NCBI RefSeq assembly: GCF_000024465.1
Contig: NC_014010.1
Span: 2,517,001-2,581,000, forward strand
Direction of reading: 5' to 3'
DNA: 64,000 bases
Origin: Candidatus Puniceispirillum marinum IMCC1322
Lineage (GTDB): Bacteria; Pseudomonadota; Alphaproteobacteria; Puniceispirillales; Puniceispirillaceae
Shown here: positions 1 to 64,000 of the stretch, one piece after another
How the letters are laid out: the number at the start of each line of letters is the position of its first letter
Position numbering within the stretch: position 1 is the first letter of the stretch
Made by a program: the position numbers and the translations under genes
The notes under the pieces: generated by a model
Told to the model about the DNA's origin: nothing
The model's database searches: none
The model's input: the letters and a program-made list of their open reading frames with translations, nothing else

Positions 1-881
1 GGCTTGCCGGCATGAAACGCACAAGCTGGCGCGCTGGCGTACCGATCGGGCGTCCATTGCTAGATTGGCCAGCTGATCGTATGGCCGACATATGCCGGAT
101 TTTTGCGTGTGAATTTGAAGATGACCCCAGTAATTTAGATCGTCGATTTGAAAGGATACGGTTGCGTCAATTTATGATGCAAGACAAAGCCTATGGCGCA
201 AAACTATGCCGACTTGGTGATGCGGCACGGCAGCTTCTGGCCATGCTGGATCAGACATTGGCTGACAGCCTTGCCAGAGATATAAGACTTGATGCGGCTG
301 GTTATGCGCGCTTGCCAGATTATCGAACTGATACCAAACATGACGCCACTACATATCTTGCTGACATGCCAGAAATTGCTTGGCATCGCGCTATGGGGCG
401 TCTGCTTCATCAGGTGGGCGGGCAAACCTATGCCCCTAGCTATGAGGCACTATGTAGACTTCGTACGCGAATGCAACGCGGATTAAGTAGCACCTTGTCA
501 GCTTGTCTGGTTACACCTGCTGGCAACACGGATTATCTGGTTGTCAGAGAGGTGGGTAGGACGTTACAGGAACAGCCTGTAGAGACAGATTTAGATGCTA
601 TTTTTGCTGGTTGCTGGCATGTTACTAGCAAGATTCCGGGCAAGGTTTTGGCCTTTGGGCATACGAAATTGGCACAAACGCCATCCCGGGCAGCACTACC
701 GCCAGAATGGGATGTGATCCCGCATATTATCCGCCAGTCGATTCCTGTCATTCAAAGTCTTGACGAAGAGGTCTTTTATCCCCAAATAATGGATAGTACG
801 AATAACCATAACGCGCTTGATGCGCCTGCAAATGCTAGATTCTTGCCATTGGCACCGGGACAGGCACTGCAACCAATGTAA
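1..881 (+). CDS. tilS: tRNA(Ile)-lysidine synthase TilS, C-terminal part (5' end outside window)
   Basis: The reading frame is already open at the left edge, so this is the 3' part of a gene. TilS is the cytoplasmic enzyme that converts C34 of the tRNA-Ile(CAU) anticodon to lysidine using ATP and lysine. The visible part starts after the PP-loop ATPase domain. It carries the TilS-type stretch RPLLDWPADRM and, some 20 residues on, DDPSNLDRRFERIRLR, matching the D-x-(S/T)-N...R...IR motif that follows the catalytic core. ftsH begins 48 bp downstream, the usual tilS-ftsH order in Alphaproteobacteria. The identification rests on this motif and the neighbour; the N-terminal SGGxDS loop is not in view. 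Confidence 0.85.
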   Translation, partial: LAGMKRTSWRAGVPIGRPLLDWPADRMADICRIFACEFEDDPSNLDRRFERIRLRQFMMQDKAYGAKLCRLGDAARQLLAMLDQTLADSLARDIRLDAAGYARLPDYRTDTKHDATTYLADMPEIAWHRAMGRLLHQVGGQTYAPSYEALCRLRTRMQRGLSSTLSACLVTPAGNTDYLVVREVGRTLQEQPVETDLDAIFAGCWHVTSKIPGKVLAFGHTKLAQTPSRAALPPEWDVIPHIIRQSIPVIQSLDEEVFYPQIMDSTNNHNALDAPANARFLPLAPGQALQPM

Positions 882-929
882 AATATGACGGTAGCTAATG
901 CCGTCAAAACGATGAAGGGTCTGTGAATC

Positions 930-2849
930 GTGAACAATATGGGACGTAATATTATTATCTGGCTCATTTTTGGAGCGGCCTTATTTGGGCTTTTTAATCT
1001 GTTCCAACAGCCATCAACGACACCGCAGACCAATCAGGTTGCCTATTCTGATTTTATCGCTGAGGTCGAAGGCCAGCAGATTGTCGAAGTTGTTATCGAT
1101 GGTCGCAACCTGACAGGTAAATCCAAATCAGGCCGGATCGTGTCCAGTGTCATGCCTGAGGGAACCGATGTTGTGACGGTACTTGACGCAAATGATGTCC
1201 GCATCATTGCCAGTCCCGAAGAAAGTAATATGCCGGGGCTGTTCTCGATTCTTCTGTCATGGTTCCCGATGCTTTTATTCATCGGCGTCTGGATTTTCTT
1301 CATGCGACAGATGCAAGGTGGCTCACGCGGTGCGATGGGCTTTGGCAAATCACGTGCAAAATTGCTGACCGAACATCAGGGTCGCACAACTTTTGAAGAT
1401 GTTGCCGGCATTGATGAAGCCAAGACCGAGCTTGAAGAAGTTGTCGAGTTTCTGAAAGATCCCGGTAAATTTCAGCGTCTAGGTGGTAAAATTCCTAAAG
1501 GTGTTTTGCTGGTGGGACCGCCAGGAACTGGTAAAACATTGCTTGCTAAAGCTATCGCTGGCGAGGCGAATGTTCCGTTCTTTACCATTTCAGGTTCTGA
1601 TTTTGTCGAAATGTTTGTTGGTGTTGGCGCCAGCCGTGTTCGTGACATGTTCGAGCAAGGCAAAAAGAACGCGCCATGTATTATTTTCATCGATGAAATC
1701 GACGCCGTTGGCCGGCATCGTGGTGCTGGTCTTGGCGGGGGTAATGACGAACGCGAACAGACCTTGAACCAGATGCTTGTTGAGATGGATGGTTTCGAAG
1801 CGAATGAAGGGGTAATCCTGATCGCCGCAACGAACCGTCCGGATGTGCTTGATCCGGCTTTATTACGCCCTGGGCGTTTTGACCGTCAGGTTGTGGTGCC
1901 AAACCCGGATGTAATGGGTCGTGAAAAAATTCTTAAAGTGCATATGCGCAAAACACCGCTTGCCGAAGGTGTAGAGCCACGTATTATCGCCCGCGGTACC
2001 CCCGGATTTTCAGGTGCGGATCTTGCCAATCTGGTCAATGAAGCGGCATTGCTGGCTGCCCGCAAAGGCCGCCGCACCGTATCCATGAGCGAGTTTGAAG
2101 AAGCAAAAGACAAGGTCATGCTTGGATCTGAACGCCGTTCAATGGTGATGACCGATGAGGAAAAACGCCTGACAGCTTATCATGAAGCTGGTCACGCCGT
2201 TGTGGCGTTGCATTGTCCGGCATCCGATCCGATTCACAAGGCAACGATCATTCCTCGTGGTCGCGCGCTTGGCATGGTAATGCGGCTACCCGAAGGTGAC
2301 CGAATTTCGCTTGCACGTGACAAAATCTATGCGGATCTGCGGGTGGCCTGTGGTGGCCGTATTGCCGAAGATATGATCTTTGGTGAAGATAAGATCACAA
2401 CGGGTGCATCTTCTGATATCCGCATGGCGACCGATATGGCACGCCGTATGGTTACCGAATGGGGCATGTCCGACAAGCTAGGCTTTCTGGCCTATAGTGC
2501 CGATGAACAGGAAGTTTTCCTTGGCAGGTCCGTATCACAGCAAAAGAATATGTCTGATGCTACGGCCTCGATAATCGATGCGGAAACCCGCAGGATTGTC
2601 GATGAGGCCTATAGTGCGGCTGCTAAAATTTTGAAAAAGCATAGTGTTGAACTCGAACGTATTGCCCAAGGTCTTCTTGAATATGAAACGCTTGATGGCA
2701 ATGACATCAGCATCATCGTTGAAGGCGGAACACTTGTGCGTGAAGAGGCGGCTGACGAAGTGCCTGAAAGCCCACGGGCGAAAACAAGGTCTCGTACCGG
2801 GTTGCCTAAATCAGGCCGTCCAAAAAAACCAGGCAACGAACCGGTTTAG
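930..2849 (+). CDS. ftsH: ATP-dependent zinc metalloprotease FtsH
   Basis: A 639-residue inner-membrane AAA+ protease that degrades misfolded membrane proteins and regulatory substrates such as sigma-32 and LpxC; genes for both of those are in this window. Membrane segments lie at about residues 8-26 and 105-125, enclosing a periplasmic loop. The Walker A motif GPPGTGKT is at 196-203, the Walker B region [11 protein letters not shown] at 251-261, and the zinc-binding HEAGH at 418-422. The tail after about 600 is charged and low in complexity. The start is a GTG with an AAGGG-like site upstream, giving MNNMGRN; a start at the internal ATG would only remove three residues. folP follows after 16 bp. 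Confidence 0.97.
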
Positions 2850-2865
2850 CCAGTGAGGTTAGCCA

Positions 2866-3957
2866 GTGTCTGATTACGCTCCTATAAACTATAAGGCGGC
2901 ACTTACACTGCCGCCTTTTGCATGTCCGACGTGGATACGTCCACTTGTGCAAAATACCCCTCTTGATGGCGCCTTACCGCTGGCTGGTGGTTGGCGGCAA
3001 TTCAGCCATGTGGATGTTGTGCAACGCGACGATGATAACAGCTATGCGGCGCGCCGGATGCATGTTGATGCGGTCATATCCACAGCAGATGACCGTAATA
3101 AGGCGGTTGCGGCTATTGAGCATCTGACAATGCCGCGTGCTGATTTTGCGGGGTTGGTGATGAACAAGCCGCAAATTATGGGCATTTTGAATGTAACACC
3201 AGACAGCTTTTCCGATGGTGGTCAGCATAACGCCCCAGCCAAGGCAATTGTGGCAGGTGCTGCGATGCAGACGGCAGGTGCCAGCATCATTGACATTGGT
3301 GGTGAGTCAACGCGGCCCGGGGCTGAGCCTATTACGCGAAATCAGGAACTGGCGCGTATTTTGCCGCCTATCACGGGTCTTGCCAAGGCAGGTGCGTTGG
3401 TGTCGGTGGACACACGACATGCTGATGTCATGACGCGGGCAACCAAGGCAGGTGCTGGTATTATTAATGATGTTGGTGGGTTGCGCGGCGATGGCGCGCT
3501 GGTGGCGGCATCCGACAGCGGTGTGCCGGTGATTATCATGCATATGCAAGGCACGCCTGAGTCAATGCAGAATGATCCGCATTATGGGTTTGCGCCTGTT
3601 GAAATTTATGAATTTCTTGAGGCTCGTATCAGCGCCGCTATCGATGCGGGCATTCCCCGTGATAAAATTGCTGTTGATCCGGGCTTTGGCTTTGGCAAGA
3701 CTGTGACGCATAATATGGAATTGATGAACTGGTTTGGTATGCTTCATGGCCTTGGCGTGCCGCTATTGCTTGGTGCTAGCCGTAAATCCACCATTGCCAA
3801 AATATCCAGAGATGAAGCGGCTGACGATCGGCTTGCTGGCAGCATCGCATTGGCATTGCAAGGCATCAATGAAGGCGCGCAGATGATCCGCGTGCATGAT
3901 GTGCCTGAAACCGCCCAGGCCATCGCCGTGCAGATGGCGTTATATGATGCCGTTTAA
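2866..3957 (+). CDS. folP: Dihydropteroate synthase FolP
   Basis: Condenses p-aminobenzoate with dihydropterin pyrophosphate in folate synthesis; cytoplasmic. The TIM-barrel signature ILNVTPDSFSDGG is at about residues 107-119, DIGGESTRPGA follows near 142, and the C-terminal GASRKST motif near 307 binds substrate. At 363 residues it is longer than E. coli FolP because of an N-terminal extension of about 95 residues containing RPL...GALPLAGGWRQF, a pattern I associate with alphaproteobacterial homologues. That supports the GTG start only 16 bp after ftsH. A terminator-like hairpin lies within codons 10-18 (separate entry). glmM follows. Confidence 0.95.
   Translation: MSDYAPINYKAALTLPPFACPTWIRPLVQNTPLDGALPLAGGWRQFSHVDVVQRDDDNSYAARRMHVDAVISTADDRNKAVAAIEHLTMPRADFAGLVMNKPQIMGILNVTPDSFSDGGQHNAPAKAIVAGAAMQTAGASIIDIGGESTRPGAEPITRNQELARILPPITGLAKAGALVSVDTRHADVMTRATKAGAGIINDVGGLRGDGALVAASDSGVPVIIMHMQGTPESMQNDPHYGFAPVEIYEFLEARISAAIDAGIPRDKIAVDPGFGFGKTVTHNMELMNWFGMLHGLGVPLLLGASRKSTIAKISRDEAADDRLAGSIALALQGINEGAQMIRVHDVPETAQAIAVQMALYDAV
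2893..2917 (+). terminator. Terminator-like hairpin inside the 5' codons of folP
   Basis: AAGGCGGCA (2893-2901) and TGCCGCCTT (2909-2917) form a perfect 9-bp stem with a 7-nt loop, followed by TTG. It has the shape of an intrinsic terminator but a short U tract. It sits 27 nt after the proposed folP start codon, so it may attenuate read-through from ftsH into folP, or may simply be GC-rich coding sequence. Function is inferred from shape only. Confidence 0.4.
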
Positions 3958-4061
3958 GCTGATGCCTGATTATTGCCTGATTTAGGTGAAAGATACTTGT
4001 GAAAGGACTTCGCGCTCCTCTATTCTATCTCGAAGAGGTGCCGCGCAGTAAAGGGACAATC

Positions 4062-5426
4062 ATGGCAGGTTTATTTGGAACAGACGGGGTGCGCGCGCGG
4101 ATCAACACAGGGCCGATGACGGCCGAGGCCATCGTCCGTTTGGCACTGGCGGCTGGCAGTTGGTTTGTCGCCAATAATGCGGTGGGTAAAACAGGGCGCA
4201 AAGCTGGCCGTCCGTCGGTCGTGATTGGCAAGGATACGCGCCTGTCGGGCTATATGCTGGAATCGGCATTGGTTGCTGGCTTTACCTCGATTGGGATGGA
4301 TTGCCGGCTTCTGGGGCCGGTGCCAACGCCAGCAGTGGCCTATCTGACCAGCTCGCTACGTGCCGAGTTGGGGGTGATGATTTCGGCTAGTCATAATCCG
4401 CATTCTGATAATGGTATCAAATTATTTGGCCCTGACGGTTATAAGCTGGACGACGCGATCGAAACTGAAATTTCTCAATTGGCGGCGGGATCGATTGCCT
4501 TGGCCGAACCCGAAAATCTTGGGCGTGCGCGCCGGATGCTGGACTCGGTTGGACGTTATGTCGAATTTGCCAAAGCGGCGTTTCCACGGAATTTGCGGCT
4601 TGATGGTATGAAGATTGTGGTTGATTGCGCTAACGGCGCGGCCTATCGCACCGCGCCTGATACGTTGTTCGAGCTTGGTGTTGATGTGATTCCACTGGCA
4701 GTGACGCCCAATGGCATGAATATCAATGATATGTGCGGGGCGGTATCGCCACAGATGATGGCGGCGGCTGTTGTCACGCATGGCGCAGATGCAGGCATTG
4801 CGCTTGATGGTGATGCTGACCGGCTGATCATGGCGGATGAAAAGGGGCATTTGCTTGATGGCGATCAATTGCTGGCGACCTTGGCCTATGCGCTACAGCA
4901 ATCGGGCAGCCTTGCTGGCGGCGGTGTTGTGGGTACGGTTATGTCGAACCGCGGGCTAGAACTCAAGCTGGCGGAATGGGGGCTTGATCTGCACCGGTCA
5001 AAGGTTGGTGATCGCTATATTCTCGAGACGATGCGCAAAACGGGCATTAATCTGGGTGGTGAACAGTCAGGCCATATTCTGCTTAGCGATTATGCGACCA
5101 CAGGTGACGGCTTGCTGGCTGCCTTACAGATGCTGGCCTTGCTCAAACGAAGCGATAAAAACGCCAGTGATCTATTCACTGCCTTTACCCCCAGCCCGCA
5201 GAAACTGGAAAATATCTATGATATTGACCGCACTATTCTGGCTGATGACGCTTTGCAAGCCGATATCAGCAAGATTGAGGCCAGCATGAACGGTCAGGGG
5301 CGGGTACTTGTACGCGCGTCAGGCACCGAAAATCTGATCCGGGTGATGGTCGAGGCCGACGAAATGCCGCTTCTTGATAATGTTATGCAGGAACTAATTT
5401 TGCGCATTCAGTCTGCGACGAAATAA
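4062..5426 (+). CDS. glmM: Phosphoglucosamine mutase GlmM
   Basis: Interconverts glucosamine-6-phosphate and glucosamine-1-phosphate, feeding UDP-GlcNAc to peptidoglycan and LPS. The protein is 454 residues, normal for the family. MAGLFGTDGVRAR at the N-terminus is diagnostic. The phosphoserine loop ISASHNPHSDNG places the catalytic serine near residue 110. The metal loop DGDADR is near 250, and the C-terminal phosphate-binding RASGTENLIRVMVE is present. The frame is open further upstream to 3999, but the ATG at 4062 has an AAAGGGA site just before it and gives the conserved N-terminus, so it is preferred. Confidence 0.97.
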   Translation: MAGLFGTDGVRARINTGPMTAEAIVRLALAAGSWFVANNAVGKTGRKAGRPSVVIGKDTRLSGYMLESALVAGFTSIGMDCRLLGPVPTPAVAYLTSSLRAELGVMISASHNPHSDNGIKLFGPDGYKLDDAIETEISQLAAGSIALAEPENLGRARRMLDSVGRYVEFAKAAFPRNLRLDGMKIVVDCANGAAYRTAPDTLFELGVDVIPLAVTPNGMNINDMCGAVSPQMMAAAVVTHGADAGIALDGDADRLIMADEKGHLLDGDQLLATLAYALQQSGSLAGGGVVGTVMSNRGLELKLAEWGLDLHRSKVGDRYILETMRKTGINLGGEQSGHILLSDYATTGDGLLAALQMLALLKRSDKNASDLFTAFTPSPQKLENIYDIDRTILADDALQADISKIEASMNGQGRVLVRASGTENLIRVMVEADEMPLLDNVMQELILRIQSATK

Positions 5427-5489
5427 ACCGCATATTTTCAATACATTAGCAAAAGCAAAAATATTTCACTTATCGTTTTGGCGGTATGT

Positions 5490-5572
5490 TGACAAGCGGC
5501 GGGTGGTCTGTCATTCCTCTGGGCGGGTCGTCACCTCCCAACAGGTGGCCACATTTTGAACTGAGGATCACC
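5490..5572 (+). promoter_or_regulatory. Structured serC leader; candidate serC-type RNA motif
   Basis: The 145-bp gap before serC ends in a GC-rich stretch with two mutually exclusive foldings. One pairs GGGCGGGT (5521-5528) with ACCTCCC (5533-5539). The other pairs CACCT (5532-5536) with AGGTG (5543-5547) around CCCAAC. Alternative hairpins immediately before a ribosome binding site (TGAGGA, 5562-5567) are typical of a cis-regulatory leader. A conserved serC RNA motif upstream of serC is known in Alphaproteobacteria; that this is a member is inference from position and folding, not an alignment. Confidence 0.45.
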
Positions 5573-6748
5573 ATGTCTCCTTCCGCTAAACCGGCTATCA
5601 AGCCGGCGTCTCCGCATTTTTCATGCGGCCCGACCAAGAAACGGCCTGGATGGTCCGCTTCTGATCTTGATATCTCGGTGCTTGGTCGCTCGCACCGCGC
5701 CAAACATCCCAAAGCCAAAATTCAATCCGTACTTATAAAGATGCGTACCCTTCTGGGACTGCCATCCGATTATCATATCGCGATTGTGCCGGGTTCGAAT
5801 ACGGGCGCGGTTGAAATGGCGCTCTGGTCATTACTGGGTGCGCGCGGCGTTGATGTGCTGGCGTGGGAAGCTTTTGGCAAGACATGGGTTGCTGATGTAC
5901 TGAACCAGCTCAAGATACAGGATGCCCGTGCTATCGAGGCGGATTATGGCGCCTTGCCTGATCTGGGCATGGTTAATTTTGACAATGACGTTGTCTTTAC
6001 GTGGAATGGCACCACCTCGGGAGTTCGGGTGCCGCATGGCGACTGGATTCCGGCGGATCGTGCTGGCCTGACGATTTGCGACGCCACTTCGGCCTGTTTT
6101 GCCATGCATCTGCCGTGGGACAAGCTTGATGTGACCACATTCAGCTTTCAAAAGGTACTTGGCGGTGAGGGCGCGCATGGCGTCATTATCCTGTCGCCGC
6201 GGGCGGTCGAACGGTTGGAAAGCTACAGCCCGCCCTGGCCAATGCCCAAATTATTCCGGATGACCAAAAAGGGCGTGTTTGATACGGCGCTGTTTGACGG
6301 GGCAACGATCAACACGCCGTCAATGCTGGTAATCGAAGATGCACATGACGCCTTATGCTGGGCTGAGTCAATAGGTGGTCTTGCCGCGTTGATTGCCCGC
6401 GTTGATGCCAATTTTGCGGTGATCAGTGACTGGATCAAACACACCCCGAATTATGCCTTTCTGGCACATGATCCAGCGACCATCTCGCCAACCTCGGTGA
6501 CATTATCGATCAGCGATGACTGGTTTGTGACTGCCGATGCCGCTGTGCAGAAAGCGATCACCACCGATATTCAGGCGGTGCTGGCGGATGAAGATGTCGC
6601 GTTCGATATCGGTGCCTATCGTGATGCGCCGTCGGGTTTGCGCATCTGGGCGGGGGCAACGGTTGCGACCGATGATCTGGCAGCTTTGATGCCATGGCTG
6701 GACTGGGCTTATGAAACGGTGCGCGCCCGCCATATGGAGTCGGCATAG
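5573..6748 (+). CDS. serC: Phosphoserine aminotransferase SerC
   Basis: A PLP enzyme making 3-phosphoserine from 3-phosphohydroxypyruvate, the second step of serine synthesis; cytoplasmic. The 391-residue protein begins near ASPHFSCGPTKKRPGW, typical of the alphaproteobacterial/archaeal-type SerC. GSNTGAVEMALW forms the phosphate-binding region, WNGTTSGVRVP follows, and SFQKVLGGEGAHG contains the probable PLP lysine. The ATG at 5573 follows a TGAGGA site. The frame is open upstream to 5486 but would then include the structured leader. serA, encoding the preceding pathway step, lies 81 bp downstream on the same strand. Confidence 0.95.
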   Translation: MSPSAKPAIKPASPHFSCGPTKKRPGWSASDLDISVLGRSHRAKHPKAKIQSVLIKMRTLLGLPSDYHIAIVPGSNTGAVEMALWSLLGARGVDVLAWEAFGKTWVADVLNQLKIQDARAIEADYGALPDLGMVNFDNDVVFTWNGTTSGVRVPHGDWIPADRAGLTICDATSACFAMHLPWDKLDVTTFSFQKVLGGEGAHGVIILSPRAVERLESYSPPWPMPKLFRMTKKGVFDTALFDGATINTPSMLVIEDAHDALCWAESIGGLAALIARVDANFAVISDWIKHTPNYAFLAHDPATISPTSVTLSISDDWFVTADAAVQKAITTDIQAVLADEDVAFDIGAYRDAPSGLRIWAGATVATDDLAALMPWLDWAYETVRARHMESA

Positions 6749-6784
6749 CTGCCATATTTGTAACAGGGTCATTTCCGAATTAAC

Positions 6785-6798
6785 GCCAGCTTGCTGGC
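6785..6798 (+). repeat. Short perfect inverted repeat between serC and serA
   Basis: GCCAGC-TT-GCTGGC, a 6-bp perfect inverted repeat without a T tract, 30 nt before the serA start. It could be an operator or a weak hairpin. No function can be assigned. Confidence 0.3.
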
Positions 6799-6829
6799 AC
6801 ATAAATAAAGATGAATGAAAGGGCAGATC

Positions 6830-8413
6830 ATGCCAAAAGTATTGATAAGCGATAAACTAAGCCCCCGCGCCGTGGATATTTTCACCGAACGCGGCGTTGA
6901 TGTTGATGTAAAGCCTGGCCTGTCACCCGATGAGTTGGCAGCGATCATTGGCGAATATGATGGGCTAGCGATACGCTCGGCGACCAAGGTGACTAGGGAT
7001 ATTCTGGATGCCGCACCAAATCTGAAAGTCGTTGGCCGTGCGGGCATTGGCGTTGATAATGTCGACATTCCCGAAGCCACCAAACGCGGCGTTGTGGTTA
7101 TGAACACGCCATTCGGCAATGCTGTTACCACCGCCGAACACGCGATCACGATGATATTGTCACTGGCACGCCAGATTCCTGCGGCTAATGAATCGACGCA
7201 AGCGGGCAAATGGGAAAAATCCCGCTTCATGGGTACCGAAATTACCGGCAAGCGGCTGGGCATTATCGGCTGTGGCAATATTGGTGCGATTGTTGCTGAT
7301 CGCGCGCAAGGGCTGAAAATGCGGGTGATGGGATATGATCCGTATCTGACACCTGAAAATGCAACCCGGCTGGGCATTGAAAAAGTAGAACTCGATGAAT
7401 TGCTGGCACAGGCTGATTTTATTACCCTGCATACGCCGCTGACCGATGGCACCCGTAATATCATCAGCGCCGATGCGCTGAACAAGACCAAAAAGGGCGT
7501 GCGGATCGTGAATTGCGCCCGTGGCGGTCTGGTTGATGAAATGGCCTTGGCGGCGGCGCTGGGAACGGGGCATGTCGCAGGCGCGGCACTGGATGTATTT
7601 GAAAACGAACCGGCAACGGATAATATCCTGTTTGGCATGGATAACGTGGTGGCGACGCCGCATCTGGGGGCCAGCACCACCGAAGCACAGGAAAAGGTCG
7701 CGTTGCAGGTTGCCGAACAGATGGCCGATTTTCTGGTCAAGGGCGCGGTAACCAACGCGCTCAATATGGCCTCGGTCAGTGCCGAAGAAGCGCCAATCTT
7801 GAAGCCCTATATGGTGCTGGGTCGTCAGCTTGGCAGCTTTCTGGGACAGGTTGAAAGCGAAGGTCTGCAATCTGTATCGATCGAGCTTGATGGCAAGGCG
7901 GCGGTGCTTAATCCGGAACCGATTGTTGCCAGCACCTTGGCAGGTCTGCTGGGGCCGGTCATGGAATCGGTCAATATGGTCAATGCCGCGGCGGTGGCCA
8001 GCGCCAATGGCATCGCCGTTTCAACGGTGCGTCATGATCGCCAATGTGATTATGAAACCTTGCTACGGGTGACAATCAAACATGCGTCAGGTTCGCGTAC
8101 GATCGCCGGCACGTTGGTTGGTGGTGACAAGGCACGGATCGTCGAGGTACAGCATATCGCCGTTGAATCGGACTTTCCCGCGCATCTTTTATATCTGCGG
8201 AATTATGACAAGCCCGGCTTTATTGGTGATCTTGGCACCCTATGCGGCAAATATGGCGTCAATATTGCGACTTTTCATCTGGGACGCCGTGATGTCGGCG
8301 GCGAGGCGGTTGCGCTGGTTGAAATTGATGGCGAACTGCCCGACAGCATGCTTGGCGATTTGCGCGCGTTGAAACAGGTGGTGCGTGTTGATGCCCTACA
8401 GTTCCAACAATAG
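6830..8413 (+). CDS. serA: D-3-phosphoglycerate dehydrogenase SerA
   Basis: NAD-dependent oxidation of 3-phosphoglycerate, the committed step of serine synthesis. At 527 residues it matches the long (type I) SerA with an intervening domain and a C-terminal ACT domain. The nucleotide-binding GIIGCGNIGAI is near residues 144-154, the catalytic His motif TPHLGAST near 280, and the ACT region KPGFIGDLGTLCGKYGVNIA near the C-terminus. The ATG at 6830 follows AAAGGG at 6818-6823; an in-frame ATG at 6815 lacks a comparable site. The gene forms a unit with serC. Its stop codon lies in the first of three tandem 16-bp repeats (separate entry). Confidence 0.97.
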   Translation: MPKVLISDKLSPRAVDIFTERGVDVDVKPGLSPDELAAIIGEYDGLAIRSATKVTRDILDAAPNLKVVGRAGIGVDNVDIPEATKRGVVVMNTPFGNAVTTAEHAITMILSLARQIPAANESTQAGKWEKSRFMGTEITGKRLGIIGCGNIGAIVADRAQGLKMRVMGYDPYLTPENATRLGIEKVELDELLAQADFITLHTPLTDGTRNIISADALNKTKKGVRIVNCARGGLVDEMALAAALGTGHVAGAALDVFENEPATDNILFGMDNVVATPHLGASTTEAQEKVALQVAEQMADFLVKGAVTNALNMASVSAEEAPILKPYMVLGRQLGSFLGQVESEGLQSVSIELDGKAAVLNPEPIVASTLAGLLGPVMESVNMVNAAAVASANGIAVSTVRHDRQCDYETLLRVTIKHASGSRTIAGTLVGGDKARIVEVQHIAVESDFPAHLLYLRNYDKPGFIGDLGTLCGKYGVNIATFHLGRRDVGGEAVALVEIDGELPDSMLGDLRALKQVVRVDALQFQQ

Positions 8414-8449
8414 GCAATTTCAACAATAGGCAGTTCCAGTAACAGGCAT
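8402..8449 (+). repeat. Three tandem 16-bp imperfect repeats over the serA stop codon
   Basis: Copies are TTCCAACAATAGGCAA (8402-8417), TTTCAACAATAGGCAG (8418-8433) and TTCCAGTAACAGGCAT (8434-8449). The first contains the TAG stop of serA; the others lie in the intergenic region. They look like local slippage-type duplication. Confidence 0.75.
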
Positions 8450-8621
8450 TTTTCACCGCAGGAATGCAGCTAATCGCACCTGTATTCTTGCCCTGCTTGC
8501 CAAGGCAATGTTATGAAAGGTGCTGGCAAAGTCCGGCATATCGTCGCGGGGCATTCCTGCCACTCAAAAGATGATCGAATTTTATGCGGGTCAGACCGCG
8601 CACAGCCTTAAGGATGACCTA

Positions 8622-9929
8622 ATGTCGAATGTTGCAGTGATTGGTGCCCAGTGGGGTGATGAAGGTAAAGGCAAGATCGTTGACTGGCTGTCCAGCCGCG
8701 CTGATGTCGTCGTGCGCTTTCAGGGCGGACATAATGCCGGACATACATTGGTCATTGACGGGGTTGAATATAAATTATCATTATTGCCATCGGGCATTGT
8801 GCGGCCAGGCAAATTATCGGTGATTGGCAATGGTGTGGTGATCGATCCGGCACATCTATTGTCCGAGATTGACTTGCTGCGTTCGCAAGGTGCCGAAATA
8901 TCCCCCGAAAGCCTGATCGTGTCGGAAAATGCCGCGCTGATCCTGCCGGTGCATAAAGCGATTGATGCGGCGCGCGAAGCGATGCGTGGGGATGCCAAAA
9001 TCGGCACTACGGGTCGCGGTATCGGCCCTGCCTATGAAGATAAAATTGCCCGTCGTGCGGTGCGTCTTGGCGATCTGGCCAGCGAAGAAACCCTGCTTGA
9101 AAAGCTGACCGCCCTGGCCGCGCATCATAATGTGTGGCTGGCCGCGGGCGGGCATGATCTGGTTGATGCCAGCCAGATGAAGGACGATCTGCTGGCAATG
9201 CGCGATGCGATCATGGTCTATGCCGGACAAAGCTGGCGCGCACTGGAACAGGCACGCGATCAAGGCCAGAAGGTGCTGTTTGAAGGCGCGCAGGGCGTCA
9301 TGCTCGATATCGATCATGGCACCTATCCGTTCGTGACCTCCAGCAATACCGTGGCGGGGCAGGCGGCGACGGGCGCTGGCACCGGCCCGACCAGCATCGG
9401 CTTTGTTCTGGGCATTACCAAGGCCTATACCACCCGCGTTGGCAGTGGTCCCTTTCCGACCGAAGATTTCGGCGATGATGGCACCCGCATGGGTGAACGT
9501 GGCCGTGAATTTGGCACCGTGACAGGGCGCAAGCGCCGTTGTGGCTGGTTTGACGCGGTCATGGTGCGTCAGGCAAATGCCGTGGCAGGCATTACCGGCA
9601 TGGCCTTGACCAAGCTGGATGTGCTGGACGGGTTTGATGTGTTGAAAATCTGTGTTGGCTACCGGCTGGAACAGGCGGATGGCAGCGTCATAGAACTCGA
9701 TCATTTCCCCGCCGATGCGCGCGCACAGGCGGCCTGTACACCAATTTACGAGGAAATGCCCGGCTGGCATGAAAGCACGCAGGGCGCCCGCGATTGGGCC
9801 AGCCTGCCCGCGAATGCGGTCAAATATATCCGCCGTCTCGAAGAACTGACGCGCACGCCCGTGACCTTGGTATCGACCAGCCCCGAGCGCGACGATACGA
9901 TCCTGATGCGCGACCCGTTTGTGGGCTAG
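8622..9929 (+). CDS. purA: Adenylosuccinate synthetase PurA
   Basis: GTP-dependent ligation of IMP and aspartate, the first dedicated AMP step; cytoplasmic homodimer. The 435-residue protein starts [18 protein letters not shown], containing the conserved GDEGKGK loop, followed by QGGHNAGHT. It later shows [26 protein letters not shown] and [11 protein letters not shown]. The ATG at 8622 has AAGGA upstream; an in-frame start at 8520 would add 34 unconserved residues. The last 20 or so codons are duplicated 826 bp downstream (separate entries), so the 3' end of this gene was probably the target of a rearrangement. Confidence 0.97.
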
Positions 9930-9937
9930 GGGTTAGG
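9868..9937 (+). repeat. Direct repeat copy 1: 3' end of purA
   Basis: A 70-bp segment covering the last codons and stop of purA plus 8 bp beyond. It recurs at 10694-10763 with a single mismatch (9887 G versus 10713 A). Upstream similarity continues to a shared GTGAC with a 2-bp gap. The pair brackets the PemK-type toxin gene. Confidence 0.95.
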
Positions 9938-9950
9938 CTTAGAAATCTGA

Positions 9951-9990
9951 CAATATGCGCAAAAACCCATTTGCCAATATGCGCAAAAAC
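9951..9990 (+). repeat. Two direct 16-bp repeats before the purA terminator
   Basis: CAATATGCGCAAAAAC occurs at 9951-9966 and again at 9975-9990, 24 bp apart, immediately before the terminator stem. Exact duplication is seen; its role is unknown. Confidence 0.7.
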
Positions 9991-10018
9991 AAAGACCCCA
10001 CATATAAGCGGGGTCTTT
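9991..10018. terminator. Bidirectional rho-independent terminator
   Basis: AAAGACCCC (9991-9999) and GGGGTCTTT (10010-10018) form a perfect 9-bp stem with a 10-nt loop. A/T tracts on both sides suit it to end purA transcription rightwards and the toxin cassette leftwards. Confidence 0.85.
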
Positions 10019-10119
10019 CAGCACTGGCCAAATTTTGTAATCAACTCATGGCCAGTGGCCCTTGGTAGGGTCTTAATGCGGATGCAAAGCAGTGCCGCAA
10101 CATCTTTAATATAGGCCAT
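10018..10119 (-). CDS. Possible 33-residue protein downstream of the PemK-type toxin gene
   Basis: An ATG ORF reading MAYIKDVAALLCIRIK and ending ...KFGQC. Its start is preceded on the minus strand by AAGGTGA at ideal spacing. It begins 19 bp after the toxin gene stop and its stop codon abuts the terminator at 9991-10018. It lies wholly inside the segment bracketed by the purA duplication. I recognise no family. Shortness means chance cannot be excluded, but the ribosome site, position and terminator together make translation plausible. An inverted repeat (10022-10029/10050-10057) lies within it. Confidence 0.35.
   Translation of the reverse strand: MAYIKDVAALLCIRIKTLPRATGHELITKFGQC
10022..10057. 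repeat. 8-bp inverted repeat CACTGGCC / GGCCAGTG
   Basis: Perfect arms at 10022-10029 and 10050-10057 separated by 20 nt, just outside the terminator. It may be a second stem-loop at the 3' end of the toxin transcript or a protein-binding site. Only the symmetry is seen. Confidence 0.4.
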
Positions 10120-10138
10120 ATTCACCTTTTTGTCAAAG

Positions 10139-10543
10139 TTACAGATTTAATGACGCACGGACGCATGCCTTTATAGCGGATAAATCCGCCGCGTTTATTT
10201 TGGATTTTTGGTATCTTCTCTTACCGTTTACGTCTTTGCCAAGCGATAACAAATCGATGCGGTGAAATCCAAGCGAATAAATCATATCGCCTTTCACCCA
10301 GCGTGGCTGGTTGCCCCATCTTTTTGGAAGCGTAAATGGGATGTTCAAAAGATAGTGATAAGGCATTATTTTACGCGGATGTGAGGTGCTAAGCGGAATA
10401 ATTGTGCATAAGCCAGCGCGCTCTTTTATAGGTGTTGAAATTACTACGGCAAGACGCCGTTTTACCATCTCAGGGGGCTTGAAGCCGTGGTCAAAATCGA
10501 CTGTTACAATCGATCCGGTGGGTGGGTGGTATTTTAATGCCAT
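10139..10543 (-). CDS. PemK/MazF-family toxin-like endoribonuclease
   Basis: A 134-residue protein starting MALKYHPPTGSIVTVDFDHGF, with KPPEMVKRRLAVVIS, GLCTIIPLST and RWVKGDM in order. This is the layout of PemK/MazF-like toxins, small beta-barrel ribonucleases that cleave mRNA; the P-P-G and R...VV elements near the N-terminus are typical. The frame extends 10 residues further upstream, but the internal ATG at 10543 follows AGGG and gives the family N-terminus. No antitoxin gene of usual size adjoins it: upstream is 150 bp without a recognisable ORF, and downstream is only a 33-codon ORF. The gene is enclosed by two copies of the purA 3' end, suggesting acquisition. It could be a solitary or chromosomally adapted family member. 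Confidence 0.8.
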   Translation of the reverse strand: MALKYHPPTGSIVTVDFDHGFKPPEMVKRRLAVVISTPIKERAGLCTIIPLSTSHPRKIMPYHYLLNIPFTLPKRWGNQPRWVKGDMIYSLGFHRIDLLSLGKDVNGKRRYQKSKINAADLSAIKACVRASLNL

Positions 10544-10590
10544 GCTACCCTGTGGTCTATTGGCGGCTATCACGCCGAAATTCAGATGTA

Positions 10591-10611
10591 ATGAATTTTA
10601 TCGCGATTCAT
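10591..10611. promoter_or_regulatory. Small palindrome upstream of the toxin gene
   Basis: ATGAAT and ATTCAT arms enclose 9 nt, 48 bp before the toxin start. It could be an operator, as toxin loci are usually autoregulated, but the arms are short and the assignment is speculative. Confidence 0.25.
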
Positions 10612-10693
10612 AAATTGCGCAAAATACTGGCATTTCAGCTTGGAAGATCAATGATGGCCTTCATCTTGTCACCCCGCAATTCCGCGCAGTGAC

Positions 10694-10763
10694 TGGTATC
10701 GACCAGCCCCGAACGCGACGATACGATCCTGATGCGCGACCCGTTTGTGGGCTAGGGGTTAGG
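10694..10763 (+). repeat. Direct repeat copy 2: displaced duplicate of the purA 3' end
   Basis: Matches 9868-9937 at 69 of 70 positions and still encodes the PurA C-terminal peptide ending MRDPFVG plus stop, but with no purA body in front of it. Its right end overlaps the stop codon of the adjacent minus-strand pentapeptide gene by 5 bp. It marks one boundary of the inserted or duplicated segment. Confidence 0.95.
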
Positions 10764-11947
10764 TATTCACAGGCTTACCCATTATAGTTCTTAATGTTTC
10801 TATGGGATCATCTTCATTTACTGCTTCTGAGAGATCGATTTTTACAGCCTCGACATTTTGGCCATTATCCAAAAAAGTATGCCTTGTGAAGTGTGGATAG
10901 TTTGCAAAAAATTGGTCAAGCTCTTCTGGTGTGCAGGCTTCTCTAGTCACCTCTGAATACGGAAAATTCAATAAAAGGCCATCGGGCACGCCTCTTGGTG
11001 GGTGCTCATTAGAGTAAAAACAACCACGTAAATCATCACGTTCTGTAAGACCAGACGATGCGGTAAATGTGGCACCAGAAATATCAGTATTTAGAAAAAT
11101 ACAATTTTTAAACTTAGTAGCAGTAAAAATTTGCGAAAGAAAGGTCTGGAGCAGGAGAATTTTGAGGATAGGTTGGTGTTATATGTCCAGGCATGAAAAC
11201 AACATCGTCTAGGGTGGACTCACAAAAGATACTGTTTCGCATATCACAATTTGAAAATTTGATTGATTTGAGAGTGGCGCCCCGATCTACCCTAAGATTG
11301 ATCAATGCAAAATTTTGGATTTGTTCTCGTCCATCTATCATTTCTATCTGATATTGTTGCGTGTAAATAATATCGATCAAGGTATTGAAAGCTAGATTGC
11401 CGACCGCTGAAATTGGATTATGTGAAGAAGTTAAATATCTGTTGGACTCAGGTGATATTATTTGATTTGTGTTTATTTTTAAAAATTCTCGTAAAATCTG
11501 CCTAGCCTCTTTAAAAAATGGTGAGTCTTTTTCTGTGCATGTTTCGCGAATGGCAGTTAATGCTCCGAGTTTCGTGTATTCCTCATCTCTACTTAGCCGT
11601 CCTACGGCGTCATGAAATCGTTGCTGTTTCATTGACTCAAGCTGGATATTTATTTGTTTGTTTTGTTGCTTAAGCTGTTGATTAGCTTGAAGTAATCTTC
11701 TGGCAGCAACGCTAAGTCCTAGTATCACCAAAATTAATGTAAGTATTCCGTTTACTATTTCCGATATTTTCAAAGGCTGGGCTAGTGTATTCAAACCAGC
11801 TTCAAACCATGTTGGCCAACCGATTAGATAAATAGAAATCCCTTGGAAAACGATTTGGACAAAAGGATAGACTAGCAACAATGGCCAAATCTCTTTGAAC
11901 CCCCAGTCAATTACTTTTACAATCCAGTTTTTTCTTTCCTCTGCCAT
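10759..11947 (-). pseudogene. Pentapeptide-repeat membrane protein gene, interrupted by a 1-base frameshift
   Basis: The first part (11947 to 11114) encodes 277 residues. It has membrane segments near residues 17-45 and 60-83, a Gln-rich coiled region near 85-112, then degenerate pentapeptide repeats (FALINLRVD, IKFSNCDMRNSIFCEST). Translation stops at 11114. Removing one T from the five-T run at 11125-11129 (minus strand) restores FANFTATKFKNCIFLNTDIS, a perfect continuation of the repeat, and the frame then runs to a stop at 10759, giving about 395 residues. The break is either a real mutation or a homopolymer sequencing error. Base composition is clearly more AT-rich than the flanking housekeeping genes. 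The function of this membrane-anchored class is unknown. Confidence 0.75.
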
Positions 11948-12390
11948 CTCTCCACCCCCTCAATTCATGCTTAACCCCATCACCATAACCTACGGGGTGT
12001 TAACAAATGGTTAACGGTGCCATTCTGCGGGCTGAGTTGAGTAAAATCGTGCTCAAATTAACCTTTTGATGTGAAGTCGGCTGGCCGCAATCCCGCATGA
12101 ATCCTGAATATTCATGCCAGGGCGACACCGGATTTGCCATCCAATGGGTCGCTTCGTATGGTTGTGGTGCCACAAGCACGACTTCTAGATATGCGTATTA
12201 GCGACCCCTTGTCGGGTCGCCTGCTGAATATAATACCCTTTTGGGGAATAAGCAGGAACTTCGCTGATATGCATGTCATAAAAGTAAAGTTGTGTTGTGG
12301 CCGGCCTGATACCAGGGTGGCCATTTCATGATCGGGTTACATGCGCCGCCTTTGCCTTCGGGTCGCCAAAAGCGATAGCGCGGGGGCATC
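11948..12390. other. 443-bp gap with two hairpins and no convincing gene
   Basis: Two perfect hairpins stand out. GCATGAAT/ATTCATGC is at 12095-12102/12110-12117 with a 7-nt loop. GCGACCC/GGGTCGC is at 12201-12207/12214-12220 with a 6-nt loop. Neither has a long T tract. Overlapping ORFs of 65-70 codons on both strands (12112-12331) have no ribosome site or recognisable motif. The region must contain the promoter of the minus-strand pentapeptide gene and may contain a small structured RNA or a decayed gene. Confidence 0.5.
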
Positions 12391-12837
12391 ATGCGGCAAG
12401 GCAGATTTATTTCGCATCAACAAAATCGGCTGGATTGGCAAAATCGGCTGGATTGGCTTGGCTGGATCGGGGCAGGCCGCATCATCGCCCGCAATGCGTG
12501 GATGCTGGCTCTGATGCTTGTAATTGTGCTGATGATGATCGCGGGCATGGGGAAAATCGGGCTGATGGGCTGCACACCTGCCTTGCATGATGATGAATTG
12601 CCGATGCGCTTTGACGATTATTGTGCCTATCGCGCCGCCGAGGGGGTGTATCTGCCGCTATGCGCACAGGATGAGGCTGGCCGGATGCTGGCGCTTTATG
12701 CTTTCAGCTATGGGTGCCATTATGCCGATCCGGCTTCTTTGACCGATTGCCGCTATCTGGAAAGCGAGGTTGACCGCCTGATCCTGCGTGACATCGATAG
12801 CATGATCGATCGGGACATGATGCAGATGCTACCATGA
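12391..12837 (+). CDS. Small membrane-anchored protein of unknown function
   Basis: A 148-residue protein with a short polar N-terminus, one strong membrane segment near residues 36-55 (MLALMLVIVLMMIAG), and an acidic outside domain with five cysteines. The start follows a GGGGG stretch. Codon choice resembles neighbouring genes, which supports it being real. The N-terminal QNRLDW is exactly repeated because of an 18-bp tandem duplication. I do not recognise a family. It lies between the accessory region and convergent rpoH, 28 bp away. Confidence 0.6.
   Translation: MRQGRFISHQQNRLDWQNRLDWLGWIGAGRIIARNAWMLALMLVIVLMMIAGMGKIGLMGCTPALHDDELPMRFDDYCAYRAAEGVYLPLCAQDEAGRMLALYAFSYGCHYADPASLTDCRYLESEVDRLILRDIDSMIDRDMMQMLP
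12421..12456 (+). repeat. Perfect 18-bp tandem duplication within the ORF at 12391
   Basis: CAAAATCGGCTGGATTGG occurs twice head to tail (12421-12438, 12439-12456), followed by a partial third copy (CTTGGCTGGATCGG). It adds QNRLDW twice to the protein without breaking frame. Confidence 0.9.
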
Positions 12838-12865
12838 TCGGGCGACTGCGGGATTCCAGACCCGA

Positions 12866-13804
12866 TTACCCCAATAAAGCGGGTTCGGCGACATCCTGAG
12901 TGGGTAGTAATTTCAGCTCATTGGCCTTGTCACGCACGGCCTTTTGCAATTTTTCAAAGGCGCGCACTTCGATCTGGCGGATACGTTCGCGGCTGACATT
13001 AAATTCACCCGCAAGGTCTTCCAGCGTCAAAGGCGGCTCGGCAAGACGGCGTGCCTGAAGAATGCGCTGTTCGCGTTCGTTCAACCCCTTCATCGCATCC
13101 ATCATCAGATTGGCTCTGGCCGAATATTCTTCATGCTCGGCAAAGCTGGTTTCCTGATCGACCGTGTCATCTTCCAGCCAATCCTGCCATTCGCCAGTGC
13201 CTTCACCATCACGGCTAAGCGGCACATTCAGCGACCGGTCATTACCCGCCATGCGCTGGTTCATCGACATGACTTCGGCTTCGGTCACATTCAGTTCATC
13301 GGCGATATGGGTGACCTGTTCGGGTTTCAGATCACCTTCATCAATCGCCTGAATCTGGCCCTTGATGCGGCGCAGATTGAAAAACAGCTTTTTCTGTCCG
13401 GCCGTGGTGCCGATTTTTACCAGCGACCAGCTGCGCAGGATATATTCCTGAATCGCCGCCTTGATCCACCACATGGCATAGGTAGCCAGACGGAATCCCT
13501 TTTCGGGCTCGAATTTCTTGACCGCGTGCATCATGCCCAGATTGCCTTCGGAAATCAGGTCGGCAACAGGCAAGCCATAACCGCGATAGCCCATCGCAAT
13601 CTTGGCAACAAGGCGCAAATGGCTGGTCACCAGCTGATGCGCCGATTCAACGTCACCTTTTTCTTTCCACGCTTTCGCCAGCATATATTCCTGCTTTGGC
13701 TCCAGCATGGGAAACGCACGTATCTGTTCAAGATAGCGCGACAGATTGCCATCGGGGCTGATTGCGGGCATCGTTGATCTGGGCTTCGATGTTGCAGTTG
13801 CCAT
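12866..13804 (-). CDS. rpoH: RNA polymerase sigma-32 factor RpoH
   Basis: Heat-shock sigma factor, 312 residues. Region 2 shows HLRLVAKIAMGYRGYGLP, DLISEGNLGMMHAVKKFEP and the promoter-melting stretch RLATYAMWWIKAAIQEYIL. The RpoH-specific QKKLFFNLRRIKGQ follows. Region 4.2 contains LEDLAGEFNVSRERIRQIE with its helix-turn-helix. Start ATG 13804 has AGGAG upstream. A plausible sigma-70 promoter lies at 13852-13880. rluD is upstream on the same strand, a common alphaproteobacterial arrangement. RpoH is a classical FtsH substrate. Confidence 0.97.
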   Translation of the reverse strand: MATATSKPRSTMPAISPDGNLSRYLEQIRAFPMLEPKQEYMLAKAWKEKGDVESAHQLVTSHLRLVAKIAMGYRGYGLPVADLISEGNLGMMHAVKKFEPEKGFRLATYAMWWIKAAIQEYILRSWSLVKIGTTAGQKKLFFNLRRIKGQIQAIDEGDLKPEQVTHIADELNVTEAEVMSMNQRMAGNDRSLNVPLSRDGEGTGEWQDWLEDDTVDQETSFAEHEEYSARANLMMDAMKGLNEREQRILQARRLAEPPLTLEDLAGEFNVSRERIRQIEVRAFEKLQKAVRDKANELKLLPTQDVAEPALLG

Positions 13805-13851
13805 TTATGTCTCCTGTTGCGGGGTCATTACCTAGCAATATTCATATGTTT

Positions 13852-13880
13852 TATATAATAATAGCAATTATACATGTAAA
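13852..13880 (-). promoter_or_regulatory. Candidate sigma-70 promoter of rpoH
   Basis: On the minus strand, TTTACA (13875-13880) and TATATA (13852-13857) are separated by 17 nt, about 48 bp before the rpoH start codon, in an AT-rich stretch between rluD and rpoH. Assigned by consensus and spacing only. Confidence 0.5.
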
Positions 13881-13944
13881 GAGGGCGGGATTAAGGCAGT
13901 TTTCGGCAAAAGTATTTTTCAGGCTTTTGGCCTTTTCAGGGTTA

Positions 13945-14970
13945 TTACATACCCTTTGCACGCATGGCGACCGTATCTTCCATAAGGCTCTGTAATGAGG
14001 CCATATCCGGCGGCATTGGGGCGGTAAAGGCCAGCGCTTCACCTGTTATCGGATGTTCGAAACCCAGATGCGCTGCATGCAGGGCCTGTCGGTTAAAAGC
14101 CCGCATTTGTGCCAGACCGGTGCGCGCCCGTGTATCAGGCATCTGTCCGGCACGTGGCGCGCGGCCATAAAGTGGGTCGCCAATCACTGGATAACCGATA
14201 TGTGCCATATGCACGCGGATCTGGTGCGTACGTCCGGTTTCCAATGTGCATTCAACCAGACTGCCAAAGGGTGGCAAGGTGCGCATGACACGCCAATGCG
14301 TGATCGCATGACGTCCACGGGGGTTAACCGCCTGTTTTTTGCGGTCATGCGTTGAACGGCCAAGCGGGGCATCGACCATGCCGTCGCGGTCAACACCGGT
14401 GCCCCAGACCAGCGCGTGATAGCGGCGATCAAGATCATGCGCGGCGAACATGCTGGTCAGCGTATGATGCGCAGCATCGGTTTTGGCCGCCATCATCACA
14501 CCTGATGTATCCTTATCCAGCCGGTGAACGATGCCTGGGCGCATAACCCCGCCAATGCCGGTCAGGCTATCGCCGCAATGGGCAATCAGCGCATTAACCA
14601 ATGTGCCGGTCAGCGAACCGGGTGCCGGATGTACAACCATGCCGGCAGGTTTATTCAGCACGATGATATGGGCGTCTTCATACAGCACATCAAGCGGGAT
14701 GTTTTCGGCCTTTGGGGTGGCATCAACAGGCGGTGGTAATTCCAGCGCATAATGGCACAGGGGTTTGACCGTGCTTGAGGGATCAGCTAAGGTTCGGCCA
14801 TCTTCAAGAAGCCGTTTATCAAGAATTAACGCCTTGATCCGGCTTCGAGACAAAGACTGGCCATCATCATCAAGATGTTCGGCCAGAAATTTGTCGATCC
14901 GCTGTGCGACGGCTTCGGCTGGTGCAGTGATTGACAAGGTAACCGATTGTGTAGGGTGCGAATGAGTCAT
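13945..14970 (-). CDS. rluD: 23S rRNA pseudouridine synthase RluD
   Basis: Isomerises uridines in helix 69 of 23S rRNA. The protein is 341 residues. An S4-like N-terminal RNA-binding region (QRIDKFLAEHL) is followed by the RluA-family core. That core has GMVVHPAPGS, the catalytic aspartate motif HRLDKDTSGVM, and RTHQIRVHMAHIGYPVIGDPLYG. The ATG at 14970 gives MTHSHPTQS. An upstream TTG at 15003 would add 11 residues, and neither has a strong ribosome site. The start codon overlaps that of the divergent gene at 14969, so the two genes must have promoters inside each other's coding sequence or be weakly expressed. Confidence 0.93.
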   Translation of the reverse strand: MTHSHPTQSVTLSITAPAEAVAQRIDKFLAEHLDDDGQSLSRSRIKALILDKRLLEDGRTLADPSSTVKPLCHYALELPPPVDATPKAENIPLDVLYEDAHIIVLNKPAGMVVHPAPGSLTGTLVNALIAHCGDSLTGIGGVMRPGIVHRLDKDTSGVMMAAKTDAAHHTLTSMFAAHDLDRRYHALVWGTGVDRDGMVDAPLGRSTHDRKKQAVNPRGRHAITHWRVMRTLPPFGSLVECTLETGRTHQIRVHMAHIGYPVIGDPLYGRAPRAGQMPDTRARTGLAQMRAFNRQALHAAHLGFEHPITGEALAFTAPMPPDMASLQSLMEDTVAMRAKGM

Positions 14971-15361
14971 GATGGCGGACAATAACGCAAAATCGACCAA
15001 CAATACAAATCAAGACACCGATATTGATGCAAAAACTGGCATGGCAGATGGCGAAGCACCATCGGCGGTGATTGGGCATCTGGGCCTGATCAAGGCGATG
15101 AGCGTCATCATGGCGGTATTGATTGTGGCGGCATTAGTGACAATCATTGTCACCATATATTCACGCATGACCGCATCGAATGCGGTTAAAGAGGCTGTTG
15201 AAATCGAACTTGTCGTGCCTGCTGACACCCGCATTATCAGCGCCAGCGATGCAGAAAAGGGCGATATGCTTCTGGTTCTGGAAAATGCCAAGGGGCAGAT
15301 GGTCTGGCGGGTCAATGGCACCGGTCAGGTGACGCAGAAAATGTCGATATTATCTGATTAA
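14969..15361 (+). CDS. DUF6476-like single-pass membrane protein
   Basis: A 130-residue protein: Asn/Asp-rich N-terminus of about 38 residues, one membrane helix near 43-65 (AMSVIMAVLIVAALVTIIVTIY), then a beta-rich domain ending WRVNGTGQVTQKMSI. Proteins of this build sit next to rluD in many Alphaproteobacteria and are grouped as DUF6476; assignment here is from layout and neighbour. Two adjacent ATG codons (14969, 14972) are possible starts. Divergent from rluD with overlapping start codons. No function is known. Confidence 0.65.
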   Translation: MMADNNAKSTNNTNQDTDIDAKTGMADGEAPSAVIGHLGLIKAMSVIMAVLIVAALVTIIVTIYSRMTASNAVKEAVEIELVVPADTRIISASDAEKGDMLLVLENAKGQMVWRVNGTGQVTQKMSILSD

Positions 15362-15396
15362 TGCGCGCCAGCCTGCGGTACAGCATTATCAGCGTT

Positions 15397-15783
15397 TCAT
15401 ATCAATCCAAAATCGACGAAGACGCCTTTGATCAGGGCTTCAAGCGGCATGGCGCTAAAGCTGACCACATCATAACCCAGTATCGCGGGCAGGGCGTAAA
15501 AGCGCAGAATGAACAGCACAAAAGCCAGATAAAGCGGCATCACCTTATTCACCAGCAATGAAGGTGCAATATAGCGGACAATAAATAAGCCGCCCGCGGT
15601 GGTTTTCCTGATAATGCTTAACAGCATAATTTTACTGTCTTCATTGACAAAAATAGTCAGCATAAACTGCGCACAACTCGCCCACATGAGAATGCCAAAA
15701 AGCAAATCCAGTAGAATGCCCAAAGCTGGAACGTGAGATACCATTATTAAAACTTTCACTGCATCTTTACGCGTTGGCGTCAT
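15397..15783 (-). CDS. Small hydrophobic membrane protein of unknown function
   Basis: 128 residues with three or four predicted membrane helices (about 12-35, 38-48, 63-80, 82-100) and a short N-terminal cytoplasmic stretch MTPTRKDAVK. I do not recognise the family; the build loosely recalls YggT-type proteins but the defining motifs are not seen. It converges on the DUF6476-like gene and is divergent from ettA. Confidence 0.55.
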   Translation of the reverse strand: MTPTRKDAVKVLIMVSHVPALGILLDLLFGILMWASCAQFMLTIFVNEDSKIMLLSIIRKTTAGGLFIVRYIAPSLLVNKVMPLYLAFVLFILRFYALPAILGYDVVSFSAMPLEALIKGVFVDFGLI

Positions 15784-15995
15784 CTGCCATAATGCGCTGT
15801 CATTAAGCTACAAAACCATATCTTTCGCAACCACAGAATAGAAATTTAAACGCTATTTTTGGGCGGAATTTGGGCGTTTATGCAGAAAGCTGGTGATCAT
15901 ATCTGGTGCTTTGCCCCAAAACCCGATAAAACAAGGTTCAGTAATATAAATGCCGAAAGCCACAGGCACCCCGCATTTCAAACCAAAGGTGAAGC

Positions 15996-17675
15996 ATGTC
16001 CAGTCATCAGTATGTCTACGTAATGAGCCGTCTCAGCAAAGCATGGCCTGGCGGCAAGGAAGTGTTGAAAAACATCAATCTATCGTTTTTGCCAGGTGCC
16101 AAAATTGGCGTGCTTGGTCTGAATGGTGCAGGTAAATCAACCTTATTGCGCATCATGGCGGGCATTGAGACCGACTTTCAGGGTGAAGCATGGGCGGCTG
16201 ATGGCATCAAGGTTGGCTATCTGGCACAGGAACCCGAACTTGATACCAGTATGGATGTGACGGGCAATGTGCTGTCGGGCATGGGGCGCGCCAAGGAGCT
16301 TGTTGATCGCTTTAATGAAGTGAGCGCCAAATTCGCCGAAGAAATGACCGATGACGAAATGAATGCGGTGATCACCGAACAGGCCGAATTGCAGGAAGAA
16401 ATTGATGCAATTGATGGTTGGGATCTTGAGCGCAAAGCCGAAATTGCGATGGATGCGTTGCGCGTACCGCCGGGTGATGCCGATGTTACCAAACTGTCGG
16501 GTGGTGAAAAGCGCCGCGTTGCCTTGTGTAAATTGCTACTAAGCGCACCGGATATGCTGTTGCTTGATGAACCGACCAACCATCTTGATGCCGAATCAGT
16601 GGCATGGTTGCAAAAGTTTCTACATGATTTTCCGGGCACTGTCGTCACCATCACCCACGATCGCTATTTTCTTGACGATGTTGCTGGCTGGATTCTGGAA
16701 CTCGATCGCGGGGCAGGAATTCCCTATGAGGGTAATTATACAGGCTGGCTAGAACAAAAGCATAAGCGGCTTGAACAGGAAGGCAAAGCCGATGATGCCC
16801 GCGTTAAGTCACTGTCACGTGAACTTGACTGGGTGCGTTCGGCACCAAAAGCGCGTCAGGCCAAATCAAAAGCCCGTATCAACGCCTATGAAAAACTACT
16901 TGCCGAAGACCAGCAGCGTCAGACCGATACTGCCCGCATCACCATTCCGGCTGGGCCGCGTCTTGGTGACATTGTTATCAATGCCGAGGGCATTCAAAAG
17001 GGCTTTGGTGATCGGTTACTGATTGACGATCTGTCATTCCGCTTGCCGCCTGGCGGTATTGTCGGGGTGATTGGTCCAAACGGTGCGGGTAAGACAACAT
17101 TGTTCAAAATGATCACTGGCGTTGAGTCAACAGATGCTGGCACATTTACGGTCGGTGACACAGTCAAGCTTGGTTATGTTGACCAGTCGCGCGATTCCCT
17201 GGCTGATGACAAGACTGTCTGGGAAGTGATTTCGGATGGGCTGGATGAGATTGAGCTTGGCAAGCGCACGATGGCGTCACGTGCCTATGTTGGTCAGTTT
17301 AACTTCAAAGGTGCCGATCAGCAAAAGCATGTCGGGCAACTATCCGGCGGTGAGCGTAACCGTGTACATCTGGCACGGATGCTGAAAAGCGGGGCTAACC
17401 TGTTGCTGCTTGATGAGCCGACAAATGATCTGGATGTCGATACGCTACGCGCGCTTGAAGAAGCGCTTGATGAATTTGCCGGCTGCGCGGTGGTGGTCAG
17501 CCACGATCGCTGGTTCCTTGACCGGATTGCGACTCATATTTTGGCATTTGAAGGCGATAGCCATGTTGAGTGGTTTGAAGGTAATTATGAAGCCTATGAA
17601 GCTGACAAGAAACGCCGCCTTGGAGCCGATGCAGACCGCCCGACACGAATCAAATATAAGCCAATCAGCCGCTAA
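15996..17675 (+). CDS. ettA: Energy-dependent translational throttle protein EttA (ABC-F ATPase)
   Basis: A soluble ABC-F protein that binds the ribosomal E site and gates elongation according to ATP/ADP level. The 559-residue length is typical. ATPase domain 1 has Walker [10 protein letters not shown] at 41-49, signature LSGGEKRR and [15 protein letters not shown]. The arm insertion (about 95-140) is rich in Glu and Asp. Domain 2 has [24 protein letters not shown] and [16 protein letters not shown]. The N-terminus [17 protein letters not shown] is characteristic of EttA rather than Uup. Start ATG has AAGGTGA upstream. Single-gene unit, convergent with mlaC. The paralogue Uup lies at 52754-54661. 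Confidence 0.95.
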
Positions 17676-17681
17676 TAATAT

Positions 17682-17694
17682 CACCTGACAGGTG
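17682..17694. terminator. Possible short terminator between convergent ettA and mlaC
   Basis: CACCT-GAC-AGGTG, a 5-bp stem followed by TTGTT, lies in the 23-bp gap between two convergent genes. Weak but well placed. Confidence 0.35.
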
Positions 17695-17698
17695 GTTG

Positions 17699-18328
17699 TT
17701 ATTTGTCGATTTTTGAACGCATAGCATCAATCAGGGCTGAGAAATTGCCCTGATTCTTCCGAATGATCGCGATATTTTCGTTTTTCTGTGTGACAAGCAT
17801 TGAGATGTTTTCAATCTCGACATCCATGACCCGGGCATCACCATCAGCGGGCGTTGTGACGCGCCAATTGATAGCAACCGGTTCACGGGTTTTTGCCTGA
17901 TCCGTAAAGGTACCACCGACAAGCACCAGCTTCTCACCTTTGGCAGTGCTTTTTACAGGGCTGTATTCTAGGCCGGAAAGCTGGTCAAAATTGCGGACAA
18001 TGGTGCCGATCATGACTTCGCGCATGATATCGCTATATGTCTGTCGCTCGATTGGAGTGGCTTTGCGCCAGTAAGCACCAGCAGAAAACCGCGCGATCAA
18101 GGGAAGATCAAAATAGCTGTCCAGAAGATAGGTGACGGTTTCTGTGCGTTTTCCAAGATCATCCGAGCCGGAATCAAGAAACCCTTGTAAATCCAGCATC
18201 ATATTGTTGACATGGGTTTCGGCTCTTTCGATCTGATTATTGGCAAAAGCAGATTCTGGTGCCAATACAGGCAAGGTGAAAAGCATGGCAAATATAACAA
18301 AAATTTGACTAAAGAAACGTCGTGTCAT
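17699..18328 (-). CDS. mlaC: MlaC-type periplasmic phospholipid-binding protein
   Basis: A 209-residue exported protein: signal peptide of about 29 residues ending ...ESAFA, then the MlaC/Ttg2D fold with RTETVTYLLDSYFDLPLIARFSAG, AYWRKATPIERQ and NWRVTTPADGDARVMDVEIE. It shuttles phospholipids between the outer-membrane MlaA complex and the inner-membrane MlaFEDB transporter. Its ATG overlaps the stop of mlaA by one base (TAATG), so the pair is translationally coupled. The mlaBDEF transporter genes are not nearby. Confidence 0.9.
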   Translation of the reverse strand: MTRRFFSQIFVIFAMLFTLPVLAPESAFANNQIERAETHVNNMMLDLQGFLDSGSDDLGKRTETVTYLLDSYFDLPLIARFSAGAYWRKATPIERQTYSDIMREVMIGTIVRNFDQLSGLEYSPVKSTAKGEKLVLVGGTFTDQAKTREPVAINWRVTTPADGDARVMDVEIENISMLVTQKNENIAIIRKNQGNFSALIDAMRSKIDK

Positions 18329-19104
18329 TATCCGTCCTCTCCAAAGAAATCTTCAAATTCGTCATCGGCTGATGAGGTTCCGCCGCCACGTAACTTATCA
18401 CCCAGCAATCCGTTTCGTTGCTGGTAATAGACCGACCGTGTCCGCGCATAGGGATCCAGTGCGTTATATTTCACGTCATTGAAGGCCTCAAAATTAGCGG
18501 CGCGAAACGAGACTGCTGCTGCTGGCGCGCGTGCTGTCTGCCATGTTTGAAGCGGGGCACCTGCTTCAACAATTGAATAGGGATTCATAACCATATCAAC
18601 AACACGTCCAGTCAGGCTTCGTGTCGTATGTGGCCCCAGAAACGGCACCATCAGATATGAACCTTCGTCAATATCGGCGGCGGCAAGCGTCTGGCCAAAA
18701 TCTTCTTTATAAATGGGGGCAGCGTCGTCCCCCATCAGATCGACAAATCCCAGTGTTAGGCCGTTAATCGCAAAATTAAGCACAGCAAGTCCGGCATTTT
18801 CATATTTGCCTTGCAGCGAAGAATTGATCGCGGTGGATGGTAATCCGGCCCATGCCAGATGATGTGCAATGGCGGTTTGTCCGCCTTCGGGTACGGCTTT
18901 ACGGTAACCGCTGGCCACAGGTTCAACAACATAGGTGTCAAAGCCCATGTTAAAGTCAAAAACAGCCCGGTTGCTATCTTCATAACGATCGCGCATATCA
19001 CTGCGCTGGGTCTCCGGAACGCTGGAACAGGCTGCGAATGTTCCGATGCTGGTCAGGATCAAAATATGCGAACGCAGGATTTGGATGCATCTGCCTGTAG
19101 TCAT
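18328..19104 (-). CDS. mlaA: MlaA (VacJ) outer-membrane lipoprotein
   Basis: Removes misplaced phospholipids from the outer leaflet of the outer membrane. A lipoprotein signal peptide ends at IGTFAAC, the Cys being the lipidation site. MlaA family blocks follow: DSNRAVFDFNMGFDTYVVEP, FAINGLTLGFVDLMGD, DFGQTLAAADIDEGSYLMVP and FLGPHTTRS. The frame is open to a GTG at 19122 with ATGs at 19116 and 19104; 19104 gives the most typical signal peptide and has GGA upstream, but the choice is uncertain. The C-terminus is acidic (DDEFEDFFGEDG). Coupled to mlaC. Confidence 0.9.
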   Translation of the reverse strand: MTTGRCIQILRSHILILTSIGTFAACSSVPETQRSDMRDRYEDSNRAVFDFNMGFDTYVVEPVASGYRKAVPEGGQTAIAHHLAWAGLPSTAINSSLQGKYENAGLAVLNFAINGLTLGFVDLMGDDAAPIYKEDFGQTLAAADIDEGSYLMVPFLGPHTTRSLTGRVVDMVMNPYSIVEAGAPLQTWQTARAPAAAVSFRAANFEAFNDVKYNALDPYARTRSVYYQQRNGLLGDKLRGGGTSSADDEFEDFFGEDG

Positions 19105-19316
19105 GTCTAATTCCATACCCACGTAAAATACTCATTACAATAATGAAGTTACGATACCGCAAACAATATTTGTGTCAAAGTGCGTTTGTCGCTTTTGCCT
19201 AGATTTCGAACTGCCATTAACGCCGAATTTATGTTCTGGCATCTTATATGTCGAATTAATGGTAAAATTGACTTTGTAACATTGACCGAATAGCGCCCAT
19301 TTGCGAGTTTGGGCTT

Positions 19317-21548
19317 ATGATGAATGATCTTAATCAAAATCCGGTAAGTCCTTGGTTAGCCGGTCTCAATACATCCCAGTCTGACGCTGTTACATCCCTT
19401 CAAGGTCCGCTTCTGGTTCTGTCTGGTGCCGGAACTGGCAAAACCAGAGTGCTGACATCGCGGCTTGCCGAGCTTGTCGCCAGTGGTACAGCCAAACCGT
19501 GGAATATTCTGGCGGTGACCTTCACTAATAAGGCCGCACGTGAGATGAAAAGCCGAATCGGTGATATGGTTGGACCGATGGTCGAACAAGTGTGGCTAGG
19601 CACATTTCACTCTTTGGCGGCCAAGATGCTACGCCGGCATGCTGATCTGGTTGGTCTGAAATCAGATTTCACCATTCTTGATAGTGACGATCAGGTGCGT
19701 TTGGTCAAACAGCTTATGGCGGCAGAGAACATTGACCCAAAGCGGTGGCCTGCACGTATGGTAGCGGGGGTTATATCGCGCTGGAAAGACCGTGGATTGG
19801 TGCCAGAAAAGATTTCTCTTGCCGAGGCGGGTGATGTTGCCAATGGCCGCATGCAACAACTCTATAAGGATTATCAGGCACGCCTGCTGACACTTAACGC
19901 GGTGGATTTTGGTGATCTTTTGTTGCATATGCTCACAATTTTCCAGCATCATCCCGATGTGCTGGCTGATTATCATGGGCGCATCACGCATATTATGGTG
20001 GATGAGTACCAAGATACTAACGTCGCGCAATATCTTTGGCTTCGCTTATTGACAGGGCAACGAAATAACCTGTGTTGTGTGGGTGATGATGATCAGTCGA
20101 TCTATGGCTGGCGGGGCGCTGAGGTTGGTAATATTTTGCGCTTTGAAAGCGACTTTCCGGGGGCAAAGACTGTCCGGCTTGAAGAAAATTACCGGTCAAC
20201 GGGTCATATTCTGGCGGCGGCTTCAACGGTCATTGCGCGTAATGAAACGCGGCTTGGCAAGACGTTGTTCACATCGGCCGATGATGGTGAAAAGGTGCGC
20301 GTCAATGGCTATTGGGATGGCGCCGATGAGGCAAGATCGATTTCCAGTCATGTCGAATCGATGCAACAGAATGGTGCGCATCTGTCGCAGATAGCCGTAT
20401 TGGTGCGCGCTGGTTTCCAGACCCGCGAATTTGAAGAACGCTTTATTGCCATTGGCTTGCCATACCGGGTTGTGGGGGCGCGCTTTTATGAACGTGCGGA
20501 AATTCGGGATGCGATTGCCTATTTGCGGCTAATTGCGCAACCGGCAGATGATCTGGCGTTTGAACGCATCATAAATGTACCCAAGCGTGGTTTGGGGACG
20601 GCAAGTATTCAGGCTATCCATATTCAAGCGCGCGCCTCGCAAAAACCGCTTCTGGCGGCGGCCATTGATCTGGTCGAGACCGAAGAATTGCGACCTGCTG
20701 CGCGCACAGCACTTGGCAGATTTGTGCAGGATATTGGACGCTGGCGTAACCAGATTGGAAGCCTGCATCAAGGCGATCTGGCGCGTATGGTGCTTGACGA
20801 GTCTGGCTATACAACAATGTGGCAGATGGATAAATCGCCTGATGCCGAGGGGCGTCTTGAAAACCTGACCGAACTTGTCAGTGCAATGCAGGATTTTGAT
20901 TCACTACAGGGATTTCTCGAGCATATTTCGTTGGTGATGGATGGTGATACGGTTTCCGAACAAGGCGAAGTCACCTTGATGACATTACATGCCGCAAAGG
21001 GTCTGGAATTCGACACGGTCTTTTTGCCAGGTTGGGAGGAAGGTATTTTTCCCAGCCAGCGCACAATGGACGAAAATGGGGCTATCGGCCTTGAAGAAGA
21101 ACGTCGTCTTGCCTATGTCGGCATCACCCGGGCGCGCAAGAATGTTCATATTTCCTTTGCCAGTAGTCGCCGCGTTCATGGCCAGTGGCAGTCGGCAATT
21201 CCCTCACGATTTGTTCAGGAATTACCTGCCGAGAATATCATTGAAGATATGGCACAGGGTATGGGTATTGGTCGTGTCTCGCCAGCCTATATCAGCGGGG
21301 CATCAGATATCGTTGGTCAACAAGGTTATGGCCCCGGATGGCGGCGCATGGCTAACCGCCAGCAACAAGGGACGGAAAACCGCTTTGTTGCTGAAACCAA
21401 TGGCGCGGCTTTCATTCGAGGTGATCGGGTGTTTCATCAGAAATTTGGTATGGGCAATGTCGTCAATGTTGAAGGCGACAAGCTGGAAATTTCGTTTGAT
21501 AAAGCAGGTCACAAAAAGGTTGTGTCCGGATTTGTGAGCAAACCATGA
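19317..21548 (+). CDS. uvrD: UvrD/PcrA-family superfamily 1 DNA helicase
   Basis: A 3'-5' helicase for nucleotide excision and mismatch repair. The 743-residue protein carries the SF1 motifs in order: Q motif LNTSQSDAV, Walker A GAGTGKT, FTNKAAREMKSRI, DEYQDTN, GDDDQSIYGWRGA, ENYRSTGHIL, TLMTLHAAKGLEFD and EERRLAYVGITRARK. The C-terminus (HQKFGMGNVV...KVVSGFV) is the UvrD tail thought to contact RNA polymerase and other partners. Two adjacent ATGs (19317, 19320) are possible. prmA overlaps its stop by 4 bp. Confidence 0.96.
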   Translation: MMNDLNQNPVSPWLAGLNTSQSDAVTSLQGPLLVLSGAGTGKTRVLTSRLAELVASGTAKPWNILAVTFTNKAAREMKSRIGDMVGPMVEQVWLGTFHSLAAKMLRRHADLVGLKSDFTILDSDDQVRLVKQLMAAENIDPKRWPARMVAGVISRWKDRGLVPEKISLAEAGDVANGRMQQLYKDYQARLLTLNAVDFGDLLLHMLTIFQHHPDVLADYHGRITHIMVDEYQDTNVAQYLWLRLLTGQRNNLCCVGDDDQSIYGWRGAEVGNILRFESDFPGAKTVRLEENYRSTGHILAAASTVIARNETRLGKTLFTSADDGEKVRVNGYWDGADEARSISSHVESMQQNGAHLSQIAVLVRAGFQTREFEERFIAIGLPYRVVGARFYERAEIRDAIAYLRLIAQPADDLAFERIINVPKRGLGTASIQAIHIQARASQKPLLAAAIDLVETEELRPAARTALGRFVQDIGRWRNQIGSLHQGDLARMVLDESGYTTMWQMDKSPDAEGRLENLTELVSAMQDFDSLQGFLEHISLVMDGDTVSEQGEVTLMTLHAAKGLEFDTVFLPGWEEGIFPSQRTMDENGAIGLEEERRLAYVGITRARKNVHISFASSRRVHGQWQSAIPSRFVQELPAENIIEDMAQGMGIGRVSPAYISGASDIVGQQGYGPGWRRMANRQQQGTENRFVAETNGAAFIRGDRVFHQKFGMGNVVNVEGDKLEISFDKAGHKKVVSGFVSKP

Positions 21549-22479
21549 CTATTATATATGCTGTCCGTCTTGACCTGCCTGACGTTACCGATGCAAAGGT
21601 CGTCGCCAGTTTTGAAACCGTGTTTAGCGAGCTTCTTGAAAGTGAGGCCACGTCGCATGTACGGACATCGCAAGAGCGCTGGCATATTGAGGCTTTGTTC
21701 CTGTTTCTGCCAGATGCAGGTGTGATCGCGCAGATGTTAGCACCGGTTTTTGACCAGCATGGGCTGGCACCATGTGCTGTGCAGATTGAACAATTACCCC
21801 AGCGCAACTGGCTTGCCGAAAACCGGGCATCTTTTCCGGCACTTCATATTGGCCGGTTCTGGATATATGGCAGTCATATAGACGATGCCCCACCGCCAGC
21901 AAGTCTGCCGCTTCTGGTTGATGCGGCGCAGGCTTTTGGGTCAGGCACGCATCCCACCACCGAGGGCTGCCTACGGGCGATGGATATGATTGATCGCCGT
22001 TACAAGGGTGGTGCCCCGCGCCATACACTTGATATGGGCTGTGGATCGGCAATTCTTGGCATGGCAGCTGCAAAATTATGGCCATCCTGTAAGGTTATGG
22101 GCGCCGATAATGACCCTGTGGCGATCAAAGTGGCAGAGGCGAACCGGATCCGTAATAACATTGCCCCAACACAGATGCGGCTTGGTGTTTCGGCAGGGTT
22201 TTCTGGCCGTTCAGTTAGGCAAAATGGCCCCTATGACATCATTCTGGCCAATATACTTGCAGGCCCGCTTCGTAAAATGGCACCGTCACTAATGCCGCAT
22301 CTGGCTGATAATGGCTGGCTGATCCTGTCCGGTATTTTGCATCATCAGGCGACTATGGTGGCGCAGGCTTATGGTATGGTGGGTGCACGCCTATGGGCAA
22401 AAATTCGTATTGGTGAATGGACCAGTCTGGTTATGCGTCCACGACAAGCGGGACAGATGCCAGCTTTATGGAGCTCTGA

Positions 22480-22483
<4 letters not shown>
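21545..22483 (+). CDS. prmA: Ribosomal protein L11 methyltransferase PrmA
   Basis: Trimethylates ribosomal protein L11. The 312-residue protein has an N-terminal substrate-recognition domain of about 110 residues. The methyltransferase core follows, with AFGSGTHPTTEGCL, the SAM-binding motif LDMGCGSAILGMAAAK, the acidic ADNDPVAIKVAEAN, and DIILANILAGPL (the NxxxxP-type motif). ATGA overlaps couple it to uvrD upstream and the aminopeptidase downstream, a recurrent alphaproteobacterial operon. Confidence 0.95.
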
Positions 22484-27983
<5,500 letters not shown>

Positions 27984-27989
27984 GAGGCT

Positions 27990-28802
27990 CTAATCAAATA
28001 AATTTACGACGGACTCGGCGGTGCGTTCAAACCAGCCAGCTTCGAGTTCACGTTCTGGATTGGCGCGAAGCTCCAGCAGACGTTGAGTCCATATAGATTT
28101 CGGATAGTTATAGACTGCGACCTCTTCAACACGGTTGGCTTCGCTAGCCAGACCAAGCGATAGATAGGCCTCGGTCATGCGATATAGGGCTTCGGGCACC
28201 TGGTTGGTGGTGTCGTAATCGGTGACGACATTTTCAAACCGACGCAGTGCTGCGCCATAATGCTGTTTGCTGAGGTAAAACCGACCTACGGCCATTTCCT
28301 TGCCAGCAAGATGCGAGCGTGTCAGATCAATTTTCAGGGTTGCATCACGAAAGTAGTCACCGTCGGGAAATCGCCGCACCAATTCTTCAAAAGCCTGCAT
28401 CGCCAATTTGGTCATTTCCGCGTCGCGTTGCACATCGACGATCTGTTCATAATAGCATAGCGCCTTTAGATAATAGGCATATTCGACGCGTTCATCTGCT
28501 GGATTTAGTTCGACAAAACGATCCAGCGCCGCGATTGCCCGTGGATAGTTATTGTCCTGATAAAATGCCCATGCCGCCATCAATTGCGCCCTTACGGCAA
28601 GTGATGAATAGGGGTGTTGGCGTTCAACTTCCTCAAATTTTGGCGCAGCTTTCTTGGCATTTCCTGCAAGGGCGGTGTTCAACGCTTCATTATATAATTG
28701 TTCGACAGGGCGCTCGACCTGTTCTTCGACCTCAGTAGAAGAACATCCTGCTACCAAAAGCGCAGTACTTGCTAAGACAATCAAGGGTATATGCTTTACC
28801 AA
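27990..28802 (-). CDS. bamD: Outer-membrane assembly lipoprotein BamD
   Basis: Essential BAM-complex lipoprotein. The signal peptide VKHIPLIVLASTALLVAGC ends in a lipobox. Five TPR-like repeats follow, including LYNEALNTALAGNAKKAAPKFEEV, YPRAIAALDRFVELNP, AYYLKALCYYEQI and YLSKQHYGAALRRFENVV. The open frame allows a GTG at 28814, but the TTG at 28802 has GGAG seven bases before it while the GTG has no ribosome site, so TTG is preferred (270 residues). It is followed closely by recN. A candidate promoter (TTTTCA-17-TATTGT, minus strand) lies 60-90 bp upstream. Confidence 0.93.
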   Translation of the reverse strand: MVKHIPLIVLASTALLVAGCSSTEVEEQVERPVEQLYNEALNTALAGNAKKAAPKFEEVERQHPYSSLAVRAQLMAAWAFYQDNNYPRAIAALDRFVELNPADERVEYAYYLKALCYYEQIVDVQRDAEMTKLAMQAFEELVRRFPDGDYFRDATLKIDLTRSHLAGKEMAVGRFYLSKQHYGAALRRFENVVTDYDTTNQVPEALYRMTEAYLSLGLASEANRVEEVAVYNYPKSIWTQRLLELRANPERELEAGWFERTAESVVNLFD

Positions 28803-28967
28803 AACAGGCTCCACTCATAGGCATCGGCGGGCGTGTCCCACCGTTACGCGTTACAATAGCGACTTGGTACGCAGGTGAAAAGAAGATGTTGAAAAAATTC
28901 CACTGTGATTATCGGCATATCACAAGTATCGAATGTCATAATGAAGATGACCTGATGGCCAGTTGGC

Positions 28968-29906
28968 CTAAACAGCCGCGGCGGCGGCAAGTTCGGGCAT
29001 GACATAAGCCTCTGACTGGCTGGTCACAGCACCGTCACTGACGATCTGGAATGCCTGTTTATTTTGCCAGATGGCTTTGATCAGCATCATGCTAAGCGCG
29101 TGTCCGGGACGCGACGCGGTCAATTTGCCACGTATTTGCAGACCAAGAAGATAAAGATCGCCAAGACAGTCAAGTGCCTTATGCCGGACGAATTCGCGTT
29201 CCATCCGCAAACCACCTTCATTGATAACAGTCCCATTATCAACAACTACGGCGTTATTCAGCGAACCGCCAAGAGCCAGACCGGCATTCTGCATTAGATC
29301 AACATCACTCAGCTGGCAAAAGGTACGAGCCGTAGATAATTCAGCCTCAAAACTGCCATCACAATGAATATAATGCAGGCTCTGCTTGCCAATAGCCTTG
29401 TCTTCAAAATCAATTTCAACGTCAATTTCAAGCTGGTCGGCAGGCTCGATCCGCGCCCAAGCACCATTATCAAGCTGCACTTCTATTGGCTGGGTAATAA
29501 CGATATATTTACGACGCGCATTAAGCGTTTTCAGCCCAACACGTCTGATTGCATCAATGATTGGCTGACTGCTACCATCAAGGATCGGCGCTTCACCTGC
29601 ATCGACTTCGACGATAGCATTATCAAGGCCAATTCCGGCAAAGGCGGCCATGAAATGTTCGATCGTCTCCAGGCCTATGCCATCGGCGTTGGCAATCCGG
29701 GTGCAAAGGCGTGCCTGTTCGGCATAATCAGCATGGGCAGACACTGTTTGCAGGCTTTCTTCGACATCCATGCGGCGGAATTTGATACCTGTACCAGCTT
29801 CTGCAGGACATATAGAGGCATGAACAAACCGGCCTGAATGCAGAGCAATATCTTCAAGCTGCACAGTATCCACCAAAGTTGTCTGGAAAGGCTGGTTGAT
29901 ATACAT
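28968..29906 (-). CDS. lpxC: UDP-3-O-acyl-N-acetylglucosamine deacetylase LpxC
   Basis: Zinc enzyme for the committed step of lipid A synthesis and a known FtsH substrate in other bacteria. The 312-residue protein has the N-terminal TVQLEDIALHSGRF region and the first zinc His in IEHFMAAFAGIGLDNA. GEAPILDGSSQPI follows, and the second pair of ligands lies in FVRHKALDCLGDLYLLG. The C-terminus is Ala-rich. A TTG at 29951 is in frame but the ATG at 29906 (MYINQPFQTTL) matches the family start. A strong terminator separates it from ftsZ, so it probably has its own promoter. Confidence 0.95.
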   Translation of the reverse strand: MYINQPFQTTLVDTVQLEDIALHSGRFVHASICPAEAGTGIKFRRMDVEESLQTVSAHADYAEQARLCTRIANADGIGLETIEHFMAAFAGIGLDNAIVEVDAGEAPILDGSSQPIIDAIRRVGLKTLNARRKYIVITQPIEVQLDNGAWARIEPADQLEIDVEIDFEDKAIGKQSLHYIHCDGSFEAELSTARTFCQLSDVDLMQNAGLALGGSLNNAVVVDNGTVINEGGLRMEREFVRHKALDCLGDLYLLGLQIRGKLTASRPGHALSMMLIKAIWQNKQAFQIVSDGAVTSQSEAYVMPELAAAAAV

Positions 29907-29983
29907 CGGTTTTTTATTGTCCTGCAAATTCAATTTATATAGCCTTTTCAATATTTTTCATCTTGTTTCTAAGCACATATAAA

Positions 29984-30018
29984 AGACCCAGATACAACCT
30001 ACATATGTATCTGGGTCT
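29984..30018 (-). terminator. Rho-independent terminator after ftsZ
   Basis: A perfect 13-bp stem, AGACCCAGATACA (29984-29996) with TGTATCTGGGTCT (30006-30018), and a 9-nt loop. On the minus strand it is followed by TTTTATAT. It separates ftsZ from lpxC and closes the dcw transcript. Confidence 0.9.
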
Positions 30019-30073
30019 CTTCAAATCACGTTTGGTTACAGATTGTAGCAATGTAACCAGATGTAGGCTTTGC

Positions 30074-31972
30074 TTAATTCACCTGACGGCGCAGGAACGC
30101 AGGGATATCAAGCTCATCATCAGGCTGTTCAAGCTGCGCTGTTGGTGCCGGATCTGTAGCCGGTTTAACAACGGCTGATTGTGGCAGATCCAGAACCGAA
30201 GACGTTTTGTCTTCTGAGCTGTCTTTCGCGGACACATTTGGCTCGCTTCGCTTCTGACTATCCGTTGTGCCGGGCTTTGACGACCACAATTCGGATATCT
30301 GCTTAATGATGCTGGTTGGCCGCGGGGCTGGCGTTTCGGCCGCCTTTGGCACACTGGCTTCATCCGGCATTGCCGTTGGTGCTGCTGGAATAAAGGTTTT
30401 GCGTGGGGCATCTTCGGCCTTGGCATTGCCTTCATTCTGCAGATCGAAACGTGGCATCAGGCGCGATGTAAGCGAGGCAGTATCGGCCTTGGCTGTTGCG
30501 CTTGATACGGTTGCGGCCTCACCCGAAGCTAATTCACCCGAAGACGCTTCACCCGATCCGGCTTCATTAGTGGCTGACATAGCCACATTATTTGGCGTAT
30601 CAGCTTTCACGTCTGCATTCAAAGCTGTAGCCGCATCTACCGCGTCGGTAAGCTCTAACTGCGTTTCGACTGGTTCACCGGTGTTCTCGGTAATAGGCCC
30701 CGTAGCGGTGCTGTCCGTTTCGGATGCTGATACGGTTTCGGTTACCGATGCGTCCTGCGAATTGCTGGCCGCTGGAGTGTCAGCTTCATCATCAGCTTCC
30801 TTGGCAAGCGAACTGATTGACTCACGCACAGTCGATGTGCTGGCAGAGGCTGAATCTGCTGACTGTGTCGGGGTTATCTGTGCGTTTGTCACTGGATTGG
30901 TCATCGCACTAGCCATCGCATTTGCTTGCACTGGACTGGTGGTCATTGGCGGTTTGGCTGTTTCGATTTTGGGCTGATCTACTGATGGCCTTGCTTTCGC
31001 ACTTGCAGCATCAATACCGGTGGCGACTACGGATACCCGCATGACGCCATCCAGTTTTTCATCGAATGCCGAGCCAAAAATGATCACCGCTTCTGGATCG
31101 ATTTCCTTACGAATGCGATTGGCGGCTTCGTCAACTTCAAACAAAGTCATATCCAGACCGCCAGTGACATTGATCAAAACCGAACGTGCACCGTGCATGG
31201 TTGTATCATCAAGTAGCGGATTATTAATCGCGGCTTCGGCGGCCTGCGTTGCCCGGGTTTCCCCAGATGCCTCGCCTGTGCCCATCATGGCTTTACCCAT
31301 TTCGCTCATAACAGCGCGAATATCGGCAAAGTCCAGATTGATCATGCCAGGCTTGATCATCAAGTCGGTAACGCCGCATACGCCTTGGTGTAGCACGGTG
31401 TCAGCCATATGAAAGGCATCAGCAAAGGTTGTGCGTTCATTCGCAAGCCGGAATAGATTCTGGTTCGGAATGACAATCAGGGTATCAACATAACTTTGCA
31501 ATTCTTCGATGCCTGCATCGGCAAGACCCATGCGCCGCTGGCCTTCAAATTCAAACGGTTTGGTAATCACGGCAACGGTCAATATGCCAGCATCACGTGC
31601 CGCCTTGGCAATCACGGGTGCGGCGCCTGTGCCGGTCCCGCCGCCCATACCTGCGGTGATGAATACCATGTTGCAATCGGCCAGTTCAGCCATTACTTCT
31701 TCAAGGCTTTCCTCGGCAGCAGCACGCCCTATTTCTGGTTTTGAACCAGCGCCTAGTCCTTGCGTAATCGCACCTCCAAGTTGAATTTTCTGGCTGGCGA
31801 GCGAGTGCGCGAGCGCTTGCCCGTCGGTATTTGCAACCAGAAAATCGACACCTTGCAGATCGGCGTTGATCATGTTGTTAACAGCATTGCAACCTGCGCC
31901 GCCTACACCGACAACGGTGATACGTGGACGCAATTCCTGCATGGTTTGTGGAACAGATAGATTGATAGTCAT
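30074..31972 (-). CDS. ftsZ: Cell division protein FtsZ
   Basis: Tubulin-like GTPase forming the Z ring. Core residues are about 16-320: [14 protein letters not shown], the tubulin signature GGGTGTG at 110-116, and [11 protein letters not shown] with the T7-loop region. A long low-complexity linker (about 322-617) rich in Ala, Ser, Thr, Asp and Glu follows, then the conserved C-terminal peptide [12 protein letters not shown] that binds FtsA. At 632 residues it is long, in line with some alphaproteobacterial FtsZs. Start ATG 31972 has AGGGAG seven bases upstream, located inside a 48-codon ORF whose TGA overlaps the ftsZ ATG. Confidence 0.97.
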
Positions 31973-32115
31973 GATGGACTCCCTTCAGTTTGGGTTGGTC
32001 TAGAAAAAGCGTACATAGGCACGCCGATATGGGGCAGGGCAGCAACAGGCTGCGTCGTCCCGCGATAGGTTTGCGTGTGACTGCGATAAACATTGGTAAA
32101 GATAGTGATTGGCAT
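31969..32115 (-). CDS. Candidate 48-residue protein encoded between ftsA and ftsZ
   Basis: An ATG ORF that fills the ftsA-ftsZ gap. It starts 15 nt after the ftsA stop with AAGGA eight bases before its ATG, and ends in an ATGA overlap with the ftsZ start codon. The product begins [19 protein letters not shown] and ends [10 protein letters not shown]; it is Thr/Pro-rich, has no membrane segment, and matches no family I know. Overlapping stop/start junctions are the rule in this cluster, so the arrangement looks like a genuine cistron that couples ftsA and ftsZ translation. It could instead be a leader that only positions ribosomes. Absence of a homologue cannot be tested here. Confidence 0.5.
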
Positions 32116-32130
32116 TTAACCGTTCCTTTC

Positions 32131-33429
32131 TCACAGATTGTCACGAAGCCACGCACCAATACGTTCAAATGGCCCGTATGACAGGGTGCGTGTCTGTCGG
32201 TCGGTCGGGTCATTTTCCTCTAAACGGCTGACATGTGTCAGCGCGCCAATAGCTGCGGCAAATTCGGGGCCGCTATTTTCGTCAAGCAGACCATCTACGC
32301 CTTGCGGTTTCCCCAGAATGACGGTTTTCTGCGTGGCGTGGGCATAGAGATCGGCAAGGCCGGTAAGCTGGCTGGCACCGCCAGTCAAAAGCAGACGGTT
32401 ACCAGCAGCATGTTGCATATGTGCATTGTCTATGCGTGAGGTCAGAAGTTCGATGATTTCTTCAATCCGGGGTCGGATGATGGCACTAAGCAGATTACGC
32501 TCGACGCTTTTGCCACCAATTTCGATATTGTCACCTTGCGTTGGGATCACGATATTGTCGCTATTGCCGTTACGCATGACCTCGCTCAATGAGGCAGGCG
32601 GTGTCCCACTCAACTCGGTAGGCATAACCGATCCGTCGATGGCTTTAATGCGCTCGGCATCGGCAACAGGCAGGGACAGGATGCGCGCTATATCGGTGGT
32701 GACGCGATGACCGCCAACTGGAATTGTGTCAACATAGATTAACTTGCCATGCATGAAAATCGAGATTGATGTTGTGCCCCCACCCATATCAATGACGGCA
32801 CCGCCAAGGTCACGTTCTTCTTCACTCAGACAGGCAAGTCCGGCGGCGTAACCAGCATGAATGAAACGGTCAACTTCGAGATGATTCAGAACCAGCGCTT
32901 CACGGAAATTGGTCAGGCTTGTGCGGGCGCCGCTGACAATCGTGTAATCGACCGAAAGCGCACTACCCCGCATACCGCGAGGATCGGCAATGCCACGCAC
33001 ATCATCAAGGTCATATTGCAAGGTCTGTAAATGCATGGCTTGATGCGAATCGGGTGTGTCTGCATCATTTTCGCGTGCCATCAAACGTTGCATGTCGCGG
33101 CGGCGCACAGTCTTGTCAGATAGAGTCAGTGTCTGTTTACCAAGGCGCGAAACAGGCATACCGCCAGGCGTAACAATACTCATCGACTGAATTGATGTGC
33201 CGGCATCACGCTCGGCGGCGTGAACGGTTTTTCCGATAACGGTGCTTAACAGCTCCAGATTGCTGACTTCGCCATGCCGCATGCCAGCCGATGCATGCAT
33301 GCCTTGTCCCAAAAGTTGGACTTTACCTTTGCCATCGGCCTCACCAATCAAACAGGTGACTTTGGATGATCCGAGATCAAGCACGGCAAATGGGCGGCGT
33401 AAGGCGCTCTGTTTATTACGCAGAATCAT
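32131..33429 (-). CDS. ftsA: Cell division protein FtsA
   Basis: Actin-like protein tethering FtsZ to the membrane. The 432-residue protein shows the phosphate-1 segment FAVLDLGSSKVTCLIGE, the SHS2-type 1C insertion (about 85-170), phosphate-2 GGAVIDMGGGTTSISIF, and LLTGGASQLTGL. It ends in the amphipathic membrane-targeting helix GPFERIGAWLRDNL. The start overlaps the ftsQ stop by 4 bp. The 48-codon ORF and ftsZ follow. Confidence 0.95.
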   Translation of the reverse strand: MILRNKQSALRRPFAVLDLGSSKVTCLIGEADGKGKVQLLGQGMHASAGMRHGEVSNLELLSTVIGKTVHAAERDAGTSIQSMSIVTPGGMPVSRLGKQTLTLSDKTVRRRDMQRLMARENDADTPDSHQAMHLQTLQYDLDDVRGIADPRGMRGSALSVDYTIVSGARTSLTNFREALVLNHLEVDRFIHAGYAAGLACLSEEERDLGGAVIDMGGGTTSISIFMHGKLIYVDTIPVGGHRVTTDIARILSLPVADAERIKAIDGSVMPTELSGTPPASLSEVMRNGNSDNIVIPTQGDNIEIGGKSVERNLLSAIIRPRIEEIIELLTSRIDNAHMQHAAGNRLLLTGGASQLTGLADLYAHATQKTVILGKPQGVDGLLDENSGPEFAAAIGALTHVSRLEENDPTDRQTRTLSYGPFERIGAWLRDNL

Positions 33430-34265
33430 GTGCTTTTTCCCTTTCCGCGAACTGGAATATTGGGTTCGACAATTAATTGTTCGGGAATGCGCAGATCGAT
33501 AACGGCAAGATCACGATTGATGATCTGTTTGCGTCTTTCCATGACGGCCAGACGTGACCATGCTTGCCGTGGCTCAACTTCAGGAAGACGAATTTCTATG
33601 CCATTGCGCAGATGCACATCCCACCGGCGGCCTGACTGATAACTGATTGCCCATACCTCGGCGAACAATTCAGGTTCGGTTTTCAGAACCGACAGAATTT
33701 TTTCGGCATGTTTAGCTGAACCATCGCCAGCAACGACAGGTAAATGGGTAAAGTCACTGGCTTTAGCACCTTTGATAATAACGCCATGCGCGTCGATAAG
33801 CTGATGCCCGTCTGCTGTTTGCAAAAGCCCCATAGGCAAGCGCTCTCTTATCGAAATCCGAACGGTCGATGGCATCCGGCGTTCAACAATAACGTCTTCA
33901 ACCCAGCCAATGGCACTGATGCGTTTATGAACCTCATCGATATTGATGCCCAAAATTGGATCGCCAAGCCGTAAATCGGTGGCGGCAACCAGTATGTCTG
34001 TTGGGGTATGTGCGCGTCCACGAACCTGAATGAATTGCAGATTAAGCCCTGCCTTACCAGTTGCCATAAGCATCTCGTCAATCAGCCGCTCGCGATCCAT
34101 ATAGCCAAGCGTTGCTGTTGCCGCCAGCGTCAAGCCGACAAACCCCAGAAACAGTGTTTTCAAACGAGGCAAGCTGGTCTTGCGGGCAGGCGTTTCACGC
34201 CGCAAGCTTGATCTTTTGGTCTTATCGGTTGGCAAAACGCCAGGCTTCGATATTAATCGTCGCAT
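33426..34265 (-). CDS. ftsQ: Cell division protein FtsQ
   Basis: Bitopic divisome protein. The 279 residues comprise a basic cytoplasmic N-terminus (about 1-34), a single membrane helix near 36-55 (TLFLGFVGLTLAATATLGYM), a POTRA domain (LQFIQVRGRAHTPTDILVA, residues about 76-145) and the FtsQ domain (LPMGLLQTADGHQLIDAHG, LPVVAGDGS). The start lies inside the last codons of ddl (13-bp overlap). The family is weakly conserved, but position between ddl and ftsA makes the call secure. Confidence 0.94.
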   Translation of the reverse strand: MRRLISKPGVLPTDKTKRSSLRRETPARKTSLPRLKTLFLGFVGLTLAATATLGYMDRERLIDEMLMATGKAGLNLQFIQVRGRAHTPTDILVAATDLRLGDPILGINIDEVHKRISAIGWVEDVIVERRMPSTVRISIRERLPMGLLQTADGHQLIDAHGVIIKGAKASDFTHLPVVAGDGSAKHAEKILSVLKTEPELFAEVWAISYQSGRRWDVHLRNGIEIRLPEVEPRQAWSRLAVMERRKQIINRDLAVIDLRIPEQLIVEPNIPVRGKGKST

Positions 34266-35161
34266 TGTGCTGTCTCCAAAAGATGATTGACTAATTCTTC
34301 ACCAGTCATGCCAACAAAGCGCGCCTGTTCAGGCACCAGCGAAGTGGCTGTCATGCCAGGTTGCGTATTGATTTCCAGCATAAAGAGCTGGTTGGTTACA
34401 TCGTTCCAGCGATAATCGGCACGGATAACACCGCGACACCCAAAGGCCCGATAGGCACTTTCAGCCCACTCACAGGCCTGCAAGGTCACATCTTCGGGAA
34501 TGTCAGCTGGCAGAATATGTTGTGATCCACCCGGGGCATATTTGGCGTCAAAATCATAAAAGCTGTTTTCAGAGGTGATTTCGGTAACGCATAAAGCCGT
34601 GCCCTCAAGCACCGCAACGGTCAGTTCTCGCCCGGGAATAAACGGTTCGCATAATAGCTGGGTATCAGTATTCCACAGACTTCGTGCAGGTGCCTTGTCA
34701 CCATCCTTGACAATAACAACGCCAAAACTTGACCCGTCATTCAGTGGCTTGATCACATGCGCCTGCATGGCATGTTCCGGATAGACATGGGTATCTTCAA
34801 CCAATGCTAGGGTGGCGGGTACCCTGATGCCACATGTGGTCATAATCATCTTGGCTAGCACCTTATCCATTGCCAGCGCCGAGGCCACCAGACCGCTATG
34901 CGTATAGGGAATATTCATGATGTTCAGCAGACCCTGAATATTGCCGTCTTCGCCAACCTGTCCATGCAGGGCGTTAAAGCAACGGTCGGGTTTCATCTCG
35001 GCCAGCTTTTCGGCAATATCACGATCAACTTCGACTTCGACAGCATCCCAACCAGCCGAACGCGCTGCCTGTCCGCAAAAGCTTGCTGAAACACGACTGA
35101 CCGATGCCTCGGATGTCCATCCGCCCATAAGAACGGCAACACGACTAGGATGCGCACTCAT
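34253..35161 (-). CDS. ddl: D-alanine-D-alanine ligase Ddl
   Basis: ATP-grasp ligase making the D-Ala-D-Ala dipeptide for peptidoglycan. The 302-residue protein shows VAVLMGGWTSEASVS, FNALHGQVGEDG, IPYTHSGLVASALAMDK, VIKPLNDGSSFGV and MLEINTQPGMTATSLVP, covering the ATP- and Mg-binding residues. It overlaps murB by 4 bp and ftsQ by 13 bp. Confidence 0.96.
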   Translation of the reverse strand: MSAHPSRVAVLMGGWTSEASVSRVSASFCGQAARSAGWDAVEVEVDRDIAEKLAEMKPDRCFNALHGQVGEDGNIQGLLNIMNIPYTHSGLVASALAMDKVLAKMIMTTCGIRVPATLALVEDTHVYPEHAMQAHVIKPLNDGSSFGVVIVKDGDKAPARSLWNTDTQLLCEPFIPGRELTVAVLEGTALCVTEITSENSFYDFDAKYAPGGSQHILPADIPEDVTLQACEWAESAYRAFGCRGVIRADYRWNDVTNQLFMLEINTQPGMTATSLVPEQARFVGMTGEELVNHLLETAQCDD

Positions 35162-36087
35162 TGCGATGTCTCCTGCTGCTTTGACGTGGTAAGGACACGA
35201 CCGATACGGCGGATTTCCCAGCGTAAATCTGGGCCACCTGATGCCAGCACACGCGCCCGCACGGTCTCACCAAGGGTTTCGATTTCTTCGGCGGTGGCAC
35301 CGCCATTATTTATCAGGAAATTACAGTGCTTTTCGGACACTTGAGCGGCACCAACTGCCAACCCACGGCAACCTGCACGATCAATCTCTTGCCATGCTTT
35401 GCCACCGTCCGGATTGGCAAAGGTGCTTCCACCCGTACGCACGCCGCGTGGCTGGGCATCACCGCGGCTGGTGACAATCTCTTTCATCCGTGTACGGATA
35501 GCGGCATGGTCGCCGGGGCGTGCCTGCATGCTTGCCGATGTAAAGATCCAGTCAGCAGGTGCATCACTATGCCGATAGGCCATGCCCATTTCGGTTGGTG
35601 TGGCGCTGATCGGATTGCCAGCCCGGTCAAAGCCGTGCGCGATCATTGTGATATCTTTGAATTCGCTGCCATAGGCACCGGCATTCATGCGTAAACCGCC
35701 GCCGACCGTACCGGGGATGCCAATCAGAAACTCAAGTCCGGTCAAACCTGCCTTGGAAGCATAACGCGCAACCTCGGCGTCAAGCGCGCCTGTCTGCGCG
35801 GTCACAACCGTGCCGTCATGATGGATATGCTTCATATGATCGGTCAGCTTGATGACGACCCCGCTTACGCCGCCATCACGAACCAGAAGGTTCGATCCGG
35901 CACCAATTGGCAAAATCGGAATATCGGCATCGCAATGGGCAAGGAAATGAGACAAATCATCTTCATCAACAGGGCTGAAAATCACATCAGCTGGACCCCC
36001 AACACCAAACCAGGTATGCGCTGACATAGCATCCTTCATGGCGTAATCGCCGCGCACTTTGGGAAGGCGTGTTATCAGATCAGTCAC
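35158..36087 (-). CDS. murB: UDP-N-acetylenolpyruvoylglucosamine reductase MurB
   Basis: FAD/NADPH enzyme that reduces the enolpyruvyl group to give UDP-MurNAc. The 309-residue protein has TWFGVGGPADVIF, the FAD-binding PIGAGSNLLVRDGG, IPGTVGGGLRMNAGAYG, and the catalytic-serine region RTGGSTFANPDG. LINNGGATAEEIE lies near the C-terminus. Coupled by 4-bp overlaps to murC and ddl. Confidence 0.96.
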   Translation of the reverse strand: MTDLITRLPKVRGDYAMKDAMSAHTWFGVGGPADVIFSPVDEDDLSHFLAHCDADIPILPIGAGSNLLVRDGGVSGVVIKLTDHMKHIHHDGTVVTAQTGALDAEVARYASKAGLTGLEFLIGIPGTVGGGLRMNAGAYGSEFKDITMIAHGFDRAGNPISATPTEMGMAYRHSDAPADWIFTSASMQARPGDHAAIRTRMKEIVTSRGDAQPRGVRTGGSTFANPDGGKAWQEIDRAGCRGLAVGAAQVSEKHCNFLINNGGATAEEIETLGETVRARVLASGGPDLRWEIRRIGRVLTTSKQQETSQ

Positions 36088-37505
36088 GATGACCCCTCCC
36101 GCAATGCGTCAAGCTCGGCTGGCAATGCTGCTGCCCAGCTGGTGATATCACCGGCACCAAGACACATGACAAGATCACCTTTGTTGGTGCGGTTCATGAT
36201 CTCCTGTGCCAACGCCGATTGACTGTCTAGCGCTGCTGGCCCTTTATGGCCATGGTCACGAAGCCCTTCAACAAGCGCGGCTTTGTCAAACCCTTCGATG
36301 GGTGTTTCACCGGCGGCATAGACATCAGCAACCAGCACGTCATCAGCGTCGTTGAAGCACCCACAGAAATCGGTAAATAAATCAGCAAGCCGGCTATAGC
36401 GGTGCGGCTGCACAACAGCAATCAGCTTATTATCACCACACATCATCCGGCCAGCTTGCAAGGCGGCTTTTATTTCAACGGGATGATGCCCATAATCGTC
36501 AATGATCGTAACCCCATCGCTGACGCCTTTGGTCTCGAACCGGCGTCCAACCCCACCGAATGCGGCCAGTGAGTCTTTGATCTTTTTGGCATCGATATTC
36601 ATTTCCAGCGCCACCGCAATCGCGGCCAGACAGTTCTGGACATTGTGATCGCCCAGCATTGGAAACAGCACATTATCAATCCGTTCCATTTCGCCAACGA
36701 GGCGATCGGATAGCAAAACATCAAACAGCATATTCCTGCCTTCAACCCGCAAATTTGTGGCGCGCACATCGGCGTTGGCTGACATGCCATAGGTGATGAT
36801 CCGGCGATCTTTGATATGCGCCATCATGCGCTGAACGGCAGGATGATCAATGCACAAGGTGGCAAAGCCGTAAAAGGGAATGGAAGATACAAAATTCAAA
36901 AAGGCGGTTTCCAGCGCCTCAAAACTGCCATGATGATCAAGATGTTCAGGGTCTATATTGGTGACCACGGCTACAGTAGGTTTCAGTTTGGCAAAGGAGC
37001 CATCACTTTCGTCGGCTTCGACAACCATCCATTTGCCTTTACCAAGCCGGGCATTACTGCCCCAGCCGGTAATGATACCGCCATTGATGACAGTCGGATC
37101 AATCTGTGCGCCATCCAGCAAGGTTGCTACCAAAGATGTCGTTGTGGTTTTACCATGCGTACCGGCCACGGCGACTGACCAGCGCAACCGCATCAACTCG
37201 CCCAGCATTTCGGCGCGATGCACGATCGGCAGAAAACCTGCCCGTGCGGCTACCACTTCTGGGTTGTCGGCCTTAATCGCGGTCGATGTGACAACCAGAG
37301 CTGCGTCACCCAGATTTTCGGCACTTTGACCAACCATGACCGGAATGCCTTTTGCACGCAACCGTCGTACATTGGCATTTTCCGACATATCACTACCTTG
37401 AACAGAATAGCCAAGCTCGAACAGGATTTCGGCAATGCCGCTCATGCCGATGCCGCCAATACCGGTGAAATGCATTGTACCGATTGATAAAGGTAGCTCG
37501 CTCAT
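36084..37505 (-). CDS. murC: UDP-N-acetylmuramate-L-alanine ligase MurC
   Basis: Adds the first amino acid of the stem peptide. The 473-residue protein starts with FTGIGGIGMSGIAEIL and the ATP loop is AGTHGKTTTTSLVA. EADESDGSF follows, with NIDPEHLDHHGSFE (ligase signature) and DDYGHHPVEI in the C-terminal domain. Overlaps murG and murB by 4 bp each. Confidence 0.97.
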   Translation of the reverse strand: MSELPLSIGTMHFTGIGGIGMSGIAEILFELGYSVQGSDMSENANVRRLRAKGIPVMVGQSAENLGDAALVVTSTAIKADNPEVVAARAGFLPIVHRAEMLGELMRLRWSVAVAGTHGKTTTTSLVATLLDGAQIDPTVINGGIITGWGSNARLGKGKWMVVEADESDGSFAKLKPTVAVVTNIDPEHLDHHGSFEALETAFLNFVSSIPFYGFATLCIDHPAVQRMMAHIKDRRIITYGMSANADVRATNLRVEGRNMLFDVLLSDRLVGEMERIDNVLFPMLGDHNVQNCLAAIAVALEMNIDAKKIKDSLAAFGGVGRRFETKGVSDGVTIIDDYGHHPVEIKAALQAGRMMCGDNKLIAVVQPHRYSRLADLFTDFCGCFNDADDVLVADVYAAGETPIEGFDKAALVEGLRDHGHKGPAALDSQSALAQEIMNRTNKGDLVMCLGAGDITSWAAALPAELDALREGSS

Positions 37506-38686
37506 AACGCAGCCCCCTGATTAGATGATGGGGACGTGGAAGACGGGTTCCCTTCGATACAGGCTTCGACCATATCGGTGATGCTTGCCGCCGCATCTGG
37601 TCTTGATAACTGCTTTGCCTTGTGCGCCATATCAGTCAGCGCTGATCGGTCACTCAACAAGTCTGTCAGGTGCCTGGCCAGACTCTTGGCGTCCAAACCG
37701 CTTTCGGCAAGGCATAGACCGCCCCCCAGATTCTGCATCTGCATGGCGTTTTGTGTCTGATGATCATCCATGGCATGGGGAAAAGGAATGAAAATCGTTG
37801 GCGCACCCAAAGCCGCTAGTTCGGCAACGGACGACGCACCCGCCCGGCTGATAATCAGGTCGCTTTGGCGGATATGGCTGGCGATATCGGCAAAGAACGG
37901 CGCGATGGTGGCGGTGATGCCCATTTCGGCATAAAGCGCGACTAGCGCGTCAATCTGATCGGGGCGGGCTTGCTGGGTTATCATAAGACGGTCTTTTATG
38001 TCAGCAGGTAGCATCCCTATGGCCGCGGGGATCAACGAGGCAAAAACAGCCGCGCCCTGTGACCCGCCAAAGACAGCCAGATGCAGTTTTTCACCCTTAT
38101 GTGCGGGGGCTGGTTTTTGCGAGGTGGCAGATACACTGTCCTGATGAAACACATCACGCACAGGCATGCCGGTGACTTCGATATGAATGTTATCAGGCAG
38201 ATTACGGGTGCCTTCCCAACTGAGCGCCAGATTGCCTGCATGACGAGCCAGCAGATGATTGGCTCGTCCCAGAAACGCATTCTGTTCATGCAGAACACGT
38301 GGGACGCGCAACAACCCGCCCGCAAATAAAGGCGCAAAGGATGGATATCCGCCAAACCCTATAATCGCAGCCGGACGTTTCAAGCAGAAATGCAGCAGAC
38401 ATTGCCCGACGCCAAACCCAAGTTTGAAAAGCGCACTCAGGCGGCGGATGATGCCGCGCTGGAACGGTGATGCACTGGCAATGACGGTCACGCCAAGTCG
38501 TGCTGATAACGCATCCTGAATGCTGGCTGTGGCAATTTTTGCCCCGCGCTTATCGGTGAATAGCTGGGTTCGATACCCACGGGCGCTCAGTGTCTCGGCA
38601 ACCGCAATGGCTGGGAATACATGCCCGCCTGTGCCACCTGCGGCAAGACATATCAATGGCTTGTTAAGCGTCGCAAAGCGGGTCAT
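37502..38686 (-). CDS. murG: UDP-GlcNAc:lipid I transferase MurG
   Basis: Peripheral inner-membrane glycosyltransferase making lipid II. The 394-residue protein has the N-terminal AAGGTGGHVFPAIAVAE loop, GFGGYPSFAP and HEQNAFLGRANHLLA. The C-terminal nucleotide-binding part has FGGSQGAAVF, IISRAGASSVAELAALG and PFPHAMDDHQTQNA. Coupled to ftsW and murC by 4-bp overlaps. Confidence 0.96.
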   Translation of the reverse strand: MTRFATLNKPLICLAAGGTGGHVFPAIAVAETLSARGYRTQLFTDKRGAKIATASIQDALSARLGVTVIASASPFQRGIIRRLSALFKLGFGVGQCLLHFCLKRPAAIIGFGGYPSFAPLFAGGLLRVPRVLHEQNAFLGRANHLLARHAGNLALSWEGTRNLPDNIHIEVTGMPVRDVFHQDSVSATSQKPAPAHKGEKLHLAVFGGSQGAAVFASLIPAAIGMLPADIKDRLMITQQARPDQIDALVALYAEMGITATIAPFFADIASHIRQSDLIISRAGASSVAELAALGAPTIFIPFPHAMDDHQTQNAMQMQNLGGGLCLAESGLDAKSLARHLTDLLSDRSALTDMAHKAKQLSRPDAAASITDMVEACIEGNPSSTSPSSNQGAAL

Positions 38687-39807
38687 AGCTGATCCCCCCG
38701 GGCAAAACTATCGGCCGCTGTCCGCTTGCGGGTCAGCGCCAGAATCAACCCCATTGTCAAACTGCTGGCAAGCAAGGAGGATCCGCCATAGCTGATAAAG
38801 GGTAGGGTCATACCCTTGGTCGGGATCAGATCGACTGATGATGCCATATGAATACATGCCTGTACGCCAAACTGCATGACCAGGCTGGAAGCGGCAATCA
38901 GACAGAACAGGCCTTCGCCTGACATCGCCCGGGTAAAACCACGAAGAACGATGAAAGCATAAAGCCCAAGCAGAACCAGACAGGCAATCGCACCATATTC
39001 CTCGGCCGCCACAGCGAAAATGAAATCCGAATGTGCATCTGGCAGATTTAGCTTTACCCGTCCGTCGCCAGGTCCGACGCCAAAGAAACCGCCTTCAGCA
39101 AAACTTTCACGTGCTTTATCGACTTGCCATGATCCGCCATTGAAAAACTTGTCCACGCGCATCTGCACGTGATTCAGATTCTGATAGGCAAGATAAAAGG
39201 CTATGGGTGCCAGAGCGATAGCGCCAATTACGAATAACAGCGGCATGCCGGCTAGAAACATTTGAAAACCCCATGTCAGTGTAATGACAACGGTCATGCC
39301 GATATCAGGCTGTAAAACCAGAATTGTCACCAGAATGGCCAGCAAGCCGGTCGAGTAAATCCAGCCGGGAAAATCCTGTCCTTCACGCCACAAGGTCAGA
39401 AGCCACGCTGAAACAATGGCGAATAGCGGTTTGGCAAATTCGGATGGTTGCAGGTTAAACCCAGCAATCGTAATCCAGCGTGTCGCGCCTTTGATTTCAC
39501 TGCCAGCAACAATCGCCAGAATCATAAGCCCGATGGTGCCTGCCATGCCGACCAGCGCCAGCGCCCGTATGGGGCGCGGCTCCAGCAATGAAACGCCGAA
39601 AATAATGGCTATTGCGGGCACAAGATACATCACCTGGCGCACAATGAAATGCTGTGATGGTAAGCTGATAAGATTAGCCACCGCAGGCCCCGCTGCCATC
39701 ACCAGTAAGGTGCCGACAACCATCAGAATCAGAGCGCATGCCAACAGCCAGCGGTCAACAGTCCACCACCATACCCCAACCAGCGAGCGATCTGTACGAT
39801 CAAGCAT
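38683..39807 (-). CDS. ftsW: Lipid II polymerase FtsW (SEDS family)
   Basis: Septal peptidoglycan glycosyltransferase. The 374-residue polytopic protein has about ten membrane helices. Family motifs include GSEIKGATRWI, LQPSEFAKPLF, LQPDIGMTVV, FGVGPGDGRVKLNLPDAHSD and the C-terminal GMTLPFISYGGSSLLAS. The start lies within the end of murD (8-bp overlap); it overlaps murG by 4 bp. Confidence 0.96.
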   Translation of the reverse strand: MLDRTDRSLVGVWWWTVDRWLLACALILMVVGTLLVMAAGPAVANLISLPSQHFIVRQVMYLVPAIAIIFGVSLLEPRPIRALALVGMAGTIGLMILAIVAGSEIKGATRWITIAGFNLQPSEFAKPLFAIVSAWLLTLWREGQDFPGWIYSTGLLAILVTILVLQPDIGMTVVITLTWGFQMFLAGMPLLFVIGAIALAPIAFYLAYQNLNHVQMRVDKFFNGGSWQVDKARESFAEGGFFGVGPGDGRVKLNLPDAHSDFIFAVAAEEYGAIACLVLLGLYAFIVLRGFTRAMSGEGLFCLIAASSLVMQFGVQACIHMASSVDLIPTKGMTLPFISYGGSSLLASSLTMGLILALTRKRTAADSFARGDQL

Positions 39808-41155
39808 AGCTACCTCCGATAGAGCTGGTCATTGAACGGGACGATGTAGCGCAAAGTGTCTTGGCCACGGTGGTAAAGGCATCGCCACGGGCTTCGAAAC
39901 TATCAAATTGGTCAAATGATGCGGCCGCAGGCGATAGCAGAATATGCGCTGTATGTGATACGCTTTGGGCATCGGCAAAGGCGGCATATGTCGCGCTTGT
40001 AAGATCATGATGAATTTCGGTAGCGCATTTGCCATCAAGCTGGCCGGCGAATAGATCAGCCGCGGCACCAATCAGATAGGCCTTTTTGACCGCACCAAGG
40101 GCGTCACCTGCCGCGCCGATACCATCATCCTTGGCCAGACCACCAGCTATCCAGTAAATATTGTTAAATGCCGTCAGCGCTTTCGCCGCGGCAACACCAT
40201 TGGTGGCTTTGGAGTCATTGATAAAGGTGATATGCCCTGTCTGTCCTACAGGTTGCAGACGATGCGGCAGGCCAGCAAATGACGCCATACCTGCATCAAT
40301 CATGTTTTCGGCATAGCCCAATAGGCGCATGATGCTGGCCATGGCGGCGGCATTCTGTGCATTATGCGCACCTTTGAGAGCAGGGGAGGCATCGCGGCCT
40401 TTGGGCGCATCTGACGATGTGACCGTTTTCACAGTAACCGTGTCAGCAACATTCGTGTTGGCAAAATCACGCACATACGCATCATCACTGCCCAAAATGA
40501 CATGGCCGCCAGCACGGGTTGCCGTGACCATAAGCTGCTTGGCCGCAACATAACCATCCATGCCACCATGGCGGTCAAGATGATCTGGCGTTATGTTCAG
40601 CACAACGCCAAAATCAGGTGCCAGAGACGGTGTGGTTTCAAGCTGATAGGATGATAGTTCGAGAATGATATAACCGTTGGTGCCCGGATCTTCCAGCGAA
40701 CATGCCGCATCTCCTATATTGCCGCCAACGGCAATCTTGGCGCCAGCCTCGGTCAAACAATGGGCCAGCAGGGCGGTACAGGTCGATTTTCCGTTGGTGC
40801 CGGTAATCGCAATCAGTCGGGCGTTGCTTTTGGCGCGCAAAGCCAGTTCGACTTCGCTGATGATTGGAACGCCCATGCTGGTGGCCTTGGCCGCCGCCGG
40901 ATGCGGTTTAGGATGCAGATGCGGAATGCCGGGGCTGATGACCAGCGCATCTAGTGTTTCCCATGACCAGTCCTGCCAGTCCTGCCAGATAAAGTTATCA
41001 GCGGTGCATCCAGATGGTATGTCGCTATGGGTCTTATCATCATAGGCATATGTAACCGCGCCTGCCGCCGCCAGTGAACAGGCAGCCGCAATGCCGGAAC
41101 GCCCAAGGCCCAAAAGCCCTATGCGCTGTCCTGACATGTTGTGCGGTATCATCAT
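39800..41155 (-). CDS. murD: UDP-N-acetylmuramoyl-L-alanine-D-glutamate ligase MurD
   Basis: Adds D-Glu to the stem peptide. The 451-residue protein has an N-terminal Rossmann segment GLLGLGRSGIAAACSLAAAG and the ATP loop ITGTNGKSTCTALLAH. ELSSYQLE, NITPDHLDRHGGMDGY and INDSKATNGVAA follow. Lies 9 bp after mraY and overlaps ftsW by 8 bp. The first of two close ATGs is taken because AGGGG precedes it. Confidence 0.96.
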   Translation of the reverse strand: MMIPHNMSGQRIGLLGLGRSGIAAACSLAAAGAVTYAYDDKTHSDIPSGCTADNFIWQDWQDWSWETLDALVISPGIPHLHPKPHPAAAKATSMGVPIISEVELALRAKSNARLIAITGTNGKSTCTALLAHCLTEAGAKIAVGGNIGDAACSLEDPGTNGYIILELSSYQLETTPSLAPDFGVVLNITPDHLDRHGGMDGYVAAKQLMVTATRAGGHVILGSDDAYVRDFANTNVADTVTVKTVTSSDAPKGRDASPALKGAHNAQNAAAMASIMRLLGYAENMIDAGMASFAGLPHRLQPVGQTGHITFINDSKATNGVAAAKALTAFNNIYWIAGGLAKDDGIGAAGDALGAVKKAYLIGAAADLFAGQLDGKCATEIHHDLTSATYAAFADAQSVSHTAHILLSPAAASFDQFDSFEARGDAFTTVAKTLCATSSRSMTSSIGGSYA

Positions 41156-41164
41156 GCTTTGCCC

Positions 41165-42253
41165 CTAACGTAGCTTTAGTGATGACAAGGCGACGATGCC
41201 CAGCATGAAAGCAATGATCCAGAAGCGGATAACGATGGTTGACTCGGCCCAGCCCTTTTTTTCGAAATGATGATGCAAAGGTGCCATCAGAAAAATGCGC
41301 TTGCCAGTCAGTTTGAATGAGGCAACTTGCAAGATAACCGAGGCTGTTTCGAGCACGAAAAGACCGCCAGCAATCGCCAGCACCAGCTCATGTCTGGTAG
41401 CTACTGAAATCGCGCCAAGTGCGCCGCCCAGCGCAAGCGACCCTGTATCGCCCATAAACACGCGGGCAGGGGGGGCGTTAAACCATAAAAAGCCTAATCC
41501 AGCGCCGATCAGTGCCCCGCACATTACCGCCAGTTCACCAGTGCCTGGGACATAATTGATTTGCAGATAATTGGCGAAATTCACGTTACCAGCTAGATAG
41601 GCGATCAAGGTGAAACAACCGGCCACGATCATCACTGGCACAATGGCAAGACCATCAAGCCCATCTGTCAGATTCACCGCATTTGATGCGCCGACAATTA
41701 CCAGCATGGCAAAAGGCACGTAAAACAGGCCAAGCGCAATAATGGTGTCTTTCATGAAAGGTACCGAAATACCATAGCGCACTTCGCTTGGCGACAGCTG
41801 AACAAAGACCAGCGTGGCAAAGAAAGCAACAATTAGCTGTAGCCCCATCTTCATACGTCCCGACATACCCTGATGCGAACGCCGACGCAGTTTCAACCAG
41901 TCATCAACACTGCCAATAGCCCCAAAAACCAATGCCACCGATAAAACAGGCCACATATAGGGGTTCGATAACGGTGTCCATAGCAATGCCGAAATGGCAA
42001 AAGCTGCCAGTATCAGCAACCCGCCCATGGTGGGGGTGCCAATCTTGGTAATCAGATGCGATTGCGGGCCATCATCACGAATAGGCTGGCCTTCTTTCTG
42101 ATTTGCTTTCAGCCAACGGATAAATACCGGACCAAATAACAGGCTTAGAAACAAAGCTGTGACCGTTGCCCCGCCAGTTCTAAAAGTGATATAGCGGAAC
42201 AGATTGAAAAACTGATATTCGCCTGCCAATGGAACAAGTAAATCAGGTAACAT
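41165..42253 (-). CDS. mraY: Phospho-MurNAc-pentapeptide transferase MraY
   Basis: Integral membrane enzyme that forms lipid I. The 362-residue protein has about ten helices. Catalytic and Mg-binding motifs are [38 protein letters not shown] and the cytoplasmic [11 protein letters not shown]. Its start overlaps the murF 3' end by 11 bp. Confidence 0.97.
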
Positions 42254-43694
42254 GCAATTTTTCCTTGGCTGGGTGTGAGGTGGCAGAAGTGGTTGGCGTC
42301 TTGTCGGTCAAGACGCTGAGCACGGCGTTGGTGACACGCCATGCTCCGGAACCTTTTGATCCCTTGATAAAGATTGTATCGTCAGCCTGAACAAGACGTG
42401 CCAGCATGTCAGTTGCATGTGCCGGATCATTGGCGATGATCACATCACAGTCATGGGCCACCTTGGCAAAGGCATGGGCAAAGTCATCCCCGATGGCAAT
42501 TACATGGCGCGGGCCAATGCTGGCGACGGTTGCAACAATATCGTCATGCGCGGCGGCGCTATGGCTACCCAGTTCGAGCATGTCACTCAACACCATTATG
42601 TCGGTATGGCGTGCACCTGTTAAAAATGGGGCAAGCGCAGCCGACATCGATGCCGGGCTGGCATTATAACTATCATCAATAACCGATATGGCATGGCCAT
42701 TGAAAATGCCGTTATGACATGCGCCACGTCCAGCAATATCACCAAAGCTTGCCAGACTATCGCTGGCGGCAACCGGATCTTCGCCTAGCGCATGCACACA
42801 AGCCAGAACGCCCAAAGAATTCATCGCCCAATGCTGTCCTGACATGCCTAAATGAAAGCTGACGGGAACACCGGATAAATCAGCCTCTATTTTCATGCCA
42901 TCATTATCCTGACGCGATGACAGCAAACAGAATTCGGCATCGCTATGACTGCCAAAGGTTACAATCCGGCTGATGCCCGCGCTCTTGGCAGCTTGGGATA
43001 GGTGCGGGAAAAACGGATCATCAATATTCAAAACAGCCGTGCCGCCGTGCATGCCTTCGAATATTTCGGCTTTGGCGTTGGCGATGGCGTCAATTGACTC
43101 AAAATGCCCCGAATGGACGGCGGCAATCCGGGTGATCATGGCAATGTCAGGCCGTGCAATACGGGTCAGCTTGGCAATTTCACCTGCGTGGTTCATGCCG
43201 ATTTCCTGAATGGCAAACTGGCTACCTGCTGGTAGCGCGGCAAGGCTTAACGGCAGGCCGATATGATTATTGAAATTGCCTTCATTCGCATGGCTTTGTC
43301 CACATGCGCGTAATAGATGCGCCAGCATCTCCTTGGTGCCTGTTTTGCCAACGGAACCGGTGATGGCAATCATCGCGCCCTTAAACCGGTTGCGTCCGGC
43401 AACTGCCAACGCGGTCAAGGCGGCCAGACAATCCGGTACAATGATCTGTGCAAGTTCGATAGAGATGTCGGGCGTTGTGACAAGTGCCGCGCTGGCATCC
43501 GCATTGGCAGCTTTGGCAAGAAAGTCATGCCCGTCCGCTTGCGCCCCTGGCAAAGCCACAAACAGACTGCCTTTACGGCACATGCGGCTATCCATTGTGA
43601 TATGATCTATCGGTGCGGGCACCATTGCTGTTTCAGCCATGATACCACTGGTATGCGTGCAGATTTCATCAACAGTCCACAGCGGCGCGGTCAT
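42243..43694 (-). CDS. murF: UDP-MurNAc-tripeptide-D-alanyl-D-alanine ligase MurF
   Basis: Adds D-Ala-D-Ala to complete the pentapeptide. The 483-residue protein has the UDP-binding [19 protein letters not shown] loop [40 protein letters not shown] and [17 protein letters not shown]. Product KGSKGSGAW is near the C-terminus. Overlaps murE by 4 bp and mraY by 11 bp. Confidence 0.96.
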
Positions 43695-45199
43695 TTATGC
43701 GCCTCCTTCATATCTGCAATAATCCGGCTGGCAACAGATATGTCGCTAAAGGGCAAGGTTTCATCACCAATCAATTGAACAGTTTCATGCCCTTTGCCAG
43801 CTATCAACAGCACATCACCCTCAACCAGCTGTTCGAGTGCGGTTTTGATGGCGGTATCGCGTGGGAAAATTTCGATGCTTTTAGGGCTGGCGGCCATAAT
43901 CGCTGACCGGATGCTGGCGGGGTCCTCCGAACGCGGATTATCGTCAGTGACGATCACCACATCCGCGGCGTCATCAGCAATGGCACCCATCAACGCCCGT
44001 TTAGATGGGTCGCGATCGCCACCACATCCAAAAAGCACATAAAGCTTATGGCTAACTTCAGGGCGCAGGGCTTCAAGCGCAGCGCGCAAGGCGTCAGGCG
44101 TATGGGCAAAATCAACAACAATCTGTGCGCCCTGTGGATGCCCCGTTACGGTCTGCATCCGTCCTGGGGCTGGCTTGAGATAAGCCAACCCACCAAGCGA
44201 GTCCTGAAGCGGCAGGCCACTCATATAGGCCATGATGCCCGCGGTTAAGGCGTTAACCGCCTGAAAGGTGCCGGACATGGCAAGTGGAATATGCCAGCTT
44301 TTGCCGTCATGTTTGACTGACATATCCAGAATATTGTCGATGGGAGTGATTTTCTCGATCTGGAAGTCGGCATCATCGGCAAAACCGAATGTCTGTATAA
44401 CGATCTGTCGCGCGTCGCCTTGCGCTGTCAGCATGTCGCAAAGCCGGCGGCCATAGGGATCATCAATATTGATGATGGCCGCACCTGCATGCATCAGCAG
44501 ATCCATGAACAGATGTGATTTGGCTATAAAGTAAGACTCCATATCATTATGATGATCGAGATGATCTTGCGTCAGATTGGTGAAGGCGGCGATATGGATG
44601 TTCAGCCCGTCAAGGCGCTGTTGCACAAGCCCGTGCGAACTGGCCTCAAGCGCAAGATGCGTTACCCCAGCATCGCATAAGGGGGATAGGGCAGAATGCA
44701 GAGACACACTGTCGGGTGTTGTAAGCTTTGGTAAATCGAGGATTTTACCATCCATTTTTCGTGTATCGGTGCCTTTGACCCCCAAAGTGCCGATCGATGA
44801 TGCCTGCCAAGTAACACGTGTCCATAGTTGGCGCAGAAAATCGGTTGTGGATGTTTTACCATTGGTGCCAGTCACCGCGGCGATCATGCCTGGTTGTTTG
44901 TGCCAGAAGCGGGCGGCGGCCTTGGCGAGAACAAGCCGCGGGTTTTCAACCATGATAATCGGGGTGTCCAGATCATCAAGCGGGGCTTCCAGAGGGCGCA
45001 TATCCGTCAGAATGACACGGGCGCCGGCATCAATGGCGGCCTTGATATAAATACGACCATCGGTCGAGCTACCTGCCACCGCGGCAAACATATCGCCCGG
45101 TTTGATGGCGCGTGAATTTTCGCTCATGCCACCAATCTTTATTGACGCGGCCTGATCGGGAATATCTGCCAGATTTTTCAATAGATCAGAAAGATGCAA
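43691..45199 (-). CDS. murE: UDP-MurNAc-L-Ala-D-Glu:meso-diaminopimelate ligase MurE
   Basis: Adds the third residue of the stem peptide. ATP loop VTGTNGKTSTTDFLRQ, TNLTQDHLDHHNDMESY and the DNPRSEDP motif are present; the last marks meso-diaminopimelate specificity, so the cell wall is of the A1-gamma type. The open frame extends to 45283, but the likely start is a TTG at 45199, seven bases after a perfect AGGAGG that lies inside the last codons of ftsI; this gives MHLSDLLKNLAD (502 residues) and a 14-bp overlap with ftsI. Confidence 0.95.
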   Translation of the reverse strand: MHLSDLLKNLADIPDQAASIKIGGMSENSRAIKPGDMFAAVAGSSTDGRIYIKAAIDAGARVILTDMRPLEAPLDDLDTPIIMVENPRLVLAKAAARFWHKQPGMIAAVTGTNGKTSTTDFLRQLWTRVTWQASSIGTLGVKGTDTRKMDGKILDLPKLTTPDSVSLHSALSPLCDAGVTHLALEASSHGLVQQRLDGLNIHIAAFTNLTQDHLDHHNDMESYFIAKSHLFMDLLMHAGAAIINIDDPYGRRLCDMLTAQGDARQIVIQTFGFADDADFQIEKITPIDNILDMSVKHDGKSWHIPLAMSGTFQAVNALTAGIMAYMSGLPLQDSLGGLAYLKPAPGRMQTVTGHPQGAQIVVDFAHTPDALRAALEALRPEVSHKLYVLFGCGGDRDPSKRALMGAIADDAADVVIVTDDNPRSEDPASIRSAIMAASPKSIEIFPRDTAIKTALEQLVEGDVLLIAGKGHETVQLIGDETLPFSDISVASRIIADMKEAHK

Positions 45200-46907
45200 G
45201 TGTTGCCTCCTGATTGCCAATATTGAAATCAAGCATGAGTTTCTGGCGAATTGATGGCGATTCTTCGTCAACAGGATGTACACCTAAAATAGGTGAAATC
45301 TGCTCGACAATCCGGCGTACTGCCGGTGCCGCCACCCAGCCCCCAGTTGCAAAACCATGTGATTGCTTCTGTCCTTTTGGCTCATCAACCATAATAACGA
45401 TTACATAGCGCGGGTCATGGACGGGAAAGGTCGCAACAAAGGTAGCCAGATTAGCCTTGGCATTATAGCCGCCATTTGCCTGCACTTTTTCGGCGGTGCC
45501 GGTTTTACCACCAACCATATACCCGGTTGCACGGGCTTTCTTGCCAGTGCCTTCTTTATGCGAAACAACTAGCCGCATTATGGATCTGACGGCGTGTGCC
45601 GTATGTTCGGAAAAGACGCGCGTCTTGATGATTTCATCACCCGTTTTACGCTTTAGCAATGTTGGTGCTATCCGCAGGCCATTGCTGCTTGCTGTTGAAA
45701 CAGCGCTAGCAAGATGCACGGGTGAAATCGAAATGCCATGTCCGTATGACACCGTAAGGGTTGCCGCACGCTTCCAGTGTTTTGGCGATAATGGCTTAGC
45801 AATTTCTGGCAGTTCAAGTGGCAAACGATCCAGCAGGCCAAGCCGCTTCATATATTCTTTCTGAATCGATGCACCAAATTCTTCTGCCATCAAAGCCGAG
45901 CCAATATTTGACGAATGCACCATGATCTCGGCGACATTCAAAGGCTTTTTGCTGGGGTGATAATCATTGATCGTAAAGCGCGACACCCGTAGCGGTTTCA
46001 TGACTTCAAATTCGGTGCGCGGCGTTGCTGCCCCTGTTTCCAGCGCAATCGCGGTGTTCAGCACCTTAAAGGTCGAACCCATTTCATACAGACCCTTGGT
46101 TGCGCGGTTAAACCGTGCATCATCACTGGCTTTGGCAAAATGATTGGGGTTGTAATCAGGCAGAGAGGTCATCGCCAGAATTTCGCCAGTGCGTGTATCG
46201 AGCAAAACCCCAGCGCCGCCAATAGCCTCAAACTCATTAATTTGTTTTGATATTTCAGCACGAATGATCGCCTGTAGTCCCACATCTAGTGATAGATGAA
46301 TATCCTTGCCTGCGGCCAGATGTGCGTCTTGCGATTTTTCGATGCCAGCAATGCCGTTATGTTCGGGATCGACCTGACCTAGAATATGTGCGGCTGTCTC
46401 AGCGCGTGGATAAACACGTAAAGTGCTTTCGGCAAAATAAACACCTGGAATGCCAAGCTGCAGGATTTCGGCATGGCGCGCTGGTGTCAGTTTCCGATCA
46501 AGTTCGACATAGCGGGTTTTTTTGGACAGTAATGTTTTCAGACTTGCCACATCATGCCGTCCAATCAGCGGTGCCAGTTTGGTAGCTGCGTCGGTTACAT
46601 CCATGATTTCACGGGGATCAGCGTGCAAAACCGTGATTGGCAGATTGGTCGCCAAAAGACGCCCCTTGCGATCAATTATCTGGCCACGCTCGACATGCGA
46701 TGTTTTCAAATGATTGGCCATACGCTCGCGTGCGCCCGCGTCAGACAGGTTGAAAATCCGAAACCCTATAACGCTAAAAGCCAGTATGGCGACACTCGCA
46801 CATAGCACGAGACGAATTTCTGCAATCACCCGTGATGCGGCGGGATCAGGTCGTGGCGGCAACACCAGATTGCGCAGATTTGATAGAAATCCCCGCCCGC
46901 GCATCAT
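45186..46907 (-). CDS. ftsI: Septal peptidoglycan transpeptidase FtsI (PBP3)
   Basis: Class B penicillin-binding protein. The 573-residue protein has a short cytoplasmic N-terminus, one membrane helix near 31-51 and a pedestal domain (RGQIIDRKGRLLATN). The transpeptidase domain carries the three active-site motifs: SxxK in YEMGSTFKVLN, SxN in VHSSNIGSAL, and KTG in GGKTGTAEK. Overlaps ftsL by 4 bp and murE by 14 bp. Confidence 0.96.
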   Translation of the reverse strand: MMRGRGFLSNLRNLVLPPRPDPAASRVIAEIRLVLCASVAILAFSVIGFRIFNLSDAGARERMANHLKTSHVERGQIIDRKGRLLATNLPITVLHADPREIMDVTDAATKLAPLIGRHDVASLKTLLSKKTRYVELDRKLTPARHAEILQLGIPGVYFAESTLRVYPRAETAAHILGQVDPEHNGIAGIEKSQDAHLAAGKDIHLSLDVGLQAIIRAEISKQINEFEAIGGAGVLLDTRTGEILAMTSLPDYNPNHFAKASDDARFNRATKGLYEMGSTFKVLNTAIALETGAATPRTEFEVMKPLRVSRFTINDYHPSKKPLNVAEIMVHSSNIGSALMAEEFGASIQKEYMKRLGLLDRLPLELPEIAKPLSPKHWKRAATLTVSYGHGISISPVHLASAVSTASSNGLRIAPTLLKRKTGDEIIKTRVFSEHTAHAVRSIMRLVVSHKEGTGKKARATGYMVGGKTGTAEKVQANGGYNAKANLATFVATFPVHDPRYVIVIMVDEPKGQKQSHGFATGGWVAAPAVRRIVEQISPILGVHPVDEESPSIRQKLMLDFNIGNQEATLASF

Positions 46908-47371
46908 GGTTTGTCCTCATCGGCCAGAACGGCCTTAAGATTTACCCCTTTTAACGTGAGGTCAGGCAATTTGACCGACATTTTCGTATTTGTTTTGCGA
47001 GCATTCTGGGGTTCCGAATGGTTGATGGCGCGGGCTTTTGGCGCTTTTGGTGCTGGAAGTTGCACTATTGGTGTCGGTTTATTGGAATCGGTGTCTGACA
47101 TGACGCGCATGGGGATGGCATCAAGTGGCAGAATACGATCATAGCTGATTGGCTCCATATTCAGCAGTGTGCTGGATAGAGTCATGATCCGCTCAGGCCG
47201 TGATAAATACGCCCATTCGGCTTCAAGCACAGCAATATCACGTTTGGTTGCCGCGATGGTCAGTTTCAGATCATTCAGCCGATCCTGTCGTGCATCGATG
47301 CCGGTTTTGACCTGATACAGGGTGGTGCCAAGGCCAGCCAGAACAAGGGCGCCAATTAAAATCATGCGCAT
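46904..47371 (-). CDS. ftsL: Cell division protein FtsL-like
   Basis: A 155-residue bitopic protein: membrane helix at about 2-21 (MILIGALVLAGLGTTLYQV), then a helical coiled-coil segment (about 25-62, DARQDRLNDLKLTIAATKRD) ending in AYLSRPERI, a typical FtsL feature. The tail is Pro/Lys-rich and disordered. Sequence conservation in this family is low, so the call depends on build and position between rsmH and ftsI. It overlaps rsmH by 10 bp and ftsI by 4 bp. Confidence 0.9.
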   Translation of the reverse strand: MRMILIGALVLAGLGTTLYQVKTGIDARQDRLNDLKLTIAATKRDIAVLEAEWAYLSRPERIMTLSSTLLNMEPISYDRILPLDAIPMRVMSDTDSNKPTPIVQLPAPKAPKARAINHSEPQNARKTNTKMSVKLPDLTLKGVNLKAVLADEDKP

Positions 47372-48366
47372 AGGGCATCCTCCTGTCCCGGATAGGGGGC
47401 ATTGGTGCGCATAGCGACACGTAATTTGGCAGATCGGGCGCGGCTGTTATCTTCGCGTTCGCGTGTCCCCGCTTGCAGGGCTTTGCGGGTCAGCAGTTCA
47501 AATGTTGGTGCTGGGCCATTACTGGGTGGGCGATGCCGCGATGGTTGAGATGCAATCTGGCTTCGGGACGCCAGAAAACGTTTTACAATGCGGTCTTCGA
47601 GCGAATGAAAAGATACAACCGCCAGAATGCCACCAGGTTTCAACATGGCCTCGCTTGTCGTCAGCGCAGATTTCAACTCGTCAAGCTCGCGATTGACATA
47701 GATACGCAAGGCCTGAAAACTGCGCGTTGCGGGATCAATCTGGCCGGGGCGCTTGGCCGGCATAACACTATGGATGATGGCAGCAAGCTGGCTGGTGCTG
47801 GATATGGCGGTTTCACTGCGCGCTTTGACAATGGCTTTGGCAATGCGGCGGGATGCTTTTTCTTCGCCATACTCCCACAGAATCTGCGCGATATCATGTT
47901 CCTCATGCGTCATAACAATATCGGCAGCGCTGATTCCGGATTGCGACATGCGCATGTCCAGCGGTCCATCCTGACGAAACGAAAAGCCGCGATCTGCCTG
48001 ATCAAGTTGTGTCGAACATACACCAAGGTCAAAAGCGGCACCGTCCAGAACCGGCACGTCTGCATGGCTTGTGGATCCCGAACCTGTCGATACAAGTGCG
48101 CTTTGAACCAGAGACTGCATTTCGGAAAAGCAGCCTTCGACAAGGGTAAAGCGGGGCTTATATTCAGCCACCATTTTCTGTCCACGGGCGATTGCGTCGG
48201 GATCGCGGTCAATCGCGATGACGGTGCAGTCAGCGGCATCAAGAAGCGCTCGGCTATAACCGCCATTACCAAAGGTGGCGTCAAGATAGACCTTGCCATT
48301 GGTGGGGCGCAAAGCATCCACCACCTCGTTAAGTAAAACCGACTGGTGAAGCATCTGGCCACTCAT
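47362..48366 (-). CDS. rsmH: 16S rRNA (cytosine-1402-N4) methyltransferase RsmH
   Basis: Methylates C1402 in the ribosomal P site. The 334-residue protein begins MSGQMLHQSVLLNEVVDALRP. The SAM motif YLDATFGNGGYSRALL follows, with IAIDRDPDAI, FDLGVCSTQLDQADRGFSF, GPLDMRMSQSG and RSFQALRIYVNRELDEL. The C-terminus has VSFHSLEDRIVKRF. Its start codon overlaps the mraZ stop by one base. Second gene of the dcw cluster. Confidence 0.97.
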   Translation of the reverse strand: MSGQMLHQSVLLNEVVDALRPTNGKVYLDATFGNGGYSRALLDAADCTVIAIDRDPDAIARGQKMVAEYKPRFTLVEGCFSEMQSLVQSALVSTGSGSTSHADVPVLDGAAFDLGVCSTQLDQADRGFSFRQDGPLDMRMSQSGISAADIVMTHEEHDIAQILWEYGEEKASRRIAKAIVKARSETAISSTSQLAAIIHSVMPAKRPGQIDPATRSFQALRIYVNRELDELKSALTTSEAMLKPGGILAVVSFHSLEDRIVKRFLASRSQIASQPSRHRPPSNGPAPTFELLTRKALQAGTREREDNSRARSAKLRVAMRTNAPYPGQEDALCA

Positions 48367-48848
48367 TAGCGGCCTCCGCTATGCGGTGGATCTTGGGGCG
48401 CGCTCCGGCCTAGCCTTAGCGAGGGCAGTCCCGCTGTTTTGGCACGGTTACGCGCGTCCGTTTCGCGATTGCGATAACGATCAGGCAACCAGATCTGGAA
48501 TGACCGGCCAATACCGGCATAGAGTGCGCTTTCATCCAGTGCGGCAAAGGCGATGAAGTCGGCTGACAACATGATACGGCCTTCGCTATCGAGTTTCATT
48601 TCCTGTGCACTGGACAGCATTGTCTGCAAAGTGGCGACTTCTTCGGACAGGCTGTCCATCGTATCGATCGCATCAACAATCTGGCCAATCCGTTCAGATC
48701 CACAACCCTCAAGGCACGGTTCGGTGAGCGATTTATAGATATAAAGCGGATCATCCCGACGTTCCAGCACAGCACGGAAAGGGGCTGGCACGGATAAGCG
48801 CCCCTTTTTATCTATCCGATGCTCAAATGTGGATAGAAATAAATCCAC
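48366..48848 (-). CDS. mraZ: Transcriptional regulator MraZ
   Basis: A 160-residue DNA-binding protein of the AbrB-like fold with two repeats: FEHRIDKKGRLSVPAPFR and KLDSEGRIMLSADFI. It is known to bind arrays of TGGGN boxes and repress its own operon. The start is GTG (48848) with GGAG upstream, and a one-base overlap leads into rsmH. A phased TGGG array lies about 155 bp upstream (separate entry), consistent with autoregulation of the division cluster. The C-terminal 20 residues are a divergent Arg/Pro-rich tail. Confidence 0.95.
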   Translation of the reverse strand: MDLFLSTFEHRIDKKGRLSVPAPFRAVLERRDDPLYIYKSLTEPCLEGCGSERIGQIVDAIDTMDSLSEEVATLQTMLSSAQEMKLDSEGRIMLSADFIAFAALDESALYAGIGRSFQIWLPDRYRNRETDARNRAKTAGLPSLRLGRSAPQDPPHSGGR

Positions 48849-49337
48849 GCGACGCTCCTATAATCCTAAGCCGTGCCAGCCAGTTGCTCCGGGCATAAGC
48901 GGAATGCCATGCGCCGGGTATCACTCTACAAACCCCTAATTCTTCAGATGCAGCGCAGGATTCCGCAGGGAGGAACTGGAAAATGCGCCATTCACCCAAA
49001 GATGGGATATTATGGGATAACATGGGAAATGATGGTCGTCAATGGGTTTTGACTTGTTTCTCATGGGAAAATGCAAGCTTTTCAATGTATTAAATGTAAA
49101 ATATGAGCAAATATCTCCAACCCAATGAAAAATATTATTTTTTCAATTTATGTTCATTTTTTGTTCTGTTTTTAACGTTTTTTTAACCATGTTGCTTCCA
49201 TAGTCCGCAACCTCGCATTCAGATGTGGGCAGATGACGGCCACAGCTTCATGCGGGTGTCGTTATGACATGCCCTTTGTCGCGCTACTTCGCGTGCGTCT
49301 GATGTTGGGATGATGTGAACCAACCATAGGAGTGATT
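48849..49337. other. 489-bp divergent intergenic region between mraZ and the tail-fibre gene
   Basis: The mraZ-proximal half holds a 150-bp leader and the TGGG array. From about 49070 to 49200 the sequence becomes strikingly AT-rich, with A and T runs around 49130-49190; this may contain the promoter of the rightward phage-like gene and may mark one edge of inserted DNA. No gene-sized ORF is seen. Confidence 0.6.
49003..49067 (-). promoter_or_regulatory. Phased TGGG array: probable MraZ operator overlapping the mraZ promoter
   Basis: On the plus strand TGGG(A/T) starts at 49003, 49013, 49023 and 49043, with TGGT at 49033, giving five boxes at exactly 10-bp spacing, and a further TGGGA at 49064. 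TGGGN repeated every 10 bp is the known MraZ recognition pattern. On the minus strand TTGACG (49037-49042) and TTATCC (49015-49020), 16 nt apart, form a candidate promoter inside the array, so binding would block RNA polymerase. Confidence 0.75.
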
Positions 49338-50897
49338 ATGCAAACATCTCAAAATATCAATGTAACAACCATATCGGATCTGAATGATGCCGAGTCCGGA
49401 ACGGCATTCTTTGACGCCACCACGGCCAACAAACCCAGTGGCGTAACGGACGCTGGAACGGTACATACCATTTATCAAGGCGACATTGGCTGGCAGATGC
49501 TGATCGTCAATGATGCCCCTCGTGAATTCTGGCAACGCACGCGTAAACCGGACGCACCGCATTGGCGCACTTGGCGCAAGTTTGTTGATTTCCGTACCAT
49601 CAGGGATGCGATTGACGCGGCTATCTCGACGGCAGGTCATGTTGATGCCGATACGGTCAGAAGCCTGATCACCGAACATGGGGTCACCGAAGCGGATGCG
49701 CGTGATGCGGCCATAGCCAACGCGGTGTCATCGGCGGTCAGTGACATCCCGCAGGGTCTTGATCGCGCGGCGGTGGAAACCATTGTCGATAGCAAGCTGG
49801 ATGATGAGCTGGATGACGAGCGCACAGCGCGTAATGACGCCATCAATACGGCGGTGAACGCGGCAACAACAGCTATCATTACGGGACGCCAAGGCGCGAT
49901 TGATGCGTCGATTACCACCGAACGTGCGGCGATTGACCGTTCTGTTGACAGTAAAACAGGCATTATCGACGCCAAGGTAACAACGCTTGATGGCAAGCTT
50001 GAAAGCGAACGCAATGATCGCATGGCGGCGATTACGGCAGAGGCACGCAAGCGCGAAACGGCACTTAACGCTGAGCGCAGTACCCGCGAGGCCGCGATCA
50101 CGGCTGAACGTGATGCCCGCCACTCAGCAATGCACGCCCAGCGCACCGAACTAAAGAACGCCATTGCCAATATCACGCCTGATTTTGATGCGCATATGGC
50201 CACCGTCATCCAGACCGAACGCAGTGAACGCACTGCGGCGATCCTAGCCGAGGCTGACAAGCGTAAGACGGCTATCGCGGCTGAGGCCGATTCACGCGAT
50301 AATGCCATTCGTGCGCTTGATACAAAGGTTGCGGGTGATATCGCCGAAGTGCGCCGCGTGATCACTGGTGATATTGCAACGGCGGTGGCGGCCGAACGTG
50401 ACGCCCGCAAGGCGGCAGACAGGGCTGTGACAACACAGATCGCCAATAGTAGCTTTCCATCCGGCACCAAGATGCTGTTCCGGCAGTCAACAGCGCCTAC
50501 GGGCTGGACAAAGGATACAGCACATAATGACAAGGCTTTGCGTGTGGTTAGCGGCTCGGCTGGAAGCGGGGGAACAAATGGATTTATAAGCCGGTTTGGG
50601 CGAGGTCAGGTTCGTGTTGCTGGCACAATAAGTGGCCGCACAGCTGGCCATGCCATCACCGAGGCGCAGATGGCACGTCATACCCATTCAATTCCCACCG
50701 CAGATGCTGGGGGTACATCATCAACCAGTAGGGTTGGAGAGGCTAGGGAGGCTAGTTGGGGAAGCAGTGGGAGAGCATATATGACCCATACAGGCGGCAA
50801 CCAACCGCATTCACATGGTGCGGGGTCACTTGAGGTGGCATCCAGTATTGCGCTGGACGTGGCCTATGTCGATGTGATTATCGCGACCAAGGATTAG
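49338..50897 (+). CDS. Phage tail-fibre-like protein
   Basis: 519 residues. The N-terminal 75 residues (YQGDIGWQMLIVNDAP...WRTWRKF) resemble the knob domain of pyocin and phage fibres. Residues about 95-370 are a highly repetitive Ala/Glu/Arg/Asp coiled coil (AERDAR, AITAEARKRETAL and similar heptads). The C-terminal 145 residues begin FPSGTKMLFRQSTAPTGWTK and contain HTHS and HSHG motifs, as in fibre tips where HxH pairs bind metal, then end LDVAYVDVIIATKD. ATG 49338 follows AGGAG. No capsid, terminase or other tail genes adjoin, so this is an orphan receptor-binding protein: a prophage relic, part of a gene transfer agent, or an adapted adhesin. Confidence 0.8.
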   Translation: MQTSQNINVTTISDLNDAESGTAFFDATTANKPSGVTDAGTVHTIYQGDIGWQMLIVNDAPREFWQRTRKPDAPHWRTWRKFVDFRTIRDAIDAAISTAGHVDADTVRSLITEHGVTEADARDAAIANAVSSAVSDIPQGLDRAAVETIVDSKLDDELDDERTARNDAINTAVNAATTAIITGRQGAIDASITTERAAIDRSVDSKTGIIDAKVTTLDGKLESERNDRMAAITAEARKRETALNAERSTREAAITAERDARHSAMHAQRTELKNAIANITPDFDAHMATVIQTERSERTAAILAEADKRKTAIAAEADSRDNAIRALDTKVAGDIAEVRRVITGDIATAVAAERDARKAADRAVTTQIANSSFPSGTKMLFRQSTAPTGWTKDTAHNDKALRVVSGSAGSGGTNGFISRFGRGQVRVAGTISGRTAGHAITEAQMARHTHSIPTADAGGTSSTSRVGEAREASWGSSGRAYMTHTGGNQPHSHGAGSLEVASSIALDVAYVDVIIATKD

Positions 50898-50906
50898 GGG
50901 GTAGTC

Positions 50907-51188
50907 ATGAAAATCGAACCGCAACCAAATTGTCCGCTCAATGCGTTTGAACCATGCAGAAAATTTGATTGTGCATGGTTCATGAAGGTGGCTGGCACGC
51001 ACCCCAACACAGGTGCCGAAACCGAAGAATGGGGATGCGCGATGGCATGGTTGCCGGTTCTGCTGATCGAAAACGCCCAGCAATCGCGGCAGACCGGCGC
51101 GGCGGTGGAAAGTTTCCGCAATGAAGTGGTGAAAAACACCACCCGCGCGCTCCCCGATGCAGGTGCCAGTCTGCCGCGTCTATCCTAG
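50907..51188 (+). CDS. Small Cys-containing companion of the tail-fibre gene
   Basis: 93 residues, 9 bp after the fibre gene. Four cysteines occur in the first 45 residues (PNCPLNAFEPCRKFDCAWF, then EWGCAMAW), followed by a helical stretch RQTGAAVESFRNEVVK. I associate this pattern with uncharacterised proteins beside fibre genes in marine phages, but no function is known; a fibre-assembly or capping role is only a guess. The next gene is 136 bp away. Confidence 0.65.
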   Translation: MKIEPQPNCPLNAFEPCRKFDCAWFMKVAGTHPNTGAETEEWGCAMAWLPVLLIENAQQSRQTGAAVESFRNEVVKNTTRALPDAGASLPRLS

Positions 51189-51324
51189 CTAGCGAAGCCG
51201 AACAGCTATCTTTCAATGTTATGGGGTGTCTTAGACCGCACCCCATAAATGCGCCCAATCGAAATGGTTAATGGTTTTATGGTGTCATTAAACATCGGCT
51301 ACAGTGAGTCAAGGAGCAGGCGAG

Positions 51325-52191
51325 ATGAAAAACATTGTTTTTCGCGGTAAAAATTTCTTTTTGCCCTTTCGCCCTATCTTGAATAATTTTAATCATCGAA
51401 TTGCAAAAGAGAATATAAAGAGTTTCCCGCAGATGGCCATTTTCTCATTTGACCATATTGGGCTATTGATAAATCTGGATGGAAGATACGAGCATGACGC
51501 ATTAGATTTGATCAAAGACTATATTTTGACAAGCGGTTGTATTGATCCCACGTCCTGTGCGCTAGACATAGGTGCAAATATTGGTAATCACGCTCTTTTC
51601 TTTGCTGAATATTTTAAACATGTTTTCGCGTTTGAACCAAATCCGATCGCGCATAAATTACTTGAAATAAACGCTATTTCGCGAAATATCACCCCCCTGA
51701 ATTATGGGCTGAGCAACAAGAATTGCAAGATGGCATTTCGGGTCAATGCATCAAATATCGGTGGTTCCAAAATACTGGAAAACAACAGTGATGTCAGCGA
51801 TGGTAAGGTTATAGATGTTGACGTAAGACGCTTGGATGATCTCATTGAACTGGCAGACGTCAACATATCACTCATAAAAATCGATGTAGAGGGACACGAG
51901 CTATCCGTTCTCAAAGGGGCAAAAGGCATAATCGAAAGAGATGACCCTATTATTCTTTTTGAGCAAGGAATTGATGAAATCAGCGAAGGTTCATCCGCGG
52001 TAATCGACTTTGTGCGGTCACATGGCTATCGTTTGCTTGCCATTGAAAATAGATTTTACATTGGTGAAAAATTTTCTTTAAGGCTTCTATCCTTATTGCT
52101 CAAGACGGTATTCGGCTATCAGAAAATTTTGGTCGATAAGGCTTACTTTGAAAAAAAGCATTACGAAATGATTGTGGCGATTAAACAATAA
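51325..52191 (+). CDS. FkbM-family SAM-dependent methyltransferase
   Basis: 288 residues. The SAM-binding motif CALDIGANIGNHALFFAEYF and the FkbM signature LIKIDVEGHELSVLKGAKGI are clear. Members O-methylate polysaccharides, lipids or secondary metabolites; the substrate here is unknown. AAGGAG lies eight bases before ATG 51325; a GTG at 51304 is less likely. The gene is markedly AT-richer than neighbours, with many AAA/TTT codons, and sits alone between the phage-like pair and rnpB, suggesting acquired DNA, possibly a cargo gene. Confidence 0.85.
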   Translation: MKNIVFRGKNFFLPFRPILNNFNHRIAKENIKSFPQMAIFSFDHIGLLINLDGRYEHDALDLIKDYILTSGCIDPTSCALDIGANIGNHALFFAEYFKHVFAFEPNPIAHKLLEINAISRNITPLNYGLSNKNCKMAFRVNASNIGGSKILENNSDVSDGKVIDVDVRRLDDLIELADVNISLIKIDVEGHELSVLKGAKGIIERDDPIILFEQGIDEISEGSSAVIDFVRSHGYRLLAIENRFYIGEKFSLRLLSLLLKTVFGYQKILVDKAYFEKKHYEMIVAIKQ

Positions 52192-52281
52192 TAAACACAA
52201 TCTATGAATATATGTTGGTATTGTTTTTATTTCTGGCTCGGCCACGCCAGAGTCAAATTCTGAAGTTATATCCTGAAAAAT

Positions 52282-52678
52282 CTGTCAGATGGCCTATAAG
52301 CCGGGTTCTGTACCGTTTGCTTGCGCTGGCGGTGACGACTATTCATCTACGATGCCTGTTACCAGACATCTTTAGCAACCTACCCGGACAAGATGCAGGA
52401 TCGCATCTGCCATTTGCATGGCGTTTGTCCCTATATGGTCTTGCTCCGGATGGGGTTTACCATGCCCGTTCTGTTACCAGACCGGCGGTGCGCTCTTACC
52501 GCACCTTTTCACCCTTACCCCATAAGGTATCACCTTGGAGGGCGGTTTGTTTTCTGCGGCACTTTCCCTGGGGTTACCCCCGCCGGGCGTTACCCGGCAT
52601 CCTGATCCTGTGGAGCCCGGACTTTCCTCTCCTCTTTTACGAAAAAAAAGCAGCAGCCATCCAGCCATCTGACAGGCC
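52282..52678 (-). ncRNA. rnpB: RNase P RNA (type A)
   Basis: The minus strand has the universal core GAGGAGAGGAAAGTCCGGGC near its 5' end. It also has the 3' conserved box with ACAGAACCCGGCTTATAGGC, GGTAAGGGTGAAA and multiple paired helices. The 5' GGCCTGTCAGATGGC pairs with the 3' GGCCATCTGACAG to form helix P1, which fixes the ends. A T-rich stretch (ATTTTTC) follows the 3' end. RNase P RNA is the ribozyme that matures tRNA 5' ends. rnpB next to mraZ/rsmH is a common alphaproteobacterial order, here separated by about 3.4 kb of accessory genes. Confidence 0.95.
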
Positions 52679-52682
52679 GCCA

Positions 52683-52711
52683 CTATAACGATGCCAAAGC
52701 ATCCCCGTCAA
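52683..52711 (-). promoter_or_regulatory. Sigma-70 promoter of rnpB
   Basis: On the minus strand TTGACG (52706-52711) and TTATAG (52683-52688) are 17 nt apart, and the RNA 5' end falls about 5-7 nt downstream. Strong consensus match and correct placement. Confidence 0.8.
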
Positions 52712-52753
52712 TATGACAGGGTGTTTTACAAGCTGGGTAAGCGGGATAATCCC

Positions 52754-54661
52754 CTAACCTCCATCCAGCTGTTCGGCTTTTTCCGCCGCCGCCAGCCAGG
52801 CCATTTCCTTGGCCTCTTTATCGGCACGCAGACTGGCAATCGCATCGGCGGTGCGGGTAAATCTATCGGGGTCTTTGGCAAACAGACCCGGATCACCAAG
52901 CACACTTTCCAGCTTTGTGATCGCGGCGTCCAGCGCCTCAATCTCACCAGGCAAAGTATCCAGCGCGTGCTTATCCTTAAAGCTCAGCCGGGGCGCGCGG
53001 CCATTATCTGATCCACGCGCTGATGCGCTGGTGGCTTTGGCCGCTTTGCTTTTACCTGCTTTTGATTTTGCCGTGCTTTTATCGCCGCGCGCTTCGGCAC
53101 GCTCTATGGCGCGATTACGCCGTTCCAGATAATCCGAATAGCCGCCAGCATGCGCGACAATCCTGCCATCGCCTTCAAAAGCCAGCAGGCCAGTCACTGT
53201 CCGATCCAGAAAATCGCGGTCGTGGCTGACGATCAAAACGGTGCCGTCATAATCGGCGATCACTTCTTGCAATAATTCCAGCGTTTCCAGATCCAGATCA
53301 TTGGTCGGCTCGTCAAGCACCAGAAAATTATGCGGACTTGCAAACAGCTTGGCCAGCAACAGGCGGTTTTGCTCACCGCCAGATAATGTCGCGACGCGCT
53401 GGGTCATTTTCACATCTTCAAACATGAAATCGCGCAGATAGCTGGTGATATGTTTTTGCTGTCCGGCGACCTCGATCATGTCACTGCCGCCTTCGCTCAG
53501 CACTGTCCATGGCGAGGCTTCTCGATCAAGCGCTTCGCGGCGCTGGTCGAAATAGGCATGATTGAGGCCAAACCCCTCGCGCACCCGCCCACTATCAGGC
53601 GCGCCAACGCCCAGCAGAATCCGCACCAATGTCGATTTGCCAATGCCGTTCGGCCCAACAATGCCAATGCGGTCACTGCGCCGGATCAGCAAATTGAAAT
53701 GGCGCATCAAAATGCGGCGTCCATTTTCGTCCAGCGTTTGGGTTGATGACGTGCTGGCATTATCGGGGGCTGGCACGCTGGCGGTAATATCGATCGCTTC
53801 CAGCACCAGTTGCCCGCCACCTTCGGCAGGGCCAGTTTCCATTTTGACAGTTCGTGCGGTGATCCCGCCTGCCTTGGCACGCTCGGCACGCAGACTATGC
53901 AGTTCGCGCAACCGCCCCTGATTGCGTTTGCGGCGCGCGGAAATGCCTTCGCGCGACCATTTGGTTTCGCTGGTAATACGGCGATCCATTTTGTGCAAGG
54001 TCACCGCTTCTTCGGCCAGAATGCCTTCCGACCATTCGTCAAATTCGGAAAAATGCCCATCACGGCGGCGCAGCTTACCCTCATGCACCCAGACAATGCC
54101 GGTACCCAGATTACGCAAAAAGGCGCGGTCATGGCTGACCACCAGCAAGGCGCCCTTATGCTGGCGTAACATGCCTTCCATCCATTCGATGGTGGGCAGA
54201 TCCATATGGTTTGTTGGCTCGTCCAGAAGCAAAATATCCGGCTCGGTATAAAGCGCCCGTGCCAAGGATACGCGCCGCGCTTCACCGCCAGACAAGCCGT
54301 CGGTCATGCGGGTGCCATCCAGCCCCATACGCATCAGAATCGCTTCGGCCTTATGTGCCTGTTTGTCACCGCTGGCCGTTTCCATCCCCGCGGTCACCAC
54401 CGAAATCAGGCTCATGCCTGGCGGGATATGCGGGGCTTGCGGCAGATAGGCGATTTCGGCACCGGGCGCTGTCCACAGACTGCCTTCGTCCATTTCACCA
54501 GCGCCCGACATCAGCTTCATCAGGCTGGATTTACCGGCACCATTGCGCCCGACCAATGCCAGCCGATCACCTGCATGAAGCGACAGGTCTGCCCCACGCA
54601 AAAGCCAGCGGTCACCCAGATTGATTCCGGCATTCGCCAGCGTCAGAAGCGGCGGTAACAT
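52754..54661 (-). CDS. uup: ABC-F ATPase Uup
   Basis: A 635-residue soluble twin-ATPase of the ABC-F group, linked to ribosome function and transposon-excision stability. Domain 1 has Walker A GRNGAGKSS, LSGGEARRVSLARAL and DEPTNHMDLPTIEW. A basic linker (EGISARRKRNQGRLREL) follows. Domain 2 has GPNGIGKSTLVRI, LSGGEQNRLLLAKLF and [16 protein letters not shown]. The C-terminal Lys/Ala stretch and coiled coil (about 550-630) are the Uup-type tail, absent from EttA. Its start abuts the stop of the DjlA-like gene. Confidence 0.92.
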   Translation of the reverse strand: MLPPLLTLANAGINLGDRWLLRGADLSLHAGDRLALVGRNGAGKSSLMKLMSGAGEMDEGSLWTAPGAEIAYLPQAPHIPPGMSLISVVTAGMETASGDKQAHKAEAILMRMGLDGTRMTDGLSGGEARRVSLARALYTEPDILLLDEPTNHMDLPTIEWMEGMLRQHKGALLVVSHDRAFLRNLGTGIVWVHEGKLRRRDGHFSEFDEWSEGILAEEAVTLHKMDRRITSETKWSREGISARRKRNQGRLRELHSLRAERAKAGGITARTVKMETGPAEGGGQLVLEAIDITASVPAPDNASTSSTQTLDENGRRILMRHFNLLIRRSDRIGIVGPNGIGKSTLVRILLGVGAPDSGRVREGFGLNHAYFDQRREALDREASPWTVLSEGGSDMIEVAGQQKHITSYLRDFMFEDVKMTQRVATLSGGEQNRLLLAKLFASPHNFLVLDEPTNDLDLETLELLQEVIADYDGTVLIVSHDRDFLDRTVTGLLAFEGDGRIVAHAGGYSDYLERRNRAIERAEARGDKSTAKSKAGKSKAAKATSASARGSDNGRAPRLSFKDKHALDTLPGEIEALDAAITKLESVLGDPGLFAKDPDRFTRTADAIASLRADKEAKEMAWLAAAEKAEQLDGG

Positions 54662-55384
54662 CTAGCTGATTCCGCGCTGGCGGCAGATGGCATCATAGGC
54701 GGCATTGATCGCGGCCAGCCGTTCATTGGCGGCGTTGATAAATTCTTCGGGCATGCCATCGGCCATCAATTTATCCGGATGATGCGACCGCACCAGCTTC
54801 TTCCACTGCGTTTTCAGATCGGCATCGGATATGTCCTTGGTAACAGCCAGCACCTCATAGGCTGACGGGCCATCGCCTTGATGAATAGCGGCAAAGCGGG
54901 CAAAATCATCGGCGCTAAAGCCAAAAATATGCGCGACTTCGGCTAGATATTCCTTTTCTGGCTGGGTGATCGCACCATCTGAACGGGCGATATAGAACAA
55001 CAAATCCAGCAACTGTTCCAGCACCGGTGTACGCGGCGCGAACAGGCGTGCCACCTGATGCGCATAATCCTGAAACCCGTCAGGTGTTTTACGCGCCAGA
55101 TCCCAGAATTTGCCAACCTGTTTGACTTCGGAAGCGGGGATATGAACGCGGTTACGAAAAGCACCGATTTCATCGCGCGTGACCATGCCATCGGCTTTTG
55201 CCATTTTGGCCGATAGGGCAATCACCGCTACTGTAAAGGCCACCTGTTTGGTCGCGTCACTATCGGGTTGCGGGGTCAGCCGTTTTTCAACCGCGTGACC
55301 TGCAGCAGCCCCAAGTAATGCGCCGATCGGACCGCCCATAGCAAATCCGGCTGTACCGCCGATGATGATACCCCAGATGCTCAT
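54662..55384 (-). CDS. DjlA-like membrane J-domain co-chaperone
   Basis: 240 residues. A glycine-rich membrane-inserting N-terminus (about 4-30, GGTAGFAMGGPIGALLGAAAG) is followed by a TerB-like helical domain (about 48-165) and a C-terminal J domain (about 174-236) with the HPD tripeptide at 202-204 and KLVRSHHPDKLMADG around it. This is the DjlA layout, a DnaK co-chaperone anchored at the inner membrane. uup follows directly with no gap. Confidence 0.88.
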   Translation of the reverse strand: MSIWGIIIGGTAGFAMGGPIGALLGAAAGHAVEKRLTPQPDSDATKQVAFTVAVIALSAKMAKADGMVTRDEIGAFRNRVHIPASEVKQVGKFWDLARKTPDGFQDYAHQVARLFAPRTPVLEQLLDLLFYIARSDGAITQPEKEYLAEVAHIFGFSADDFARFAAIHQGDGPSAYEVLAVTKDISDADLKTQWKKLVRSHHPDKLMADGMPEEFINAANERLAAINAAYDAICRQRGIS

Positions 55385-55530
55385 GCAGATTATCTAGCTG
55401 GTCTGATATGTGATTGGCAAGGGAATTGGCATCAATTCAGCTATAGATAATGTCAATTAAGCTTTCGCCTTGATCAAGATGTGGATTACTATATGCCCTT
55501 ATTATTATCGATTCTGGAAAGTTTCTGTTT

Positions 55531-55794
55531 ATGACCAATCCTGTTGATCCCGCATCCCACCTTCAAAAGGCAGATATCAGCCTTGATCTGACGGGCCTTA
55601 AATGTCCGCTTCCCGTGCTCAAAGCACGACGACAGGTCGGTATGATGGCCGCGGGTACAGTGCTTGAAATAAAGGCCGATGATCCGGCAGCGCCATTGGA
55701 TTTTGACCATTTTTGTGAAACCAGTGGGCATCGACTGATTGCCAGCGAAACGATCGCAGGCGTGTTTCATATCACGATCGAGGTTGGGGACTAG
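55531..55794 (+). CDS. TusA-family sulfur carrier protein
   Basis: 87 residues with the family motif LTGLKCPLPVLKARR; Cys25 in CPLP is the persulfide-carrying residue. Relatives pass sulfur to tRNA thiolation or other sulfur pathways; the specific route here is unknown. It overlaps the convergent gene at 55791 by 4 bp. Divergent from the DjlA-like gene. Confidence 0.88.
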   Translation: MTNPVDPASHLQKADISLDLTGLKCPLPVLKARRQVGMMAAGTVLEIKADDPAAPLDFDHFCETSGHRLIASETIAGVFHITIEVGD

Positions 55795-56123
55795 CCCAGC
55801 AGATTGAGATGAAAGGCAGTGGCCATCGCCCCATCGGGTGCCCCGTCATACAGCCCAAGCTCATTACATTTAATAAAGAAGCCGGGGGCAGGCAGGCCGC
55901 CGCGTGCGCGTGAAATAACCCAGGCGGCGCGTAACGGCATCGATTGCGCATGGTCACTTTCCATTGTGGCTTCCAGCCAGACGGATAATTTGTTGATCCG
56001 GTGCGGGGCAGGGATCGTCGCCGCGTCGGCCAGTTCGGCATAGGTGATCAATGTCCGGTTCTGCATCGCTACCGCCAACGCCATTTCGGCACGAATTTGC
56101 CATTCATTATCGTCTTTGGTCAT
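55791..56123 (-). CDS. Conserved-looking hypothetical protein
   Basis: 110 residues, soluble, with LITYAELADAATI near residue 25-37 followed by PLRAAWVISRARGGLPAPGFFIK. The combination of a helical winged-helix-like N-terminal part and a Pro/Gly-rich GLPAPGFF turn is distinctive, but I cannot name the family. Convergent with the TusA-like gene and divergent from plsC. Confidence 0.6.
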   Translation of the reverse strand: MTKDDNEWQIRAEMALAVAMQNRTLITYAELADAATIPAPHRINKLSVWLEATMESDHAQSMPLRAAWVISRARGGLPAPGFFIKCNELGLYDGAPDGAMATAFHLNLLG

Positions 56124-56212
56124 ATGTCCAAAATACCTGCTTTGCCAAACTACCTGCCGTGATGGTGATTTTCGGCATTGATGTTATGGCGCAATATAAC
56201 TAGCTTGTCGCC

Positions 56213-56923
56213 ATGGTTTATCTCAGATCATTTTTGTTTAACAGCCTGTTTTACCTGATGACAACTCTGATTGTTGTGCTGTTACTGCCGCTTCTGCTTT
56301 TGCCCAGACAGGTGGTGTGGTGCGTCGCGCGTTTCTGGGGTTGGACAACGTCTAAAATGCTGTATATCTGCGGCATTGATCATGACATCATCGGTGATAT
56401 GCATCTTGATGAAACTGTTATCTATGCCGCAAAACACCAATCGGCATGGGAAACCATCGTTCTATATGCCACCTTAAAAGCGCCGATTACGGTGATGAAA
56501 CGTGAATTACTGTTTCTGCCTTTTATAGGCTTTTTCTTTTTGCGCGCTGGATGTATTGCGGTGAACCGTTCAGGTGGCATGAAAGCATTACGCGAATTAC
56601 GGGCGGCGGCATTGCGGATCCGTGATAATCCGCGGTCAATATTGATTTTCCCGCAAGGCACAAGGGTTATGCCGCGCACCCCGCATGATTACCAGATTGG
56701 TATATTTACGCTTTATGACACAACGGGTTTTACCGTTATACCTATCGCGCTTGACTCAGGCCGTGTTTGGCCGCGCAACAGCTGGTTGAAATTCCCCGGA
56801 CGGGTACAAGTCCGCTTTCTCGAGCCCATTAAGCCGGGCTTGACCCGCAAGCAATTCATGTCCACCCTTGAAACCAGAATTGAGAGCGAAGTGGCTATTC
56901 TCGAAGCAAATGAGGTGGCATGA
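56213..56923 (+). CDS. plsC: 1-acyl-sn-glycerol-3-phosphate acyltransferase (PlsC family)
   Basis: Makes phosphatidic acid from lysophosphatidic acid. The 236-residue protein has an N-terminal membrane helix (about 9-31). The acyltransferase motif I is KHQSAWET (His75 to Glu80, the HX4E variant of the usual HX4D), motif II covers CIAVNRSGG, and motif III FPQGTR has Gln where most members have Glu. The remaining VIPIALDSGRVWPRN is typical. ATG overlap couples it to the DUF2237 gene. The paired variant residues may narrow its substrate or mark a subgroup. Confidence 0.88.
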   Translation: MVYLRSFLFNSLFYLMTTLIVVLLLPLLLLPRQVVWCVARFWGWTTSKMLYICGIDHDIIGDMHLDETVIYAAKHQSAWETIVLYATLKAPITVMKRELLFLPFIGFFFLRAGCIAVNRSGGMKALRELRAAALRIRDNPRSILIFPQGTRVMPRTPHDYQIGIFTLYDTTGFTVIPIALDSGRVWPRNSWLKFPGRVQVRFLEPIKPGLTRKQFMSTLETRIESEVAILEANEVA

Positions 56924-57315
56924 TGGATGGTGGTCAGGGACGCCCAAGCGGGCAGACAAATGTGCTTGGCGGTAATCTTGCCAGCTGTTCGCATGATCCG
57001 GTTACTGGCTTTTTCCGTGATGGTTGCTGTAATACGGGGCCATCCGATCAGGGCTTGCATACAGTTTGCGCGGTAATGACAGATGCTTTTTTGGCCTATA
57101 GTAAAGAAGCCGGTAATGATTTATCGACGCCGATGCCTGATTATGGTTTCCCCGGGTTGAAAGCTGGTGATCAATGGTGTTTGTGTGCTGCCCGCTGGGA
57201 ACAGGCACGCGCGGCAGGCTGTGCGCCAAAAGTCCGGCTTGCGGCGACCAATCAGGTGACATTGGCAGTTTGCACATTAGAAGATCTTAAAGCGCATGCC
57301 ATCGACCTGAATTAG
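56920..57315 (+). CDS. DUF2237 family protein
   Basis: 131 residues; NVLGGNLASCSHDPVTGFFRDGCC, HTVCAVMTDAFLAYSKEAGNDLSTP and GDQWCLCAARWEQA are hallmark blocks of DUF2237, a widespread small Cys-rich family without assigned function. It overlaps the plsC stop (ATGA) and so is translated with it. Confidence 0.88.
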   Translation: MMDGGQGRPSGQTNVLGGNLASCSHDPVTGFFRDGCCNTGPSDQGLHTVCAVMTDAFLAYSKEAGNDLSTPMPDYGFPGLKAGDQWCLCAARWEQARAAGCAPKVRLAATNQVTLAVCTLEDLKAHAIDLN

Positions 57316-57367
57316 GTGCTGTGGTATATACTGAACTTTAAGATGCCATAGATAGGTGATAGGAACC

Positions 57368-57571
57368 ATGCTTGCACTTGATCAGAAAGTAACTCTGTCC
57401 TGCACCGAAACGGGTCAGGATGCAGCCGGCACAATTGTTCGTATTCAGGGTAGCCGGGTTGATGTGGCGCTGAGTCAGGGCGGCGGTAATCTGCTGGTGT
57501 CCTTGCATATGCAAAAAGCGGGCCTCTATGTTGGAAGTCAAAGCGGTCTTGAATTCGTAATGCGCATCTGA
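57368..57571 (+). CDS. Small soluble protein, unknown
   Basis: 67 residues: MLALDQKVTLSC, then AGTIVRIQGSRVDVAL and GLYVGSQSGLEFVM, an all-beta pattern reminiscent of a small barrel domain. ATG 57368 follows AGGAA. It lies 52 bp after the DUF2237 gene and probably belongs to the same transcript. I cannot name a family. Confidence 0.6.
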   Translation: MLALDQKVTLSCTETGQDAAGTIVRIQGSRVDVALSQGGGNLLVSLHMQKAGLYVGSQSGLEFVMRI

Positions 57572-57622
57572 TTAAGGCATGCGCCTTATCACCTTATATA
57601 AAGCCCTTGAATGAGGTGTGTC

Positions 57623-57805
57623 ATGTCAGATCAAAACCAGTCTGATAAAAATCAGTCTGATGAGATAAAACAAAATCCTGACCGAAGCTTGTGGATCATG
57701 AGTGCTGTTTTGGTGCTGGTTGCGGTTGCCATCCTGCCATTTGCGGCACGCCATTCATCGGTGGTGCGGTCAATTGCATCAATGTGCGGGTTTGATCTGG
57801 GCTAA
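57623..57805 (+). CDS. Small single-pass membrane protein, unknown
   Basis: 60 residues: polar N-terminus with a DQNQSDKNQSDE duplication, a membrane helix (about 26-43, WIMSAVLVLVAVAILPFA), and a short C-terminus. ATG 57623 follows GAGG. Last gene of the plsC run; overlaps the convergent TfoX-like gene by 4 bp. Confidence 0.55.
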   Translation: MSDQNQSDKNQSDEIKQNPDRSLWIMSAVLVLVAVAILPFAARHSSVVRSIASMCGFDLG

Positions 57806-58185
57806 TCGTGATCTTTGTTATTTGTCCGGCTTCTGGGTTTACGTGGTGTCCTGGTTTTCACCTTGGGCGGCAAACTACCAGTAAAAAACACCGCCAGATC
57901 AACATAGCGCTGTAAATCTTTATCCTCAGAAATCCCATCATGTGTGACCATCATCCAGCCCTTCATAGGTCGGCCTGTCAGGTCAAACGGGCGAACATGC
58001 GGTTCATTCATCAGCGCGTTTGCGGCTTCAACGCCAACCCGAATGACAAGCATGTCATTCCAGATCGCGACACAGATATTACCATTCATCAGATAGCCAA
58101 AGCCACCGAACATATAGGTAACTTCCATCTCGAACATATCGCCGACAAGTTCGGTCAGGCGTTCGGCAAGCCCTTTGTCATGCAT
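57802..58185 (-). CDS. TfoX N-terminal-domain protein
   Basis: 127 residues. The fold is recognised from ERLTELVGDMFEMEVTYMFGGFGYLMNGNI (MFGG motif) and GWMMVTHDGI; the C-terminus is a basic, disordered tail (RTPRKPRSRTNNKD). Only the N-terminal TfoX domain is present; the C-terminal domain needed for competence regulation in gammaproteobacteria is absent, so a competence role should not be assumed. Confidence 0.8.
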   Translation of the reverse strand: MHDKGLAERLTELVGDMFEMEVTYMFGGFGYLMNGNICVAIWNDMLVIRVGVEAANALMNEPHVRPFDLTGRPMKGWMMVTHDGISEDKDLQRYVDLAVFFTGSLPPKVKTRTPRKPRSRTNNKDHD

Positions 58186-58316
58186 CTGTTTTCCTTTGCT
58201 ATGATGGTGTCACTGATTGCGCGCTCAGCATAACAAAATTAATCATCATATTTATGATCAAACATCTGGACAAACCAGCCCGTACAGACTTAGTCTCATA
58301 AGTGGGGGAGAATATT

Positions 58317-59270
58317 ATGATAATCCTAGATGGTGGCTTGGGCCGTCAGCTAGCCGCTGTAGGTGCGCCTTTCAGGCAACCCGAATGGTCTGCGCTAGCG
58401 TTAATGGAAGCGCCGCAATATGTCCGCGATGTGCATGACTCATTCATTGCCGCCGGTGCGGATGTTATCACGACGAATTCTTATGCCATTGTACCTTTTC
58501 ACATTGGTCAGGATCGGTTTGATGAGCTGGCTCCACAACTACTAACCTTGTCCGGCACATTGGCACAGGCGGCGGCCGAAGCTGCGGATCGTCAGGTCAA
58601 GGTGGCGGCCAGCATTCCGCCAATGTTTGGCTCATACGAACCTGATAAATTTGATCCACAGACGGGACAACAGATGATGCAGCTGTTCCAGCGTCATCTG
58701 GCACCAAGCGCAGATATCTTTCTGGCCGAAACATTGGGATCGGTGATCGAAGCTAAGATATTCCTTGAATCCTTTGTCGATTGTGCTGCCGACCTTTGGC
58801 TTTCAGTTACGTTGGAGGATGTTAAACCGGTGCCTGGTGCCCCGCGCTTGCGATCGGGCGAACCGTTATCGGCATTGCTTGATGTGATTGCATCAAAGCG
58901 GCTTGATGGTTTGCTATTTAACTGTTCGCAGCCCGAAGTCATGCATGATGCCGTCACATGCGTGTCAGAATTTCGTGCCCGACAGCCGTCGCGGCCAGCG
59001 GGGATGGGCTTGCAGATTGGTGTTTATGCCAATGCCTTTCCGTTGATGAATGATGATTACGAACATGCAAATTCAACCTTGCATCAAATTCGTCATGACA
59101 TCACGCCGCAGAATTATGCCAAATATGCGGTGCAATGGGCCGCGGCTGGTGCCGATATTATTGGCGGCTGTTGTGGTATTTCGCCTGAACATATTGAGAT
59201 TCTGGCCGCGGCACTCAAGAATAACCAAGCTGCCCAGCTATCGTCATCCACATTTGCACGCCAAGCCTAG
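58317..59270 (+). CDS. Homocysteine S-methyltransferase family protein
   Basis: 317 residues of the zinc-dependent methyltransferase barrel. It has LDGGLGRQL at the N-terminus, GADVITTNSYAI, ETLGSVIEAKIF, and zinc-binding cysteines in LLFNCSQPEVM and IIGGCCGISPEHI. It probably methylates homocysteine from S-methylmethionine, betaine-like or related donors; the donor cannot be told. ATG 58317 is preceded by GGGGGAGA. The gene ends 5 bp before the first 25-bp direct repeat of the adjacent module. Confidence 0.88.
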   Translation: MIILDGGLGRQLAAVGAPFRQPEWSALALMEAPQYVRDVHDSFIAAGADVITTNSYAIVPFHIGQDRFDELAPQLLTLSGTLAQAAAEAADRQVKVAASIPPMFGSYEPDKFDPQTGQQMMQLFQRHLAPSADIFLAETLGSVIEAKIFLESFVDCAADLWLSVTLEDVKPVPGAPRLRSGEPLSALLDVIASKRLDGLLFNCSQPEVMHDAVTCVSEFRARQPSRPAGMGLQIGVYANAFPLMNDDYEHANSTLHQIRHDITPQNYAKYAVQWAAAGADIIGGCCGISPEHIEILAAALKNNQAAQLSSSTFARQA

Positions 59271-59273
59271 CGC

Positions 59274-60800
59274 CTAGGAAGCCATGACAAAATTGCCATG
59301 CAATCCTGGGGGCAGACCATAAGGTAATGTCACCACGGCCTGTGGGCCAGCGGCCAGATCATAGGCATCCAGCACTGCCAGCTTGGTTTGACTTTGTTGC
59401 ACGTCAAGGTGAAGCCCGATTAGCCATCCCTGCGTAACACCGTTTATCACCGGACGGTCTTGATCAGCTACAAAGATATGCTCTTCAAGCATGCAATCAG
59501 CACCATAATCATAGCGATCCACCTTGCCGGTTTCGAGGTTGACACCAAGCGCATAGCGGAACAACCCGGTTTCCATATCCAACCCGATAGACCAGCCATG
59601 CTGGCTTCGGTGACTGTTTGATGAAGGTGCCATGTGCGGAAATTCATTAGACATATTATGGATGCGCTCAATTTTACCATCATATATATTGGGCGACAGT
59701 GTTACGCGACTATGCTGTGGCCGCGTCGGTGATTGGCTATGATCCTTTTCATCATTATTCAGGTATAAATTAAAAACAATATCGGCATTTTTATAGTGAT
59801 ATAGATCCAGTTCAATCGTGCCATCGACGGTTTCGAACGCACCACCTATATGGAAATGAAAGGCGTTGGGAAGCTGATGCCGACGCACAACCGATAGATC
59901 ATTTTTATTGATAACCAGAATCTCCACAGGCCGGTTTTCATGCCATTCATGCGCATTCAGAAAGCTTGCATTATTCTTTGCCTTATCCAATTCCCATGTC
60001 AGTGGCGGTAGCATAAGAATGATTGATTTTTCAGTGATCGCAAAATCATGAATCATGCTGGTATTTGGCATATCCAACAGCTTGTATTTATGTAATTTGC
60101 CCTGGGGGTTGATGTGATACAGAATCATTTCCTGACTCCATTGCACTTGTCCGAAATTCCACAGACTGCCATCGTCGTCAATACGTGGGTGTGCTGAAAA
60201 CGGTGCCATAGCAAGATCATCATGCCAGACAAGTTTTGTCATGCTGTCCAGATTGTCTGGATCAACTTGCCATGCTGATCCAGCTTCCCACAACGCCATC
60301 AGACGATTGCCGTGATGCACAATATTCGTATTGGCGGTATTGGTTTCATCGGCTGATCGTGCTGGCGGTGAACCTGCCCATTTATGGCTGAAAGTCTCGA
60401 CAAAATAATCACCAGCCTTGCTTTCGGCATTGTATTTTTCGGTATGTACAAACTGACCTTGATGCTGCACGGTCTGACCATCAAAGCGAAACGCTTGGAT
60501 AAAGCCGTCACCATCAAAACTATGTGGATAAGTCCGCTTAAATCCCTGCCTTAAAGCGGGTCCATTTTTGTAATAGGTGCCACGTAAATTGTTTGGTAGC
60601 TTTCCTTCAATTTTTGGGGTTTGTGTTGCCAACTGGTCGGGCAGGCGGATGTGTAAGGCTTTTTCACGTTGTGATAATCCTGCAAATGCTGATGAAAGAC
60701 CATAATGCGATGTGGCAAAGGCAAAGCTGGCAGCACCAGCTAGTGTCAGCGCATCACGTCTTGAAAAGTCGTTTGCCTCAAAATTGTATTTAGCTGTCAT
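59274..60800 (-). CDS. Carotenoid oxygenase (RPE65/CCD family), Tat-exported
   Basis: 508 residues. The N-terminus contains a twin-arginine-like signal (FSRRDALTLAGAASFAFA), suggesting export of the folded, metal-loaded protein. The seven-bladed propeller family blocks are seen: LRGTYYKNGPALRQG, HSFDGDGFIQAF and four candidate iron ligands at about H204 (FSAHPRID), H251 (MIHDFAIT), H317 (FHFHIGGAFE) and H502 (GLHGNF). It likely cleaves a carotenoid or related double bond; the substrate is unknown. ATG 60800 follows AGGAG. The stop codon touches a 25-bp repeat. It is in a two-gene unit with the DUF2141 gene. Confidence 0.9.
   Translation of the reverse strand: MTAKYNFEANDFSRRDALTLAGAASFAFATSHYGLSSAFAGLSQREKALHIRLPDQLATQTPKIEGKLPNNLRGTYYKNGPALRQGFKRTYPHSFDGDGFIQAFRFDGQTVQHQGQFVHTEKYNAESKAGDYFVETFSHKWAGSPPARSADETNTANTNIVHHGNRLMALWEAGSAWQVDPDNLDSMTKLVWHDDLAMAPFSAHPRIDDDGSLWNFGQVQWSQEMILYHINPQGKLHKYKLLDMPNTSMIHDFAITEKSIILMLPPLTWELDKAKNNASFLNAHEWHENRPVEILVINKNDLSVVRRHQLPNAFHFHIGGAFETVDGTIELDLYHYKNADIVFNLYLNNDEKDHSQSPTRPQHSRVTLSPNIYDGKIERIHNMSNEFPHMAPSSNSHRSQHGWSIGLDMETGLFRYALGVNLETGKVDRYDYGADCMLEEHIFVADQDRPVINGVTQGWLIGLHLDVQQSQTKLAVLDAYDLAAGPQAVVTLPYGLPPGLHGNFVMAS
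59276..59300 (+). repeat. 25-bp direct repeat, left copy
   Basis: Begins AGGAAGCCATGAC and ends AATTGCCATG; identical at all 25 positions to 62250-62274, and flanking bases differ on both sides. It covers the last codons of the carotenoid oxygenase gene (minus strand) and starts 5 bp after the methyltransferase stop. With the right copy it brackets a 3-kb module. Confidence 0.95.
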
Positions 60801-60839
60801 GATATATCTCCTAAGGCGCATATTGAGTGCGGCTTAAAG

Positions 60840-61304
60840 TTAGTAAATCTTGATCGTGTGCCGGTTCCTCATGGTGTCTTTTTTGATAATGAATGCGGCA
60901 TCAGTGAATTCAGGGGGGCCAAACAGGCCACGCGCATCATTGGAAAAGCCATAGGGTTCGGTTGGCGCACCAATCAAATTCATATCTAGTTTCTGATTGT
61001 TGTTGATATCCAGAAACGCACTCACTGCGTAGGCGCCAGATGGAATATCCTTAATGGTAAACTTGGCCTTGCTATGGGGTATCATAGCCATTTTTTTATT
61101 GTAAATAGCTTTGCCACGGGGGAAACTGTTAGCCTCACTGGCTGGCTGGACTGAAATAAAAGCAACGCCGCTACTATTATTTTCGTTGATGACATGGATG
61201 GTAAGATCGGCGGCAGATGCATAGTGGGTTGCCAGCGCTACCATTGTGCTGGCGAGAAAAATCCGTATCAATAATCTTGTTCTAAAACGTAAATGCTGTT
61301 CCAT
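60840..61304 (-). CDS. DUF2141 secreted protein
   Basis: 154 residues. A signal peptide (MEQHLRFRTRLLIRIFLAST...) ends near THYASA. The beta-sandwich domain has the DUF2141 pattern GAYAVSAFLDINNNQKLD and GAPTEPYGFSNDARG. The DxNxNxxLD segment could bind calcium. The frame is open to 61445, but ATG 61304 has GGGGA five bases upstream. It lies 39 bp upstream of the carotenoid oxygenase gene on the same strand, so both are probably exported and co-expressed. Function is unknown. Confidence 0.85.
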   Translation of the reverse strand: MEQHLRFRTRLLIRIFLASTMVALATHYASAADLTIHVINENNSSGVAFISVQPASEANSFPRGKAIYNKKMAMIPHSKAKFTIKDIPSGAYAVSAFLDINNNQKLDMNLIGAPTEPYGFSNDARGLFGPPEFTDAAFIIKKDTMRNRHTIKIY

Positions 61305-61441
61305 ATATTTCCCCATAGTTTGTGACCATTTAGAATGTGGGTCATGTTTGGTTGCGATAAATGAATGGTAAGCACGCATTGTGGATGAATGAATGTTGGT
61401 TTCGTAAAGCGTGTCCTTTCTTTCGTGATTTACACAAAAAC

Positions 61442-61464
61442 GCATTTCACGTGTCGTGAAACGC
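61442..61464. promoter_or_regulatory. Palindromic candidate operator between the DUF2141 and LytTR genes
   Basis: GCATTTCAC and GTGAAACGC flank a 5-nt centre; TTTCAC/GTGAAA is a perfect 6-bp core. It lies 15 bp before the LytTR start codon and in the divergent promoter gap, a suitable site for autoregulation. Assigned from symmetry and position only. Confidence 0.45.
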
Positions 61465-61478
61465 AGGGAACTTGTAAT

Positions 61479-62261
61479 GTGGCTAAATTACATAGATATT
61501 TTAGAGTAGAAGATATCGTCGGGTCGGTTATGTTCGCCGCCATCCTGGCTGTTTCGCAGGCCTTTGGCGTTGGCAAGAATTTTCATTTCGTTGCGTCTTT
61601 TGCGATATGGGTCGTTGTGATATTTCCTGTTTGGATGCTTGTCGCATTACCCATTCGTTGGGTTCTGCAAGCGACCCAGCAATCCTATCTGGTAGGTTTG
61701 ATGCTGGCTATATCGACCGCACTTTTGGCGTCGATACCTCAAACGCTATATATTCAATTTTGTATTGGATTAACGCTCAATCAAACGATTGCTTTTGAAA
61801 CTACATTTATTCAGGTTTTAACTGTCTCGTTATCGATCACAATTTTAGTATATGTGCTAACGGGCAGTGCAGTGCGCATCGCGAGCTTAGATGAAGCCAA
61901 CAGAAACAAAGCATCAGACCTGTCAGAAAATAACTCAAGCGCGAAACTTTTGACGGATCAATTGCCGCCTGAAATAGGTATAAACATTACTTCAATACAT
62001 GCTGAGGATCATTATCTTCGCGTTGTTACCGACAAGGGTGAGGCGCTTATATTAATGCGATTACGCGATGCAATCGCAGCGATGAGTAAGGATGCTGGTA
62101 TGCAGACGCATCGCTCACATTGGGTTTCTGACGCGTCTAACCCCGAATTGGTCCGGCAAAATGGAAAACCGGCTCTGATGTTAGATGATGGGCGCACGGT
62201 TCCAGTCAGCCGTCATTATTTGCGCGCGGTTCGTGCGTCTTTATCAGCAAGGAAGCCATGA
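61479..62261 (+). CDS. Membrane-anchored LytTR-domain transcription regulator
   Basis: 260 residues. Four membrane helices (about 14-32, 36-58, 66-88 and 100-124) are followed by a linker and a C-terminal LytTR DNA-binding domain (about 165-257: INITSIHAEDHYLRVVTDKG, LILMRLRDAI, HRSHWVSD, LDDGRTVPVSRHYLRAVR). GTG 61479 with AGGGAA eight bases upstream is chosen over the upstream ATG at 61389. Such proteins may sense a membrane signal and control a neighbouring operon; divergence from the DUF2141/carotenoid-oxygenase pair suggests that target. The stop codon lies in the right 25-bp repeat. Confidence 0.85.
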   Translation: MAKLHRYFRVEDIVGSVMFAAILAVSQAFGVGKNFHFVASFAIWVVVIFPVWMLVALPIRWVLQATQQSYLVGLMLAISTALLASIPQTLYIQFCIGLTLNQTIAFETTFIQVLTVSLSITILVYVLTGSAVRIASLDEANRNKASDLSENNSSAKLLTDQLPPEIGINITSIHAEDHYLRVVTDKGEALILMRLRDAIAAMSKDAGMQTHRSHWVSDASNPELVRQNGKPALMLDDGRTVPVSRHYLRAVRASLSARKP

Positions 62262-62274
62262 CAAAATTGCCATG
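62250..62274 (+). repeat. 25-bp direct repeat, right copy
   Basis: Identical to 59276-59300. Here it spans the last codons and the stop of the LytTR gene. The distance between copies is 2,974 bp. Confidence 0.95.
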
Positions 62275-62330
62275 ACCCTTGAATGTGCGGACACTCTTCC
62301 CACTTCATATGAATACAAATATAAAATAGC

Positions 62331-62354
62331 AGATGGCTGGCGCGCCAGCCATCT
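62331..62354. repeat. Perfect 24-bp palindrome upstream of the rhodanese gene
   Basis: AGATGGCTGGCG followed directly by its reverse complement CGCCAGCCATCT, with no loop. It lies 18 bp before the rhodanese ATG. No T tract follows, so an operator or a cruciform/hairpin controlling the next gene is more likely than a terminator. Confidence 0.7.
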
Positions 62355-62371
62355 TGATCAAGGGGTTTAAA

Positions 62372-62746
62372 ATGAAACGTGCACAAGATTATCTTGCCGA
62401 AGCCAACGCAGTTGTTCCAAAAATCACACCCGAAGACGGTATCGCCAAACATGAAGCGGGCAATAGCTTGTTTATTGATGTGCGGGCCAGTACGGCAATT
62501 GATGACAGCGGCACGATCGCGGGCGCTGTTCGGATTGACCGTGGCTTTATCGAATTTGCTGCTGATGATTCGACACCGTACCATAATCCGGCTCTGACCA
62601 AAGATGCCGATATCATCTTGGTTTGCGCTGCCGGTGGCCAGGCCGCGCTGGCAGGCAAAACATTAAAAGATATGGGTTATGAAAATGTTGCCAATGTTGG
62701 CGGCATTGGGGATTGGATTGCTGCTGGCGGTAAAACCGAAGCTTAA
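62372..62746 (+). CDS. Rhodanese-domain protein
   Basis: 124 residues, single rhodanese fold: FIDVRAST (residues 34-41), GAVRIDRGFIEF, and the active-site loop VCAAGGQAALAG with Cys85. No signal peptide, so cytoplasmic. It probably carries persulfide sulfur; the partner is unknown. ATG 62372 has AAGGGG eight bases upstream. The TPR gene follows after 17 bp. Confidence 0.9.
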   Translation: MKRAQDYLAEANAVVPKITPEDGIAKHEAGNSLFIDVRASTAIDDSGTIAGAVRIDRGFIEFAADDSTPYHNPALTKDADIILVCAAGGQAALAGKTLKDMGYENVANVGGIGDWIAAGGKTEA

Positions 62747-62763
62747 CCACAGGTGAGGTGGCT

Positions 62764-63300
62764 ATGAATATTAAGACAAACGCCGAAGGGCAGATTTTTC
62801 ACACCCTGCTTATGCGGGTCTTTATGGCTGGTGCATTGGCTATTCTGATAGCATCTGCAAGCACAATGAGCTTTGCGGCAGGCAGTGACTCAGGATCGTC
62901 AGATTCGAGTGGCTACAGCACCGCAGGCACCAATAATAGCAAGGAATTACGTGAAGCTATTAAGCTTATAAACCGTAATCTGTTCGAAGCCGCATTGGTG
63001 CCGCTTGCCCTTGAAACAATGCAGAATCCGAAAAACGCTGATGCGTGGAATTACACGGGCTTTGCTTTGCGCAAAAGTGGCCGCTATGACGAGTCAATGG
63101 CCGCCTATGACAAGGCGTTGGCGCTTGACCCTGAACATGAAGGCGCGCTGGAATATCAAGGCGAGCTTTTCCTGACGTTAAAACAACCTGACAAGGCCAA
63201 GGAAAATCTTGCCAAGCTGAAACAGCAATGTTCGTTTAACTGCAAGGAACGCGACGATCTGATGCGGGCAATCAACGCCTATAACGCCGCGAATAAATAA
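62764..63300 (+). CDS. Secreted TPR-repeat protein
   Basis: 178 residues: signal peptide of about 39 residues ending STMSFAAG, a Ser/Gly-rich linker, then TPR repeats (NPKNADAWNYTGFALRKSGR, YDESMAAYDKALALDPEHEG, EYQGELFLTLKQPDKAKENL). Two cysteines near the end (CSFNC) could form a disulfide. ATG 62764 follows GAGG. Likely a periplasmic scaffold; co-transcribed with the rhodanese gene and closed by a terminator at 63314. Confidence 0.8.
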   Translation: MNIKTNAEGQIFHTLLMRVFMAGALAILIASASTMSFAAGSDSGSSDSSGYSTAGTNNSKELREAIKLINRNLFEAALVPLALETMQNPKNADAWNYTGFALRKSGRYDESMAAYDKALALDPEHEGALEYQGELFLTLKQPDKAKENLAKLKQQCSFNCKERDDLMRAINAYNAANK

Positions 63301-63313
63301 ATCTGGACAAAAT

Positions 63314-63335
63314 AAAGGGGGATAAATCCCCCTTT
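63314..63335. terminator. Bidirectional rho-independent terminator
   Basis: AAAGGGGG and CCCCCTTT form an 8-bp perfect stem around ATAAAT. It ends the rhodanese-TPR unit and, in the other direction, the small-ORF transcript from 63737. Confidence 0.85.
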
Positions 63336-63345
63336 ACGTGATTGG

Positions 63346-63437
63346 CTATCGAAATAACCTGTATTCAAATTGTTAAGTTAACCGCGACGCGAGAGGCTGC
63401 TCTCACATCCAGAATACCCAACCAGGTTATTTGATAG
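63346..63437 (-). other. Long-range stem-loop overlapping a 26-codon ORF
   Basis: CTATCGAAATAACCTG (63346-63361) pairs with CAGGTTATTTGATAG (63423-63437) with one bulged base. Inside it GTATTC/GAATAC (63361-63366/63412-63417) and GAGAG/CTCTC (63391-63395/63400-63404) give further stems. On the minus strand the outer stem covers codons 8-12 of the small ORF. It may be a structured leader or a small RNA. Confidence 0.45.
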
Positions 63438-63458
63438 ATTCCGAATATCACTAGACAT
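63378..63458 (-). CDS. Candidate 26-residue peptide gene with an extreme Shine-Dalgarno site
   Basis: An ATG ORF reading MSSDIRNLSNNLVGYSG and ending CESSLSRRG. On the minus strand its start is preceded by AAGGAGGTGATC (63461-63472), which matches nearly the full anti-Shine-Dalgarno complement, with ideal spacing. It is contained in a stem-loop and followed 43 bp later by a terminator. A peptide with one Cys, Gly-rich turns and a basic end could be a signal or precursor peptide, or a leader whose translation controls RNA folding. I recognise no family. Confidence 0.45.
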   Translation of the reverse strand: MSSDIRNLSNNLVGYSGCESSLSRRG

Positions 63459-63566
63459 TAGATCACCTCCTTTTCATGTTGTTACTGTTATCAAATACCC
63501 TAGCGGGTAAATTCAGGCTTGTCACTAACCGCATGATCCTGTCTGCGTAAAACTATTGGTCGCAGG

Positions 63567-63737
63567 TCAACTGCCCAGAAACGATTTTGACATATCCATA
63601 ATCATGGTCATTTTGTCAGCCAGAAAATGGCTGATATCTTGACTTGCACTAACCGCATGTTTAAACCCCGCATCGCTGATGGCCACGACATTATCGGTAA
63701 AGCTTGTCCATAATTCCACGAGTGATATATCATCCAT
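63567..63737 (-). CDS. Candidate 56-residue protein
   Basis: An ATG ORF with AAGGA upstream, reading MDDISLVELWTSFTDNVVAI and continuing as amphipathic helix rich in Met, Ser and Asp, ending MSKSFLGS. No signal or membrane segment. It is divergent from the redoxin-like gene and 108 bp upstream of the 26-codon ORF on the same strand, so both may share a transcript ending at 63314. The helical pattern loosely recalls phasin-like or small regulatory proteins, but no assignment is made. Confidence 0.5.
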   Translation of the reverse strand: MDDISLVELWTSFTDNVVAISDAGFKHAVSASQDISHFLADKMTMIMDMSKSFLGS

Positions 63738-63834
63738 CTTTGATCCTTCAATTTACTTTTGCCAAATGGTCACCTTGTGGCAGTCGAGAGTGTCATTATA
63801 TAAGCGTTAATGAATTTAATGTTGAGAGATCAGA

Positions 63835-64000
63835 ATGTTTGAACCTGCGTCACATATAGCCTTTGTAGCACCATCCAAATCGGTATCTATCTGGGCTATT
63901 ATTCTGCTGTTTGTAACATTTGTAACGGAGCCTCTGATGCCTGCACATGCCAAGAACGCCCATGATATTTCGTTCGAAAATATCGAAGGGGGCACGCTTG
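63835..64000 (+). CDS. Exported redoxin, probably glutathione-peroxidase-like (3' end outside window)
   Basis: The visible 55 residues comprise an N-terminal stretch, a membrane/signal segment (SIWAIILLFVTFVTEPLMPAHA) and the start of a mature domain AHDISFENIEGGTL. The phrase F-x-N-I-(E/D)-G-G-x-L at a mature N-terminus is usual just before the catalytic strand of glutathione peroxidases, so that family is the best guess; the Cys-containing motif is beyond the window. ATG 63835 follows GAGA. Confidence 0.5.
   Translation, partial: MFEPASHIAFVAPSKSVSIWAIILLFVTFVTEPLMPAHAKNAHDISFENIEGGTL

Follow-up and report, generated by a model that had tools for sequence, protein, structure and literature searches.

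The analyzed window, a 64,000-nt stretch of the Candidatus Puniceispirillum marinum IMCC1322 genome, contains a three-gene module composed of a carotenoid oxygenase gene, a DUF2141 gene, and a divergently transcribed LytTR regulator gene, which is located between an mmuM-like gene and a rhodanese-domain gene and is bracketed by an exact 25-bp direct repeat. The following features of the locus are considered below.

58317-59270, plus strand: mmuM-like homocysteine S-methyltransferase gene (S-methyl_trans), left flank of the module site
59274-60800, minus strand: gene of an RPE65-family carotenoid/stilbenoid oxygenase (Pfam PF03055, 1.5e-94)
59276-59300: left 25-mer, covering the minus-strand oxygenase codons H501-G-N-F-V-M-A-S and the first stop-codon base
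60840-61304, minus strand: gene of a secreted DUF2141 protein (PF09912, 8.6e-28, residues 36-144), directly upstream of the oxygenase gene
61401-61408, minus strand: predicted operator box 3, TTTACGAA, 21 bp from box 2
61422-61429, minus strand: predicted operator box 2, ATCACGAA, 31 bp from box 1
61446-61460: perfect TTCACG-N3-CGTGAA palindrome, its only perfect copy in the genome, with box 1 at 61453-61460 on the minus strand
61479-62261, plus strand: gene of a membrane LytTR regulator (Pfam LytTR, 2e-12), with a putative start codon
62250-62274: right 25-mer, a putative secondary copy of the oxygenase tail that gives R-K-P-stop to LytTR and extends 13 bp beyond
62372-62746, plus strand: rhodanese-domain gene (Pfam), right flank of the module site

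The gene calls made in the earlier note agree with Pfam, which assigns the module proteins to the RPE65 family, DUF2141, and LytTR, and the flanking proteins to S-methyl_trans (mmuM) and rhodanese. The PF03055 match covers nearly the whole oxygenase, and a twin-arginine (Tat) signal, SRRDAL, was recognized by eye. Four histidines of the protein (H204, H251, H317, and H501) are invariant across 15 aligned homologs and line up with histidines in the structure of the Synechocystis apocarotenoid oxygenase (PDB 2biw); we take these residues to be iron ligands, H501 being the predicted fourth. The profile match and the histidines at the four ligand positions place the sequence in the RPE65/carotenoid oxygenase family, with cleavage of a carotenoid or stilbenoid as the predicted function. 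Since a Blh-type beta-carotene dioxygenase (PF15461), also encoded elsewhere in the home genome, can supply retinal, the module oxygenase need not do so, and its likely substrate is another carotenoid or a stilbenoid.

The DUF2141 protein carries an export signal, as judged by eye, and its structure model (mean pLDDT 85) comprises an N-terminal hydrophobic helix and a beta-rich part, predicted to be a beta-sandwich. The model had no PDB match at an E-value of 0.001 or better, so no function can be read from the fold. A conserved stretch of the protein, DxNxNxxLD, presumably resembles a calcium loop. The LytTR protein, according to a simple hydropathy scan, has hydrophobic segments within residues 12-138, followed by the LytTR domain, with no receiver. 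GTG 61479 is a more probable start codon for it than ATG 61389, given the conserved operator-like motif at 61401-61460.

Oxygenase homologs were identified in 68 of the 385 genomes of the class. The DUF2141 gene adjoins the oxygenase gene in 19 of the 20 best class loci, the exception (L120) being cut by the contig, and a LytTR gene is present in 16. A single-sequence oxygenase search of genome contigs and viral contigs returned no relative, whereas an alignment-based search of the genome contigs did find relatives, of which the best 80 of 563 loci were kept. Among these best 80, DUF2141 accompanies the oxygenase in 77, with two of the three other loci (L161 and L182) cut at a contig end, and a LytTR match at E ≤1e-4 occurs in 28. 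Most of the alphaproteobacterial LytTR genes are divergent neighbors of the DUF2141-oxygenase pair, and in some Beta- and Gammaproteobacteria the genes that follow the pair encode a LytS-type histidine kinase and a response regulator with a LytTR domain (the regulators tested in L136, L139, L186, L193, and L194, the kinase in L136). On an oxygenase tree of 97 rows built by a quick method, with rows outside set length limits omitted, LytTR presence requires 9 changes, compared with 28.4 for shuffled labels. The home oxygenase has a long branch (1.51) in this quick tree and no firm position within an open fork whose 20 rows include 14 with LytTR. The oxygenase and DUF2141 genes, joined by a divergent LytTR gene in many Alphaproteobacteria, are a conserved, widespread, and little-studied unit.

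The palindrome between the DUF2141 and LytTR genes was also counted in other loci. With at least 10 of 12 positions matching, it was found upstream of DUF2141 in 27 of the 33 loci with an opposite-strand LytTR gene (home locus included; missing in the other 6) and in 1 of the 63 loci without one, the latter being the fairer control for a motif picked by eye from the sequences later counted; regions shorter than 200 bases were omitted. It is present in 14 of the 19 clusters formed at 60% oxygenase identity and in approximately 1% of shuffled upstream regions. A three-box score of at least 22 of 24 characterizes 15 of the 33 LytTR loci (18 score below), 2 of the 63 others, and none of 660 shuffles. 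The home-genome box distances, 31 and 21 bp, are near whole helical turns; with looser boxes, the 33 LytTR loci favor spacings of 52, 21, 32, 31, 23, 30, and 20 bp, and the 63 loci lacking LytTR show no preferred spacing. Position-specific direct repeats of 20-23 bp, scored singly, were uninformative, and the palindrome/box pattern is visible in that output. The LytTR protein may bind the predicted three-box operator at 61401-61460. One-mismatch palindromes in the home genome are near chance (five versus three for the backward control), so a wider regulon is not claimed.

Each component of the module has counterparts in known systems. The RPE65/carotenoid cleavage oxygenases, e.g., the Synechocystis apocarotenoid-15,15'-oxygenase (2biw) and lignostilbene dioxygenases, are alike in the family match and the four histidines, whereas the module enzyme is exported, as its Tat motif suggests, and is paired with DUF2141. 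Transmembrane LytTR regulators, as presented in PMC10269533, also have membrane segments followed by a LytTR domain without a receiver; in contrast, the regulator considered here is a dedicated divergent neighbor of the oxygenase operon with a three-box operator-like site. Unlike the LytS/LytTR two-component systems, whose kinase and response regulator genes can follow the DUF2141-oxygenase pair in Beta- and Gammaproteobacteria, the alphaproteobacterial loci have a membrane one-component LytTR. In Sphingomonadales, DUF2141 is described beside crtG, a carotenoid hydroxylase gene, in PMC5989583 and PMC9241875. There, as here, DUF2141 adjoins a carotenoid-modifying gene, although the partner at the present locus is a cleavage oxygenase, not a hydroxylase. 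A second, independent link of DUF2141 to carotenoid genes is thereby added, and three unlinked annotations (an oxygenase, DUF2141, and an orphan LytTR) become one testable unit with a predicted operator. No report of LytTR or DUF2141 paired with a carotenoid oxygenase was found in the open-access papers searched.

The exact 25-mer AGGAAGCCATGACAAAATTGCCATG is present at 59276-59300 and 62250-62274 on the same strand, and these are its only two copies in the whole genome (a single contig of 2,753,527 bp), with no third copy when up to three mismatches are allowed. The identical repeats described in the earlier note are thus confirmed, and the reading of the 25-mer as a dispersed repeat is rejected. 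The claim that such a match is not due to chance also holds, since first-order Markov resampling of the window, repeated 40 times, gave maximum exact direct repeats of 15.9 nt on average and never above 18 nt. The two copies lie over the 3' ends of the outermost genes, as had been stated, and differ in what they cover. On the left, the 25-mer comprises the oxygenase codons from His501 (59298-59300) onward and the initial base of the stop codon; ending in the codon of a predicted iron ligand, it is by its sequence constrained coding DNA and the natural original of the pair. The right copy consists of the last three sense codons and the stop codon of the LytTR gene, followed by 13 bp beyond the gene. 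LytTR relatives end 12 residues past a PVSR-like motif in 15 of 16 loci (14 residues in the other), and the protein studied here has the same 12 residues past this motif and then R-K-P-stop, read out of the right 25-mer. The right 25-mer therefore starts exactly where the relatives stop, and a copied oxygenase tail has probably taken the place of the native LytTR stop codon.

The same three genes recur in other genomes, as the earlier note had suggested looking for, but the flanking repeats do not: no shared word longer than 12 bp joins the two gene ends in the other modules. This comparison included 12 usable loci of a first set of 16 with LytTR (in L128 and L131 the oxygenase is cut by the contig end, and in L132 and L133 the two tested regions overlap) and 27 usable loci of a second set of 28 (L141, at a contig end, was left out). 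The 25-bp repeats therefore do not belong to the module as such. The Pfam scan of seven proteins encoded at 57.8-63.3 kb revealed no integrase or transposase. The 25-mers were rejected as attachment sites, because the left copy is functional oxygenase coding sequence and no integrase is encoded among the seven proteins scanned, and as a target-site duplication, because the repeat encodes conserved oxygenase residues and so derives from the oxygenase gene rather than from the target. Within the scanned region, the locus shows neither the integrase gene with att repeats outside functional coding sequence that defines an integrative element, nor the transposase with a target-derived duplication that defines a transposon, and 12 of the 13 empty sites described below lack the 25-mer. 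The proposal that the 25-mers served as recombination sites is not supported, given the coding left copy, the other tested modules without repeats longer than 12 bp, the seven scanned proteins without a recombinase, and the 12 of 13 empty sites without an above-chance match. The most plausible reading of the pair is a stray duplicate of the oxygenase gene end rather than the trace of a mobile element; more generally, genes can be bracketed by perfect repeats that stem from a copied gene end and are no signature of integration.

No oxygenase match was detected in 60 other genomes of the family and no LytTR match in 60 relatives, and none of the 135 other genomes of the order, many of them incomplete, has an oxygenase match (43 of the 136 genomes in the order search are ≥90% complete with ≤5% contamination). 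Fifteen relatives contain an mmuM ortholog with at least 59% identity, and in 13 of them the rhodanese gene is nearby on the same contig and the module is absent; the arrangement is not visible in the remaining two (G003 and G035). Nine of these 13 empty sites have mmuM-rhodanese spacers of 86-240 bp, and four, all from genus g2, have spacers of about 650 bp holding another gene. The empty sites anticipated by the earlier note do exist, whereas the single 25-mer copy that it predicted there was recovered in one genome only, G007 from genus g8 (18 of 25 positions, equaled by none of 200 shuffles). The other 12 spacers match the 25-mer at 13-15 of 25 positions, and 29-190 of 200 shuffles are as good, i.e., the match is not above chance. 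The G007 match belongs to a longer oxygenase tail of 16-21 codons at the same place and in the same antisense orientation (21 residues at 57% identity, E 6e-6; 16 residues at 75%, E 1.4e-5; profile E 1.3e-4) and is therefore a gene relic, the only one in the 13 spacers; reversed spacers, used as a control, gave no oxygenase-tail match. The G007 spacer contains no DUF2141 or LytTR remnant, so only the oxygenase can be recognized there.

With the module absent from relatives and empty sites identified, its sequence distribution points to horizontal acquisition. The notion of a unit that moved in together with its own regulator is upheld to this extent by the recurrent gene order, the empty sites, and the 0 of 135 matches in the order. 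The G+C content of the module is a little lower than that of the window (0.45-0.46 versus 0.514). Counting against acquisition, the GC3 of the three genes is within the range of the genes in the window, and the best oxygenase homologs are only about 40% identical, with no near donor. A plasmid search for the oxygenase yielded 99 records, with every best place below 60% identity (37% for the best listed), and hence no evidence for a recent plasmid carrier. In the purA tree the home species groups with g8 with weak support (85/79), whereas the concatenated tree of mmuM, rhodanese, and purA places g2 with g8 instead (81). Species relations thus conflict between these trees. Gain of the module before the split from g8 and its loss in g8 is the simplest fit; two independent insertions, or a wider loss, are also possible.

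We consider it probable that the three genes form a self-regulated operon gained by horizontal transfer and that the 25-bp pair resulted secondarily from a local rearrangement that copied the oxygenase tail. The membrane LytTR protein would sense something at the membrane and bind the shared intergenic operator, thereby controlling both its own gene and the divergent DUF2141-oxygenase pair. The two products of this pair would act outside the cytoplasm, where the oxygenase would cleave a carotenoid or stilbenoid and DUF2141 would probably serve as a helper or ligand carrier. The module would have entered between mmuM and the rhodanese gene in the lineage of this species and the neighboring genus g8, and would later have been deleted in g8, leaving the oxygenase tail found in G007. 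A local rearrangement would have put a second copy of the last 25 bp of the oxygenase gene at the LytTR end, replacing the stop codon; tandem duplication followed by deletion, a templated copy, and a single-crossover insertion at a resident oxygenase tail are candidate routes.

Rather unlikely, in our estimate, is a loss of the oxygenase that left its tail, followed by return of the module as a circular copy that recombined with this scar in one crossover. One such step would yield both copies in the same orientation, a scar of this type exists in G007, and the CTTGAA stretch that opens the DNA to the right of the second copy is also seen upstream of the rhodanese gene in relatives. However, neither of its two requirements, a circle joining LytTR directly to the oxygenase tail and a donor of near identity, was seen, and the G007 tail runs past the 25-mer and so is not the same scar. 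An oxygenase already present in the ancestor of the family and lost from all the other lineages sampled would suit the relic at the same place in G007, but we regard this as unlikely given 0 of 135 matches in the other genomes of the order and a relic in only 1 of 13 spacers. The suggestion of the earlier note, a mobile unit inserting at the 25-mer by site-specific or homologous recombination, accords with perfect, unique repeats at both outer ends, with empty sites in relatives, and with the diverged copy (18/25) in G007; it is nonetheless very unlikely, as no recombinase is encoded among the seven scanned proteins, the other tested modules lack repeats, the left copy encodes conserved oxygenase residues, and 12 of 13 empty sites have no above-chance match to the 25-mer. 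That selection preserves the near-palindromic core of the 25-mer, CATGaCAAaaTTGcCATG, an imperfect palindrome by eye, at both ends as a functional site of protein binding or termination is extremely improbable: the 16-mer core with at most one mismatch occurs in 18 of 61 genomes and its backward control in none, but those other sites are in varied, mostly coding contexts, and the core has only two sites in the home genome and is absent at the other modules tested.

Beyond the preferred reading of an acquired operon with a copied oxygenase tail, a broader and much more tentative picture may be drawn. LytTR, DUF2141, and the oxygenase might constitute a recurrent proteobacterial envelope unit for sensing and apocarotenoid production that travels from lineage to lineage together with its three-box operator. 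Light, a carotenoid, or a cleavage product might be the cue to which the membrane LytTR protein responds by switching on the periplasmic enzyme, which, with DUF2141 as ligand carrier, might produce an extracellular apocarotenoid signal or detoxify oxidized carotenoids.

The sites of the 16-mer core with at most one mismatch in the 18 of 61 genomes (L065-L084) include L077 (G024:C102:11199-11214), where, in a relative, the exact core is located right after the stop codon of the TPR gene two genes further on. Aligned by eye, this site matches at 21 of 22 positions with one gap, and may be either a coincidence or a further relic; contexts of the sites vary, and the backward control gave none.

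A separate repeat in the window duplicates the 3' end of purA (9868-9937 and 10694-10763, a 70-bp direct repeat with one mismatch) and surrounds a PemK/MazF-like toxin ORF (10139-10573, minus strand; PF02452, 2.5e-11). The toxin and the two ORFs that follow it have no match at the purA loci of 24 relatives, within flanks of about 1.5 kb. This repeat is a better candidate than the oxygenase module for an insertion at a gene end. Just past purA, at 9945-9990, two near-identical 22-bp units are arranged in tandem.
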